NCBI RefSeq assembly: GCF_000282475.1
Contig: NZ_AKJF01000208.1
Span: 1-64,000 of the forward strand
DNA length: 64,000 bases
From: Pseudomonas sp. GM78
GTDB taxonomy: Bacteria; Pseudomonadota; Gammaproteobacteria; Pseudomonadales; Pseudomonadaceae
Reading direction: 5' to 3'
Below, piece after piece: positions 1 to 64,000 of this stretch (the first letter of the stretch is position 1; every line of letters begins with the position of its first letter). Both the position numbers and the translations under genes were made by a program. The notes beneath the pieces were generated by a model. That model was not told the origin of the DNA, did not search any database, and saw only the letters and a list, made by a program, of their open reading frames with translations.

Positions 1-105
1 GTAGGGGTTTTGTCTTTGTGCCCAGGAAAATCTGTCTGTTCGGGTTTCTATGCAACGGCTCGGGGCGTGGCTATCATGCGGGCCTCATTGTGAGGCGAGA
101 CTTGC

Positions 106-1065
106 ATGCTGACGTTGTTAAAGCTTCTTAAGGATGGCCGATTCCATTCGGGTCAGGCACTGGGCGCGGCCCTGGGTATCAGTCGCAGTGCTGTGTGGAA
201 GCAGCTTCAGCATCTTGAGGCTGAGTTGGGGTTATCCATTCACAAGGTTCGCGGGCGCGGCTATCAATTGGCGGCACCGTTGACACTGCTTGATCCTGTG
301 GAGATAGGGCGACTGTCTCCCTCTTGCAGTTGGCCGGCCCTGGTCTTCGACTCTATTGATTCCACCAATGCCGAAGCCTTGCGTGCCATCGAGCGGCACC
401 AGGCTGCGCCTTTTCTGGTGCTTGCCGAACGGCAAACTGCCGGACGCGGGCGGCGAGGGCGCAAGTGGGTCAGTCCATTCGCGGAGAATATCTATTACAG
501 CCTGGTTTTGCGTGTAGAAGGCGGTATGCGTCAGCTGGAAGGCTTGAGCCTTGTTGTGGGGCTCGCCGTCATGCAGGCCTTGCGCGAGCTTGGAGTTCCC
601 GGGGTGGGCTTGAAATGGCCCAATGATGTCCTGGTAGGGCAGAAGAAGATTGCGGGAATTCTGCTTGAGCTGGTAGGGGATCCTGCAGACGTCTGTCACG
701 TGGTGCTGGGTGTCGGAATTAATGTAAATATGCAGATGACCGATGAGGTCGACCAGCAATGGACATCCATGCGCCTGGAGTCGGGTAAGGCGTTTGATCG
801 CAACCGCCTGGTCGCGGAGCTGGGGGAGATGCTGCAGAAGTATCTGGCTCGCCATCAGGCCGAAGGATTCTCGGCGATCCAGGCTGAGTGGGAGCAGCAC
901 CACCTGTGGCAGGGGCGTGCGGTGTCGTTGATTGCGGGTGCAAACCAAATAAATGGCGAGGTGCTGGGCATCGATGGTCAGGGTGCACTGCGCTTGAAGG
1001 TGGATGGTGTGGAGAAAGTCTTCAGTGGCGGTGAGCTGAGTCTGAGGTTGCGTCATGATTCTTGA
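106..1065 (+). CDS. birA: Bifunctional biotin-protein ligase / biotin operon repressor BirA
   Basis: BirA activates biotin as biotinyl-AMP and attaches it to the biotin carrier protein of acetyl-CoA carboxylase; members with an N-terminal helix-turn-helix also repress biotin synthesis genes. The 319-residue product has both parts: a winged-helix region at about residues 1-55 ([10 protein letters not shown] recognition helix, then GRGYQL) and a catalytic domain with the biotinyl-AMP loop GRGRRGRKW near residue 110 and the KWPNDV motif near 168. Length fits the bifunctional class. The stop lies 11 nt inside coaX, so the two are probably co-transcribed. Start at ATG 106 gives the full HTH. Family and function are clear; DNA-binding activity is inferred from the HTH. 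Confidence 0.97.
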
Positions 1066-1804
1066 GCTCGACTGCGGAAATAGTTTCATCAAGTGGCGTG
1101 TGCTCAAGGCGGACGCCCGTCAGGTGGTGGGGGAGGGGGTTGTCGATTCCGACCTGGCGTTACTTGAGGGTGTGAAAGGGATTGAAGGCCTTGCGCTGCG
1201 GTTCTGTCGGTTGGTGAGTGTCAGGACTGCCGAAGAAACCGATGAATTGATTGCCCGGCTGAAGGCGGTCTTCGATATTTCAGTGGTCTGTGCGGCTCCC
1301 TCCAAGGAAGTGGCCGGTGTTCGTAACGGCTATGAAGAATTCGAGCGGCTCGGCCTTGATCGCTGGCTGGCGCTGCTAGGAGGCTTTCACCTGGCTTCTG
1401 GCGCGTGCCTGGTGCTTGATTTCGGTACGGCGGTGACCGCGGACTTCGTTTCCGGGGATGGTGAGCATCTCGGTGGGTTCATATGCCCTGGGATGCCGTT
1501 GATGCGAAATCAGCTGCGCACCCATACCCGCAAGATTCGTTATGGAGATCTTGCGGCTGAGCGCGCTTTGGAGCGTCTTGTTCCGGGGCGTACGACGGTC
1601 GAGGCGGTTGAGCGCGGGTGCCTGTTGATGCTTCGGGGGTTTGTGCTGACGCAGCTGGAGATGGCGCGGGGTCATTGGGGGGAGAACTTTACGGTGTTCC
1701 TCACCGGTGGCGATGCGGCGTTGGTTTCCGAGATGGTGCCTGAGGCTCGGGTGGTTCCCGATCTGGTGTTTGTCGGCTTGGCGATGGCATGCCCTTTGTC
1801 CTGA
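1055..1804 (+). CDS. coaX: Type III pantothenate kinase
   Basis: CoaX phosphorylates pantothenate in the first step of coenzyme A synthesis; the type III enzyme belongs to the ASKHA fold and is not inhibited by CoA. The 249-residue product opens with the phosphate-binding [11 protein letters not shown] motif (Asp6-x-Gly-Asn) and has the second family signature DFGTAVTAD near residue 125, followed by [10 protein letters not shown]. It overlaps birA by 11 nt and is followed after 7 nt by a small membrane-anchored SPOR-like gene, the same three-gene order as in P. aeruginosa. Function is assigned from family motifs with high confidence. Confidence 0.96.
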
Positions 1805-1811
1805 GGTCTTT

Positions 1812-2252
1812 ATGCGTTGGTTGTTTCTGCTGCTGCTCGTTCTCAATGTGTTTTATTACATCTGGCATCAACAGGAGGCGCCCCTGCGTGCCAAGGACGT
1901 TACGCCCTTGAGCCTGTATCGCGGCTCTCAGCAGGACATACGTCTCTTGAGCGAGGCGACGGATGCGGCCAAGGACAAAGGAAAGGTGGCGCAGGCAGAG
2001 GCTGAATGCCTTTATCTGGGTGGATTTGTTCGTCAGGAGGTCGAACAGGCGCTTGAGCGCAGGCTGACCGGCATGGGTGTGAAGTATCAGCCGCTGCCTG
2101 CAAGTCCGACTGAACCCCCGGCGTACTGGGTTCGCGTGGCCCCTGAAAGCAAGCGTTGGCTGGATGACTTGCAGCTGATAAACCTTTCTAGAGAATTCAA
2201 TGAGTTAAAACATAAAATAATGCTGTGTGGGGGGGTTGCACCCACCGAATAG
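1812..2252 (+). CDS. Small membrane-anchored SPOR-like domain protein
   Basis: A 146-residue protein of unknown exact role. The start at ATG 1812 is preferred over upstream in-frame starts because it leaves a 7-nt gap after coaX and begins directly with a hydrophobic anchor (residues 1-17, MRWLFLLLLVLNVFYYI). The rest is soluble and probably periplasmic. Residues about 60-140 have the pattern of a SPOR domain (CLYLGGF, a repeated AL/L spacing, then YWVRVAP), a fold that binds denuded peptidoglycan at division septa in other proteins. The SPOR match is weak and from pattern only. It is the third gene of the birA-coaX unit. Its last codons overlap a possible promoter for the tRNA cluster. Confidence 0.75.
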   Translation: MRWLFLLLLVLNVFYYIWHQQEAPLRAKDVTPLSLYRGSQQDIRLLSEATDAAKDKGKVAQAEAECLYLGGFVRQEVEQALERRLTGMGVKYQPLPASPTEPPAYWVRVAPESKRWLDDLQLINLSREFNELKHKIMLCGGVAPTE

Positions 2253-2264
2253 TTTGCATAGAAT
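2236..2264 (+). promoter_or_regulatory. Possible upstream promoter of the tRNA cluster
   Basis: TTGCAC (2236-2241) and TAGAAT (2259-2264) are separated by 17 bp, a good sigma70 arrangement. It overlaps the end of the SPOR-like gene and lies about 130 bp before tRNA-Tyr, so it would be a second, distal promoter. Seen by eye only. Confidence 0.4.
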
Positions 2265-2354
2265 GGCGCCCGCTCCACAGCGAAGACCTAAAGCGGTCAA
2301 CGAGGTGAAGCGAGGTCAACGCAGATAAGCTCAGGATTTTAATGAGAAAAATGC

Positions 2355-2382
2355 TTGACAGAAGGCTGGCATGATGTAGAAT
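2355..2382 (+). promoter_or_regulatory. Promoter of the tRNA-Tyr/Gly/Thr cluster
   Basis: Consensus -35 TTGACA (2355-2360) and -10 TAGAAT (2377-2382) with 16-bp spacing, ending 13 bp before the mature 5' end of tRNA-Tyr. Strength and position fit a stable-RNA promoter. Confidence 0.75.
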
Positions 2383-2395
2383 GCCGGCTCGCTTA

Positions 2396-2481
<86 letters not shown>

Positions 2482-2504
2482 TTTTAGCGAGAGCTGCAAG
2501 CCTC

Positions 2505-2578
<74 letters not shown>

Positions 2579-2604
2579 AGTTTGCAGGTTTTGCACAGTG
2601 TTAC

Positions 2605-2680
2605 GCTCTTGTAGCTCAGTTGGTAGAGCACACCCTTGGTAAGGGTGAGGTCAGCGGTTCAAATCCGCTCAAGAGCTCCA
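2605..2680 (+). tRNA. tRNA-Thr (anticodon GGT)
   Basis: A 76-nt tRNA with encoded CCA. The acceptor GCTCTTG pairs with CAAGAGC; the anticodon loop CTTGGTA gives GGT. It is the last of the tandem cluster. In many gammaproteobacteria it is followed by a tuf gene, which is missing here. Confidence 0.97.
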
Positions 2681-2684
2681 TATA

Positions 2685-2718
2685 ACAAGGCAGATATGAA
2701 AATATCTGCCTTTGTTTT
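2685..2718 (+). terminator. Rho-independent terminator after tRNA-Thr
   Basis: A near-perfect stem of about 13 bp (2685-2697 with 2702-2715) closed by a GAAA loop and running into a T-rich stretch. It closes the tRNA-Tyr-Gly-Thr transcript. Confidence 0.8.
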
Positions 2719-2800
2719 AATGGTCTGGTTGTGTTTCGTTGTTCCGGGGATGGATTTTGAATCCGGTGCTGGTGAGGCGCAAAGGCCATTGAGTAAAATG

Positions 2801-2829
2801 TTGTAAAGTCTTTTTCGGGCCGGCATAAT
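2801..2829 (+). promoter_or_regulatory. Promoter of tRNA-Trp-secE-nusG
   Basis: TTGTAA (2801-2806) and CATAAT (2824-2829) are separated by 17 bp, 20 bp before tRNA-Trp. It is the only good promoter between the tRNA-Thr terminator and secE, so it should drive tRNA-Trp, secE and nusG together. Confidence 0.6.
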
Positions 2830-2849
2830 GGTCGGCCTGATTTTGTTTT

Positions 2850-2925
2850 AGGTCAGTAGCTCAATTGGCAGAGCGACGGTCTCCAAAACCGTAGGTTGGG
2901 GGTTCGATTCCCTCCTGACCTGCCA
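2850..2925 (+). tRNA. tRNA-Trp (anticodon CCA)
   Basis: A 76-nt tRNA with encoded CCA. The acceptor AGGTCAG pairs with CTGACCT; the anticodon loop CTCCAAA gives CCA; the T arm GGGTTCGATTCCC is intact. It lies 45 nt before secE and probably shares its transcript. Confidence 0.97.
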
Positions 2926-2970
2926 GATTCACCAGGTGTGTCTGGCTTTCTTTTCACAGGATCTTCATAG

Positions 2971-3339
2971 ATGACTCCTAAAGCTGAAGCTCAAGGCTCG
3001 CGCTTCGATCTGCTCAAGTGGCTAGTAGTAGTCGCTTTGGTGGTTGTTGGCGTTGTTGGCAATCAGTATTACTCTGCTTCGCCGATCCTGTACCGCGTGC
3101 TTGCTTTGCTTGTGATTGCTGCTGTAGCTGCCTTTGTAGGCCTGCAGACGGTCAAGGGCAAGTCTTTCTTTGTACTGGTTAAGGAAGCGCGCACCGAGAT
3201 TCGTAAAGTCGTATGGCCAACTCGCCAAGAAACCACGCAGACCACGTTGATCGTTGTGGCTGTTGTCCTGGTTATGGCGTTGCTGTTGTGGGGGCTTGAT
3301 TCCCTGCTCGGCTGGCTTGTTTCCTTGATTGTCGGCTAA
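2971..3339 (+). CDS. secE: Preprotein translocase subunit SecE
   Basis: SecE is the small essential subunit that clamps the SecY channel in the inner membrane. The 122-residue product has three hydrophobic segments (about residues 16-36, 41-59 and 92-118), the enterobacterial/pseudomonad three-span type, with the conserved amphipathic stretch VKEARTEIRKVVWPTRQET at about 69-88 before the last span. It follows tRNA-Trp and precedes nusG by 9 nt, the usual secE-nusG pair. Assignment is secure. Confidence 0.97.
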   Translation: MTPKAEAQGSRFDLLKWLVVVALVVVGVVGNQYYSASPILYRVLALLVIAAVAAFVGLQTVKGKSFFVLVKEARTEIRKVVWPTRQETTQTTLIVVAVVLVMALLLWGLDSLLGWLVSLIVG

Positions 3340-3348
3340 GGGTGTCCC

Positions 3349-3882
3349 GTGGCTAAGCGTTGGTACGTTGTGCATGCTTACTCCGGTTACGAGAAGCATG
3401 TCATGCGCTCGCTGATCGAGCGCGTAAAGCTGGCTGGCATGGAAGATGGCTTCGGCGAGATTCTGGTTCCCACTGAAGAAGTGGTTGAAATGCGTAATGG
3501 CCAGAAGCGCAAGAGCGAGCGTAAGTTCTTCCCTGGTTATGTGCTGGTCCAGATGGACATGAACGAGGGTACTTGGCACTTGGTCAAGGATACTCCTCGT
3601 GTGATGGGTTTCATCGGCGGTACTGCCGATAAGCCTGCACCGATTACAGATAAAGAAGCAGAAGCGATTCTGCGTCGCGTTGCTGATGGTAGCGACAAGC
3701 CGAAGCCGAAGACGTTGTTCGAGCCGGGCGAGTCGGTACGTGTCAACGACGGTCCGTTTGCCGATTTCACCGGCACGGTCGAAGAGGTCAACTACGAAAA
3801 GAGCCGGATTCAGGTCGCGGTGCTCATTTTCGGACGCTCTACCCCGGTAGAGCTGGAGTTCAGTCAGGTCGAAAAGGTCTAA
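3349..3882 (+). CDS. nusG: Transcription termination/antitermination factor NusG
   Basis: NusG binds RNA polymerase, suppresses pausing, and links it to Rho or to ribosomal protein S10. The 177-residue product has the NGN domain at residues 1-120 ([13 protein letters not shown] at the start, FFPGYVLV near 60) and a C-terminal KOW domain ([13 protein letters not shown] near 135). It uses a GTG start at 3349, needed to give the conserved N-terminus. It is co-transcribed with secE and followed by a strong hairpin before rplK. Confidence 0.97.
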
Positions 3883-3897
3883 CTGAGCAAGCATCCC

Positions 3898-3926
3898 AAC
3901 CCCGCAGCCTTAGGCTGTGGGGTTTT
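3898..3926 (+). terminator. Terminator after nusG
   Basis: A 12-bp stem, 3898-3909 with 3913-3924 (one mismatch or wobble), with loop TTA and then TTTTG. It separates secE-nusG from rplK and may be only partly efficient, since no clear promoter was seen in the 73 nt before rplK. Confidence 0.65.
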
Positions 3927-3999
3927 GTCGTCACTGGGATAAACGCGCAAGTAACCGGGGAGCCTTTCGAGGCGTTTGAACCCGTAATTGGAGTGCCTC

Positions 4000-4431
4000 A
4001 TGGCCAAGAAGATTACCGCTTACATCAAGCTGCAAGTGAAGGCCGCTCAGGCTAACCCAAGCCCACCTGTTGGTCCTGCTCTGGGTCAGCACGGCGTGAA
4101 CATCATGGAATTCTGCAAGGCTTTCAACGCCCGTACTCAGGGTCTTGAGCCAGGTCTGCCGACTCCAGTGATTATCACTGTCTACAGCGACCGTAGCTTC
4201 ACGTTCGAAACCAAATCCACCCCTGCTTCGGTTCTGCTGAAGAAGGCGGCCGGTCTGACTAGCGGTTCCGCTCGTCCGAACACCGTTAAGGTTGGCACTG
4301 TAACCCGTGCTCAGCTGGAAGAAATCGCGAAAACCAAAAACGCGGATCTGACTGCAGCTGATATGGAAGCAGCCGTGCGTACTATCGCCGGTTCTGCTCG
4401 TAGCATGGGCCTTAACGTGGAGGGTGTGTAA
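4000..4431 (+). CDS. rplK: 50S ribosomal protein L11
   Basis: L11 binds 23S rRNA at the GTPase-associated centre, next to the L10-L7/L12 stalk, and is needed for RelA activation. The 143-residue product starts [18 protein letters not shown] and has the proline-rich [21 protein letters not shown] segment near residues 20-40 and the C-terminal rRNA-binding domain ending [12 protein letters not shown] 4000 was chosen over an in-frame ATG 12 nt upstream because it matches the family N-terminus. Its stop shares one base with the rplA start, indicating translational coupling. Confidence 0.97.
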
Positions 4432-5126
4432 TGGCTAAGCTGACCAAGCGTCAAAAGGCTATCGCCGGCAAAATCGAAGCAGGCAAGGCCTACAACTTTG
4501 TAGACGCTGCTGCTCTGCTGGCTGAGCTGTCGACTGTCAAGTTCAGCGAGTCGTTCGACGTTGCTGTAAACCTGGGTGTTGACCCGCGTAAATCCGACCA
4601 GGTCGTTCGTAGCGCTACTGTGCTGCCACACGGCACTGGCAAGACCGTTCGCGTTGCTGTGTTCACCCAAGGTCCAGCTGCTGAAGCCGCTCTGGCTGCC
4701 GGCGCTGACCGTGTAGGCATGGACGACCTGGCTGCCGAAATGAAAGGCGGCGACTTGAACTACGACGTAGTGATCGCATCCCCGGATGCCATGCGCGTTG
4801 TAGGTCAACTGGGTCAGATCCTCGGTCCACGTGGCCTGATGCCTAACCCTAAAGTCGGCACCGTAACTCCAGACGTAGCCACCGCGGTTAAAAACGCCAA
4901 GGCTGGTCAGGTTCGTTATCGCACCGACAAAAACGGCATCATCCACACTTCCGTTGGCAAGATCGGCTTCGACGCCGTCAAGCTGAAGGAAAACGTTGAA
5001 GCCCTGATCGCTGACCTGAAGCGTATCAAGCCAGCTTCCTCGAAAGGCATCTACGTCAAGCGCGTTACCCTGAGCACCACTATGGGCCCAGGTCTGGTCA
5101 TCGACCAAAGCTCGCTCGACGCGTAA
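4431..5126 (+). CDS. rplA: 50S ribosomal protein L1
   Basis: L1 forms the mobile stalk at the ribosomal E site; in E. coli it also represses translation of the L11-L1 mRNA. The 231-residue product has the two-domain L1 layout with the hinge signature [14 protein letters not shown] near residues 131-144. ATG 4431 overlaps the rplK stop by one base, the arrangement on which coupled L1 feedback depends in E. coli; that regulation is inferred here. It is followed by a small hairpin (about 5134-5150) and the L10 leader. Confidence 0.97.
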
Positions 5127-5154
5127 GACACAGATTGGCGCAAGCGATTGCGCC

Positions 5155-5320
5155 AGTTGAAAAATTGGGGTCCCTGCCTGGCGGGGGCTATCCAAGACCG
5201 TAGGCGACGTAAGTCTTAAACCACAAGCCTACGCAGATGGTGCTCCCGGTTCCTTACCGAATCAGACACCAAAACGACATTCGGTTTCGATCGAATGAAA
5301 CGGTAACAAGCAGGAGTTAA
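5155..5320 (+). promoter_or_regulatory. rplJ (L10) autoregulatory leader
   Basis: The 198 nt between rplA and rplJ contain a structured stretch resembling the gammaproteobacterial L10 leader. It carries a GGGGGCTATCC block, the core AGTCTTAAACCACAAG, and complementary elements GTAGGCG and GCCTACG that can pair, then GGTGCTCCCGGTTCC. In E. coli the L10-(L7/L12)4 complex binds such a leader and blocks rplJL translation. The assignment rests on position and recalled resemblance, not on a covariance search. Confidence 0.65.
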
Positions 5321-5324
5321 ACCC

Positions 5325-5825
5325 GTGGCAATTAAACTCGAAGACAAGAAGGCCATCGTCGCTGAAGTCAACGAGGCTGCCAAAGTCGCTCTGTCCGCTG
5401 TCGTGGCTGATGCCCGTGGCGTAACAGTAGGCGCAATGACCGGACTCCGTAAAGAGGCTCGTGAAGCTGGCGTTTACGTACGTGTTGTACGTAACACCCT
5501 GCTCAAACGCGCCGTTGCTGACACTGAATTCAGTGTTCTCAACGACGTGTTCAGCGGCCCTACCCTGATTGCATTCTCCAAGGAACATCCAGGCGCTGCT
5601 GCCCGGATTTTCAAAGAGTTCGCAAAGGGTCAGAACAAGTTCGAGATCAAGGCAGCTGCGTTCGAGGGCAAGTTCCTCGCAGCTAACCAAATCGACGTAC
5701 TGGCAACCTTGCCGACCCGTGACGAAGCAATTTCTCAGCTGATGAGCGTGATTCAAGGCGCTACCAGCAAATTGGCTCGTACTCTGGCGGCAATTCGCGA
5801 CCAGAAAGAAGCTGCTGCAGCCTAA
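5325..5825 (+). CDS. rplJ: 50S ribosomal protein L10
   Basis: L10 is the base of the ribosomal stalk: its N-terminal domain binds 23S rRNA with L11, and its C-terminal helix carries the L7/L12 dimers. The 166-residue product begins [19 protein letters not shown] and contains the typical [14 protein letters not shown] segment near residues 50-65. It starts with GTG at 5325 behind GCAGGAG. It is preceded by a long structured leader and followed by rplL after 75 nt, which has a T-rich tract but no obvious strong terminator. Confidence 0.97.
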
Positions 5826-5900
5826 GGCTCGTCAACTTCTCGCGTTTTTTGTTTTTTTCGATGGTCGCGTAGGCCGTCCCCAATATCAGGAATTAGATTC

Positions 5901-6266
5901 ATGTCTATCTCTCAGAACGATATCCTTGAAGCAGTTGGCAACATGTCCGTAATGGAAGTTGTTGAGCTGATCAAAGCTTTCGAAGAAAAATTCGGCGTTA
6001 CCGCTGCTGCTGCATCGGCAGGTCCTGCCGTTGCTGCTGCCGTTGCTGAAGAGCAAACCGAATTCAACGTCATGCTGACCGAAGCTGGCGAGAAGAAAGT
6101 TAACGTGATCAAGGCTGTACGTGAACTGACCGGTCTGGGCCTGAAAGAAGCCAAGGCTGTAGTTGACGGCGCTCCTGCCATGGTTCTGGAAGCTGTTGCC
6201 AAAGACGCAGCTGACAAAGCCAAAGCAGTACTGGAAGAAGCAGGCGCTAAAGTCGAGCTGAAGTAA
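5901..6266 (+). CDS. rplL: 50S ribosomal protein L7/L12
   Basis: L7/L12 is the multicopy stalk protein that recruits translation GTPases. The 121-residue product has the three expected parts: an N-terminal dimerisation helix pair (residues 1-32), a flexible Ala-rich hinge (about 33-52, [17 protein letters not shown]) and the globular C-terminal factor-binding domain ([17 protein letters not shown]). It lies between rplJ and an attenuator-like hairpin before rpoB, so it can be made in excess of L10 and of RNA polymerase. Confidence 0.98.
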
Positions 6267-6312
6267 GCTTCGACTTTGCGTCTCCAGCCCGAGCGTTAAG
6301 CGACAGGCTGAT

Positions 6313-6342
6313 GGCTGGTGGCTCTTGCCACCGGCCTTTTTC
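6313..6342 (+). terminator. rplL-rpoB intergenic attenuator-like hairpin
   Basis: A 10-bp stem, 6313-6322 with 6327-6336 (one G-T wobble), with loop TCTT and then five T. It sits in the 220-nt gap between rplL and rpoB. By analogy with E. coli it would terminate most transcripts and let a fraction read into rpoBC. Read-through is inferred; no rpoB promoter was obvious downstream. Confidence 0.7.
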
Positions 6343-6486
6343 CGTTATTGGCAGCCGACTGGGTCGGTGCCGGTAACGAGCTGTAACCACCCGATGCGGT
6401 GGCGCAAACCATGGGGTTTGCACGATTTTCTGGCTGCTCCCGTCGGGAGGGGCCAAACAAGCAGGTGACCAAGCTGGGGAACGCTG

Positions 6487-10560
<4,074 letters not shown>

Positions 10561-10624
10561 CACGTGACGCGAATCGAGAGCGGGGCAGCACTGCCCGCTC
10601 TCTGCTCCGCCAGGAGGAAAGGCC

Positions 10625-13600
10625 TTGAAAGACCTACTGAATTTGCTGAAAAACCAGGGTCAAGTCGAAGAGTTCGACGCCATCCGTATCGGATTGGCAT
10701 CGCCTGAGATGATCCGTTCGTGGTCGTTCGGTGAAGTTAAAAAGCCGGAAACCATCAACTACCGTACGTTCAAACCTGAGCGTGACGGCCTGTTCTGCGC
10801 CAAGATCTTTGGCCCGGTAAAGGATTACGAGTGCCTGTGCGGTAAGTACAAGCGCTTGAAGCACCGTGGCGTAATCTGCGAGAAGTGCGGCGTTGAAGTC
10901 GCGCTGGCAAAAGTTCGTCGTGAGCGCATGGCGCACATCGAACTGGCCTCGCCAGTTGCCCACATCTGGTTCCTGAAATCGCTGCCGTCCCGTATCGGCT
11001 TGCTGATGGACATGACCCTGCGTGATATCGAACGCGTTCTCTACTTCGAGAGCTATGTCGTTATCGATCCAGGCATGACGACCCTTGAAAAAGGTCAGCT
11101 GCTCAACGACGAGCAGTACTTCGAAGCGCTGGAAGAGTTCGGCGACGATTTCGATGCCCGCATGGGTGCCGAGGCTGTCCGCGAACTGCTGCACGCTATC
11201 GACCTGGAGCACGAGATTGGCCGCCTGCGTGAAGAGATTCCGCAAACCAACTCCGAAACCAAGATCAAGAAGCTGTCCAAGCGTCTGAAGTTGATGGAAG
11301 CCTTCCAGGGTTCCGGCAACCTGCCAGAGTGGATGGTGCTGACCGTTCTGCCGGTTCTGCCGCCAGATCTGCGTCCACTGGTCCCGCTGGATGGCGGTCG
11401 CTTCGCGACTTCCGACCTCAACGATCTGTATCGTCGAGTGATCAACCGTAACAACCGCTTGAAGCGCCTGCTGGATCTGTCCGCTCCGGACATCATCGTG
11501 CGCAACGAAAAGCGTATGTTGCAGGAAGCTGTCGACGCACTGCTCGACAACGGCCGTCGTGGCCGCGCTATCACCGGTTCCAACAAGCGTCCTCTGAAAT
11601 CCCTGGCTGACATGATCAAGGGTAAGCAGGGTCGTTTCCGTCAGAACTTGCTCGGTAAGCGTGTTGACTACTCCGGTCGTTCGGTAATTACCGTAGGTCC
11701 GACCCTGCGTCTGCACCAGTGCGGTCTGCCGAAGAAGATGGCTCTGGAACTGTTCAAGCCGTTCATTTTCGGCAAGCTGGAAATGCGTGGTCTCGCTACC
11801 ACCATTAAAGCCGCCAAGAAGATGGTCGAGCGCGAGCTGCCAGAAGTTTGGGACGTTCTCGCTGAAGTGATTCGCGAACACCCGGTTCTCCTCAACCGTG
11901 CACCGACCCTTCACCGTCTGGGTATCCAGGCGTTTGAACCGGTACTGATCGAAGGTAAGGCTATCCAGCTGCACCCTCTGGTCTGCGCCGCGTACAACGC
12001 CGACTTCGACGGCGACCAAATGGCCGTGCACGTACCGCTGACGCTGGAAGCCCAGCTCGAAGCGCGTGCGTTGATGATGTCGACCAACAACATTCTGTCG
12101 CCAGCCAACGGTGAGCCAATCATCGTTCCGTCGCAGGACGTTGTATTGGGTCTGTACTACATGACGCGTGAAGCGATCAACGCCAAGGGCGAAGGTCGTG
12201 TGTTCGCGGATCTGCAGGAAGTTGACCGTGTGTTCCGTGCTGGCGAAGCCGCACTGCACGCCAAGGTCAAAGTTCGGATCAACGAAACCGTCAACGACCG
12301 TGATGGCGGCAGCGTGACCAACACCCGTATCGTCGACACCACTGTCGGCCGTGCGCTGTTGTTCCAGGTTGTGCCAAAAGGTCTGTCGTACGACGTCGTC
12401 AACCTGCCGATGAAGAAAAAGGCGATCTCCAAGCTGATCAACCAGTGCTACCGCGTGGTTGGTCTGAAAGAGACCGTGATCTTCGCTGACCAGTTGATGT
12501 ACACCGGTTTTGCCTATTCGACCATTTCCGGCGTTTCCATCGGTGTTAACGACTTCGTTATCCCGGATGAAAAAGCCCGCATCATCGGTGCTGCCACCGA
12601 CGAAGTGAAAGAGATCGAAAGTCAGTACGCCTCCGGCCTGGTAACCCAGGGCGAGAAGTACAACAAAGTGATCGACCTTTGGTCCAAGGCGAACGACGAA
12701 GTTTCCAAGGCGATGATGGCCAACCTCTCGAAAGAGAAAGTCATCGACCGTCATGGTGTCGAAGTCGACCAAGAGTCCTTCAACTCGATGTACATGATGG
12801 CTGACTCGGGTGCGCGGGGTTCCGCAGCACAGATCCGTCAGTTGGCCGGTATGCGTGGCCTGATGGCCAAGCCGGACGGCTCCATCATCGAAACGCCGAT
12901 TACTGCGAACTTCCGTGAAGGTTTGAGCGTACTCCAGTACTTCATCTCCACTCACGGTGCTCGTAAAGGTCTGGCGGATACCGCGTTGAAAACGGCGAAC
13001 TCGGGTTACCTGACCCGTCGTCTGGTAGACGTGGCGCAAGACCTGGTTGTAACCGAGATCGATTGCGGCACCGAACACGGCCTGCTGATGACTCCGCACA
13101 TTGAAGGCGGTGACGTTGTAGAGCCTTTGGGTGAGCGCGTATTGGGTCGTGTTATCGCCCGTGACGTATTCAAGCCAGGTACCGAGGACGTCATCGTTCC
13201 TGCCGGCACCCTGGTCGACGAGAAGTGGGTCGAGTTCATCGAACTCAACAGCATCGACGAAGTGATCGTACGTTCGCCGATCAGCTGCGAAACCCGTTTC
13301 GGTATCTGCGCCAAGTGCTACGGTCGCGACCTGGCTCGTGGTCACCAGGTGAACATCGGTGAAGCGGTCGGCGTTATCGCTGCCCAGTCCATCGGTGAGC
13401 CGGGTACCCAGCTGACGATGCGTACGTTCCACATCGGTGGTGCGGCAAGCCGGACCTCCGCAGCCGACAGCGTTCAGGTGAAGAATGGCGGTACCGTCCG
13501 TCTGCACAACCTGAAACACGTTGAGCGAGTGGATGGCCACCTGGTTGCTGTGTCCCGTTCCGGTGAGCTGGCCATCGCTGATGACTTCGGTCGTGAGCGT

Positions 13601-14824
13601 GAGCGTTACAAGCTGCCGTACGGTGCCGTGATTTCGGTTAAAGAAGGTGACAAGGTCGACGCTGGCGCCATCGTGGCCAAGTGGGATCCGCACACTCACC
13701 CGATCGTTACCGAAATGAAAGGTACCGTGACCTACGTGGGCATGGAAGAAGGCATCACGATCAAGCGTCAGACTGACGAATTGACCGGTATGACCAACAT
13801 TGAAGTACTCGACGCCAAAGACCGTCCAGCTGCCGGTAAAGATATCCGTCCTGCTGTGAAGATGGTTGATGACAACGGCAAGGATCTGTTGCTGCCAGGC
13901 ACTGACGTTATCGCTCAGTACTTCCTGCCAGCCAACGCCCTGGTCGGTGTGGCGGACGGCGCGAAGATCGCGATCGGTGATGTTATCGCTCGTATCCCGC
14001 AAGAAACTTCGAAGACCCGTGACATCACCGGTGGTCTGCCGCGTGTTGCCGACTTGTTCGAAGCCCGTCGTCCGAAAGAAGCCTCGATTCTGGCTGAAGT
14101 CAGCGGCACCATCGCGTTCGGTAAAGAGACCAAGGGCAAGCGCCGTCTGGTTATTACCCCGAACGACGGTAGCGATCCGTACGAAGAGCTGATTCCGAAG
14201 TGGCGTCACCTGAACGTGTTCGAAGGCGAGCAGGTAAACCGCGGCGAAGTTATCTCCGACGGTCCAAGCGATCCACACGACATCCTGCGTCTGCTGGGTG
14301 TGAGTGCGCTGGCCAAGTACATCGTCAACGAGATCCAGGACGTTTACCGTCTGCAAGGCGTGAAGATTAACGACAAGCACATCGAGACCATCCTGCGTCA
14401 GATGCTGCGTAAAGTTGAGATCGCTGAATCCGGCGATTCCAGTTTCATCAAGGGCGACCAGATGGAATTGACTCACGTTCTGGTAGAGAACGAGCGTTTG
14501 AGCGGCGAAGACAAGTTCGTCTCCAAGTTCACTCGCGTTCTGCTGGGTATCACCAAGGCGTCGTTGTCCACCGAATCGTTCATCTCGGCGGCTTCCTTCC
14601 AGGAAACCACCCGTGTACTGACCGAGGCGGCGGTTACCGGCAAGCGCGACTACCTGCGCGGCCTGAAAGAAAACGTGGTCGTGGGTCGTCTGATCCCGGC
14701 TGGTACCGGTCTGGCTTATCACAGCGAGCGTAAGCGCCGCCGTGATGCAGACAAGCCGTTGCGCGTAAGCGCCAGTGAAGTGGAAGCTGCACTGACCGAA
14801 GCGTTGAACTCGAGCGGTAACTGA
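10625..14824 (+). CDS. rpoC: DNA-directed RNA polymerase subunit beta-prime
   Basis: RpoC carries the active-site magnesium and the clamp. The 1399-residue product has the N-terminal zinc ribbon (Cys70, Cys72, Cys85, Cys88), the catalytic NADFDGDQM loop at about residues 460-468, the trigger loop region, and the second zinc site near 890 ([14 protein letters not shown]). It starts at TTG 10625, supported by an AGGAGG Shine-Dalgarno at the right distance and by the conserved [11 protein letters not shown]-terminus. TTG is unusual for so abundant a protein. Co-transcribed with rpoB. Confidence 0.99.
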
Positions 14825-14919
14825 GTTCTGCGGTAAATGAGCAGGGGCCCTGGTCACTCCGTTCATCGAATCGAGACAATTTGTCGAGGTTTGACGGGCG
14901 GGGAGGTCGGGGCCTTGCC

Positions 14920-14948
14920 TTGACTGGGGACAAGATCCTCTTTAGACT
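14920..14948 (+). promoter_or_regulatory. Promoter of the str operon (rpsL-rpsG-fusA-tuf)
   Basis: TTGACT (14920-14925) and TAGACT (14943-14948) are separated by 17 bp, 92 bp before the rpsL start. A terminator-like hairpin starts about 10 nt after the expected transcription start, so either this promoter is attenuated or the hairpin ends the rpoBC transcript. Confidence 0.6.
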
Positions 14949-14964
14949 CTTGTACCCCTAAATT

Positions 14965-14990
14965 TGGCGGGAATTCGTTCCTGCCATTTT
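14965..14990 (+). terminator. Terminator-like hairpin in the rpsL leader
   Basis: A 9-bp stem, 14965-14973 with 14978-14986 (one G-T wobble), closed by a TTCG tetraloop and followed by TTTTGCTTTTCTT. It has all the marks of an intrinsic terminator. It lies downstream of the only good promoter in the rpoC-rpsL gap, so it could act as an attenuator as well as the rpoBC terminator. Confidence 0.7.
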
Positions 14991-15039
14991 GCTTTTCTTG
15001 CAAGACAATAGCGTCGCAAGACAACAGTGGAGCTAGTAG

Positions 15040-15411
15040 ATGGCAACTATCAACCAGCTGGTACGTCAGCCGCGTAAGCGTATCGTCGAGAAATCCGACG
15101 TGCCTGCGCTGCAGAACTGCCCGCAACGCCGTGGCGTGTGCACCCGTGTGTACACCACCACGCCGAAAAAACCTAACTCGGCACTGCGTAAAGTATGCCG
15201 TGTGCGCCTGACCAACGGTTTCGAGGTTTCCTCGTACATCGGCGGTGAAGGCCACAACCTGCAAGAGCACAGCGTGGTACTGATCCGCGGCGGTCGTGTA
15301 AAAGACTTGCCAGGTGTTCGTTACCACACCGTTCGCGGTTCGTTGGATACTTCCGGCGTTAAAGGTCGTAACCAGGGTCGTTCGAAGTACGGTACCAAGC
15401 GTCCGAAGTAA
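15040..15411 (+). CDS. rpsL: 30S ribosomal protein S12
   Basis: S12 lies at the decoding centre and controls accuracy; mutations at Lys43 or Lys88 give streptomycin resistance. The 123-residue product has both lysines ([15 protein letters not shown]), so the wild-type, streptomycin-sensitive form is encoded. The conserved PNSALRK and [13 protein letters not shown] motifs are intact. First gene of the str operon, with its own promoter and a leader containing a hairpin and a 9-nt direct repeat. Confidence 0.98.
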
Positions 15412-15512
15412 TGGTCGCTTGCTGCAAAAAACTGATTTCTATTTTTCTGAGTCGATAAGAGTAAGGTCGGAGGCGTCCCGTAGTAATGGGCACCGATTCC
15501 GAGCGAACCTGA

Positions 15513-16004
<492 letters not shown>

Positions 16005-16034
16005 TTTTAGCGTCACTAATTTTGCGAGGGCTTT

Positions 16035-18140
16035 ATGGCTCGTACAACACCGATTAATCGCTACCGTAACATTGGTATCGTTGCTCACGTGGATGCTGGT
16101 AAAACCACCACCACCGAGCGCGTCCTTTTTTACACTGGCAAAAGTCACAAAATGGGCGAGGTGCATGACGGCGCCGCGACCACAGACTGGATGGTTCAGG
16201 AGCAGGAGCGTGGTATTACCATTACTTCTGCTGCTATTACCGCCTTCTGGCAGGGTTCTGCGAAGCAGCACAAAGACCAATACCGCTTCAACGTCATTGA
16301 CACCCCGGGCCACGTAGACTTCACCATTGAAGTTGAACGTTCCCTGCGTGTACTCGACGGCGCGGTCGTTGTGTTCTGCGGCACTTCCGGCGTTGAGCCT
16401 CAGTCCGAAACCGTATGGCGTCAAGCCAACAAATACGGTGTTCCACGTATCGTTTACGTGAACAAGATGGACCGTGCCGGCGCGAACTTCCTGCGCGTGA
16501 TCGCTCAGATCAAGCAGCGTCTGGGTCACACCCCGGTGCCAATCCAGTTGGCTATCGGTTCCGAAGACAACTTCCAGGGTCAGATCGATCTGATGACCAT
16601 GGAAGCGGTTTACTGGAACGATGCTGACAAGGGCATGACTCCACGTCGCGAAGCCATCCCTGCTGAACTGCAGGAATTGGCTGAAGAGTGGCGCAGCAAC
16701 ATGGTTGAGGCTGCGGCCGAAGCCAGCGAAGAGCTGATGAACAAGTACCTCGAAGGTGAAGAACTCACCATCGAGGAAATCAAGGCCGCTCTGCGCCAGC
16801 GTACTATCGCTGGTGAAATCGTCCTGGCTGTTTGCGGTTCTTCCTTCAAGAACAAGGGTGTTCCACTGGTTCTCGACGCCGTTATCGACTACCTGCCGGC
16901 TCCAACCGACATTCCTGCCATCAAGGGTACTGACCCGGATGACGAGGAAAAGCAAATGGAGCGTCATGCAGACGACAACGAGCCGTTCTCGGCTCTGGCG
17001 TTCAAGATCGCTACCGACCCATTCGTGGGTACCTTGACCTTCGTCCGCGTTTACTCGGGCGTGTTGGCCTCCGGCGACGGCGTGATCAACTCGGTTAAAG
17101 GCAAGAAAGAGCGCGTGGGTCGTATGGTGCAAATGCACGCAAACGCCCGTGAAGAGATCAAGGAAGTACGCGCTGGCGACATCGCGGCCCTGATCGGCAT
17201 GAAGGACGTCACCACTGGTGAAACCTTGTGCAACGCTGACAAGCCAATCATCCTGGTTCGTATGGACTTCCCGGAGCCGGTTATTTCGGTTGCCGTAGAG
17301 CCTAAGACCAAGGATGACCAGGAAAAAATGGGTATCGCTCTGGGCAAACTTGCTCAGGAAGACCCGTCTTTCCGCGTCAAAACTGATGAAGAGACTGGTC
17401 AAACGATCATCTCCGGCATGGGCGAGCTGCACCTGGACATCCTGGTTGACCGGATGCGCCGTGAGTTCAACGTCGAAGCCAACATCGGTAAGCCTCAAGT
17501 TTCGTACCGTGAGCGCATCACGAAGAGCTGCGAAATCGAAGGCAAGTTCGTTCGTCAGTCCGGCGGTCGTGGCCAGTTCGGTCATTGCTGGATCCGTTTT
17601 GCACCTGCTGACGAAGGTCAGGAAGGTCTGCAATTCCTGAACGAAGTAGTGGGTGGTGTGGTTCCTAAGGAATACATCCCGGCTATCCAGAAGGGTATCG
17701 AAGAGCAGATGAAGAACGGTGTTGTTGCCGGCTATCCGCTGATCGGCCTGAAGGCTACCGTGTTTGATGGTTCTTACCACGACGTCGACTCGAACGAGAT
17801 GGCGTTTAAGGTGGCTGCTTCCATGGCGACCAAGCAACTGGCCCAGAAGGGCGGTGGTGAGTTGCTCGAGCCGATCATGGCGGTAGAGGTTGTTACGCCT
17901 GAAGACTATATGGGTGACGTGATGGGCGACCTGAACCGTCGTCGCGGCATGATTCTGGGTATGGAAGACACGGTTTCCGGTAAGGTTATCCGTGCTGAAG
18001 TTCCGTTGGGCGAGATGTTCGGTTATGCGACCGACGTTCGTTCGATGTCCCAGGGTCGCGCAAGCTACTCTATGGAATTCAAAAAATACAATACGGCTCC
18101 GTCGCACATCGTCGAAACCGTTACCAAAAAACAAGGCTGA
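16035..18140 (+). CDS. fusA: Elongation factor G
   Basis: EF-G drives translocation of tRNA and mRNA and, with RRF, splits ribosomes. The 701-residue product has the five-domain EF-G layout: P-loop [12 protein letters not shown] at about residues 17-28, switch I region with [18 protein letters not shown] and NKMDRAG of the G domain, then domains II-V including the [17 protein letters not shown] motif near 663. It lies in the str operon between rpsG and tuf. Pseudomonads usually have a second EF-G elsewhere; this one is the operon copy. Confidence 0.98.
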
Positions 18141-18170
18141 TTCAGTCCTTTAGGCAAGGAGTTAATTGTC

Positions 18171-19364
18171 GTGGCTAAAGAAAAATTTGATCGTTCCCTA
18201 CCGCACGTCAACGTTGGCACTATCGGTCACGTTGACCACGGTAAAACCACTCTGACCGCTGCTCTGACTCGCGTCTGCTCCGAAGTTTTCGGTTCGGCCG
18301 TAGTTGAATTCGACAAGATCGACAGCGCTCCAGAAGAAAAAGCTCGTGGTATCACCATCAATACCGCGCACGTCGAGTACAACTCGAACATTCGTCACTA
18401 CGCTCACGTTGACTGCCCAGGTCACGCTGACTACGTGAAGAACATGATCACCGGTGCTGCCCAGATGGACGGCGCGATCCTGGTTTGCTCGGCCGCTGAT
18501 GGTCCGATGCCACAAACCCGTGAGCACATCCTGCTGTCCCGTCAGGTAGGCGTTCCGTACATCGTGGTTTTCCTGAACAAGGCTGACCTGGTAGACGACG
18601 CTGAGCTGCTGGAACTGGTTGAGATGGAAGTTCGCGACCTGCTGTCCACCTACGACTTCCCAGGCGACGACACTCCGATCATCATCGGTTCGGCTCGTAT
18701 GGCGCTGGAAGGCAAAGACGACAACGAAATGGGCACCACTGCCGTTCGTAAGCTGGTTGAGACTCTGGACACCTACATCCCAGAGCCAGAGCGTGCTATC
18801 GACAAGCCATTCCTGATGCCAATCGAAGACGTATTCTCGATCTCGGGTCGTGGTACTGTTGTGACTGGTCGTATCGAGCGCGGTATCGTTCGCGTTCAAG
18901 ATGCACTGGAAATCGTTGGTCTGCGTGACACCACCACCACCACCTGCACCGGTGTTGAGATGTTCCGCAAGCTGCTCGACGAAGGTCGTGCTGGCGAGAA
19001 CTGCGGCGTTCTGCTGCGTGGCACCAAGCGTGACGACGTTGAGCGTGGTCAGGTTCTGGTTAAGCCAGGTTCGGTTAAGCCGCACACCAAGTTCACCGCA
19101 GAAGTTTACGTTCTGAGCAAGGAAGAAGGCGGTCGTCACACTCCGTTCTTCAAAGGCTACCGTCCACAGTTCTACTTCCGTACTACTGACGTGACCGGTA
19201 ACTGCGAGCTGCCAGAAGGCGTTGAAATGGTAATGCCAGGTGACAACATTCAGATGACTGTTACCCTGATCAAAACCATCGCAATGGAAGACGGTCTGCG
19301 CTTCGCTATCCGTGAAGGCGGCCGTACCGTTGGTGCTGGCGTTGTAGCTAAAATCATCGAGTAA
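18171..19364 (+). CDS. tuf: Elongation factor Tu
   Basis: EF-Tu delivers aminoacyl-tRNA to the ribosome. The 397-residue product has [11 protein letters not shown] at about residues 19-29, DCPGHADYV and NKADLVDD of the GTPase domain and the two beta-barrel domains ending [11 protein letters not shown]. The start is GTG at 18171 behind GGAG. It is the last gene of the str operon and is followed by a strong terminator. This is the only tuf gene in the window; the second copy expected beside tRNA-Thr is absent. Confidence 0.98.
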
Positions 19365-19400
19365 GCATCTCTTTTGAGATAGCTTCGATGCTTTGAAAAG

Positions 19401-19427
19401 GCCCCCGCTCAGCGGGGGCTTTTTTTA
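19401..19427 (+). terminator. Terminator of the str operon
   Basis: An 8-bp all G-C stem (19401-19408 with 19412-19419) with loop TCA and a run of seven T. The rpsJ promoter -35 box begins 6 bp after the T run. Confidence 0.9.
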
Positions 19428-19432
19428 TTGGG

Positions 19433-19461
19433 TTGACACCTATATGGGGCGTCTATAGAAT
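19433..19461 (+). promoter_or_regulatory. Promoter of the S10 operon
   Basis: Consensus TTGACA (19433-19438) and TAGAAT (19456-19461) with 17-bp spacing. It lies 62 bp before rpsJ and gives a leader of only about 55 nt, much shorter than the E. coli S10 leader that L4 acts on. Confidence 0.85.
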
Positions 19462-19523
19462 TGCGCCTCCTTTTAACGGGCGTATTGCGCTCGGTGGGAA
19501 TAGCAGCCGGAGTCTGAAATCCA

Positions 19524-19835
19524 ATGCAAAATCAGCAAATCCGTATCAGGTTGAAGGCTTTTGACCATCGCCTGATCGACCAATCCACCCAGGAAATCGT
19601 GGAAACCGCGAAACGTACTGGTGCTCAAGTGCGTGGTCCAATTCCACTGCCTACCCGTAAAGAGCGGTTCACCGTTCTGGTCTCCCCGCACGTCAACAAA
19701 GACGCGCGTGACCAGTACGAGATCCGTACTCATAAGCGCGTTCTGGACATCGTCCAGCCAACGGATAAAACCGTTGATGCACTTATGAAGCTTGATCTTG
19801 CGGCCGGTGTGGAAGTGCAGATCAGCCTCGGCTAA
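19524..19835 (+). CDS. rpsJ: 30S ribosomal protein S10
   Basis: S10 is part of the 30S head and, as NusE, pairs with NusB and NusG in antitermination and transcription-translation coupling. The 103-residue product begins [19 protein letters not shown] and carries the [13 protein letters not shown] loop at about residues 39-51. First gene of the S10 operon, directly behind a consensus promoter; rplC follows after 80 nt. No long leader is present. Confidence 0.98.
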
Positions 19836-19915
19836 GACTCGGTCTTAGTCGTGTAACGCTCTGAAATGGGCGGCCATAGCGGGTGAAAGCCCCGTACACT
19901 CATGAGGTTTACAAC

Positions 19916-20551
19916 ATGACTATTGGTGTAGTCGGTCGTAAATGCGGTATGACCCGTATTTTCACCGAAGAAGGTGTCTCCATTCCGGTCACGGTCATTG
20001 AGATCGAACCGAATCGCGTCACCCAGTTCAAAACTGAAGAGACCGATGGCTATCGTGCAGTGCAAGTCACTGTCGGCGAGCGTCGTGCTTCGCGTGTAAC
20101 AGCAGCTCAGGCTGGCCACTTCGCTAAAGCGAACGTTGCCGCTGGTCGTACCGTAATGGAATTCCGCCTTGAAGAAGGCGAGTACCAGGCCGGCGATCTG
20201 ATCAACGCTGAAATCTTCGCCGCTGGTCAACTGGTTGATGTAACCGGTCAGTCCAAAGGTAAAGGCTTCCAGGGTACGATCAAGCGTTGGAATTTCCGCG
20301 GGCAAGATAACACCCACGGTAACTCCGTATCCCACCGCGTTCCAGGCTCTATCGGCCAGTGCCAGACTCCTGGTCGTGTATTCAAGGGCAAAAAAATGTC
20401 CGGTCATATGGGCGCTGAGCGCGTGACCGTGCAGTCCCTCGAAGTAGTGCGCGTGGACGCTGAACGCAATCTGTTGTTGGTCAAGGGCGCTGTTCCTGGC
20501 GCTACTGGCGGCAACTTGGTTGTACGTCCAGCAGCCAAGGCTCGCGGTTAA
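19916..20551 (+). CDS. rplC: 50S ribosomal protein L3
   Basis: L3 is an early assembly protein whose long loop reaches the peptidyl transferase centre. The 211-residue product starts [16 protein letters not shown], as in the family; ATG 19916 was therefore chosen over a GTG 33 nt upstream. The loop motif [20 protein letters not shown] at about residues 143-162 is intact, including the glutamine context methylated in E. coli. Second gene of the S10 operon, 12 nt before rplD. Confidence 0.97.
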
Positions 20552-20563
20552 GGGGAAGCTGAC

Positions 20564-21166
20564 ATGCAATTAAATGTAAATGACGCTCAAGCGATCGAAG
20601 TTTCCGAACTGACATTTGGCGGCGAATTCAACGAGACGCTGGTTCACCAAGCAGTCGTAGCCTACATGGCTGGCGGTCGTCAGGGTTCCAAGCAGCAAAA
20701 GACCCGTTCCGACGTTCGTGGTGGCGGTAAGCGCCCATGGCGTCAGAAAGGTACTGGCCGTGCTCGTGCCGGTACTATCCGTAGCCCAATCTGGCGTGGC
20801 GGCGGTACCACTTTCGCAGCTCGTCCTCAGGATCACTCCCAGAAGCTGAACAAGAAGATGTATCGCGCAGCAATGCGTTCCATCCTTGCTGAGCTGGTGC
20901 GTACTGATCGTCTGGTCGTGGTTCAGGATTTCGCCGTTGAAACGCCGAAAACCAAAGACCTGCTGGGCAAACTGAACAACATGAGCCTGACCGACGTTCT
21001 GATCGTGTCGGACGCTGTTGATCAGAACCTGTACCTGGCTGCTCGTAACCTGCCACACGTAGATGTACGTGACGTGCAAGGTTCCGATCCAGTTAGTCTG
21101 ATCGCATACGACAAGGTGTTGATCACCGTGTCGGCCGTGAAGAAATTCGAGGAGCTGCTGGGATGA
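20564..21166 (+). CDS. rplD: 50S ribosomal protein L4
   Basis: L4 lines the exit tunnel with its extended loop and in E. coli represses its own operon and inhibits RNase E. The 200-residue product has the loop segment [17 protein letters not shown] near residues 53-69 and RSPIWRGGG after it. Its stop overlaps the rplW start by four bases (ATGA), so translation is coupled. L4 control at an S10 leader looks unlikely here because the leader is too short. Confidence 0.97.
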
Positions 21167-21462
21167 ACCAGGAACGCGTATTTAAAGTTCTGCTTGGCCC
21201 GCACGTTTCCGAGAAGGCTACGGTTCTGGCAGACAAGAAAGGCCAGTTCGTTTTCAAGGTTGCTACTGATGCAACCAAGCTGGAAATCAAGAAGGCCGTC
21301 GAAAGCCTGTTCAGCGTGAAAGTAGAGCGTGTTACTACCCTGAACGTTCTGGGTAAGAGCAAGCGCACTGCTCGCGGTCTGGGCAAGCGTAATGACTGGA
21401 AGAAGGCAGTTATCTCCCTTCAGCCAGGCCAAGATCTCGATTTCAGCAGCAGTGCTGAGTAA
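21163..21462 (+). CDS. rplW: 50S ribosomal protein L23
   Basis: L23 lies at the tunnel exit and docks trigger factor and SRP. The 99-residue product begins [19 protein letters not shown] and contains the basic loop ([19 protein letters not shown]) at about residues 65-83, as in other bacterial L23 proteins. It overlaps rplD by 4 nt and precedes rplB by 14 nt in the S10 operon. Ordinary length; nothing missing. Confidence 0.97.
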
Positions 21463-21476
21463 GGAAGGGGTGCATC

Positions 21477-22301
21477 ATGGCAATCGTTAAATGCAAACCG
21501 ACTTCCCCTGGCCGCCGTTTTGTGGTCAAGGTGGTCAACCAGGAGCTGCATAAAGGCGCTCCTCACGCACCGCTGCTCGAGAAGAAGTCGAAGTCTGGTG
21601 GTCGTAACAACAATGGCCGTATTACCACTCGTCACATCGGTGGTGGTCATAAGCAGCATTATCGTCTGGTCGATTTCCGTCGCAACGACAAAGATGGCAT
21701 CGCTGCCACTGTCGAGCGTATCGAATACGATCCAAACCGTACTGCTCACATCGCTCTGCTGCTGTACGCAGATGGCGAGCGTCGCTACATCATCGCCCCT
21801 AAAGGCGTGAGCGCTGGCGACCAGCTGATCGCAGGTGCTTTGGCACCGATCAAGCCGGGCAACGCTCTGCAACTGCGTAACATTCCAGTTGGTAGCACCG
21901 TACACGGCATCGAATTGAAGCCAGGTAAAGGCGCTCAGATCGCTCGTTCCGCTGGTGCTTCGGCTCAGCTGATCGCTCGTGAAGGCGTGTACGTTACCCT
22001 GCGTCTGCGTTCCGGTGAAATGCGTAAAGTCCTGGCTGAATGCCGTGCGACCCTGGGCGAAGTCTCGAACTCCGAGCACAGCCTGCGTTCGCTGGGTAAA
22101 GCTGGTGCCAAACGCTGGCGTGGCGTTCGCCCAACCGTTCGTGGTGTTGCCATGAACCCGGTTGACCACCCACATGGTGGTGGTGAAGGTCGTACCTCTG
22201 GTGGTCGTCATCCGGTATCGCCATGGGGCTTCCCGACTAAGGGCGCGAAGACTCGTGGTAATAAGCGTACCGACAAAATGATCGTCCGTCGTCGCAAGTA
22301 A
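21477..22301 (+). CDS. rplB: 50S ribosomal protein L2
   Basis: L2 is needed for subunit joining and peptidyl transferase assembly. The 274-residue product has the OB and SH3-like domains and the highly conserved C-terminal segment [15 protein letters not shown] with the key histidine at about residue 230, then the basic tail [17 protein letters not shown]. It sits in standard S10 operon order between rplW and rpsS, with 14- and 16-nt gaps. Confidence 0.98.
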
Positions 22302-22317
22302 ATAGAGGGATACGACA

Positions 22318-22593
22318 GTGCCACGTTCTCTGAAAAAAGGTCCTTTTATCGATCTTCACCTACTGAAGAAGATCGAAGTGGCGGCGGAAAAGAACGATCG
22401 CAAACCGGTGAAAACCTGGTCGCGTCGTTCGATGATCCTGCCACAAATGGTCGGTTTGACCATCGCAGTACACAACGGTCGTCAGCACGTCCCAGTTCTC
22501 GTGAACGAAGACATGGTCGGCCACAAACTGGGCGAGTTCGCCGGTACCCGCACTTATCGCGGGCACGTGGCAGACAAGAAAGCCAAGCGTTAA
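22318..22593 (+). CDS. rpsS: 30S ribosomal protein S19
   Basis: S19 forms a pair with S13 in the 30S head and contacts the A-site finger of the large subunit. The 91-residue product has the family core [15 protein letters not shown] at the N-terminus and [14 protein letters not shown] near residues 70-83. The start codon is GTG at 22318, behind a purine-rich site in the 16-nt gap after rplB. Ordinary member of the S10 operon. Confidence 0.97.
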
Positions 22594-22604
22594 GGGGTTA
22601 GGAA

Positions 22605-22937
22605 ATGGAAGTAGCCGCTAAGTTGTCGGGCGCTCGAATCTCCGCCCAGAAAGCCCGCTTGGTCGCCGACCAGATCCGCGGGAAGAAGGTGGGCGAAGCG
22701 CTCAACCTGTTGGCTTTCAGCAGTAAGAAAGCCGCCGAGATCATGAAGAAAGTGCTGGAGTCGGCCGTAGCCAACGCCGAGCATAACGAAGGCGCAGACG
22801 TTGATGACCTGAAGGTCAGCACCGTTTTCGTCAACGAAGGGCGTTCGCTGAAGCGCATCATGCCACGTGCCAAAGGCCGTGCTGATCGCATCGTCAAGCG
22901 GTCTTGCCATATCACTGTCAAGGTTGCTGACAAGTAA
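22605..22937 (+). CDS. rplV: 50S ribosomal protein L22
   Basis: L22 sends a beta-hairpin into the exit tunnel near the macrolide site. The 110-residue product begins [20 protein letters not shown] and has the hairpin sequence [17 protein letters not shown] at about residues 84-100, with no deletion of the kind that gives macrolide resistance. Gaps are 11 nt after rpsS and 13 nt before rpsC. Confidence 0.97.
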
Positions 22938-22950
22938 CGGAGTCGAAGAG

Positions 22951-23637
22951 ATGGGTCAGAAAGTACATCCCATTGGCATTCGCCTGGGAATCGTCAAGGA
23001 GCACACCTCCGTCTGGTACGCAGACGGTCGGACTTATGCGGACTATTTGCTCGCAGATCTGAAGGTGCGTGAGTATCTCCAAGACAAACTAAAAAGCGCG
23101 TCCGTAAGCCGTATCGATATCCATCGTCCGGCCCAAACTGCACGCATCACCATCCACACCGCTCGTCCAGGTATCGTTATCGGGAAGAAAGGTGAAGATG
23201 TTGAGAAACTGCGTCAGGACCTGACCAAGCAAATGGGTGTGCCTGTGCACATCAATATCGAAGAGATCCGCAAGCCGGAGCTCGACGGTATGCTGGTTGC
23301 GCAGAGCGTAGCTCAGCAGCTGGAGCGTCGCGTAATGTTCCGTCGCGCTATGAAGCGCGCTGTACAGAACGCCATGCGCATTGGTGCCAAAGGCATCAAA
23401 ATCCAAGTGAGCGGTCGTCTCGGCGGTGCTGAAATCGCACGTACTGAATGGTATCGCGAAGGTCGTGTGCCATTGCACACCCTGCGTGCCGACATCGACT
23501 ATGCCAACTACGAAGCTCACACCACCTACGGTGTGATCGGTGTAAAGGTTTGGATCTTCAAAGGCGAAGTAATTGGTGGTCGCCAAGAAGAACTGAAACC
23601 ACAAGCACCAGCGCCTCGTAAAAAAGCTGCTAAGTAA
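22951..23637 (+). CDS. rpsC: 30S ribosomal protein S3
   Basis: S3 lines the mRNA entry channel and helps unwind mRNA. The 228-residue product starts [14 protein letters not shown] at ATG 22951, chosen over upstream in-frame codons inside rplV. It has a type II KH domain with the GxxG-type loop [12 protein letters not shown] at about residues 73-84 and the basic C-terminal domain, with a proline/lysine-rich tail ([12 protein letters not shown]). Standard S10 operon position before rplP. Confidence 0.97.
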
Positions 23638-23649
23638 GGGGTACGCCAA

Positions 23650-24063
23650 ATGTTGCAACCAAAGCGTACGAAGTTCCGCAAGCAGATGACCGGCCACAAC
23701 CGTGGTCTGGCACTGCGCGGTAGCAAAGTCAGCTTCGGCGAGTTCGCGCTGAAGTCTGTAGCTCGTGGTCGTCTCACCGCTCGTCAGATCGAGTCAGCGC
23801 GTCGTGCTCTGACCCGTCACGTAAAACGTGGTGGCAAGATCTGGATCCGTGTATTCCCGGACAAGCCGATCTCCAAAAAGCCTCTCGAGGTTCGGATGGG
23901 TAAAGGTAAGGGTAACGTGGAATACTGGGTTGCCCAGATTCAGCCAGGCAAAGTCCTGTATGAAATCGAGGGTGTTTCTGAAGAGCTGGCGCGTGAGGCT
24001 TTCGCCCTGGCTGCTGCAAAGCTGCCGCTCGCCACCTCCTTTGTTAAACGGACGGTGATGTGA
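23650..24063 (+). CDS. rplP: 50S ribosomal protein L16
   Basis: L16 organises the A-site and peptidyl transferase region and is added late in 50S assembly. The 137-residue product begins [19 protein letters not shown] and has the RFPDKP-like segment [21 protein letters not shown] at about residues 61-81. The stop TGA overlaps the rpmC ATG by one base (TGATG), so the two genes are translationally coupled. Confidence 0.97.
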
Positions 24064-24254
24064 TGAAAGCGAATGAACTTCGTGAAAAATCCGCACAGCA
24101 GCTGAACGAGCAACTGCTCGGCTTGCTGCGCGACCAGTTCAATCTGCGTATGCAGAAAGCAACTGGCCAGTTGGGGCAGTCTCATCTGCTCTCGCAAGTT
24201 AAGCGTGACATCGCTCGCGTGAAGACTGTGCTCAACCAGCAGGCAGGTAAGTAA
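24063..24254 (+). CDS. rpmC: 50S ribosomal protein L29
   Basis: L29 lies at the tunnel exit beside L23 and supports trigger factor and SRP docking. The 63-residue product, [18 protein letters not shown] onwards, is a two-helix hairpin of the usual length. ATG 24063 overlaps the rplP stop; an alternative GTG one codon upstream would only add one residue. rpsQ follows after 2 nt. Confidence 0.95.
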
Positions 24255-24256
24255 TC

Positions 24257-24523
24257 ATGGCTGAAGCCGAAAAAACTGTCCGTACGCTGACTGGCCGTGT
24301 TGTCAGCGACAAGATGGACAAAACCATCACCGTTCTGATCGAGCGTCGCGTTAAGCACCCGATCTACGGTAAATACGTTAAGCGTTCGACTAAGCTGCAC
24401 GCGCACGACGAAACCAATCAGTGCCACATCGGCGACAAAGTCACTATTCGTGAAACTCGTCCTTTGGCCAAGACCAAGTCTTGGGCGCTGGTTGATGTTC
24501 TCGAACGCGCTGTGGAAGTCTAA
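24257..24523 (+). CDS. rpsQ: 30S ribosomal protein S17
   Basis: S17 is a primary 16S-binding OB-fold protein needed for 30S body assembly. The 88-residue product has the family core [18 protein letters not shown] at about residues 14-31 and [21 protein letters not shown] near 50-70. Last gene of the S10 operon proper; rplN follows after 23 nt without a visible terminator, so the S10 and spc genes may be read through here. Confidence 0.97.
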
Positions 24524-24546
24524 GGACTAGGGGTCGGAGAAATTAT

Positions 24547-24915
24547 ATGATTCAGACTCAATCCATGCTCGATGTGGCCGATAACAGCGGCGCACGCCGC
24601 GTTATGTGCATCAAGGTGCTGGGTGGCTCCCATCGTCGTTACGCTGGTATCGGTGACATCATCAAAGTTACCGTCAAGGAAGCAATTCCACGCGGTAAAG
24701 TGAAAAAAGGCCAAGTGATGACTGCTGTTGTAGTCCGCACTCGTCACGGCGTACGTCGTGCTGATGGCTCCATTATCCGCTTTGATGGCAACGCTGCTGT
24801 TCTTCTGAACAACAAGCAAGAGCCGATCGGCACCCGTATCTTTGGGCCAGTGACCCGTGAACTTCGTACTGAGAAGTTCATGAAGATCGTCTCGCTCGCC
24901 CCAGAAGTGCTGTAA
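24547..24915 (+). CDS. rplN: 50S ribosomal protein L14
   Basis: L14 forms bridge B8 with L19 between the subunits and is a target of the silencing factor RsfS. The 122-residue product begins [19 protein letters not shown] and has the [19 protein letters not shown] segment at about residues 37-55. First gene of the spc operon order; the 23-nt gap after rpsQ is too short for an independent promoter outside rpsQ. Confidence 0.97.
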
Positions 24916-24926
24916 GGAGATCCGAC

Positions 24927-25241
24927 ATGCAAAAGATTCGTCGTGACGACGAGATCATCGTGATCGCCGGCAAAGACAAAGGTAAGCGCGGTAAGGTGCT
25001 GAAGGTTCTTGCTGACAACCGTCTGGTTGTTGGTGGTCTGAACCTGGTCAAGCGTCATACCAAGCCTAACCCGATGTCGGGCGTACAAGGCGGTATCGTC
25101 GAGAAAGAAGCGCCATTGCACGCTTCTAACGTAGCCATCTTCAACGGCGAAACCAACAAGGCTGACCGCGTTGGTTTCAAAGTAGAAGACGGTAAGAAAA
25201 TTCGTGTCTTCAAGTCGACCCAAAAAGCGGTTGATGCTTGA
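24927..25241 (+). CDS. rplX: 50S ribosomal protein L24
   Basis: L24 is an assembly initiator that binds the 5' end of 23S rRNA. The 104-residue product has an N-terminal KOW motif ([20 protein letters not shown] at about residues 7-26) and [10 protein letters not shown] after it. It lies between rplN and rplE. In E. coli the following junction holds the S8 feedback site; here the rplX-rplE gap is only 20 nt and no structure was obvious to the eye. Confidence 0.97.
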
Positions 25242-25261
25242 ACACTGCTAGGTAGAAGACC

Positions 25262-25801
25262 ATGGCACGACTAAAAGAGATTTACCGGAAGGAAATCGCT
25301 CCGAAACTTAAGGAAGAACTTAAGCTTTCGAACGTGATGGAAGTTCCGCGCGTTACCAAAATCACCCTGAACATGGGTCTGGGCGAAGCGATCGGCGACA
25401 AAAAAGTCATCGAGCACGCTGTTGCTGACCTGGAAAAGATCACCGGCCAGAAAGTCGTTGTGACCTACGCTCGCAAATCCATCGCTGGCTTTAAAGTCCG
25501 TGAAGGTTGGCCGATCGGCGTCAAAGTGACCCTGCGCCGTGAGCGTATGTACGAGTTCCTGGATCGTCTGCTGTCGATCTCCCTGCCTCGGGTTCGCGAC
25601 TTCCGCGGCCTGAATGCCAAGTCCTTCGATGGTCGTGGCAACTACAGCATGGGCGTGAAAGAGCAGATCATCTTCCCGGAAATCGACTACGACAAGATCG
25701 ATGCTCTCCGCGGTCTGGACATCACCCTGACCACCACTGCCAAGAACGATGATGAAGGCCGCGCTCTGCTGCGTGCGTTCAAATTCCCGTTCCGCAACTG
25801 A
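25262..25801 (+). CDS. rplE: 50S ribosomal protein L5
   Basis: L5 binds 5S rRNA and forms bridge B1b with S13. The 179-residue product begins [19 protein letters not shown] and has the conserved LNMGLGEA and [17 protein letters not shown] segments near residues 37-44 and 113-129. Ordinary length and position in the spc operon, 13 nt before rpsN. Confidence 0.98.
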
Positions 25802-25814
25802 TTGGAGTAGGACC

Positions 25815-26120
25815 ATGGCCAAGATGAGCATGAAAAACCGCGAGCTGAAGCGTCAGCTCACGGTTGCCAAGTACGCCAAGAAGCGTGCAGCACTGAAAGC
25901 TATCATCGTCGATCTGAACGCAAGTCCAGAAGCACGTTGGGAAGCTACAGTTGCCCTGCAGAAGCAGCCACGTGACGCAAGCGCTTCGCGCATGCGTAAC
26001 CGCTGCCGCCTGACCGGTCGTCCACACGGCGTTTACCGCAAGTTCGGCCTTGGCCGTAACAAACTGCGTGAAGCGGCAATGCGTGGTGACGTACCAGGTC
26101 TGGTTAAAGCCAGCTGGTAA
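25815..26120 (+). CDS. rpsN: 30S ribosomal protein S14 (zinc-free type)
   Basis: S14 is a late-assembling 30S head protein. The 101-residue product, starting [14 protein letters not shown] at ATG 25815, is the long form without the CxxC zinc ribbon found in the short paralogue; only [19 protein letters not shown] near residues 61-79 contains a cysteine. ATG 25815 fits the family better than upstream in-frame codons inside rplE. It is followed by a 209-nt gap with a hairpin and a new promoter, an unusual break inside the spc operon. Confidence 0.97.
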
Positions 26121-26183
26121 GTACTGTCAAAGTCTCGGTGCGAGGGTTCGCAAGAACCTGACCGCCGGTGGCCTTGAATCTGG

Positions 26184-26212
26184 ATCAAGCCCCTTTTGGG
26201 GCTTGATTCATT
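26184..26212 (+). terminator. Terminator-like hairpin inside the spc operon
   Basis: A perfect 10-bp stem (26184-26193 with 26198-26207), TTTT loop, then TCATTT. The T tract is short, so termination may be partial. Its right arm contains the -35 box of the next promoter. Confidence 0.6.
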
Positions 26213-26231
26213 TCTGGGGTGTGTCTAGAAT
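26203..26231 (+). promoter_or_regulatory. Internal spc promoter before rpsH
   Basis: TTGATT (26203-26208) and TAGAAT (26226-26231) are separated by 17 bp. The leader to rpsH is about 92 nt and has a further small A+T-rich stretch before the TAGGAG site. The -35 box lies within the hairpin arm. Confidence 0.65.
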
Positions 26232-26329
26232 ACCCGGCTCGCCTGAGCCCGTGTTTTTTATACCCGGAGATTCTCGGCGACACGTAGTAGCCGCAAGGCT
26301 AATTTTTCTGTATTAGGAGCGTCTAGCCC

Positions 26330-26722
26330 ATGAGTATGCAGGACCCGTTAGCGGACATGCTAACTCGAATCCGTAATGCCCAGATGGCTGAAAAGTCCGT
26401 CGTAAGCATGCCATCTTCCACGTTGAAGGTAGCTGTTGCCAAAGTCCTGAAGGACGAAGGTTACATCGCGGGTTATCAGATCAGCAGCGAAACAAAACCA
26501 CTGCTGTCTATCGAGCTGAAATACTTCGAAGGCCGTCCGGTTATCGAAGAAGTGAAGCGCGTTAGCCGTCCAGGCCTGCGTCAGTACAAGTCCGTCGATG
26601 ATCTGCCAAAAGTACGTGGCGGTCTCGGTGTGTCTATCGTCTCCACCAACAAGGGTGTGATGACTGATCGTGCTGCGCGCGCTGCCGGTGTCGGCGGCGA
26701 AGTTCTTTGCACTGTGTTCTAA
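26330..26722 (+). CDS. rpsH: 30S ribosomal protein S8
   Basis: S8 is a primary 16S-binding protein and in E. coli the translational repressor of the spc operon. The 130-residue product begins [20 protein letters not shown] and ends with the RNA-binding signature [20 protein letters not shown]. It is preceded by a 209-nt gap with its own promoter, so here S8 heads a separate transcript; whether S8 feeds back on this leader is an open question. Confidence 0.97.
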
Positions 26723-26734
26723 GGGGGGATAAGC

Positions 26735-27268
26735 ATGTCTCGCGTCGCTAAGAACCCCGTTAAGCTGCCAGCCGGCGTCGAAGTAAAATTCGCAGGCCAA
26801 CAGCTTTCGGTGAAGGGTGCCAAGGGCACTCTCGAACTGAACATCCATTCGTCCGTTGAGATCGTTGAAGAAGCTGGTGAGCTGCGTTTCGCTGCTCGCA
26901 ATGGCGATCAACAAACTCGCGCAATGGCTGGTACCACTCGTGCGTTGGTAAACAACATGGTCCAAGGCGTAAGCCAAGGCTTCGAGCGCAAGCTCCAGCT
27001 GGTCGGTGTTGGTTACAAAGCGCAAGCAAAAGGCACAGTGCTGAACCTGGCTCTTGGCTTCTCGCACCCAGTGGATTATGAACTGCCGGAAGGCATCACC
27101 GCTGAGACTCCTAGCCAGACCGATATCCTGATCAAGGGCATCGATAAGCAGCTGGTAGGTCAAGTGGCCGCCGAGATCCGCGACTTCCGTCCACCAGAGC
27201 CGTACAAAGGCAAAGGTGTGCGCTACGCGGACGAAGTCGTCCGTCGTAAAGAAGCCAAGAAGAAGTAG
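26735..27268 (+). CDS. rplF: 50S ribosomal protein L6
   Basis: L6 lies near the sarcin-ricin loop and is needed for late 50S assembly. The 177-residue product has the tandem L6 folds and the C-terminal signature [21 protein letters not shown] at about residues 152-172. It begins [19 protein letters not shown]. Gaps of 12 and 10 nt to rpsH and rplR keep it within the rpsH-led transcript. Confidence 0.97.
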
Positions 27269-27278
27269 GGCATAGCAA

Positions 27279-27629
27279 ATGACCGACAAAAAAGTTACTC
27301 GACTGCGTCGCGCTCGCAAAGCACGCCTGAAAATGCACGAACTCGAAGTCGTGCGTCTCTGCGTGTTCCGCTCGTCGCAGCACATCTACGCCCAGGTCAT
27401 TTCGGCCGACGGCAACAAAGTCCTGGCAAGCGCCTCGACTTTGGATAAAGAACTGCGTGATGGCGCCACTGGCAACATCGACGCGGCCACTAAGGTTGGC
27501 CAGCTGGTCGCTACGCGTGCTAAGGCCGCTGGCGTCTCGCAGGTGGCTTTCGACCGCTCTGGCTTCAAGTACCACGGCCGCGTTAAAGCGCTGGCTGATG
27601 CTGCTCGTGAAGCTGGGCTGGAGTTCTAA
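27279..27629 (+). CDS. rplR: 50S ribosomal protein L18
   Basis: L18 delivers 5S rRNA to the large subunit together with L5. The 116-residue product has the basic N-terminal tail ([17 protein letters not shown]) and the core [12 protein letters not shown] at about residues 28-39, ending with [17 protein letters not shown]. Ordinary spc operon member, 3 nt before rpsE. Confidence 0.97.
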
Positions 27630-27632
27630 GTT

Positions 27633-28133
27633 ATGTCAAATAACGACCAAAAGCGCGACGAAGGCTACATCGAGAAGCTGGTTCAAGTTAACCGCGTAGC
27701 CAAAACCGTTAAAGGCGGCCGTATCTTCACTTTCACCGCGTTGACCGTGGTTGGTGATGGTAAAGGGCGTGTTGGCTTCGGCCGTGGCAAGTCGCGTGAA
27801 GTGCCTGCTGCGATCCAGAAGGCAATGGAAGCTGCTCGCCGCAACATGATCCAGGTTGATCTGAACGGCACCACCCTGCAGTACGCAATGAAGTCCGCCC
27901 ACGGCGCTTCGAAGGTGTACATGCAGCCTGCTTCTGAAGGTACCGGTATCATCGCTGGCGGCGCAATGCGTGCCGTTCTCGAAGTTGCTGGCGTTCAGAA
28001 CGTTCTGGCCAAGTGCTACGGCTCGACTAACCCGGTAAACGTGGTTCACGCCACTTTCAAGGGTTTGAAAGCAATGCAGTCTCCTGAGTCCATCGCTGCC
28101 AAGCGTGGCAAAAGCGTCAAGGAGATCTTCTGA
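27633..28133 (+). CDS. rpsE: 30S ribosomal protein S5
   Basis: S5 contributes to decoding accuracy and the mRNA entry helicase site; changes in its N-terminal loop give spectinomycin resistance. The 166-residue product has the double-stranded-RNA-binding-like segment ([20 protein letters not shown] at about residues 20-39) with the usual KGGR loop intact, so spectinomycin sensitivity is expected, and a C-terminal domain ending [10 protein letters not shown]. rpmD follows after 2 nt. Confidence 0.98.
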
Positions 28134-28135
28134 TC

Positions 28136-28312
28136 ATGGCTACCGTTAAAGTTACGCTGATCAAAAGCATGACCGGCCGCATCCCTAACCACAAACTGTG
28201 TGTTAAGGGTCTGGGTCTGCGTCGCATCGGTCACACTGTAGAAGTCCAGGATACTCCCGAGAATCGCGGGATGATCAACAAGGCTTACTACATGCTGCGT
28301 GTCGAGGGTTAA
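28136..28312 (+). CDS. rpmD: 50S ribosomal protein L30
   Basis: L30 is a small 50S protein bound near helix 38 of 23S rRNA. The 58-residue product, [20 protein letters not shown] onwards, matches the family in length and in the core [19 protein letters not shown] at about residues 19-37. It is short and was found by translating the gap between rpsE and rplO, with 2- and 3-nt spacings. Confidence 0.96.
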
Positions 28313-28315
28313 TCG

Positions 28316-28753
28316 ATGAAACTCAATGATCTGAGTCCAGCGCCGGGTTCCCGTCGCGAAAAGCATCGTCCGGGCCGTGGTATCGGTAGTGGTTTGGGTA
28401 AGACTGGTGGCCGTGGTCACAAAGGTCAGACTTCCCGCTCCGGTGGCACCATCGCTCCAGGCTTTGAAGGCGGTCAACAGCCGCTGCATCGTCGCCTGCC
28501 GAAGTTCGGTTTCGTTTCCCTGAAAGCCATGGACCGCGCAGAAGTGCGTCTGTCCGAGCTGGCTAAAGTGGAAGGCGACATCGTCACCGTGCAGTCCCTG
28601 AAAGATGCCAACGTGATCAACGTCAACGTACAGCGTGTGAAAATCATGCTGTCCGGTGAAGTGACTCGCGCTGTCACTATCGGCAAGGGAATCGGCGCCA
28701 CCAAAGGTGCGCGTGCGGCTATCGAAGCAGCTGGCGGCAAGTTCGAGGAATAA
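28316..28753 (+). CDS. rplO: 50S ribosomal protein L15
   Basis: L15 is a late assembly protein with a long glycine- and arginine-rich N-terminal extension that threads into 23S rRNA. The 145-residue product shows this extension ([19 protein letters not shown] at about residues 22-40) and the globular C-terminal domain. Its stop codon directly abuts the secY ATG, so L15 and SecY synthesis are probably coupled. Confidence 0.97.
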
Positions 28754-30082
28754 ATGGCTAAGCAAGGTGCTCTCTCTGCGCTCGGCAAAGGCGGTATGTC
28801 TGAACTCTGGGCTCGTCTGCGTTTTCTGTTCCTGGCGATTATCGTCTACCGAATAGGCGCACACATCCCGGTTCCAGGTATCAACCCGGACCGACTCGCG
28901 GACCTGTTTCGACAGAATGAGGGGACCATTCTTAGCTTGTTCAACATGTTTTCCGGCGGCGCGCTGGAGCGGATGAGCATCTTTGCACTGGGGATCATGC
29001 CGTACATTTCGGCATCGATCATCATGCAACTGATGACCGCCGTCAGCCCGCAGCTGGAGCAGTTGAAGAAGGAAGGTGAAGCTGGCCGTCGCAAGATCAG
29101 CCAGTACACCCGCTACCTCACCGTCGTTCTTGCTCTTGTCCAGGCCATTGGCATGTCCATTGGTCTGGCAGGGCAGGGCGTTTCGTTCACTGGTGACTTT
29201 AGCTTTCATTTCGTCGCGGTAACCACTTTTGTGGCTGGTGCGATGTTCATGATGTGGCTGGGTGAGCAGATTACTGAGCGTGGTGTTGGCAACGGTATCT
29301 CGATGTTGATTTTTTCGGGTATCGTCGCCGGTCTTCCGAGAGCGATCGGGCAGTCTTTCGAGTCTGCGCGTCAGGGTGATATCAATATCTTCGCCCTGGT
29401 TGCCATCGGTTTGCTGGCAGTAGCGATTATCGGTTTCGTGGTGTTCATTGAGCGTGGTCAGCGTCGTATTGCTGTTCACTACGCCAAGCGTCAGCAGGGC
29501 CGCAAGGTCTTCGCTGCGCAGACAAGCCACTTGCCGCTGAAGGTGAACATGGCCGGTGTTATTCCGGCTATTTTCGCGAGCAGCATCTTGCTGTTCCCGG
29601 CTTCGTTGGGTGCCTGGTTCGGCCAGTCTGAAGGTATGGGCTGGTTGCAGGACATCTCGCAGTCGATCGCTCCTGGTCAGCCGTTGAATATTCTGCTGTT
29701 TAGTGCAGGGATTATTTTCTTCTGCTTCTTCTATACGGCGTTGATGTTCAATCCGAAAGACGTAGCGGAGAACCTGAAGAAGTCCGGTGCCTTTATTCCG
29801 GGTATCCGTCCAGGTGAGCAGTCTGCGCGCTACATTGATGGCGTACTGACTCGTTTGACCCTGTTCGGTGCTCTTTACATGACGGCCGTCTGCCTGTTGC
29901 CCCAGTTCCTGGTGGTTGCAGCCAACGTACCGTTCTACCTTGGCGGGACCTCGTTGCTGATCGTCGTCGTGGTTGTGATGGACTTCATGTCCCAAGTACA
30001 ATCGCACCTCGTTTCGCACCAGTACGAATCCCTGATGAAGAAAGCCAACCTGAAGGGTTACGGCAGCGGCATGCTGCGCTGA
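28754..30082 (+). CDS. secY: Preprotein translocase subunit SecY
   Basis: SecY is the protein-conducting channel of the inner membrane. The 442-residue product has ten hydrophobic segments and the family signatures [16 protein letters not shown] at about residues 78-93 (lateral gate helix 2) and [17 protein letters not shown] at about 236-252 (cytoplasmic loop that binds SecA and the ribosome). It starts directly at the rplO stop. Its partner SecE is encoded at 2971-3339; SecG is outside the window. Confidence 0.98.
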
Positions 30083-30106
30083 CCCATAAGGTTCGAGGAG
30101 TTGGTG

Positions 30107-30223
30107 ATGAAAGTTCGTGCATCGGTGAAAAAGCTGTGCCGTAACTGCAAGATTATTCGCCGCGAAGGTGTTGTTCGAGTAATTTGCAGCGCGGAACCGC
30201 GTCACAAACAGCGCCAAGGCTGA
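30107..30223 (+). CDS. rpmJ: 50S ribosomal protein L36 (zinc-binding type)
   Basis: L36 is the smallest 50S protein. The 38-residue product is the C+ form with an intact zinc ribbon (Cys11, Cys14, Cys27, His32), as shown by [17 protein letters not shown] and PRHKQ. Zinc-limited pseudomonads often have a second, zinc-free paralogue elsewhere; this is the zinc-binding one. It is 24 nt after secY and is followed by a terminator-like hairpin. Confidence 0.96.
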
Positions 30224-30240
30224 GTGTGATCTGCTTGAAG

Positions 30241-30268
30241 CCCGGCAGCTAGTGCGCTGCCGGGTTGA
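30241..30268 (+). terminator. Terminator-like hairpin after rpmJ
   Basis: A perfect 9-bp G-C-rich stem (30241-30249 with 30256-30264) followed by TTGATTATTTGTTATT. It ends the spc transcript, at least in part. The bases after the stem also form the -35 box of the alpha operon promoter. Confidence 0.75.
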
Positions 30269-30293
30269 TTATTTGTTATTACAGCGATATTAT
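30265..30293 (+). promoter_or_regulatory. Promoter of the alpha operon
   Basis: TTGATT (30265-30270) and TATTAT (30288-30293) with 17-bp spacing, giving a leader of about 53 nt to rpsM. It abuts the hairpin after rpmJ, the same layout as before rpsH. Confidence 0.7.
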
Positions 30294-30352
30294 CTCGCGC
30301 CCTATTTCTTGGCTTCCGGGGCGTAGGTAGCTGTCAATTGGAGTCCCACTGA

Positions 30353-30709
30353 ATGGCCCGTATTGCAGGCGTTAACATTCCAGATAACAAGCACACTGTT
30401 ATCTCGCTGACCTACATCTATGGTGTTGGTCGCACTACTGCGCAGAAAATTTGCGCAGAGACTGGGGTAAACCCAGCCGCAAAGATCAAAGATCTGAGCG
30501 ACGAGCAGATTGAGCAGTTGCGTGGCGAAGTGGCGAAGTTCACCACTGAAGGTGACCTGCGTCGCGAAATCAACATGAAAATCAAGCGTTTGATGGACCT
30601 CGGTTGCTACCGTGGTCTGCGTCATCGTCGTGGTCTTCCAGTACGCGGTCAGCGTACCAAGACTAACGCGCGTACCCGTAAAGGTCCGCGTAAGCCGATC
30701 CGCAAGTAA
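30353..30709 (+). CDS. rpsM: 30S ribosomal protein S13
   Basis: S13 forms inter-subunit bridges B1a/B1b from the 30S head and contacts P-site tRNA with its C-terminal tail. The 118-residue product begins [20 protein letters not shown] and ends with the basic tail [15 protein letters not shown]; the helix-hairpin-helix segment [12 protein letters not shown] is at about residues 23-34. First gene of the alpha operon, behind its own promoter. Confidence 0.98.
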
Positions 30710-30739
30710 TCGCCCACGCGAATCGACAGGAAATTAATC

Positions 30740-31129
30740 ATGGCAAAACCTGCTGCTCGTCCTCGTAAAAAAGTTAAAAAGACAGTGGTTGATGGCATCG
30801 CCCACATCCATGCTTCTTTTAACAACACCATCGTGACCATCACCGACCGTCAAGGTAACGCGCTTTCTTGGGCTACCTCCGGTGGTTCGGGTTTCCGCGG
30901 TTCCCGCAAGTCCACCCCGTTTGCTGCTCAAGTAGCTGCTGAACGTGCTGGTCAAGCTGCGCTGGAATATGGCCTGAAAAACCTCGACGTAAACGTCAAA
31001 GGTCCAGGTCCAGGTCGTGAGTCTGCTGTCCGTGCATTGAACGGCTGTGGCTATAAGATCGCCAGCATCACCGACGTGACGCCAATCCCGCACAACGGGT
31101 GCCGTCCGCCGAAGAAGCGCCGCGTGTAA
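30740..31129 (+). CDS. rpsK: 30S ribosomal protein S11
   Basis: S11 lies on the 30S platform beside the E-site mRNA path. The 129-residue product has the core [20 protein letters not shown] at about residues 23-42 and the C-terminal [15 protein letters not shown], which contains the Asn-Gly where an isoaspartate forms in E. coli S11. 30 nt after rpsM and 18 nt before rpsD in the alpha operon. Confidence 0.98.
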
Positions 31130-31147
31130 TCCAGGAGATTGTAAAGA

Positions 31148-31768
31148 ATGGCTCGTTACATTGGTCCAAAATGCAAACTCGCTCGTCGCGAAGGCACCGA
31201 TCTCTTCCTGAAGAGCGGCGTGCGCGCGATCGAATCGAAGTGCAACATTGAAGCAGCACCTGGTATCCACGGCCAACGCCGCGGTCGCCAGTCCGATTAC
31301 GGCACCCAACTGCGTGAAAAGCAGAAGGTCCGTCGTATCTACGGCGTTCTCGAGCGTCAGTTCAGCGGCTACTACAAAGAAGCTGCTGGCAAGAAAGGTG
31401 CAACCGGTGAAAACCTGCTGCAACTGCTCGAATGCCGTCTGGACAACGTCGTATACCGTATGGGCTTTGGTTCGACTCGTGCCGAATCCCGTCAGCTGGT
31501 ATCGCACAAGTCGATCAGCGTAAACGGTCAGACCGTTAACGTTCCGTCCTACCAGGTTCGTGCTGGTGACGTGGTTGCTGTTCGCGAGAAAGCAAAAAAC
31601 CAACTTCGCATTGTCCAAGCTCTCGATCTGTGTGCCCAACGTGGCCGCGTAGAATGGGTAGAAGTAGACACTGAGAAGAAGTCGGGCGTTTTCAAGAACG
31701 TTCCAGCTCGCAGTGATCTGTCCGCCGACATCAACGAAAGCCTGATTGTCGAGCTCTACTCCAAGTAA
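31148..31768 (+). CDS. rpsD: 30S ribosomal protein S4
   Basis: S4 starts 30S body assembly and in E. coli represses the alpha operon. The 206-residue product begins [20 protein letters not shown] and has the S4 RNA-binding domain ([20 protein letters not shown] at about residues 92-111). The residues where ram accuracy mutations usually fall appear unaltered. rpoA follows after 22 nt. Confidence 0.98.
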
Positions 31769-31790
31769 GGGCTAGAAAATAGGTGCATCC

Positions 31791-32792
31791 ATGCAGATTT
31801 CGGTAAATGAGTTCCTGACACCTCGCCATATTGATGTGCAAGTTGTCAGTCCAACCCGCGCCAAGATCACGCTCGAGCCTCTCGAGCGTGGCTTTGGCCA
31901 CACCCTGGGCAACGCGCTGCGCCGCATCCTGTTGTCCTCAATGCCCGGCTGTGCAGTAGTCGAGGCCGAGATTGACGGTGTGCTCCACGAGTACAGCGCC
32001 ATCGAAGGTGTACAGGAAGACGTAATTGAAATCCTGTTGAACCTTAAAGGTCTGGCTATCAAGCTGCACGGCCGTGACGAAGTTACGCTGACCTTGTCGA
32101 AGAAGGGTTCGGGGGTGGTTACCGCTGCCGATATTCAGCTGGATCATGATGTCGAGATCGTTAATCCCGATCACGTAATCGCTAACCTGGCGTCTAACGG
32201 CGCCCTGAACATGAAGCTCGTAGTAGCTCGTGGTCGTGGTTATGAACCGGCAGACTCGCGTCAGAGCGATGAAGACGAAAGCCGCAGCATCGGTCGCTTG
32301 CAGCTTGACTCTTCGTTCAGCCCGGTTCGCCGTATCGCATACGTGGTGGAAAACGCCCGTGTCGAGCAGCGTACTAACCTGGACAAGCTGGTTATTGATC
32401 TGGAAACCAACGGTACCCTGGATCCTGAAGAGGCTATCCGTCGTGCTGCAACCATCCTGCAACAGCAGTTGGCTGCGTTCGTCGACCTCAAAGGTGACAG
32501 TGAGCCAGTGGTTGTCGAGCAGGAAGACGAGATCGATCCGATCCTGCTTCGCCCGGTTGACGATCTGGAACTGACTGTACGTTCGGCTAACTGCCTTAAG
32601 GCGGAAAACATCTACTACATCGGCGACCTGATTCAGCGTACCGAAGTAGAGCTGTTGAAGACTCCGAACCTGGGCAAGAAATCCTTGACTGAAATCAAGG
32701 ACGTTCTGGCCTCCCGCGGTCTGTCCCTCGGCATGCGCCTCGACAACTGGCCGCCTGCAAGTCTTAAGAAGGACGACAAGGCGACTGCCTGA
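31791..32792 (+). CDS. rpoA: DNA-directed RNA polymerase subunit alpha
   Basis: The alpha dimer nucleates RNA polymerase assembly and reads UP elements and activators. The 333-residue product has the N-terminal assembly domain ([20 protein letters not shown] at about residues 29-48), a linker near 235-250, and the C-terminal DNA-binding domain with helix-hairpin-helix motifs ([20 protein letters not shown] near 297-316). It lies between rpsD and rplQ, the universal alpha operon order. Confidence 0.99.
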
Positions 32793-32834
32793 TCGTCGTA
32801 ATCACCGAACGTAGTGTTTGGTAAGGAATGAACC

Positions 32835-33221
32835 ATGCGTCATCGTAAAAGTGGTCGTCACCTGAGCCGCACCAGCTCGCACCGCAAGGCCATGTTCCAA
32901 AACATGGCGGTGTCGCTGTTCGAGCACGAGCTGATCAAAACTACTCTGCCAAAAGCTAAAGAACTGCGCCGCGTTGCCGAGCCGCTGATCACTTTGGCCA
33001 AGACAGACAGCGTTGCTAACCGTCGTCTGGCTTTCGACCGTACTCGTTCGAAAGCTATCGTTGGTAAGCTCTTCAACGACCTGGGCAAGCGTTACGCTAC
33101 CCGTGAGGGTGGCTACCTGCGCATCCTCAAGTGCGGTTTCCGCGCTGGCGACAACGCGCCTATGGCGTACGTCGAGTTGGTTGATCGTGCTACTGCTGGC
33201 GAAGCTGTATCCGCCGAGTAA
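32835..33221 (+). CDS. rplQ: 50S ribosomal protein L17
   Basis: L17 lies near the tunnel exit on the solvent side. The 128-residue product begins [20 protein letters not shown] and has the [14 protein letters not shown] segment at about residues 42-55. Last gene of the alpha operon, 42 nt after rpoA, closed by a strong terminator. The next gene, a catalase, is an independent unit. Confidence 0.97.
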
Positions 33222-33241
33222 GACGTCAGTCTGAAACAAAG

Positions 33242-33265
33242 AACCGGGCCTAGTGCCCGGTTTTT
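33242..33265 (+). terminator. Terminator of the alpha operon
   Basis: An 8-bp stem (33242-33249 with 33255-33262, closing in the T run) followed by five T. It ends the long ribosomal-protein block. Confidence 0.9.
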
Positions 33266-33459
33266 CGTGTCTGTAAGAAAAGCGCGCTGCGTACAAGCGG
33301 TCACCCGCTTCAAGTGGTCATCATGGGTCGGGGATGATAATTAGTAATTTTCTATCGATGTCTGCAGGTTAATGAATTTGTAGGTGTCACATTGATGATC
33401 AATACTCCCTCTCAGCCGATTAGCCGGCAGTTCAAGACCGACAGAGGAAGGAAGATCAC

Positions 33460-34914
33460 ATGAGCCAAAACAACACGCTTACAACCGCCAGTGGCGCTCC
33501 TGTCGCCGACAACCAGAATTCCCGCTCCGCCGGTCCTCGCGGCCCATTACTGCTCGACGATTTCCACCTGATCGAGAAGCTGGCCCACTTCAACCGTGAA
33601 AACATCCCGGAGCGTCGCGTGCACGCCAAGGGCTCGGGTGCTTACGGTACGTTTACCGTTACTCGCGATATCAGCCAATACACCAGCGCCAAGCTGTTTG
33701 AGGCAGTCGGTAAGCAAACGCCAACCTTCCTGCGATTCTCCACTGTCGGTGGCGAGCGCGGTTCGGCGGATACCGAGCGCGATCCTCGCGGCTTCGCGCT
33801 GAAGTTCTACACCGAAGAAGGCAACTGGGACATTGTCGGCAACAACACGCCAGTGTTCTTCATCCGCGATCCGCTCAAATTCCCGGACTTTATCCACACC
33901 CAAAAACGCCTGCCGCAAAGTAACCTCAAAAGCGCACAGGCAATGTGGGACTTCTGGTCGCATTCTCCGGAAGCGTTGCACCAGGTCACCATTTTATTCT
34001 CCGACCGGGGCATTCCCGACGGCTACCGCCACATGCACGGCTTCGGCAGCCACACCTACAGCCTGATCAGCGCCACAGGCGAGCGTCATTGGGTGAAGTG
34101 GCACTACAAGACCCAGCAAGGGATCAAGAATCTCGCACCTGCAGAGGCGGCGCGCCTGGCAGGTACCGATCCGGATTACGCCCAGCGCGACTTGTTCGAA
34201 GCCATTGAGCGCGGTGACTTCCCGAAATGGCGTGTGTGCATCCAGATCATGACCGAGGCTCAGGCGGCAGCGCACTACGAGAACCCGTTCGACGTGACCA
34301 AGACCTGGTCGCAGCAGGAGTTTCCGTTGATCGAAGTCGGTGAGTTGGAGCTCAATCGAAATCCACTGAACTACTTCGCCGAGGTCGAGCAAGCCGCATT
34401 CGGCCCAAGCAACATGGTGCCAGGCGTTGGTCTGTCGCCGGATCGCATGCTGCAAGGTCGCGTGTTCGCTTACGCTGATGCGCACCGCTACCGCGTCGGC
34501 ACCAATCACCAGCAATTGCCGGTGAATGCCCCGCGCAGCCCGGTTAACACCTATCAGCGCGATGGCTCGATGGCTTTTGGCAGCAATGGTGGTGCGGCTC
34601 CAAACTACGAGCCCAACAGCTATATCGAGTCACCAAAGCAGGCGCCCCGTTATGCTGAGCCCGCGCTGGCATTAAGTGGCTCAGCGGATCGCTACGACCA
34701 TCGCGAAGACACGGACTACTACAGCCACGCCGGCGCATTGTTCCGCTTGATGAGTGATGAGCAGAAAACGCTGCTGGTCAACAACATTGCAGGCGCCATG
34801 GCAGGTGTTTCAAGCGACGTCGTCGACCGTCAGTTGCAGCATTTCTTCAAGGCCGATCCGGCGTATGGAGAAGCAATCGCAACGCTGCTCAACGTACAGC
34901 TTAACGAAGTCTAA
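33460..34914 (+). CDS. katA: Clade 3 haem catalase KatA
   Basis: Catalase splits hydrogen peroxide into water and oxygen. The 484-residue product is a small-subunit clade 3 enzyme: the distal pocket has His55 in [10 protein letters not shown] and Asn128/129 in GNNTPVFF, and the proximal haem ligand is Tyr338 in [12 protein letters not shown]. No signal peptide is present, so it should be cytoplasmic, although P. aeruginosa KatA is unusually stable and found outside cells. It follows rplQ and precedes a ferritin, linking peroxide and iron handling. The 194-nt upstream gap has an A+T-rich stretch (33337-33360) where a peroxide-responsive promoter could lie; no site is firmly recognised. Confidence 0.97.
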
Positions 34915-34925
34915 ATGAGAAGCAG

Positions 34926-34950
34926 AACCGCCCTTATTCGGGCGGTTTTT
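34926..34950 (+). terminator. Terminator after katA
   Basis: An 8-bp stem (34926-34933 with 34940-34947), loop TTATTC, running into TTT. It separates katA from the ferritin gene. Confidence 0.88.
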
Positions 34951-35063
34951 GCGTTATTTAACCTGCTTTTCTCAGAATATCTTCGCTTTTATTGCGTATT
35001 GCGAGTGACGTTGCGGTCAGGTTGGTTCAAACTACAGACTTTAAAGCAGGGAGATGTAGGGCG

Positions 35064-35528
35064 ATGCAAGGCCACCCAGACGTTATCGATTACCTCAACA
35101 CGTTGCTGACCGGCGAACTGGCCGCGCGTGATCAATATTTCGTCCACTCGCGGATGTATGAGGACTGGGGTTTCACCAAGCTCTACGAACGAATCAACCA
35201 CGAGATGGAAGAAGAAGCCGGGCACGCTGATGCTCTGATGCGCCGGATCCTGATGCTGGAAGGCACGCCGCGCATGCGTCCGGACGATCTGGATGTCGGC
35301 ACCACGGTGACAGAAATGCTCGAAGCGGACTTGCGCCTGGAATACAAGGTGCGGGCTGCGCTGTGCAAGGGCATCAAGCTTTGCGAGCAGCACAAGGACT
35401 ATGTCAGCCGCGAAATGCTGCGGGTCCAATTGCACGACACCGAAGAAGATCACACCTACTGGCTGGAAAAGCAGCTGGGCCTGATCAAGTTGATCGGTCT
35501 CGAGAATTACCTGCAATCACACACCTGA
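35064..35528 (+). CDS. bfr: Bacterial ferritin (annotated as bacterioferritin; FtnA-like)
   Basis: Ferritin stores iron as a mineral inside a 24-subunit shell. The 154-residue product starts [15 protein letters not shown] at ATG 35064, behind GGGAG; upstream in-frame codons would add an unrelated extension. Ferroxidase-centre residues are visible: Glu18, Tyr25, Glu51, His54, then Glu93, Glu127 and His130. The residue aligning with Met52, the haem ligand of true bacterioferritins, is Ala here, so this should be the haem-free FtnA type found beside katA in P. aeruginosa, where it was originally named BfrA. Its own terminator lies between it and uvrA. Confidence 0.93.
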
Positions 35529-35545
35529 TTGCGGCAGATACAAAA

Positions 35546-35578
35546 AAGCCCCTGTTACCGCTGAAGTGACAGGGGCTT
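35546..35578. terminator. Bidirectional terminator between the ferritin gene and uvrA
   Basis: A stem of about 10-12 bp (35546-35557 with 35566-35577) flanked by A6 on one side and T5 on the other, so it can end transcripts from both converging genes. Confidence 0.88.
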
Positions 35579-35593
35579 TTTCATGGGCGCCGG

Positions 35594-38428
<2,835 letters not shown>

Positions 38429-38619
38429 GGTGGCCTCGCTCGGCGGGCGTCGAAAACGTAGGAGTATACGGCCAAATACTGGATGGATGCACACTATCGA
38501 ATGTTGCACTGGCTGCCTTACATGAAAGCTCTGTCATCTACACGCGGCAAAGCGTCGCGATATACCCTGCCAATCGATGGGACTGGTAGAATCGCCGCCG
38601 GTTCACATGAGGTTTTTCC

Positions 38620-40017
38620 ATGCACGATCCCCACAGCGAGCGCATGAGTGGCAGCGAGACCCGCGCGGCAAGCGGTCTGGCCCTGGTGTTCGCCTTCCGT
38701 ATGCTTGGCATGTTCATGGTGTTGCCGGTCCTGGCGACCTATGGCATGGACCTGGCGGGAGCGACCCCGGCCCTGATCGGGCTGGCGATTGGCGCTTACG
38801 GCCTGACCCAGGCGATTTTCCAGATTCCCTTCGGTTTCATTTCCGACCGCATCGGCCGCCGTCCGGTGATTTACCTGGGGCTGATCGTCTTCGCCCTCGG
38901 CAGCGTCCTGGCGGCCAACGCCGACTCGATCTGGGGGGTAATCGCCGGGCGCATCCTGCAAGGTGCCGGGGCGATTTCCGCGGCGGTGATGGCGTTGCTC
39001 TCGGACTTGACCCGCGAACAGCACAGGACCAAAGCCATGGCCATGATCGGCATGACGATCGGCCTGTCGTTTGCTGTCGCCATGGTAGTGGGGCCGTTGC
39101 TGACCCGTGCTTTCGGGCTGTCCGGATTGTTTCTCGCCACCGGTGGCATGGCGCTGGTCGGCATCGTGATTGTGATGTTCATGGTGCCGCGTTCCACGGG
39201 GCCGTTGCAGCACCGCGAATCCGGCGTCGCCCGTCAGGCGCTGATCCCGACGCTCAAGCACCCGGACCTGCTGCGCCTGGATCTTGGTATCTTCGTGTTG
39301 CACGCGATGCTGATGTCGAGTTTCGTTGCCTTGCCGCTGGCGCTGGTCGAAAAAGCCGGGCTGCCCAAGGAGCAGCATTGGTGGGTGTACCTGACCGCGC
39401 TGCTGATTTCCTTCTTCGCCATGATCCCGTTCATCATCTACGGCGAGAAGAGACGCAAAATGAAACGAGTTTTGCTCGGCGCCGTCGTGACGCTGATGCT
39501 CACTGAGCTATTCTTCTGGCAGTTCGGCGACAGCTTGCGGGCTCTGGTGATTGGTACCGTGGTGTTTTTCACCGCCTTCAATCTGCTGGAAGCTTCGCTG
39601 CCGTCGCTGATCAGCAAGGTTTCACCGGCGGGCGGCAAGGGCACGGCGATGGGGGTCTACTCCACCAGTCAGTTCCTCGGCTCGGCACTGGGCGGCATAC
39701 TCGGTGGCTGGCTGTTCCAGCATGGCGGTCTGTCGGTTGTGTTCCTTGGATGCGCCGGTCTGGCTGCCCTCTGGCTGGCCTTTGCTGTTACCATGCGTGA
39801 ACCTCCCTACGTGACAAGCCTGCGCTTGCCATTGTCGCCCGAAGCGATCCGCGAAGCGGGCCTGGTCGAGCGCCTGAAGGCTGTCGTAGGGGTAACAGAT
39901 GCAGTGATAGTCGCCGATGAGGCGGCCATTTACATCAAATTGGACACCGAACTATTGGATCGCACCACCCTTGAAAGCCTGGTGAACAACCCGGCCGGGG
40001 CAGCGTGCGTAGCCTAG
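38620..40017 (+). CDS. YajR-like MFS transporter with C-terminal ferredoxin-like domain
   Basis: An MFS carrier of 465 residues with 12 predicted spans (about residues 20-385). It shows the MFS loop motif GFISDRIGRRPVIY at about residues 72-85 and GRILQGAGAISAAVMALLSD after it. Beyond the last span there is a soluble tail of about 65 residues (from LRLPLSPEAIREAGLVERLK) whose beta-alpha-beta pattern (VGVTDAVIVADEAAIYIKLD) resembles the YAM domain of E. coli YajR. Substrate is unknown. Transcribed away from uvrA and 9 nt before ssb, so it may be co-transcribed with ssb. Confidence 0.85.
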   Translation: MHDPHSERMSGSETRAASGLALVFAFRMLGMFMVLPVLATYGMDLAGATPALIGLAIGAYGLTQAIFQIPFGFISDRIGRRPVIYLGLIVFALGSVLAANADSIWGVIAGRILQGAGAISAAVMALLSDLTREQHRTKAMAMIGMTIGLSFAVAMVVGPLLTRAFGLSGLFLATGGMALVGIVIVMFMVPRSTGPLQHRESGVARQALIPTLKHPDLLRLDLGIFVLHAMLMSSFVALPLALVEKAGLPKEQHWWVYLTALLISFFAMIPFIIYGEKRRKMKRVLLGAVVTLMLTELFFWQFGDSLRALVIGTVVFFTAFNLLEASLPSLISKVSPAGGKGTAMGVYSTSQFLGSALGGILGGWLFQHGGLSVVFLGCAGLAALWLAFAVTMREPPYVTSLRLPLSPEAIREAGLVERLKAVVGVTDAVIVADEAAIYIKLDTELLDRTTLESLVNNPAGAACVA

Positions 40018-40026
40018 GAGAACGTA

Positions 40027-40545
40027 ATGGCCCGTGGGGTTAACAAAGTCATATTGGTCGGCACTTGCGGCCAGGATCCTGAAGTTCGTTACCTGCCGAA
40101 TGGCAATGCCGTGACCAACCTGAGTCTGGCAACCAGCGAACAGTGGACCGACAAGCAAACCGGTCAGAAAGTCGAAAAAACCGAATGGCACCGTGTGTCG
40201 ATGTTCGGCAAGGTCGCGGAAATCGCCGGCGAGTACCTGCGCAAAGGTTCGCAGGTCTACATCGAAGGCAAGCTGCAGACCCGCGAGTGGGAAAAAGACG
40301 GTATCAAACGTTACACCACTGAAATCGTGGTCGACATGCAAGGCACCATGCAACTGCTGGGCGGTCGTCCTCAACAGGGTGATCAGCAAGGCCAGGGCGG
40401 CGGTAACTACCAGCAATCCGCTCCGCGCCAGCAGGCTCCGCGTCCACAGCAGTCGGCACCGCAACAGTCGCGCCCGGCTCCTCAGCAGGCCGCACCGCAG
40501 CCGGCTCCGGACTTCGACAGCTTCGATGACGATATTCCGTTCTAA
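40027..40545 (+). CDS. ssb: Single-stranded DNA-binding protein
   Basis: SSB coats single-stranded DNA as a tetramer and recruits repair and replication proteins through its acidic tip. The 172-residue product has the OB fold at residues 1-110 ([37 protein letters not shown]), a Gln/Gly/Pro-rich disordered linker, and the C-terminal tip [11 protein letters not shown]. It starts 9 nt after the MFS gene. The uvrA-MFS-ssb order is conserved in Pseudomonas. Confidence 0.98.
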
Positions 40546-40573
40546 GCATTTGCTTTCCCGAACGGCATAAATG

Positions 40574-40609
40574 AAAAGGCCCGTAACGATCAGTCGCTAC
40601 GGGCCTTTT
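40574..40609. terminator. Bidirectional terminator between ssb and the cysteine hydrolase
   Basis: A long stem (40574-40589 with 40594-40609, one mismatch) with loop TCAG, flanked by A4 and T4. It serves both converging genes. Confidence 0.88.
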
Positions 40610-40626
40610 GCGTTTCCGGGGTTTAA

Positions 40627-41178
40627 TCAGTTGGCCCCGAAAAACTCGTCAGTGGACACTACCTTGGCGTAGGCAAAACCCAATGCCGCCATGAACGCGG
40701 CATGCACATGGGCTGCTGGAACGGTGAGGCCGTTGAACTCCAGGTCACGGGAGGCACAGGCATCATGGATCACCGTGACGCTGTAGCCCAGGTCATTGGC
40801 AGCGCGGGTGATGCCGTCGACACACATGTGGCTCATGCTACCGACCACCACAAGTTCCTTGATGCCCTGCTCGTCGAGAATGGACTGCAGTTCGGTTTCA
40901 CGGAACGAGTTGACGAAGTGCTTGAGCACCACCGGCTCATTGCCCTGGTTGAGGACTTTCGGGTGCAGCTTCGCGCCGTCGGACCCCGGGGTGAAAAACG
41001 GTGCTTCAGCGGAGGTGAATTCGTGGCGGATGTGCACCACCGAATCACCGGCGTCACGAAAGGCCTTGAGAAGACGAACGGCGTTGTCCGCGGCGGCATC
41101 GGCACCGGCCAATGGCCACTTGCCTTGGGGGAAGTAGTCTTTTTGGATATCGACTACGATGAGTGCTTGCTTGGCCAT
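40627..41178 (-). CDS. Isochorismatase-family cysteine hydrolase
   Basis: The 183-residue product has the cysteine-hydrolase fold with a visible catalytic triad: Asp10 (VVDIQKDYF), Lys86 (PVVLKHF) and Cys119 (SMSHMCVDG). Relatives cleave isochorismate, nicotinamide, ureidoacrylate or other small amides, and the substrate cannot be fixed from sequence. ATG 41178 is chosen because longer in-frame versions run into the divergent regulator. It is transcribed away from a GlxA-type regulator across a 102-nt gap, so that regulator probably controls it. Confidence 0.9.
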   Translation of the reverse strand: MAKQALIVVDIQKDYFPQGKWPLAGADAAADNAVRLLKAFRDAGDSVVHIRHEFTSAEAPFFTPGSDGAKLHPKVLNQGNEPVVLKHFVNSFRETELQSILDEQGIKELVVVGSMSHMCVDGITRAANDLGYSVTVIHDACASRDLEFNGLTVPAAHVHAAFMAALGFAYAKVVSTDEFFGAN

Positions 41179-41280
41179 GACTGTTTCCTCGAAGTGCGGT
41201 TTGAATGTGGGATGAAGTATTGGCCCTGGCAGACCGTCCGGGGATTGGCCCCACCGACAATAGAAGGGGGAAAACTGACA

Positions 41281-42273
41281 ATGGATGCACAAAGGGCAAT
41301 CGTCGAACTGGGCGTATTGATCTACCCCGGCGCGCAGATGGCGGCGGTGCATGGGTTGACGGACCTGTTCGGGGTGGCCAACCGCATCGCCGCCGAGCAT
41401 CAGGCCGCGCGCTTGCCTTTGTTGCGGATCAGCCATTGGCAGGTCGATGGCGAACAGGCGCCGGTTCGTGTCTATGACAGCCATCCCGCTGCCGACGGCG
41501 CAATGGTGGCGGTGTTGATTCCACCGTCGATTGCCGGGTTCAGCGAAGCGCAGGCGCCGCAAGCGCTGCTGCGCTGGCTTCGCCAGCAACACGCCAATGG
41601 CGCGACCCTGGGTGGTGTCTGCGTGGGTTCGTTGCTATTGGCTGAAAGTGGACTGCTCGACGGGCGTAGCGCCACCACTCACTGGACTTCCGCAAAAACT
41701 TTCGCCGAGCGTTACCCGGCGATCAAGCTTAAAGCCGAAACGCCCATCGTCGATGATGGTGACCTGATTACCACTGCCGGCCTGATGGCGTGGTCTGAAT
41801 TGGGTCTGCGCCTGGTCGATCGTCTATTGGGCCCGAGCATTGCCACCGGCACTGCGCGTTTCCTGGTGGTGGAACACAGCGACAGCGCCAGTGAGTGCGG
41901 CAGCAATTTCGCGCCGATTCTCAACCATGGCGATGCCGCGATTCTCAAGGTTCAACACTGGTTGCAAAGCACTGGGGCCACCGATGTCTCGCTGACGGCG
42001 ATGGCTGAGCGGGCAGGGCTGGAAGAGCGAACGTTCCTGCGTCGATTCCGCGCGGCAACCGGGCTCAAGCCCACGGAGTACTGCCAGCACCTGCGAGTCG
42101 GCAAGGCTCGGGAAATGCTCGAATTCACCAATGGCACCATCGATCACATCGCCTGGTCCGTGGGCTATCAGGATCCGGGAGCGTTTCGTTCGACGTTCAA
42201 GAAGATTACCGGGCTGGCGCCGAGTGATTATCGAGCGCGGTTTGGGGTGATGCCGAGCGTAGTAACCCGATAG
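41281..42273 (+). CDS. GlxA-family transcriptional regulator (DJ-1/PfpI domain plus AraC HTH)
   Basis: The 330-residue product combines an N-terminal class I amidotransferase-like (DJ-1/PfpI) domain at about residues 8-185, with the nucleophile-elbow-like sequence GGVCVGSLLLAESG near 116, and a C-terminal AraC-type double helix-turn-helix at about residues 220-320 (TDVSLTAMAERAGLEERTFLRRF and IAWSVGYQDPGAFRSTFKK). Relatives control amine, betaine or amino-acid use. ATG 41281 lies 102 bp from the divergent hydrolase start. The ligand is unknown; regulation of the hydrolase is inferred from orientation. Confidence 0.92.
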   Translation: MDAQRAIVELGVLIYPGAQMAAVHGLTDLFGVANRIAAEHQAARLPLLRISHWQVDGEQAPVRVYDSHPAADGAMVAVLIPPSIAGFSEAQAPQALLRWLRQQHANGATLGGVCVGSLLLAESGLLDGRSATTHWTSAKTFAERYPAIKLKAETPIVDDGDLITTAGLMAWSELGLRLVDRLLGPSIATGTARFLVVEHSDSASECGSNFAPILNHGDAAILKVQHWLQSTGATDVSLTAMAERAGLEERTFLRRFRAATGLKPTEYCQHLRVGKAREMLEFTNGTIDHIAWSVGYQDPGAFRSTFKKITGLAPSDYRARFGVMPSVVTR

Positions 42274-42289
42274 GCGGAAAAGCACAAAT

Positions 42290-42387
42290 CCCCTGTGGGA
42301 GCGAGCCTGCTCGCGATGGCGGCGTGTCAGGCAACATAAATGGTGAATATGCTGGCCTCATCGCGAGCAGGCTCGCTCCCACAGGGG
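42290..42387. repeat. REP doublet (perfect 29-bp inverted repeat)
   Basis: Arms 42290-42318 and 42359-42387 are perfect reverse complements, with 40 nt between. Each arm contains the GGGAGCGAGCCTGCTCGCGA core of a known Pseudomonas REP family. It fills much of the 301-nt gap between the GlxA regulator and the DUF3182 gene; the rest shows only a plain leader. Confidence 0.9.
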
Positions 42388-42574
42388 GGAATCGCTACCT
42401 TGGGTCGTGCAAAATGCCAGAGTCTTGCAGCGAGTCGTGCAGAATAAAGCAGGCTCGGCGCTATACCTTTCCCGCAACTGACTGTCGTTAATACAGTTTT
42501 TCTCGAAGACACGCTTGGCCTGAACTCTGCACCCCATCAGCTACATTCATTTAGCGACAACTGAAGGGGGACGC

Positions 42575-43684
42575 ATGACCCCAACCAACGGCAAGAAACT
42601 GGTAGTCGCCCATTCGGTGCGCCCCGATGCGCCGCAGCACGAAGTCGAAACCAATCGCGCCCTGGCCCGTTGGCTGGCGCAAATCCTCGGGCTCAAGTTC
42701 GGTGGCAGCTACGACCCGCAGGTGCATGGCGGGCGGGACATCTATCTGTTGCCGACCCAGACACTGGTGGGCGCCGCTGCCGCGAAGCAGTTGGGCGTCA
42801 AGGGGCCAGATGATTTGTGGGGCGGTTACGTCGAGCACGATTTCATCTGCACCAAGGCCATCAGCCATGGTTTGCTGAACAGGCATGCCCATGCCCCAGA
42901 AGGTTGGGCGCCGATGTTTTCCGAGCGGGTGCGCACGGTGGTGCTCGACGGGCTCAGTGTTTTCTCCTTCGATGATGCGCGGCCGGCGGCGGAGCATCTG
43001 CTCTACAGTGGTCCGATCCGCATGAAGCCGATTCATGCCTGTGCAGGGCGCGGCCAGGAAGTCATCAACAGCCTCGACCAGTTCGACGAGATCCTCGCCC
43101 GCCCTGAAGCCAAGGCGATGTTCAATGAAGGTGTGGTGCTGGAGCAGGACCTGGACCAGGTGATTACCCACAGCGTCGGGCAGAGTTTCATCGGCGCCAG
43201 GTTGCTGAGTTATTGCGGTGATCAATACTTGACCAAAGACGCTCTCGGCGAAGAGGTCTATGGTGGTTCAAACCTGCTGGTGGTGCAGGGCGGCTATGAT
43301 GATCTGCTGAAGCTGGACTTGCCTGAGGACGTGCGACTGGCGATCAGGCAGGCCAAGGTGTTCGACGCCGCCGCCGATGAAGCCTATCCCGGGTTCTACG
43401 CCTCGCGGCGCAATTACGACATCGCCCAGGGTATTGCCAGTGACGGCCAGCGACGCAGCGGCGTACTCGAGCAATCCTGGCGCATGGGCGGGGCCAGCAG
43501 TGCTGAAGTGGCAGCCTTGCAGAGCTTCGTCAACGATCCGGGGATGCGCGCGATTCGCGTCTCCTCGGTGGAAACCTACATCGATCAGCCGCTGCCGGCG
43601 GACGCCATCGAGGTCTACCGCGGGCCGGCGGAAAGCAGTGATTTCCTCCTCAAGTACGTAACGGTCAAATCCTATGACGGCTAG
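42575..43684 (+). CDS. DUF3182 family protein, ATP-grasp-like
   Basis: A 369-residue soluble protein with no signal peptide. I recognise it as DUF3182, a family without assigned function. The central part (about residues 90-270) has an ATP-grasp look: a lysine in the IRMKPIHACAGRGQEVI strand near 150, an acidic EGVVLEQDLD segment near 190 and a C-terminal RRNYDIAQG that could hold metal/ATP ligands; this is pattern-based and unproven. It overlaps the following alpha/beta hydrolase by 11 nt, so the two are translationally coupled and probably act together. Confidence 0.7.
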   Translation: MTPTNGKKLVVAHSVRPDAPQHEVETNRALARWLAQILGLKFGGSYDPQVHGGRDIYLLPTQTLVGAAAAKQLGVKGPDDLWGGYVEHDFICTKAISHGLLNRHAHAPEGWAPMFSERVRTVVLDGLSVFSFDDARPAAEHLLYSGPIRMKPIHACAGRGQEVINSLDQFDEILARPEAKAMFNEGVVLEQDLDQVITHSVGQSFIGARLLSYCGDQYLTKDALGEEVYGGSNLLVVQGGYDDLLKLDLPEDVRLAIRQAKVFDAAADEAYPGFYASRRNYDIAQGIASDGQRRSGVLEQSWRMGGASSAEVAALQSFVNDPGMRAIRVSSVETYIDQPLPADAIEVYRGPAESSDFLLKYVTVKSYDG

Positions 43685-44432
43685 AAGCGAAAGCATTCAA
43701 ATCGACATTGACGACGAACAGATGAGCGGGACTTTTCTCAGCCCCAAATCGAAAGTCCCCGGCGTGTTGTTCGTGCACGGTTGGGGCGGGAGCCAGGAGC
43801 GCGATCTGGAACGGGCAAAAGGCATCGCCGGGCTGGGTTGCGTGTGTTTGACCTTCGACCTGCGCGGGCATACCGGCGGCACGGGTATTCCTTTGACCCG
43901 CGTGACCCGTGAAGACAATCTGCGTGACTTGCTGGCGGCCTACGACCGCCTGCTTGCGCACCCGGCGCTGGATACTTCGGCGATTGCCGTGGTCGGCACC
44001 AGTTACGGTGGTTACCTGGCCTCGATCCTGACTTCGCTGCGGCCGGTGCGCTGGCTGGCGCTGCGGGTGCCGGCGCTGTACCGCGACGATCAATGGCACA
44101 CCCCCAAGCGCGATCTGGACAAGCTCGATCTGCGCGATTACCGCAGTACGCTGGTGCGCGCCGATGGCAATCGGGCGCTGCATGCCTGCTCTGAATTTAC
44201 CGGAGATGTGCTGTTGGTGGAGTCGGAAACCGATGACTACGTGCCCCACGCGACCATCATGAGTTATCGCGCGGCGTGCCAGCGGACGCACTCGCTGACC
44301 CACCGGATTATCGATGGCGCCGATCATGCGCTGAGCGATCCTGTTTCGCAGCAGGCCTACACCTCGATCCTCGTGAGCTGGGTTACGGAGATGGTGGTGG
44401 GTGAGCGGTTAAGCATTATTCAGTCAAAATGA
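43674..44432 (+). CDS. Alpha/beta hydrolase
   Basis: A 252-residue serine hydrolase with a full set of visible catalytic elements: oxyanion segment HGWGGS (35-40), nucleophile Ser110 in GTSYGGY, acid Asp187 or Asp188 in ETDDYVPH, and His218 in GADHALS. The fold resembles acyl-peptide hydrolase/dienelactone hydrolase relatives with a short cap. No signal peptide, so cytoplasmic. It overlaps the DUF3182 gene by 11 nt. Substrate unknown; if the partner is an ATP-grasp ligase, an opposing or editing hydrolysis is one possibility, but that is speculation. Confidence 0.85.
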   Translation: MTARSESIQIDIDDEQMSGTFLSPKSKVPGVLFVHGWGGSQERDLERAKGIAGLGCVCLTFDLRGHTGGTGIPLTRVTREDNLRDLLAAYDRLLAHPALDTSAIAVVGTSYGGYLASILTSLRPVRWLALRVPALYRDDQWHTPKRDLDKLDLRDYRSTLVRADGNRALHACSEFTGDVLLVESETDDYVPHATIMSYRAACQRTHSLTHRIIDGADHALSDPVSQQAYTSILVSWVTEMVVGERLSIIQSK

Positions 44433-44453
44433 ATTGTGGTGTCGCTCATGGCC

Positions 44454-44522
44454 CCTTCGCGAGCAGGCTCGCTCCCACAGTGGAATGCATTTCCAATGTG
44501 GGAGCGAGCCTGCTCGCGAAGG
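44454..44522. repeat. REP doublet between convergent genes
   Basis: Perfect 26-bp inverted arms, 44454-44479 and 44497-44522, separated by 17 nt, with the same GAGCAGGCTCGC core as the element at 42290. It lies between the 3' ends of the hydrolase and the flippase-like gene and can act as a bidirectional terminator. Confidence 0.9.
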
Positions 44523-44543
44523 CGCCCGAAAGAGCACCGCTAA

Positions 44544-45530
44544 TTATTTGGGTTTCTTCGATATCCGCAGCGACTTGGCCTTGGCCTCCACCAGCAGATA
44601 CATCACCAGCGTGATCAACAACGGCAACAGGAAATAAATCGCCCGGTACGCCAGCAACCCCGCCACCAGGCTGCCTCGCGATGCTTCGTGTTGCAGTAAA
44701 GCCACGAACACCGCTTCCAGCACGCCGAGCCCGGCCGGGATGTGGGTGATGACCCCGGCGATGGCGCTGATCAGCAACACGCCAAGCACCAGCGGATAAT
44801 CCAGTTTGCTCGGTAGCAGCGTGAAAATGACCGCGGCCATCAACGACCAGTTCAGCGCCCCGAGGGCCAGTTGCAAGACCGCCATGCGCAGTGACGGCAA
44901 GTTGATTTTGACCCCGCGAATCGCCCACTCGCGGCGTTTGGAGAACTGGCAGGCCGCCAGATATCCCGCGCTCACCAGCAACAACAAGACGCCCACGCCT
45001 TGCAGCGCGCCGCTACTGAGTTTCCAGCCTGGCGGCATGCGCACCAGCCCGCTGCTGAACACCGCGCCGGCAATCACCATGTAGCCAAACCAGTTGGTCG
45101 CCAGGCTCAGGCCGAGGATTTTCGCAATGTTGGCTTTGCTCACCCCGAGCCGCGAATACAGCCGATAGCGCATGGCAATGCCGCCGACCCAGGCACTCAG
45201 GTTGAGGTTGAAGGCGTAGCTGATGATGCCCACCGGCAGGATCTGTTTACACGTCAGGTCCTGGCGGATGTAGGTGCGGCCGATCAGGTCGAAACAGGCG
45301 TAGACCAGGAAACTCGTCAGGGTCAGTCCGGCGGCGATGATCAGGGTGCGCACCTTGAAATCGGCCAGGGTCTCGAGCACTTCGCCCCATTCGATGCGCT
45401 GGGCAAACATCGTCAAGAGGACGATCAGCGCCAGGAAAAACAGCATCGTCAGCGGTCTTTTCCAACGGCTCCAGCGCGACTTCGCCGGGTGCTCGGCGTG
45501 GGGCGCCGCCTGTGTTTCAGTGCGGCTCAT
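44544..45530 (-). CDS. YbhN-like integral membrane protein (LPG synthase TM / flippase-like family)
   Basis: A 328-residue protein with about eight predicted spans, in the UPF0104/lysylphosphatidylglycerol synthase TM-region family. The family signature GGIAMRYRLYSRLGVSKANI lies at about residues 115-134, with GVLEAVFVALL near 267. E. coli YbhN is encoded with cardiolipin synthase ClsB and is implicated in phospholipid transport between the membranes. It is the last gene of a reverse operon and overlaps clsB by 14 nt. A catalytic aminoacyl-transferase domain is absent, so it is not a full MprF. Confidence 0.85.
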   Translation of the reverse strand: MSRTETQAAPHAEHPAKSRWSRWKRPLTMLFFLALIVLLTMFAQRIEWGEVLETLADFKVRTLIIAAGLTLTSFLVYACFDLIGRTYIRQDLTCKQILPVGIISYAFNLNLSAWVGGIAMRYRLYSRLGVSKANIAKILGLSLATNWFGYMVIAGAVFSSGLVRMPPGWKLSSGALQGVGVLLLLVSAGYLAACQFSKRREWAIRGVKINLPSLRMAVLQLALGALNWSLMAAVIFTLLPSKLDYPLVLGVLLISAIAGVITHIPAGLGVLEAVFVALLQHEASRGSLVAGLLAYRAIYFLLPLLITLVMYLLVEAKAKSLRISKKPK

Positions 45531-46812
45531 GCTGATCGCTCCCGGTCGGTGGGGTGAACGCTTTCAGGCGTGGTTTGTGCGCTGGCAACCAACCGGCCCA
45601 TGCCGGGAAATGGCGCAGGAAGTGGAACACCAGAAAGCCCACGGTCATGTGCCAGATGCGTCCGCGTGGGGCTTTGTCCACCGACATGGCCTTGCAATGG
45701 TTATCGCTGAGTTCCTCAAGCCGATCGAACAGGTCGCGGTTGAATGCGCGGTCACGGATCAACACGTTGGCTTCCAGGTTCATCGACAGGCTCAACGGGT
45801 CAAGGTTGCTGGAGCCGACGGTGCTCCAGTCTTCGTCCACCAGCGCGACTTTGCCGTGCAGTGGCCGGTCGCAGTATTCGAAGATTTTCACCCCGGACTT
45901 GAGCAGGTAATCGTAAGTCATGCGTGCCGCCAGTCTGGCCACCAGCAAGTCCGGCTGACCCTGCAGGATCAGGCGCACTTCAACGCCGCGGCGCGCGGCG
46001 TTGCGGATCTCGCGCAGCAACCTGTAGCCAGGGAAAAAGTAGGCGTTGGCAATCACCACCCGCCGCTGCGCCGTGCGCAATGCCAGGCGGTAAACCTGTT
46101 CGATGTCGGTCGCGTGCTCGGCGTTATCGCGGTACACCAGCCGCACTTGGCCATCGTGATCGGTGACGGCCAGTTCGGAACGCCGTTGCCGACGCCGTTG
46201 CCACCAGTATTTGGCGTGGGCCGGGCGACCGCATTGCAGCAGGGCGAAGTGATGGATGTCGGCCACCGCCGGGCCTTCTACCTCAACCGAGTAATCCTGC
46301 TTGGCCTCGGGACCGAAATCGGCCAAATGGTCGGCGGAAAAGTTGATCCCGCCAATGAATGCAATCGTCCCGTCCACCACGACGATCTTGCGGTGCAGGC
46401 GTCGGAACCAGTTGGTGCGGATGCCCAGGCGCTTTGGCGCCGGGTCGAACATTTGTAGATGCACGCCGGCACCGCTCAGGGCGGTGAGATAGTCGGCAGT
46501 CAGTTCTCCGCAGCCAAACCCGTCGAAACTGGCAGTCACGCGAACACCCCGTTGCGCCGCCTCGATGAGTACGGTCTTCAGTTCTTCACCGACCTTGTCC
46601 TCGAACACAATGAAGGTTTCCAGGAGGATTTCGGTTTTGGCCTGGCGCATGGCCTCGAATACCCTGGGGAAATAGTCTTCGCCGTTTTCCAGCAGTTCGA
46701 CCCGATTGTTGCCTTGCCAACCGTACTCGACGTCGACGGCTGTCGGCGCGCTGATGGGCGGCGCGGCAATGGGTCTTTCCACGGTGTTTTTTTCCATCGA
46801 GGGGATGCTCAT
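45517..46812 (-). CDS. clsB: Cardiolipin synthase, ClsB type
   Basis: A phospholipase D superfamily enzyme of 431 residues that joins phospholipid headgroups to make cardiolipin or related lipids. Both HKD motifs are complete: His140, Lys142, Asp147 ([16 protein letters not shown]) and His319, Lys321, Asp326 ([20 protein letters not shown]). There are no N-terminal membrane spans, which is the ClsB (YbhO) pattern and unlike ClsA. It starts at ATG 46812 in an ATGA overlap with the nuclease gene and overlaps the YbhN-like gene downstream. Exact lipid substrates are inferred. Confidence 0.92.
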
Positions 46813-47606
46813 AGCTCGATCTCCACCGACAACGGTGCGTGATCCGAGAGGTGCGACCAGGGGCGCGTCGTCAGTACCTGCGGATGGCTGGCCTTGAGGT
46901 TGCGTACGTAGATACGGTCCAGGCGCAGTGTCGGCAGTCGCGCGGGAAAACTGCGCGCCGGTTTGCCGTGGTGCTCGGCGAACACTTCGCGCAAACGGCA
47001 GGGCTTGAGCAGGGCATCGGCGCGTTGGCGCCAGTCATTGAAGTCACCGGCGACGATCACCGGTGCCTCGTCTGGCAACGACTCAAGCCGGCGCAGCAGT
47101 AACTGGAGCTGTGCATTGCGATGGGTTTCGCGCAAGCCGAGATGGACGCAAATGGCATGCACCTCCGGGCCTTCGCCCGGCAGGCGCAGCACGCAATGCA
47201 AAATGCCGCGGTTCTCATGGCCGCTGATGGACACGTCGAGGTTGTCGTGCCGGACGATCTGGAATTTCGACAGCAAGGCATTGCCGTGATCGCCTGCTGG
47301 ATAGACGGCATTGCGGCCGTAGGCAAACTGCGGCCATAGGGTGTCCGCGAGGAATTCATACTGGGGCATCGCCGGCCAATTGTCATAGCGCTTGTGGTGA
47401 TGTTCGTGAGTGCCGTGTACCTCCTGCAGGAACACCACGTCGGCGGATACACTGCGCACCGCTTCACGCAGTTCAGGCAGGATGAAACGCCGGTTCAGCG
47501 CAGTGAAACCCTTGTGGGTGTTGACCGTCAGTACGGTGAAACGGTGCATCGTGGTATCGATGGTCGCCTGCTCGTCGGTGCTGCCAACCGGTTCGGAAAC
47601 GCTCAT
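46809..47606 (-). CDS. Endonuclease/exonuclease/phosphatase family protein (YbhP-like)
   Basis: A 265-residue EEP-fold metal phosphodiesterase. Characteristic motifs are VNTHKGF near residue 28, the metal ligand Glu in VVFLQEVHG near 62, the catalytic IAGDFNDWR near 165 (ICVHLGLRE precedes it near 130) and the C-terminal [12 protein letters not shown]. coli YbhP belongs to the same cluster as ClsB and YbhN. A substrate could be nucleic acid, an inositol-phosphate-like compound or a lipid headgroup; context with cardiolipin synthase favours a lipid role, by inference. Overlaps both neighbours by 4 nt. Confidence 0.88.
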
Positions 47607-48529
47607 GGCAGCACTCCTTCGGCAACCGGCTCGCCGGGGGTGGTGAGCAGGTCTTTGTCGAGATCGAAGCGTTCAAGTAAACGACGCGCATCGAAGGGCG
47701 CGCGGACCTTGATGTCGTTATCGAAGTAGCAGAACACTTCTCGCGACTTGCGCACCCTGGGTTTCAGGCGCGGCGCGATCAGCTGCGGATCAGCCGGTTG
47801 TCGCCCGTGATGCCAGGCATCGATCCGCTCAGCCCAACGCTTGAGGGCCTGAGGGGTGTAGCCGCTGGCGTAGAGCTCTTCGGCACCGTGCAGGCGCACG
47901 TACACGAAGTCGCTGGTGAGGTCTTCGCGATATGGCCATTTACCGGCGGTGTCGGCGATTACCAGGGCCGTGTTATAGCGTTTGAGCAGGCGCACAAATG
48001 CTGGATCGATGAAGCTCTCGTTGCGGATTTCCACGGCATGGCGCAAGGGCTTTTTTCTGCTCGCCTTGAGGCTGGCGTGGCCGTTCACGTGGGCATCGTG
48101 CTGGCGGGCGAGGGCGGCGGCCTGTTGGGTGTCGTGGGGCAATTGCTCGAGGAAGGCCTCGAACAGTTCGGCGTCGAATTTGAAGTTGGGCGGAAACTGC
48201 CAGAGGATCGGGCCGAGTTTTTCCTTGAGTTCCAAGACTCCGGAGGCGAAGAAATTCGCCAGGGGTTTGTGGATGTCACGCAGACGCTTGATATGGGTGA
48301 TGAAGCGCGGCGCCTTGACGCTGAACACAAAGTGCACCGGGGTTTCGGCATACCACTGGGCGTAGCGTTCGGGCCGTTGCAGGGCGTAGAACGATCCATT
48401 GATTTCGATGCTGTTGACCGCCCGTGAGGCGAATTGCAATTCGCGCTTCTGGGCCAGCCCCTTCGGGTAGAAATCCCCCCGCCAGGGCGTGTAGCGCCAA
48501 CCTGAAATGCCGATGTGAATCGCCGCCAT
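47603..48529 (-). CDS. DUF72 (YecE-like) protein
   Basis: A 308-residue TIM-barrel protein of the DUF72 family, whose function is not established. Family features are [19 protein letters not shown] at about residues 5-23, [15 protein letters not shown] near 47-61, [11 protein letters not shown] near 70-80, [11 protein letters not shown] near 111-121 and [13 protein letters not shown] near 211-223. It is the first gene of the four-gene reverse operon with the EEP nuclease, ClsB and the YbhN-like protein; the 4-nt overlap points to coupled expression. No signal peptide or membrane span. Confidence 0.85.
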
Positions 48530-48626
48530 GCCGCCTCCCGTCTGACTGCCCCCTGATCTTTTGATGACTGCCAGACGGTGACGAAAGTTTCGGTGGGACT
48601 ACGGACGGTTAAGTCAAGGATGACAA

Positions 48627-48704
48627 TGTAGGAGCTGCCGCAGGCTGCGATCTTTTGATTTTGTTTTTAAGATCAAAAGATCGCAGCCTGCGGCAGCTCC
48701 TACA
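48627..48704. repeat. Long perfect inverted repeat (REP-type, 33-bp arms)
   Basis: Arms 48627-48659 and 48672-48704 are perfect reverse complements with a 12-nt loop. The core GGAGCTGCCGCAGGCTGCGA belongs to a different REP class from those at 42 and 44 kb. It lies just past the stop of the MFS gene and upstream of the DUF72 operon, and can terminate the MFS transcript. Confidence 0.9.
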
Positions 48705-48710
48705 GGGGAC

Positions 48711-49913
48711 TCAGTGGCTGGCGACTACACGTGTCGAGGATTCGGCATACACCGGCCCCAACCGGTCCAGGCGACCGCTCCACGCAGTCAACGCCAACGC
48801 CACCAACACCACCAATCCACCGATCCACGCGGTATGGATCAACCCCATGTTTGCAACGATCAAGCCCCCACCCCAGGCGCCACCGGCGATGCCGAGGTTG
48901 AATGCGGCGATGTTCAGGCCGGAAGCCACGTCCACCGCGTTGGGCGTGTGATGTTCAGCCTGACGCACCACATACACCTGCAACCCTGGCACATTACCGA
49001 ACGCCACGGCGCCCCAGACCAGTACGGTAGCCAGCGCCAGCCAAGGGTTGCCGGCGGTGAAGGTCAGCATGAACAGCACGGCGGCGAGCAGGGCGAAGAT
49101 GAGTTTCAGGGCGCTGATCGGGCCACGCTTGTCCGCCAGTTTGCCGCCCCAGATGTTGCCGACGGCCACCGAGATGCCGTAGACCAGCAGCACCAGGCTG
49201 ACGGTGCTGGCGCTGAAGCCGGCGATGTCCTGAAGGATCGGCGCCAGGAACGTGAACGCGATGAATGAACCGCCGTAACCGACCGCCGTCATGGCGTACA
49301 CCAGTAGCAGACGCGGCTGTTTGAGGACCTGCAACTGCTGCAGCAGCGAAGCGGGTTTACTGTGGGCGATGTTTTTCGGCACATAGAGCAGGCTGCCGAT
49401 AAAGGCGATCACACCCAGGGCCGATACGGCGAGGAAGGTTTCACGCCAGCCGAAATGCTGACCGATGAAAGTCCCCAGCGGTACGCCAGTCACCAGGGCC
49501 ACGGTCAGGCCGGTGAACATGATCGCGATCGCGCTGGCGGCTTTTTCCTTGGGCACTAGACTGGTGGCGATGGTCGAGCCAATCGAGAAAAACACCCCGT
49601 GGGCCAGGCCGGTGACGATCCGCGCCAAAATCAGCGACTCGTAGCTCGGCGCTTGCCAGGCCAGAAGGTTGCCCAGGGTGAACAACACCATCAAGGACAA
49701 CAGCAGCAATTTACGCGGCACTTTGCCAGTCAGGGCGGTGAGTACCGGGGCGCCGACGGCGACGCCTAGCGCATACAGGCTGACCAGCAGGCCGGCCGAC
49801 GGCAGACTGACACCCAGGTCGGCGCCAATGGTGGGTAACAGGCCAACGATGACGAACTCGGTCGTCCCGATGGCAAAGGCGCTGAGGGTCAGCGCGAGCA
49901 AGGCAATGGGCAT
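48711..49913 (-). CDS. DHA1-family MFS efflux transporter (YdhP/AraJ-like)
   Basis: A 400-residue MFS carrier with 12 predicted spans. Signatures are the N-terminal FAIGTTEFVIVGLLPTIGAD at about residues 12-31, GKVPRKLLLLSLM near 64, ARIVTGLAHGVFFSIGS near 97 and the DHA1 motif LVTGVPLGTFIGQ near 140. Relatives export sugars, arabinose-like compounds or drugs; the substrate here is unknown. It is divergent from the MscS-type channel gene with a 189-nt gap and is a single-gene unit ending in the long inverted repeat. Confidence 0.9.
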   Translation of the reverse strand: MPIALLALTLSAFAIGTTEFVIVGLLPTIGADLGVSLPSAGLLVSLYALGVAVGAPVLTALTGKVPRKLLLLSLMVLFTLGNLLAWQAPSYESLILARIVTGLAHGVFFSIGSTIATSLVPKEKAASAIAIMFTGLTVALVTGVPLGTFIGQHFGWRETFLAVSALGVIAFIGSLLYVPKNIAHSKPASLLQQLQVLKQPRLLLVYAMTAVGYGGSFIAFTFLAPILQDIAGFSASTVSLVLLVYGISVAVGNIWGGKLADKRGPISALKLIFALLAAVLFMLTFTAGNPWLALATVLVWGAVAFGNVPGLQVYVVRQAEHHTPNAVDVASGLNIAAFNLGIAGGAWGGGLIVANMGLIHTAWIGGLVVLVALALTAWSGRLDRLGPVYAESSTRVVASH

Positions 49914-50102
49914 GACTGCAACTCCGGTGGGTTGATTTGATGGAGCGCAGTGTCAGGGTTTGGGTCGTGCGGAAAAATACAGGGATGAGCATTTGATATT
50001 TGTCTTGAGCGCAAAGATTGCCGGGCATTTGCCGGCCAGCACCGAACTAGTCCGGCATTTCTCGATCAGTTCCTTACAGTCCTATCCAAAGGAGCGGATG
50101 CC

Positions 50103-52232
50103 TTGATCAGGCTCAAGAAGGCGATATTACTGGGGGCGCTGTTGTTCCTCGGCAGCGAGGAACTGGAGGCCGCGGCGATACCGGGTGTGCCGGCAGCGGC
50201 CACCGCGGCCACACCACCGGCACACCCCGAACCCCTGGTACAGGGCGGGTTGCTGGGCGCCATCAGTTCGAGCATCGATGACATCCAGGACAAGCTCGAT
50301 TTCAACAAGGACCTGCTCGACGCCTGGCGCCTACGCGCGGATCGTGCGGCCGATGAGGTCGATCAACTGGTCAATCGTCCATCGGCCCGTTCGAGCTGGA
50401 GCGTAGCGGGGGATTTCCTGCTGCTGACGGCGGTGTGGGCGGGTGTCTTCGGCCTGCTCTGGATGTTCGGCAAGTTCTTGACCGAACGCCTGTGCCGCCA
50501 TCGCTTGCTGCTCAGTCGAGAGCGCGGGCAGGCATTGCTTGGCTATGTATTGCCCTACAGCCTTCCTGCGGTGATCAGCCTGCCGCTGACGATTTATGCC
50601 AGCCAGTTAATGCCTGTATCCGCCGGTCGGGCGCTGGCGTTGTGTCTTGCCTATGCCACCAGTAGTGGCGTGTTCGCAGCAGCGTTGGTGATGTCCCTGG
50701 TGGTACTGTTCAATGTCGGGCACAAGCGCCGGGCGGTGCAGATCATTCGTCATGACAGCCCACGGCCGCTGTTCGCCATCGGCTTCCTGGTCGCCCTGAG
50801 CGACGCCTTGACCAGCCCGCAGATCGCGCACCAACTGGGAAACAATCTCACCAGCAGCATCGCCGTGTTTACCGGGCTGGCGGCCTCGATTTCCTTTGGT
50901 TTGCTGGTGTTCCGCATGCGTCGCCCGGTCGCCCATGTGATCCGCATCCTGCCATTGGCCCAGCGACGAAAACAGCCGGCCTTGCGCGAAACCCTGCGGA
51001 TTTTTTCCGGGCTCTGGTACTGGCCGATCCTGTTGATGGTGCTGGTCTCTATCATCAACCTGATCGGCATTGGCGATGACAACCAGCAAGTGCTGCGCAG
51101 CGCGCTGTTCACCACGGTACTGCTGATTGCGACGGTGTTTCTCAGCACCACGCTGCACCACTTGTTCAAGACCCGCAGCGAGTCCGACGTGCGCCGCAGT
51201 GGCGCCTACAAAGAGCGCTTCCTGAGCCTCTCCCACGCGTTGTTGCGTATCGCCATGGCCATTGTGTTCATCGATATCCTCGGACGAATCTGGGGCGTGT
51301 CGCTGTTCGATTTTGCGGTCAGCAATGCCGTGGGGCGGGCGATCAGTGACTCGTTGAGCCATATCGGCTTGATCTTCCTGGTGACGTGGATGGTCTGGGT
51401 CGTGCTCGACACGGCGATCCAGGAAGCCCTGAAACCACCGGCCAACAAACGCGGGGCACGCCAGCCGAGTACGCGGGTCAAGACCATCCTGCCGTTGCTG
51501 CGCAATGCGATCAAAATCATTCTGGTGGTGATCTGCGCCATCACCACCATGGCCAATCTTGGAATCAATGTCGCGCCGTTCCTGGCCGGTGCCGGGGTCA
51601 TTGGCCTGGCCATCGGTTTCGGCTCCCAGCAACTGGTGCAGGACGTGATCACCGGGTTGTTCATCATCATCGAAGACACCCTGTCGATCGGCGACTGGGT
51701 GGTGCTCGATTCCGGGCATGCCGGCACGGTCGAAGGCCTGACCATCCGCACCTTGCGCCTGCGCGACGGCAAAGGCTTCGTGCACTCGGTGCCCTTTGGC
51801 CAGATCAAGGCCGTGACCAACCAATCGCGACAATTTGCCTATGCGTTCTTCTCCGTGCAGTTCACCTATGACACCGATATCGACAAGGCCATCGAACTGA
51901 TTCGTGAGGCCGGGCATTCGATCAGCGAGGACCCGTTCCTCAGGTACAACCTGCAAGGGCCGCTGGATGTGTTTGGCGTCGACAAGATGGACCTCAATGG
52001 CGTGGTGTTGACGGCACAATTTCGCACCGTGTCGGGCGGGCAATATGCGGTGAGCCGGGCCTTCAACCAGCGTTTGAAAAAGCTTGTGGATAACAGTCCG
52101 TGGGTGCATTTCGCGCAGACTTATCCACAGCAGGTCTTGATGCCGAGGCAGGCGGCGGAACCTGTGCATGATGGGGCGGCTGAGCCGGAGCATGCGGCGG
52201 TAATGATGCCGGATCGGCCTCGGCCGCAATAA
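50103..52232 (+). CDS. Large MscS-family mechanosensitive channel (YbiO-like)
   Basis: A 709-residue MscS-superfamily channel, which opens under membrane tension to release solutes. It has an N-terminal signal-like segment (residues 1-24), a periplasmic stretch with a possible coiled coil (about 55-97), about ten spans, and the MscS core: pore helix with FLAGAGVIGLAIGFGSQQLVQDVITG at about residues 496-521, then the beta domain GDWVVLDSGHAGTVEGLTIRT and a cytoplasmic cage, ending in a Pro/Ala-rich tail. Much larger than E. coli MscS (286 residues), like YbiO. Physiological trigger unknown beyond the family role. Confidence 0.92.
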   Translation: MIRLKKAILLGALLFLGSEELEAAAIPGVPAAATAATPPAHPEPLVQGGLLGAISSSIDDIQDKLDFNKDLLDAWRLRADRAADEVDQLVNRPSARSSWSVAGDFLLLTAVWAGVFGLLWMFGKFLTERLCRHRLLLSRERGQALLGYVLPYSLPAVISLPLTIYASQLMPVSAGRALALCLAYATSSGVFAAALVMSLVVLFNVGHKRRAVQIIRHDSPRPLFAIGFLVALSDALTSPQIAHQLGNNLTSSIAVFTGLAASISFGLLVFRMRRPVAHVIRILPLAQRRKQPALRETLRIFSGLWYWPILLMVLVSIINLIGIGDDNQQVLRSALFTTVLLIATVFLSTTLHHLFKTRSESDVRRSGAYKERFLSLSHALLRIAMAIVFIDILGRIWGVSLFDFAVSNAVGRAISDSLSHIGLIFLVTWMVWVVLDTAIQEALKPPANKRGARQPSTRVKTILPLLRNAIKIILVVICAITTMANLGINVAPFLAGAGVIGLAIGFGSQQLVQDVITGLFIIIEDTLSIGDWVVLDSGHAGTVEGLTIRTLRLRDGKGFVHSVPFGQIKAVTNQSRQFAYAFFSVQFTYDTDIDKAIELIREAGHSISEDPFLRYNLQGPLDVFGVDKMDLNGVVLTAQFRTVSGGQYAVSRAFNQRLKKLVDNSPWVHFAQTYPQQVLMPRQAAEPVHDGAAEPEHAAVMMPDRPRPQ

Positions 52233-52248
52233 ATTCGTCGGTTGTGAT

Positions 52249-52335
52249 GGCCCCATCGCCAGCAGGCTGGCTCCCACAATGGATCTGTGTACACCACAAA
52301 TCCCTTGTAGGAGTGAGCCTGCTCGCGATGAGGCC
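52249..52335. repeat. REP doublet (imperfect)
   Basis: Inverted arms 52249-52279 and 52305-52335 match with several mismatches (GAGCAGGCTCGC class, one arm reading CCAGCAGGCTGGC). It lies between the convergent 3' ends of the channel gene and lhr. Confidence 0.8.
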
Positions 52336-52348
52336 AGACCAGACAACA

Positions 52349-56653
<4,305 letters not shown>

Positions 56654-56719
56654 GGTCTGATTTATGCGGGTGACTCAGTGAAGATGCAAGTACCGCTCAG
56701 GATCTCCGTTGACTGGCAA

Positions 56720-56795
56720 GGCCTCTTCGCTGGCAAGCCAGCTCCTACAGGGCCGGCGGTGCTCTTGTAGGAGCTGGCTTGCCAGCGAAGGGGCC
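56720..56795. repeat. REP doublet (TGGCAAGCCAGC class)
   Basis: Inverted arms 56720-56749 and 56766-56795 are nearly perfect (30 nt each) with 16 nt between. The core reads CGCTGGCAAGCCAGCTCC, a class distinct from those at 42, 44 and 48 kb. It lies in the 297-nt gap between the lhr start and the RmlD-like gene; the rest of the gap (56796-56950) shows no recognisable feature. Confidence 0.88.
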
Positions 56796-56950
56796 AGTAG
56801 CAGCACTACAAAACCGGGACATCTACACTTTACGGATGACGGTTGCGCACTAAACCCGCAAAATGCAACGATTCCGGCAACTATCGACGACATCGCCGCG
56901 GGCGCTGTCGATAAAGCCATCGTTCCAATCAGACTGGGCCTGCTGACTCT

Positions 56951-57835
56951 ATGCGAATGCGCCTTATGTTACTGGGCGGCGGAAATGCCCTTGGGCAGGC
57001 GCTGATTCGCCTCGGTGCGGAGGAAGACATCGGTTTCCTCGCCCCCCGCCCACCGCAAGACGGCTGGGATGCCGCGAGCCTGACGCAACTGCTCGACGAC
57101 ACCCGCCCGGACGCGTTGATCAACCTCGCCTACTACTTCGACTGGTTCCAGGCGGAGGCGGTCAGCGAGCAGCGCCTGGCCGGGCAGGAGCGGGCGATCG
57201 AGCGCCTGGCCGAACTGTGCCAGCATCACAACATCGTTTTGCTGCAACCCTCGAGTTATCGCGTGTTCGACGGTAACCGGGCGACAGCCTACAGTGAAAA
57301 AGACGAGCCAATGCCGCTGGGCCTGCGTGGCCAGGCCTTGTGGCGAATCGAGAAAAGCGTGCGCGCCACCTGCCCGCAACACGTGTTGTTGCGATTCGGC
57401 TGGCTGCTCGATGACAGTCCCGACGGCACCCTCGGGCGCTTCCTCGGCCGCGCCGAGCAGGCCCAGGAACTGTTGATGGCCGACGACCGCCGGGGCAATC
57501 CGACACCGGTGGACGACGCGGCCCGCGTGATCATTTCGGTGCTCAAGCAACTGGACTGCAGCGCGCCGCTGTGGGGCACCTACCACTACGCCGGGCACGA
57601 GGCGACCACGCCGCTGGCCCTGGGGCAGGCGATTCTCACCGAAGCGCGCGCCCTGCACCCGCTGGCCATCGAAGCGCCGACCGCCCAGGCTCACGCCACG
57701 CGACCGGACGCTGCGGAAGAACCGCAGCACGCGGTACTGGCCTGCAAGAAAATTCTGCACACCTTCGGAATCAAGCCACGCGCCTGGCGTGCGGCCCTTC
57801 CGAGTCTTCTGGACAGGTTCTATCGTCATGGCTGA
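56951..57835 (+). CDS. Degenerate RmlD-like SDR protein
   Basis: A 294-residue extended short-chain dehydrogenase-like protein related to dTDP-4-dehydrorhamnose reductase. The nucleotide loop is kept (GGGNALG, 9-15) and SSYRVFDG (101-108) matches the RmlD S-T-D-Y-V-F-D-G strand. The catalytic Tyr-x-x-x-Lys expected near 124-134 is missing: the region reads LGLRGQALWRIE. It overlaps the downstream epimerase by 8 nt and is syntenic with a P. aeruginosa gene next to the epimerase. It may be a catalytically inert or regulatory partner. Starts at 56957 or 56966 are also possible. Confidence 0.8.
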   Translation: MRMRLMLLGGGNALGQALIRLGAEEDIGFLAPRPPQDGWDAASLTQLLDDTRPDALINLAYYFDWFQAEAVSEQRLAGQERAIERLAELCQHHNIVLLQPSSYRVFDGNRATAYSEKDEPMPLGLRGQALWRIEKSVRATCPQHVLLRFGWLLDDSPDGTLGRFLGRAEQAQELLMADDRRGNPTPVDDAARVIISVLKQLDCSAPLWGTYHYAGHEATTPLALGQAILTEARALHPLAIEAPTAQAHATRPDAAEEPQHAVLACKKILHTFGIKPRAWRAALPSLLDRFYRHG

Positions 57836-58757
57836 TCGCCCCGTTTTGATTACCGGGGGGGCCGGCTTCATCGGCTCCCATCTCACCGATGCCTTGCTCG
57901 CCAAGGGCTATTCGGTACGGATCCTCGATGATCTGTCTTCCGGTAAACGCAGCAACCTGCCGCTGGACAATCCCAAGGTCGAACTGATCGTCGGCGACGT
58001 GGCCGATGCCGCCCTGGTCGCCCGGGCGATGGCCGGTTGCAGCGCCGTGGCGCACCTGGCGGCAGTGGCGTCGGTACAGGCGTCGGTGGACGACCCGGTG
58101 AAGACCCACCAGAGCAACTTCATCGGCTCGCTGAATGTCTGCGAAGCCATGCGCCAGACAGGCGTCAAGCGCGTGCTGTTCGCCTCCAGTGCCGCGGTGT
58201 ACGGCAACAATGGCGAAGGCGAGTCGATCGATGAAGACACGCCCAAGGCGCCGTTGACGCCCTACGCGTCGGACAAGCTGGCGAGCGAGCAATACTTCGA
58301 TTTCTACCGACGCGAGCATGGGCTGGAGCCGGTGATTTTTCGCTTCTTCAACATCTTCGGCCCACGTCAGGACCCGTCCTCGCCGTACTCCGGGGTGATC
58401 AGCATTTTCAGCGAGCGCGCGCAGAAAGGCCTGCCGATCACCGTGTTTGGCGACGGTGAGCAGACGCGGGACTTTCTCTACGTCGAGGATCTGGTCGATT
58501 GGCTGGTGCAGGCCATCGAGAAACCGCAGGTGGAAGACGGCGCGGTTAACGTCGGTTGGAACCAGGCGACCAGTCTCAAGCAAATGCTTGCAGCCCTCGA
58601 GATGGTCGTTGGCAAGCTGCCACCGGTCAGCTACGGCCCGGCGCGCTCCGGTGACATTCGTCATTCACGGGCCAACAACCAGCGTTTGCTGGAGCGCTTC
58701 AGGGCGCCCGAGCCGACGCCGTTGAGTGTTGGGCTGGCGCGGTTGCTGGGACAATAG
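57828..58757 (+). CDS. NAD-dependent epimerase/dehydratase (GalE/WbpP-like)
   Basis: A 309-residue extended SDR enzyme, probably acting on a nucleotide sugar. It has the Rossmann loop GGAGFIG (10-16), the catalytic triad region SSAAVYG (120-126) and Tyr146/Lys150 in YASDK, then RFFNIFGPRQ near 173 and the substrate-loop GDGEQTRDFLYVEDLV near 222. ATG 57828 gives the canonical MADRPVLITGGAG start and overlaps the RmlD-like gene by 8 nt. The sugar is unknown; WbpP-like UDP-GlcNAc C4-epimerase is one option. The two SDR genes likely work as a pair. Confidence 0.9.
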   Translation: MADRPVLITGGAGFIGSHLTDALLAKGYSVRILDDLSSGKRSNLPLDNPKVELIVGDVADAALVARAMAGCSAVAHLAAVASVQASVDDPVKTHQSNFIGSLNVCEAMRQTGVKRVLFASSAAVYGNNGEGESIDEDTPKAPLTPYASDKLASEQYFDFYRREHGLEPVIFRFFNIFGPRQDPSSPYSGVISIFSERAQKGLPITVFGDGEQTRDFLYVEDLVDWLVQAIEKPQVEDGAVNVGWNQATSLKQMLAALEMVVGKLPPVSYGPARSGDIRHSRANNQRLLERFRAPEPTPLSVGLARLLGQ

Positions 58758-58763
58758 AAAAAG

Positions 58764-58847
58764 GCGCCTGTAGAGGCGCGCTTGCCCCAAAGGCGCTAAT
58801 CACAGCTCCATAGCTCATCTTACTGGTATCCCCGTCTTCGCGGGGAT
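58764..58847. repeat. Two small hairpins after the epimerase gene
   Basis: A 6-bp stem (58764-58769 with 58774-58779, GTAG loop) is followed by a 7-bp stem (58828-58834 with 58841-58847, TCTTCG loop). The second resembles a repeat (CCCGTCTTCGCGGGG) often seen in Pseudomonas intergenic regions. Either could weakly terminate the epimerase transcript. Confidence 0.5.
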
Positions 58848-58890
58848 TCGCTTTCAAGCGGGCTGCCGTTCGTCAAAAAGTTCTATGCAC

Positions 58891-58906
58891 CTGTCAGATC
58901 TGACAG
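58891..58906. promoter_or_regulatory. Perfect 16-bp palindrome upstream of the 630-residue protein gene
   Basis: CTGTCAGATCTGACAG is its own reverse complement. It lies 77 bp before the chosen ATG 58984, in a non-coding stretch, and looks like a dimeric repressor or activator site. The binding protein is unknown. Confidence 0.55.
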
Positions 58907-58983
58907 TAGTCAAACATGCCTGCCTGATGTGTGATAGGCCGTGTCCGACCGGACTCAGGACCTTTAGCCACCGGGAGAAGGTG

Positions 58984-60876
58984 ATGAATACCAATGTCAG
59001 TCCTCGCGTATCGAACGAGTTGTTTGAGCTTTATCCGTTGCTCATCCCGAACTGGGTGCCTTCGGTTAAACCGGAAGGCATCGCCCATGGTGGTATTCCC
59101 CAAGCCCTTTACGATGGGCAGGCGCAGGGCCTCGAGTGTCTGGTTAAGCCCTGGACCGAGAGCCAGTTTTGCTCTTTTACCGTGGCAGTTGGTGATCGCG
59201 TGGATCTGTATGTCAATGACGATCCGACGCCTGTGGCGGGCAAGACCGTCGCAGCTGGTGAGGAGCAGCACCCCATCCGTTTTTATCTACCTCACGGACA
59301 TTTGAATCATGGCGTCAATCGTTTGTACTACACGGTCACCACAGAGAGTAGAGGCGCCGAACCGTCTCGTGACCTGTTGGTGCTGTATCACCTGGACATT
59401 GCAAACGACCCGGATCTGAAGATTCCGCTTGAGATCCTCAAAAATGGAGTCGATGGCAAGGCCGCGGCGCAGGGGGTGGAGTTCGGGTTCAGATATTCCA
59501 ACTGGAACAAGTACGATGTCATTGAATTCAGATTGGGCAAAACCAATGTCAGATTCGAAGTGCCCGACGCTCCGGCTTCAATTACCCGAACACTGTTTAC
59601 AGGGACGTTTCAGGAAGCGGGGGACAACGATAATACGTTGGCCGAGTTCGTTGTCATCGACCAGTTGGGCAACCAGAGCAAGCCCGAGAACCGGCTGGAC
59701 ATCGATCTCAACCGTGTTTCGTTGCAAGTCCCGAAAGTGGAAGGCATGGCCGGTAGCGACTTCGATCCCACCCTGCTTGAAATCAGGGTGCTGGTGCCCG
59801 AAGGTCGGTTGTTACCCAGCGACAAGCTGATCGTTAGCTGGCAAGGCCAAGCTGGCATCCCTGCAAGTAAATATACCAGCCCGCAGCAGCAGGTCAGTGA
59901 CGGGCTGGAAATTGTCGTGCCCCTTTCGGTGCTCGCCTACAGCCTGGGCAAGCCTGTCGATATCGCTTACGTCGTCGAGCGTAATGGCCAATCCACCCCT
60001 TCTCCGTCGTTGACGCTGAACGTTCTTGAACTACCGGCATCAGCCTTGACCCCGCCAGAGATCGTGGAGGCTGTTGACGGCGTGTTGGACGTGACGGCGC
60101 TGGGCGAAAAGAACGCCACCATTCATGCATTGCTCTGGACGCTGATCGAAGAGGGGCAATCATGCTGGATGAGCGTGGAAGGCAAAAAAACGGACGGCAC
60201 GCCTCATAATATGCGTCTATGGAACGGCCTGCCAGCGGTTGTCAATCCAGTCTGGATCAGTCAGGGGTTTTGGCCTCAAGTGCTCGGTAATAAATACTTG
60301 AATGAACTCGGTGCGGACACCGAACTCACGTTGAAGTTCAAGGTTTCGCTGGACAAGAGTAATAACGAGGAAACTGCGGTGGTGTTTACGGATCGGACTT
60401 ATAAGGTGGCCGTCGAGCCAATTCTTGAGGAAAATTTTGATCTTCAACCAACATCCATAATCAATTCTGGAGAGAGTATCGAGATACCAAGCATGCGTAT
60501 CAGTTTTACAAAAGGAGATGGGCTGGTAGCGATTGCTCCAATGGCTTTAGGCAATCCTGAATATCCTGGAAAACTTGAAGGTCAATTATTACATACCAAT
60601 TACACGTACACAGGATCAACGCCGCAAGAAGTAGTACTTCACCTAAGGTCAACTTATTCAAAAGTCAATTTTTGGATTGCGATGCAGAATTTCCCAGTGG
60701 ATTTTAACTTCTATGCAGCAGGTGATGTGTTTTTGGAAAAAATAACTTCAAAAACGATTGGTGTCCCGGAAGAGATAACATGCTCCAGACCGGGAATCGT
60801 AAAAATTGTAATACAACCGGGTGTGTCCGACCCACCGGATTGGATTGCGTTTGACACATTCACTTTTGCGACTTGA
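58984..60876 (+). CDS. Large multi-domain protein of unknown function with A+T-rich 3' part
   Basis: A 630-residue protein I cannot assign to a named family. ATG 58984 is preceded by GGGAGAAGG; an upstream in-frame ATG at 58885 overlaps the palindrome and is less likely. There is no signal peptide or membrane span. Residues about 1-480 look like consecutive beta-sandwich (Ig-like) domains of about 100 residues, with patterns such as LEIRVLVPEGRLLPSDKLI and DIAYVVERNGQSTPSPSLTL. The last 150 residues (from about 481) look different and aromatic-rich (WIAMQNFPVDFNFY, DWIAFDTFTF), possibly a carbohydrate-binding-like module. DNA from 60421 to 60780 is about 39% G+C by hand count against about 60% in the 5' part. 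A terminator follows. Confidence 0.8.
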   Translation: MNTNVSPRVSNELFELYPLLIPNWVPSVKPEGIAHGGIPQALYDGQAQGLECLVKPWTESQFCSFTVAVGDRVDLYVNDDPTPVAGKTVAAGEEQHPIRFYLPHGHLNHGVNRLYYTVTTESRGAEPSRDLLVLYHLDIANDPDLKIPLEILKNGVDGKAAAQGVEFGFRYSNWNKYDVIEFRLGKTNVRFEVPDAPASITRTLFTGTFQEAGDNDNTLAEFVVIDQLGNQSKPENRLDIDLNRVSLQVPKVEGMAGSDFDPTLLEIRVLVPEGRLLPSDKLIVSWQGQAGIPASKYTSPQQQVSDGLEIVVPLSVLAYSLGKPVDIAYVVERNGQSTPSPSLTLNVLELPASALTPPEIVEAVDGVLDVTALGEKNATIHALLWTLIEEGQSCWMSVEGKKTDGTPHNMRLWNGLPAVVNPVWISQGFWPQVLGNKYLNELGADTELTLKFKVSLDKSNNEETAVVFTDRTYKVAVEPILEENFDLQPTSIINSGESIEIPSMRISFTKGDGLVAIAPMALGNPEYPGKLEGQLLHTNYTYTGSTPQEVVLHLRSTYSKVNFWIAMQNFPVDFNFYAAGDVFLEKITSKTIGVPEEITCSRPGIVKIVIQPGVSDPPDWIAFDTFTFAT

Positions 60877-60920
60877 TTAGCATTGGAGAAGCCTAAGTAG
60901 CCAGATTGCTAATTCCCATT

Positions 60921-60960
60921 AACGGCCAGGCATTGGCAAACAATGTCTGGCCGTTGCTTT
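60921..60960 (+). terminator. Terminator after the 630-residue protein gene
   Basis: A 15-bp stem (60921-60935 with 60941-60955, with a G-T wobble) and a GCAAA loop, followed by GCTTT. The gap 60877-61210 (334 nt) otherwise holds only this, a palindromic repeat at 61153-61187 and A+T-rich sequence with no convincing ORF. Confidence 0.8.
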
Positions 60961-61152
60961 GGCGCGCAATGCCACCGTGGGAGTGATATGAAGCGGTTCA
61001 CCAATATTTCACATGAGCATCTGGACGTCTGACAGACGCTATACAAGTCCTGAGAAAATAAGATTGCCGAGGGTGATTTTGCTGAGCGAAACAATCTGCG
61101 TTCAGGAGTTTGTTGATCGGCGTTTGCCTGTCGAGGCGCCTTTTGTTGTTGC

Positions 61153-61187
61153 TGATCGTTCCCATCCACAGAGCATGGGAACGATCA
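61153..61187. repeat. Palindromic repeat downstream of oprG
   Basis: Perfect 13-bp arms (61153-61165 with 61175-61187), TGATCGTTCCCAT and its complement, with a 9-nt loop. I recall this GATCGTTCCCA repeat as widespread between Pseudomonas genes. It lies 23 bp past the oprG stop and may end its transcript, although no T tract follows. Confidence 0.7.
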
Positions 61188-61210
61188 ATTCACCACCACG
61201 TGAATATTGC

Positions 61211-61909
61211 TTAGAACTTGTAACCCAGACCGACCATGTAGATGAACGGATCGACATCCACGTTCACCCGTGCCCGGGTGCCCGGCGCCACGGCGTCGTT
61301 TTCCACTGTGGCGCGGGTATCGATGTCGATGTAACGCACCTGGGCGTTGATCATCACGTTGTCGGTCAGCATGTAGTCGGCACCGACCTGCCAGGCCATG
61401 CCCCAGGAATTCTTCGCCTTGAAGTTGCTGAAACCGTTGGCGCTGGCTTCGCTGCCCACGTGTTCATCGTAGATCCAGGTGTAGTTGATACCGGCGCCCA
61501 CGTAGGGCTGGAACGCAGACTTCGCATCCAGCGGGTAATACACCACGCTCAGGGTCGGCGGCAGGTGTTTGAGCGAACCGAGCTTGCCGTTCGCCGCGCT
61601 CAACGCGGTGCCCTTGAGTTTCACCTCATGCTCGAACGGCGTGGCCGCGAGCAGTTCGATACCCCAGTTGTTGGTGAGCATGTAGGCGACGTTGAGGCCC
61701 AATTGTGTGTCGCTGCTCATGGTCGCCTTGCCACCCAGGTCGGCGCCGCTCAGCGGGCCTTGGTCGACCTTGACCGTGGAACTGTCGGCCTTCGGGTTGA
61801 CGGTGATGGCACCGGCACGAAGGATGATGTCGCCAGCTTCGTGGGCGTGGGCGAACGGGGCTGCGAGCGCCAGCGCTACCAGCGAGGCGCCGAGCAAGGA
61901 CTTGTTCAT
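61211..61909 (-). CDS. oprG: OmpW-family outer membrane protein OprG
   Basis: An eight-stranded outer-membrane beta-barrel of 232 residues that allows diffusion of small, mostly hydrophobic molecules. A signal peptide spans residues 1-22 (cleavage after AHA), OmpW-family segments GDIILRAGAITVNP and PTLSVVYYPLD are visible, and the chain ends in the barrel-terminating Phe (MVGLGYKF). In P. aeruginosa OprG lies next to the same epimerase and is Anr-regulated. Here an FNR/Anr-type site is well placed upstream. In this genome a 630-residue gene is inserted between the epimerase and oprG. Confidence 0.95.
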   Translation of the reverse strand: MNKSLLGASLVALALAAPFAHAHEAGDIILRAGAITVNPKADSSTVKVDQGPLSGADLGGKATMSSDTQLGLNVAYMLTNNWGIELLAATPFEHEVKLKGTALSAANGKLGSLKHLPPTLSVVYYPLDAKSAFQPYVGAGINYTWIYDEHVGSEASANGFSNFKAKNSWGMAWQVGADYMLTDNVMINAQVRYIDIDTRATVENDAVAPGTRARVNVDVDPFIYMVGLGYKF

Positions 61910-61946
61910 GGGGGCTCCAGAGGACGTTAAAAATGTTCGATGTCCA

Positions 61947-61988
61947 ATGGTAAGCCGGCTAACGATTCGGTCTTTTGACTCAGCTCAA
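61947..61988 (-). promoter_or_regulatory. Anr/FNR-type promoter of oprG
   Basis: TTGA-N6-TCAA (61975-61988) matches the FNR half-sites. A -10 candidate TACCAT on the minus strand (61952-61947) puts the start near 61940, so the site is centred at about -41.5, the class II activator position. Leader about 30 nt. Confidence 0.6.
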
Positions 61989-62032
61989 GGAAAGTGGGAT
62001 GGGATCGGTTTTTGTGGTGTTTTTGCTGGCCT

Positions 62033-62124
62033 CATCGCGGGCAAGCCCGCTCCCACAAGAATTTGCGCAGTGCTGAAATTAGTGTTTCAACATCGAACCT
62101 GTGGGAGCGGGCTTGCCCGCGATG
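62033..62124. repeat. REP doublet (GGGCAAGCCCGC class)
   Basis: Perfect 25-bp inverted arms, 62033-62057 and 62100-62124, separated by 42 nt. Core CGCGGGCAAGCCCGCTCCCACA. It lies between the oprG promoter and the 3' end of the DUF3299 gene. Confidence 0.9.
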
Positions 62125-62156
62125 GCGATTGTGTTGGCGACCAGGAAGCTCCGGAC

Positions 62157-62675
62157 TCACTCCGGCAATTCATACAAGTAGATCTTGTCCGCCTCCATCT
62201 GATACCCGGCATCCGCCAACTCGCTAGTGGATGGCTTGACCTGCATCGCGCCCTCGATCCAGTACGGCTGGTACAGCTCGTCGAGCTTCACGCCGACGGC
62301 GCTTTTGACATGCACGATCTGGTTCGACGGCGGTGGCGGTACGTGGATGCAGGCGCCGAAATACGGCACCAGCAGAAAGTCCGTGGTCCGGCCTTCTTCA
62401 CTCACTTCCAGCGGCACGATGTAGCCCGGCAAGCGAATATTCTGCCCGTCGAGGGCCTTGACCACCGGCGCGTTGGGCATGTCCTGCTTCGCCGCCGGCG
62501 CCGATTCGGCGGACAGGGCATCGCTCATTTTCGACAGGTCGTGCAGCGGCGTCATGTTCGGCACTTCCGGCGCCGCATCCGGCGGGATCATTTCCGACCA
62601 GGTCAGCTCTTTCGGCGCAGCCGCCCACAACGGCAGGGCGACCAGCATCAACAGCGCAAAGACAGCGCGGCGCAT
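62157..62675 (-). CDS. DUF3299 family exported protein
   Basis: A 172-residue exported protein. ATG 62675 gives a clean signal peptide (MRRAVFALLMLVALPLWAAA), so it was chosen over an ATG 11 codons upstream inside the gap. The mature part has the DUF3299 core: LPGYIVPLE near residue 95, FLLVPYFGACIHVPPPPSNQIV near 114-135, where Cys and His could bind metal. In P. aeruginosa the same gene follows the FtsX permease in an operon induced by zinc shortage, so a periplasmic metal-related role is likely but unproven. 10 nt after the permease gene. Confidence 0.82.
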   Translation of the reverse strand: MRRAVFALLMLVALPLWAAAPKELTWSEMIPPDAAPEVPNMTPLHDLSKMSDALSAESAPAAKQDMPNAPVVKALDGQNIRLPGYIVPLEVSEEGRTTDFLLVPYFGACIHVPPPPSNQIVHVKSAVGVKLDELYQPYWIEGAMQVKPSTSELADAGYQMEADKIYLYELPE

Positions 62676-62685
62676 TTCAATATCC

Positions 62686-63951
62686 TCATAAACGGATCGA
62701 CAGGCCATCGGCCAGGGATTGGCGATAGGCGCGCCAGGCAGGCACGCTGCCCATCAGCAACGCAGCGATCAGGATGCCACCGAGTAGCGTCCATTCATAT
62801 TCACTTGGCCACGCCAGCGGCAGAAACAGGCCGTAATTGGCTTGCACGTAACCCTGGGCCGCCGCGATGCAGACGTACAGCAGCGCCACACCGGCCACCA
62901 CGCCGGCCAGCGCCAGGGCGAACGCCTCCAGCACCAGCAGTGTCGCGACATGCCACGGCCGCGCGCCCACCGAACGCAGGATCGCCATCTCCCGCCGGCG
63001 TTCGTTGAGACTGGTGAGAATCGCCGTGAGCATGCCGATCAACCCGGTCAGCACCACGAACAGCGACACTACGAACAAGGCTTTTTCCGCCGTGCTCATC
63101 AAGCTCCACAACTCCTGCAGCGCAACGCCCGGCAGGATCGCCAGCATCGGTTCGCCACGGAATTCGTTGATTTCGCGCTGCAGGGCAAAGGTCGAAATCT
63201 TGCTGTTGAGGCCGAGCATGAACGCGGTGATCGCCTGGGGCGTCAGGTCCATGTTGCGCGCCTGATCGGCGCTGATCCGGCCGTTGCCCCGGGCCGGCAC
63301 GCCGTTGTGCCAATCGACGTGAATGGCCTCCATGCCGCCGAGGCTGATGTGCAGCGTGCGGTCCACCGGGGTGCCGGTACGCTTGAGAATGCCGACCACG
63401 GTGAATGGCTTGTCGTCATGCTTGACCAGGCTGATCACGGCCACGCCGTGGGCCAGCACCAGCTTGTCGCCGAGTTTGTAGTGCAGCGCATCCGCGACTT
63501 CCGCACCGAGCACCACTTCGAACGGGTCGGTGGCGAAAGCACGGCCATCGGCCAGTTCCAGGTGCTGCTGGCGGCCGTACTGGTAGTGTTCGAAGTACGC
63601 TTCGGTGGTGCCCATCACCCGATAGCCGCGATGGGAATCGCCAAGGGACATCGGAATGGCCCACTTCACTTTCGGGTTGTTGGCGAAGTGTTCGAAGCTG
63701 TCCCAGCGGATGTTGTTGGTGGCGTTGCCGATGCGGAATACCGAGTACAGCAGCAGGTTGACCGAGCCGGAACGCGCGCCGACGATCAGGTCGGTGCCGC
63801 TGATGGTGCTGGCGAAGCTGGCCTTGGCCTCGGTGCGCACCCGCTCCACGGCCAGCAGCAGGCACACCGACAGGGCAATGGCGAACGCAGTCAGGATCGC
63901 GGTGAAACGGCGGTTAGCCAGGCTGGCCATGGCTAGACGAAACAGATACAT
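62686..63951 (-). CDS. FtsX-like ABC transporter permease
   Basis: A 421-residue MacB/FtsX-type permease. It has an N-terminal span (about residues 17-37), a large periplasmic domain, and three C-terminal spans (about 290-312, 335-365, 383-405) with the signature NERRREMAILRSVGARPWHV at about 318-337. Such permeases usually do not import substrates but transmit ATP-driven motion to periplasmic partners. Gene order ATPase-permease-DUF3299 matches a zinc-responsive cluster in P. aeruginosa. It begins 1 nt after the stop of the upstream gene, most likely the ATPase. Confidence 0.92.
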   Translation of the reverse strand: MYLFRLAMASLANRRFTAILTAFAIALSVCLLLAVERVRTEAKASFASTISGTDLIVGARSGSVNLLLYSVFRIGNATNNIRWDSFEHFANNPKVKWAIPMSLGDSHRGYRVMGTTEAYFEHYQYGRQQHLELADGRAFATDPFEVVLGAEVADALHYKLGDKLVLAHGVAVISLVKHDDKPFTVVGILKRTGTPVDRTLHISLGGMEAIHVDWHNGVPARGNGRISADQARNMDLTPQAITAFMLGLNSKISTFALQREINEFRGEPMLAILPGVALQELWSLMSTAEKALFVVSLFVVLTGLIGMLTAILTSLNERRREMAILRSVGARPWHVATLLVLEAFALALAGVVAGVALLYVCIAAAQGYVQANYGLFLPLAWPSEYEWTLLGGILIAALLMGSVPAWRAYRQSLADGLSIRL

Positions 63952-63952
63952 C

Positions 63953-64000
63953 TCAGACCTCTGCAGACGTGGCGGCGCGATTGAGATCGGCCAGCGACAG
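63953..64000 (-). CDS. C-terminal end of the gene upstream of the permease, probably its ABC ATPase (partial)
   Basis: The last 15 codons (LSLADLNRAATSAEV then stop) run off the window edge. Position, 1-nt spacing from the FtsX-like permease, and the usual ATPase-permease order suggest an ABC transporter ATP-binding subunit of about 225-240 residues. No ATPase motif lies inside the window, so the identity is by context only. Confidence 0.55.
   Translation of the reverse strand: MSLADLNRAATSAEV

What the first reader, a model, noticed from the sequence alone, without database searches (positions are those of the whole stretch)
58984..60876. Unassigned 630-residue protein with a mosaic G+C profile, inserted at a conserved locus
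In P. aeruginosa, as I recall, the epimerase and oprG genes are adjacent. Here a 1.9-kb gene of no recognised family lies between them. Its first two thirds look like serial Ig-like domains in normal Pseudomonas DNA (60% G+C in a row sampled at 59041). The 3' part from 60421 to 60780 falls to about 39% G+C by hand count and encodes a different aromatic-rich module. That suggests a conserved carrier with an exchangeable C-terminal domain, as in adhesins or delivered effectors. There is no signal peptide, so export, if any, needs another route.
Basis: partly seen in the sequence, partly recalled or inferred. Interest (0 to 1): 0.72.

Follow-up and report, generated by a model that had tools for sequence, protein, structure and literature searches.

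The report
Swappable-tip Ig-like protein with lux-type promoter
A Pseudomonas gene encodes a rod of Ig-like domains with an exchangeable sugar-binding-type tip, and its promoter carries a DNA switch that recurs across the genus in front of similar proteins and insect-toxin-like genes and tracks one LuxR-type signal receptor.

Summary

The larger find is upstream: a lux-box-like palindrome, CTGTCAGATCTGACAG (58891-58906), with a -10 placed so that the box centres near -42. All 14 related gene copies examined carry the box, one with a mismatch. Across 298 Pseudomonas genomes CTGTCA-N4-TGACAG gives 1923 sites against 23 control sites. At least two sites occur in 140 of 142 genomes with an orthologue of the fpr-rlmG LuxR solo (PpoR type). 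Of 23 other site-bearing genomes, 18 keep only its DNA-binding domain or a broken copy at that locus. Binding is untested.

The parts
58891..58906 (.). lux-box-like palindrome CTGTCAGATCTGACAG
   Evidence: Upstream of the related genes examined. DNA similarity of the window's left flank to the lap-locus relatives begins here (about 58889).
58930..58935 (+). predicted -10 element TGTGAT, 24-29 nt 3' of the box (box centre about -42 to -44)
   Evidence: In 52 boxes oriented by protein family, T at position 29 in 46 and A at 28 in 37, against 18 and 18 on the opposite side.
58974..58977 (+). Shine-Dalgarno-like GGAG, six bases before ATG 58984
   Evidence: Read directly.
58984..60417 (+). residues 1-478: stalk of about four Ig-like beta-sandwich domains, the conserved carrier
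   Evidence: Domain limits inferred from strands.
60418..60873 (+). residues 479-630: C-terminal CBM-like beta-sandwich, exchangeable tip, 40.8% G+C
60921..60955 (+). hairpin (15-nt arms, 5-nt loop) downstream of the gene, terminator-like
   Evidence: pair I2.
58751..61177 (.). stretch with no counterpart at this site in the same-species genome G285, which has different DNA of about 1.3 kb there
57789..58757 (+). left flank: epimerase-like gene (frame as listed; true start may be further in)
   Evidence: next to oprG in 13 of 13 genomes and 17 of 24.

Best explanation
The gene is one member of a dispersed, exchangeable gene set in Pseudomonas. It makes an extracellular-type protein: a stalk of Ig-like domains tipped by a glycan-binding-type beta-sandwich that is swapped between relatives. 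It brought its own class II promoter, in which a lux-box-like palindrome sits at about -42. The most likely regulator is the LuxR solo encoded between fpr and rlmG (PpoR type, 'subgroup A'), which would bind the box and recruit RNA polymerase, with or without an acyl-homoserine lactone. The same box precedes many other genes of this kind, including Tc/SpvB-type genes, so the protein would be produced as part of a coordinated set for contact with other organisms or surfaces. Shown by calls: predicted architecture, tip exchange, insertion, box, -10 position, box-regulator co-occurrence. Inferred: binding by the LuxR protein, activation, sugar binding, adhesion. Unknown: export. There is no visible signal peptide, so release by lysis or a holin-type route, as recalled for Tc toxins, or by the Lap secretion system is conjecture.
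Against: No binding, expression or sugar-binding data. Co-occurrence is not corrected for phylogeny; LuxR solo and boxes could be two marks of the same clades. Five genomes have 2-3 boxes and no LuxR relic found at the locus (G084, G169, G242, G244, G101). Two genomes with an orthologue have fewer than two boxes (G007 none, G306 one). G110 has a full LuxR gene between fpr and rlmG but no box. 12 of 40 box-poor genomes tested had some LuxR-type match, place not checked. Published targets are not of this kind in what I read: PpoR over-expression in P. putida WCS358 changed metabolic and ribosomal genes (PMC2703642, its section 10), and the pplR mutant table, held with 18 of its 84 genes, shows no toxin or Ig-like gene (PMC11543582, its section 3.3). 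PMC8546723 (passages) saw no promoter activity depending on a subgroup A solo among its own and flanking genes.
Confidence: 0.62

Rival explanations
1. The box is a real promoter element but is read by another regulator. The LuxR solo at fpr-rlmG is only a marker of the same Pseudomonas clades.
For: Phylogeny is not controlled for. Published PpoR/PplR expression data that I read do not show such targets. G110, G007 and G306 have the gene but no box or one.
Against: The dyad at about -42 is the lux-box arrangement known for LuxR proteins (recalled). In genomes with boxes and no full gene, the HTH or a broken copy survives at the same locus (18 of 23). The RTxx[FY]H stretch is kept in these 18 and altered in box-less G110.
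Confidence: 0.22
2. The protein is a delivered effector: the stalk is a trafficking part and the C domain a toxic or enzymatic payload, co-regulated with Tc-type toxins.
For: Exchangeable, A+T-rich C-terminal modules are typical of polymorphic toxins (recalled). Tc-type genes share the box. No visible signal peptide. An 86-aa GTG frame on the minus strand (60909-61169) lies next to the gene; I did not examine it.
Against: The tip has a carbohydrate-binding-module fold. No family in Pfam or NCBIfam. The tip's relatives share few invariant columns, F1, G12, G27, F79, D140 of A2, with no set that I recognise as catalytic.
Confidence: 0.12
3. An ordinary, recently acquired orphan with no shared control: the box resemblance is incidental, and the A+T-rich tail is decaying foreign DNA.
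For: Among the gaps seen, only this genome has the gene at this site, and the tail has low GC3.
Against: Box frequency is far above the reversed control. Box and -10 are kept in the relatives. The frame is intact and the tail folds confidently.
Confidence: 0.04

Closest known systems
PpoR / subgroup A LuxR solos (fprB-ppoR-rlmG)
   Same: The candidate regulator in this genome has Autoind_bind and GerE domains and lies between fpr and rlmG, as described for PpoR (PMC10134790, table passage) and subgroup A (PMC8546723, passages).
   Different: I found no target box for it in the passages I read. Here a box, a regulon and HTH-only forms are proposed.
Lux boxes / class II LuxR promoters
   Same: 16-22 bp dyad centred near -42.
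   Different: The arms read CTGTCA rather than the CTGCCAG-type arms of las/rhl boxes (recalled). Binding not shown.
RTX adhesins such as the ice-binding adhesin and LapA
   Same: Ig-like stalk with a ligand-binding-type module. The top Foldseek hit is an adhesin. Seven of 12 loci with close relatives show lapG, lapD or LapA-type sequences nearby (my reading; tested in L084 only).
   Different: Short (630 aa), no RTX repeats or VWA domain found, terminal tip, own promoter.
Carbohydrate-binding modules (CBM4, CBM29, CBM61, pectate-lyase CBM) and gingipain cleaved-adhesin domains
   Different: 8-15% identity in those rows; no sequence-family match; not attached to an enzyme.
Polymorphic toxins with exchangeable C-terminal domains
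   Same: Conserved front, exchanged tail, A+T-rich tail.
   Different: Tail is CBM-like and matches no toxin family; an immunity gene was not looked for beyond the ORF list.

Membership tests
Class II lux-box promoter | Dyad-symmetric element of 16-22 bp | tested here: met
   CTGTCAGATCTGACAG is a perfect palindrome; flanks often extend it in other copies.
Class II lux-box promoter | Box centred near -42, overlapping -35 | tested here: met
   -10 at 24-29 nt 3' of the box in 52 family-oriented promoters; window hexamer TGTGAT. Transcription start not mapped.
Class II lux-box promoter | Bound and activated by a LuxR-family protein | not testable with these tools
   Only co-occurrence is available.
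PpoR / subgroup A LuxR solo (regulator, contig C212, not in window) | Autoinducer-binding plus LuxR HTH domains | tested here: met
   PF03472 76.9 bits, PF00196 51.9 bits.
PpoR / subgroup A LuxR solo (regulator, contig C212, not in window) | Flanked by ferredoxin-NADP reductase and rRNA methyltransferase genes | tested here: met
   Both neighbours found in 10 of 10 loci L228-L237 and in L108-L114. fpr resembles NF008178 at 219 bits, below its cut-off of 390. The rlmG name comes from PMC10134790, not from a family search.
PpoR / subgroup A LuxR solo (regulator, contig C212, not in window) | No cognate luxI | not tested
   No LuxI search was run.
Carbohydrate-binding module | CBM beta-sandwich fold | tested here: met
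Carbohydrate-binding module | Sequence membership of a named CBM family | tested here: not met
   No Pfam match at E <= 10, no PDB sequence match with profile A2 at E <= 10.
Carbohydrate-binding module | Binds sugar | not testable with these tools
   Needs purified protein.
RTX / LapA-type adhesin | RTX repeats | tested here: not met
   No Pfam or NCBIfam match in the protein.
RTX / LapA-type adhesin | Type I secretion by LapBCE | not testable with these tools
   No secretion-signal predictor; needs localisation.
Polymorphic toxin | C-terminal toxin domain of a known family | tested here: not met
Polymorphic toxin | Conserved front with exchanged C-terminus | tested here: met

The most novel reading that the evidence does not exclude
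A Pseudomonas regulon, marked by CTGTCA-N4-TGACAG at about -42 and read by the PpoR-type LuxR solo or by a stripped HTH-only form of it of about 80 aa, controls a mobile, exchangeable arsenal: swappable-tip Ig-like lectin-type proteins, Tc/SpvB-type toxin genes and other surface or secreted proteins. Lineages that lost the signal-sensing domain kept the DNA-binding domain and so hard-wired the regulon.
Probability: 0.66. Interest if true: 0.82.

Novelty: new variant of a known kind. Interest (0 to 1): 0.64.

Why it matters
Subgroup A LuxR solos occur in almost all fluorescent pseudomonads studied, and the promoter tests reported there found no target among the neighbouring genes (PMC8546723, passages). 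A box with a mean of 13 copies in the 94 genomes with the closest orthologues turns 'what does it regulate?' into a direct promoter-fusion test, and it points to host- or competitor-contact proteins rather than metabolism. HTH-only relics kept at the same locus would be a natural experiment in losing the signal but keeping the regulon. The gene itself shows how a glycan-binding-type tip is swapped on a fixed stalk and dropped, with its own promoter, at a new site.

Tried and rejected
Single-sequence folding failed (pLDDT 34.9) and was replaced by the alignment-based model. The close-relative scan of genome contigs found none, plasmids none, and Rfam nothing at gathering threshold. Remnants in G285's gap that I read as group II intron reverse transcriptase (not family-tested) suggested intron-borne transport; I saw none in the window gap and dropped it. 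One search oriented boxes by the very -10 motif it then counted (circular); it was replaced, where orientation comes from protein families (52 boxes: 19 of the 21 Ig-like, 10, 9 and 14 of other families). In one search the window tail was cut from a gapped copy of the protein; its two 'window' rows are void and the comparison was redone. VIA rows cover residues 476-630 mainly, so the stalk's fold family is barely tested there. Counts rest on tables that I copied by hand. Foldseek ranks complement and macroglobulin proteins high; I read this as generic serial beta-sandwiches.

In print: the exact 16-mer and its inner 14-mer occur in 0 papers of the library. 'CTGTCA' with 'TGACAG', Pseudomonas and LuxR gives 7 papers; of these I had opened only PMC11543582 and did not look up the strings in it. 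LuxR with insecticidal toxin complex gives 3 papers and LuxR with Tc toxin and palindrome terms 3, seen as listings only; likewise the lapA/immunoglobulin-like search, 6 papers.

Full report
What is there. The ORF at 58984-60876 (+) is intact, 630 aa, with a GGAG six bases before the ATG and a hairpin after it at 60921-60955. G+C is 54.6% over codons 1-478 and 40.8% over 479-630; third-position G+C is 64.9% and 33.6%. No Pfam or NCBIfam family matches at E up to 10.

Exchange. In 398 genomes of the genus the 13 closest genes, in 12 genomes, align from residue 1-12 to 475-513 at 41-62% identity. Their tails run from 58 to 520 aa (the shortest, G220, is cut by a contig end), and none matches residues 486-630 (best E 0.24). 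Tail G+C is below that of the N part in 12 of 13 (G171 is the exception; G220 by only 0.5 points). A match to the window's tip domain is found in 28 of 398 genomes, own included, at 28-42% identity. The tip is not always A+T-rich: 41-58% G+C in 12 measured.

Site. In the 12 genomes with a close relative, oprG lies at a different place from that relative. The epimerase-oprG gap there is about 60-490 nt in all 12; in the thirteenth genome, same-species G285, it is about 1.35 kb (computed). In 24 further Pseudomonas the epimerase lay within reach in 17, with gaps of 67-722 nt (six computed from minus-strand coordinates); of the other seven, three have the next gene directly beside oprG, one is cut by a contig end and three have other sequence. 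The 722-nt gap (G018, L260) holds a 151-aa frame without a box. I scanned 21 of these 37 downstream stretches for boxes; only G285's has one. G285 carries a 147-aa ORF preceded by CTGTCAGGTTTGACAG and remnants that read like a group II intron reverse transcriptase (my reading). So both genomes of this species carry box-preceded cargo at a site that is short in nearly all others seen. DNA similarity between the window and the lap-locus relatives begins at about 58889, the box itself: the unit that moved is box, promoter and gene. In seven of the 12 loci (L084, L087-L091, L094) I recognise lapG/lapD starts or the LapA-type C-terminal end near the gene (my reading); in L084, LapG and LapD exceed the NCBIfam cut-offs, and the neighbour has RTX and VWA domains.

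The box. CTGTCAGATCTGACAG ends 77 nt before the ATG. CTGTCAN4TGACAG stands upstream of 13 of 14 related genes examined, and the fourteenth (L094 5745) has one mismatch. The hexamer at +24 to +29 is TGTGAT, TGAGAT or TTTGAT in these 13 and the window gene. In this genome 10 sites fit CTGTCAN4TGACAG. In 298 genomes: exact 16-mer 327 sites in 79 genomes, reversed control 0; degenerate form 1923 sites in 212 genomes, control 23 (my count). For 52 boxes whose gene side was fixed by protein family, T is at +29 in 46 and A at +28 in 37, against 18 and 18 on the other side. With a start 6-7 nt further on, the box centres at about -42 to -44, the class II position of LuxR activators (established knowledge).

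The regulator. This genome has one Autoind_bind match, between fpr and rlmG. PMC8546723 (passages) calls this subgroup A, says it occurs in almost all fluorescent Pseudomonas species analysed, and found no dependence of the tested promoters on it. PMC10134790 (table passage) gives PpoR the same neighbours. At E <= 1e-50 a match is in 142 of 298 genomes; synteny was seen in 17 of 17 loci checked, from 15 genomes (L108-L114, L228-L237), and not checked in the rest. At least two boxes occur in 94 of 94 with a strong match (215 bits or more), 46 of 48 weaker, 40 of 156 without. I then searched 80 of those 156: all 40 with boxes and 40 of the 116 box-poor. Of the 40 with boxes, 17 have a diverged LuxR match (E <= 1e-35); four of these were checked and all lie between fpr and rlmG. 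For the other 23 the HTH alone was searched together with 37 box-poor genomes: 18 of 23 have an HTH or a broken luxR between fpr and rlmG (L272-L289); in 12 of the 18 the first Met leaves 77-87 aa. The five exceptions have 2-3 boxes each, two of them incomplete genomes. Of the 37 box-poor genomes 8 gave HTH hits, at most 50.1 bits (the 18 have 51.2-82.5); loci were returned for two of the 8. G023's is not beside fpr or rlmG; G110's is, full length, with no box and a changed recognition stretch. In one search, 12 of the 40 box-poor genomes had LuxR-type matches whose place I did not check. The association is strong but not corrected for phylogeny.

The regulon. 79 boxes listed for 17 genomes were fetched (not all boxes of each genome, since the listing was cut), 78 distinct. 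Downstream ORFs by similarity: 21 Ig-like relatives of this gene (18 found directly by phmmer), 10 of an SpvB/TcdB-middle type (two tested), 9 of an unnamed family often opposite a LacI-like gene (name recalled), 5 of a 174-203-aa family (the one tested hits SET at 24.6 bits), 4 small proteins with signal-like starts, 3 of which one was tested and has VRP1 (TcA-type), and others. One of the own-genome boxes precedes a DUF5122 protein.

Reading. The gene is best seen as a mobile, self-promoted member of a box-controlled set of contact proteins with an exchangeable lectin-like tip. Biofilm effects reported for PpoR/PplR (PMC11543582, passages) fit loosely; the published expression tables that I read do not show this set (the second holds only 18 of its 84 genes). 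Binding, activation, ligand and export remain to be tested.

Noticed in passing
L083:6477-7786 (same-species genome G285): The same epimerase-oprG gap holds a different box-preceded ORF (147 aa, 6913-7356, no Pfam match) with group II intron-like remnants beside it.
   Followed up: partly
L273-L287, L289 (fpr-rlmG locus of box-bearing genomes): Short frames of 85-190 aa that keep the HTH of the LuxR solo, mostly little more, sit between fpr and rlmG.
   Followed up: partly
L170, L172, L210 (and similar loci): Genes with SpvB/TcdB-middle and VRP1 domains (Tc-toxin type) follow exact copies of the box.
   Followed up: partly
L150, L152, L157, L180, L190, L203, L208, L222, L226: An unnamed family (LSVEGIDD-like start) follows the box, in seven of nine cases opposite a LacI-like frame; L226 has no Pfam match.
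   Followed up: no
L100:200-1489 (own genome, contig C130): CTGTCATTTCTGACAG, a variant frequent in the listing, precedes a DUF5122 beta-propeller protein here.
   Followed up: no
L086:12880-13239: A DUF6124 gene lies beside a box-controlled Ig-like gene; similar starts recur in L089, L090 and L094.
   Followed up: no
L291 (genome G110): Full-length LuxR between fpr and rlmG but no box in the genome; its recognition stretch reads QSTVNFH where the others have RTxx[FY]H.
   Followed up: partly
window 60909-61169 (-): An 86-aa GTG frame on the minus strand between the gene and oprG; not examined.
   Followed up: no
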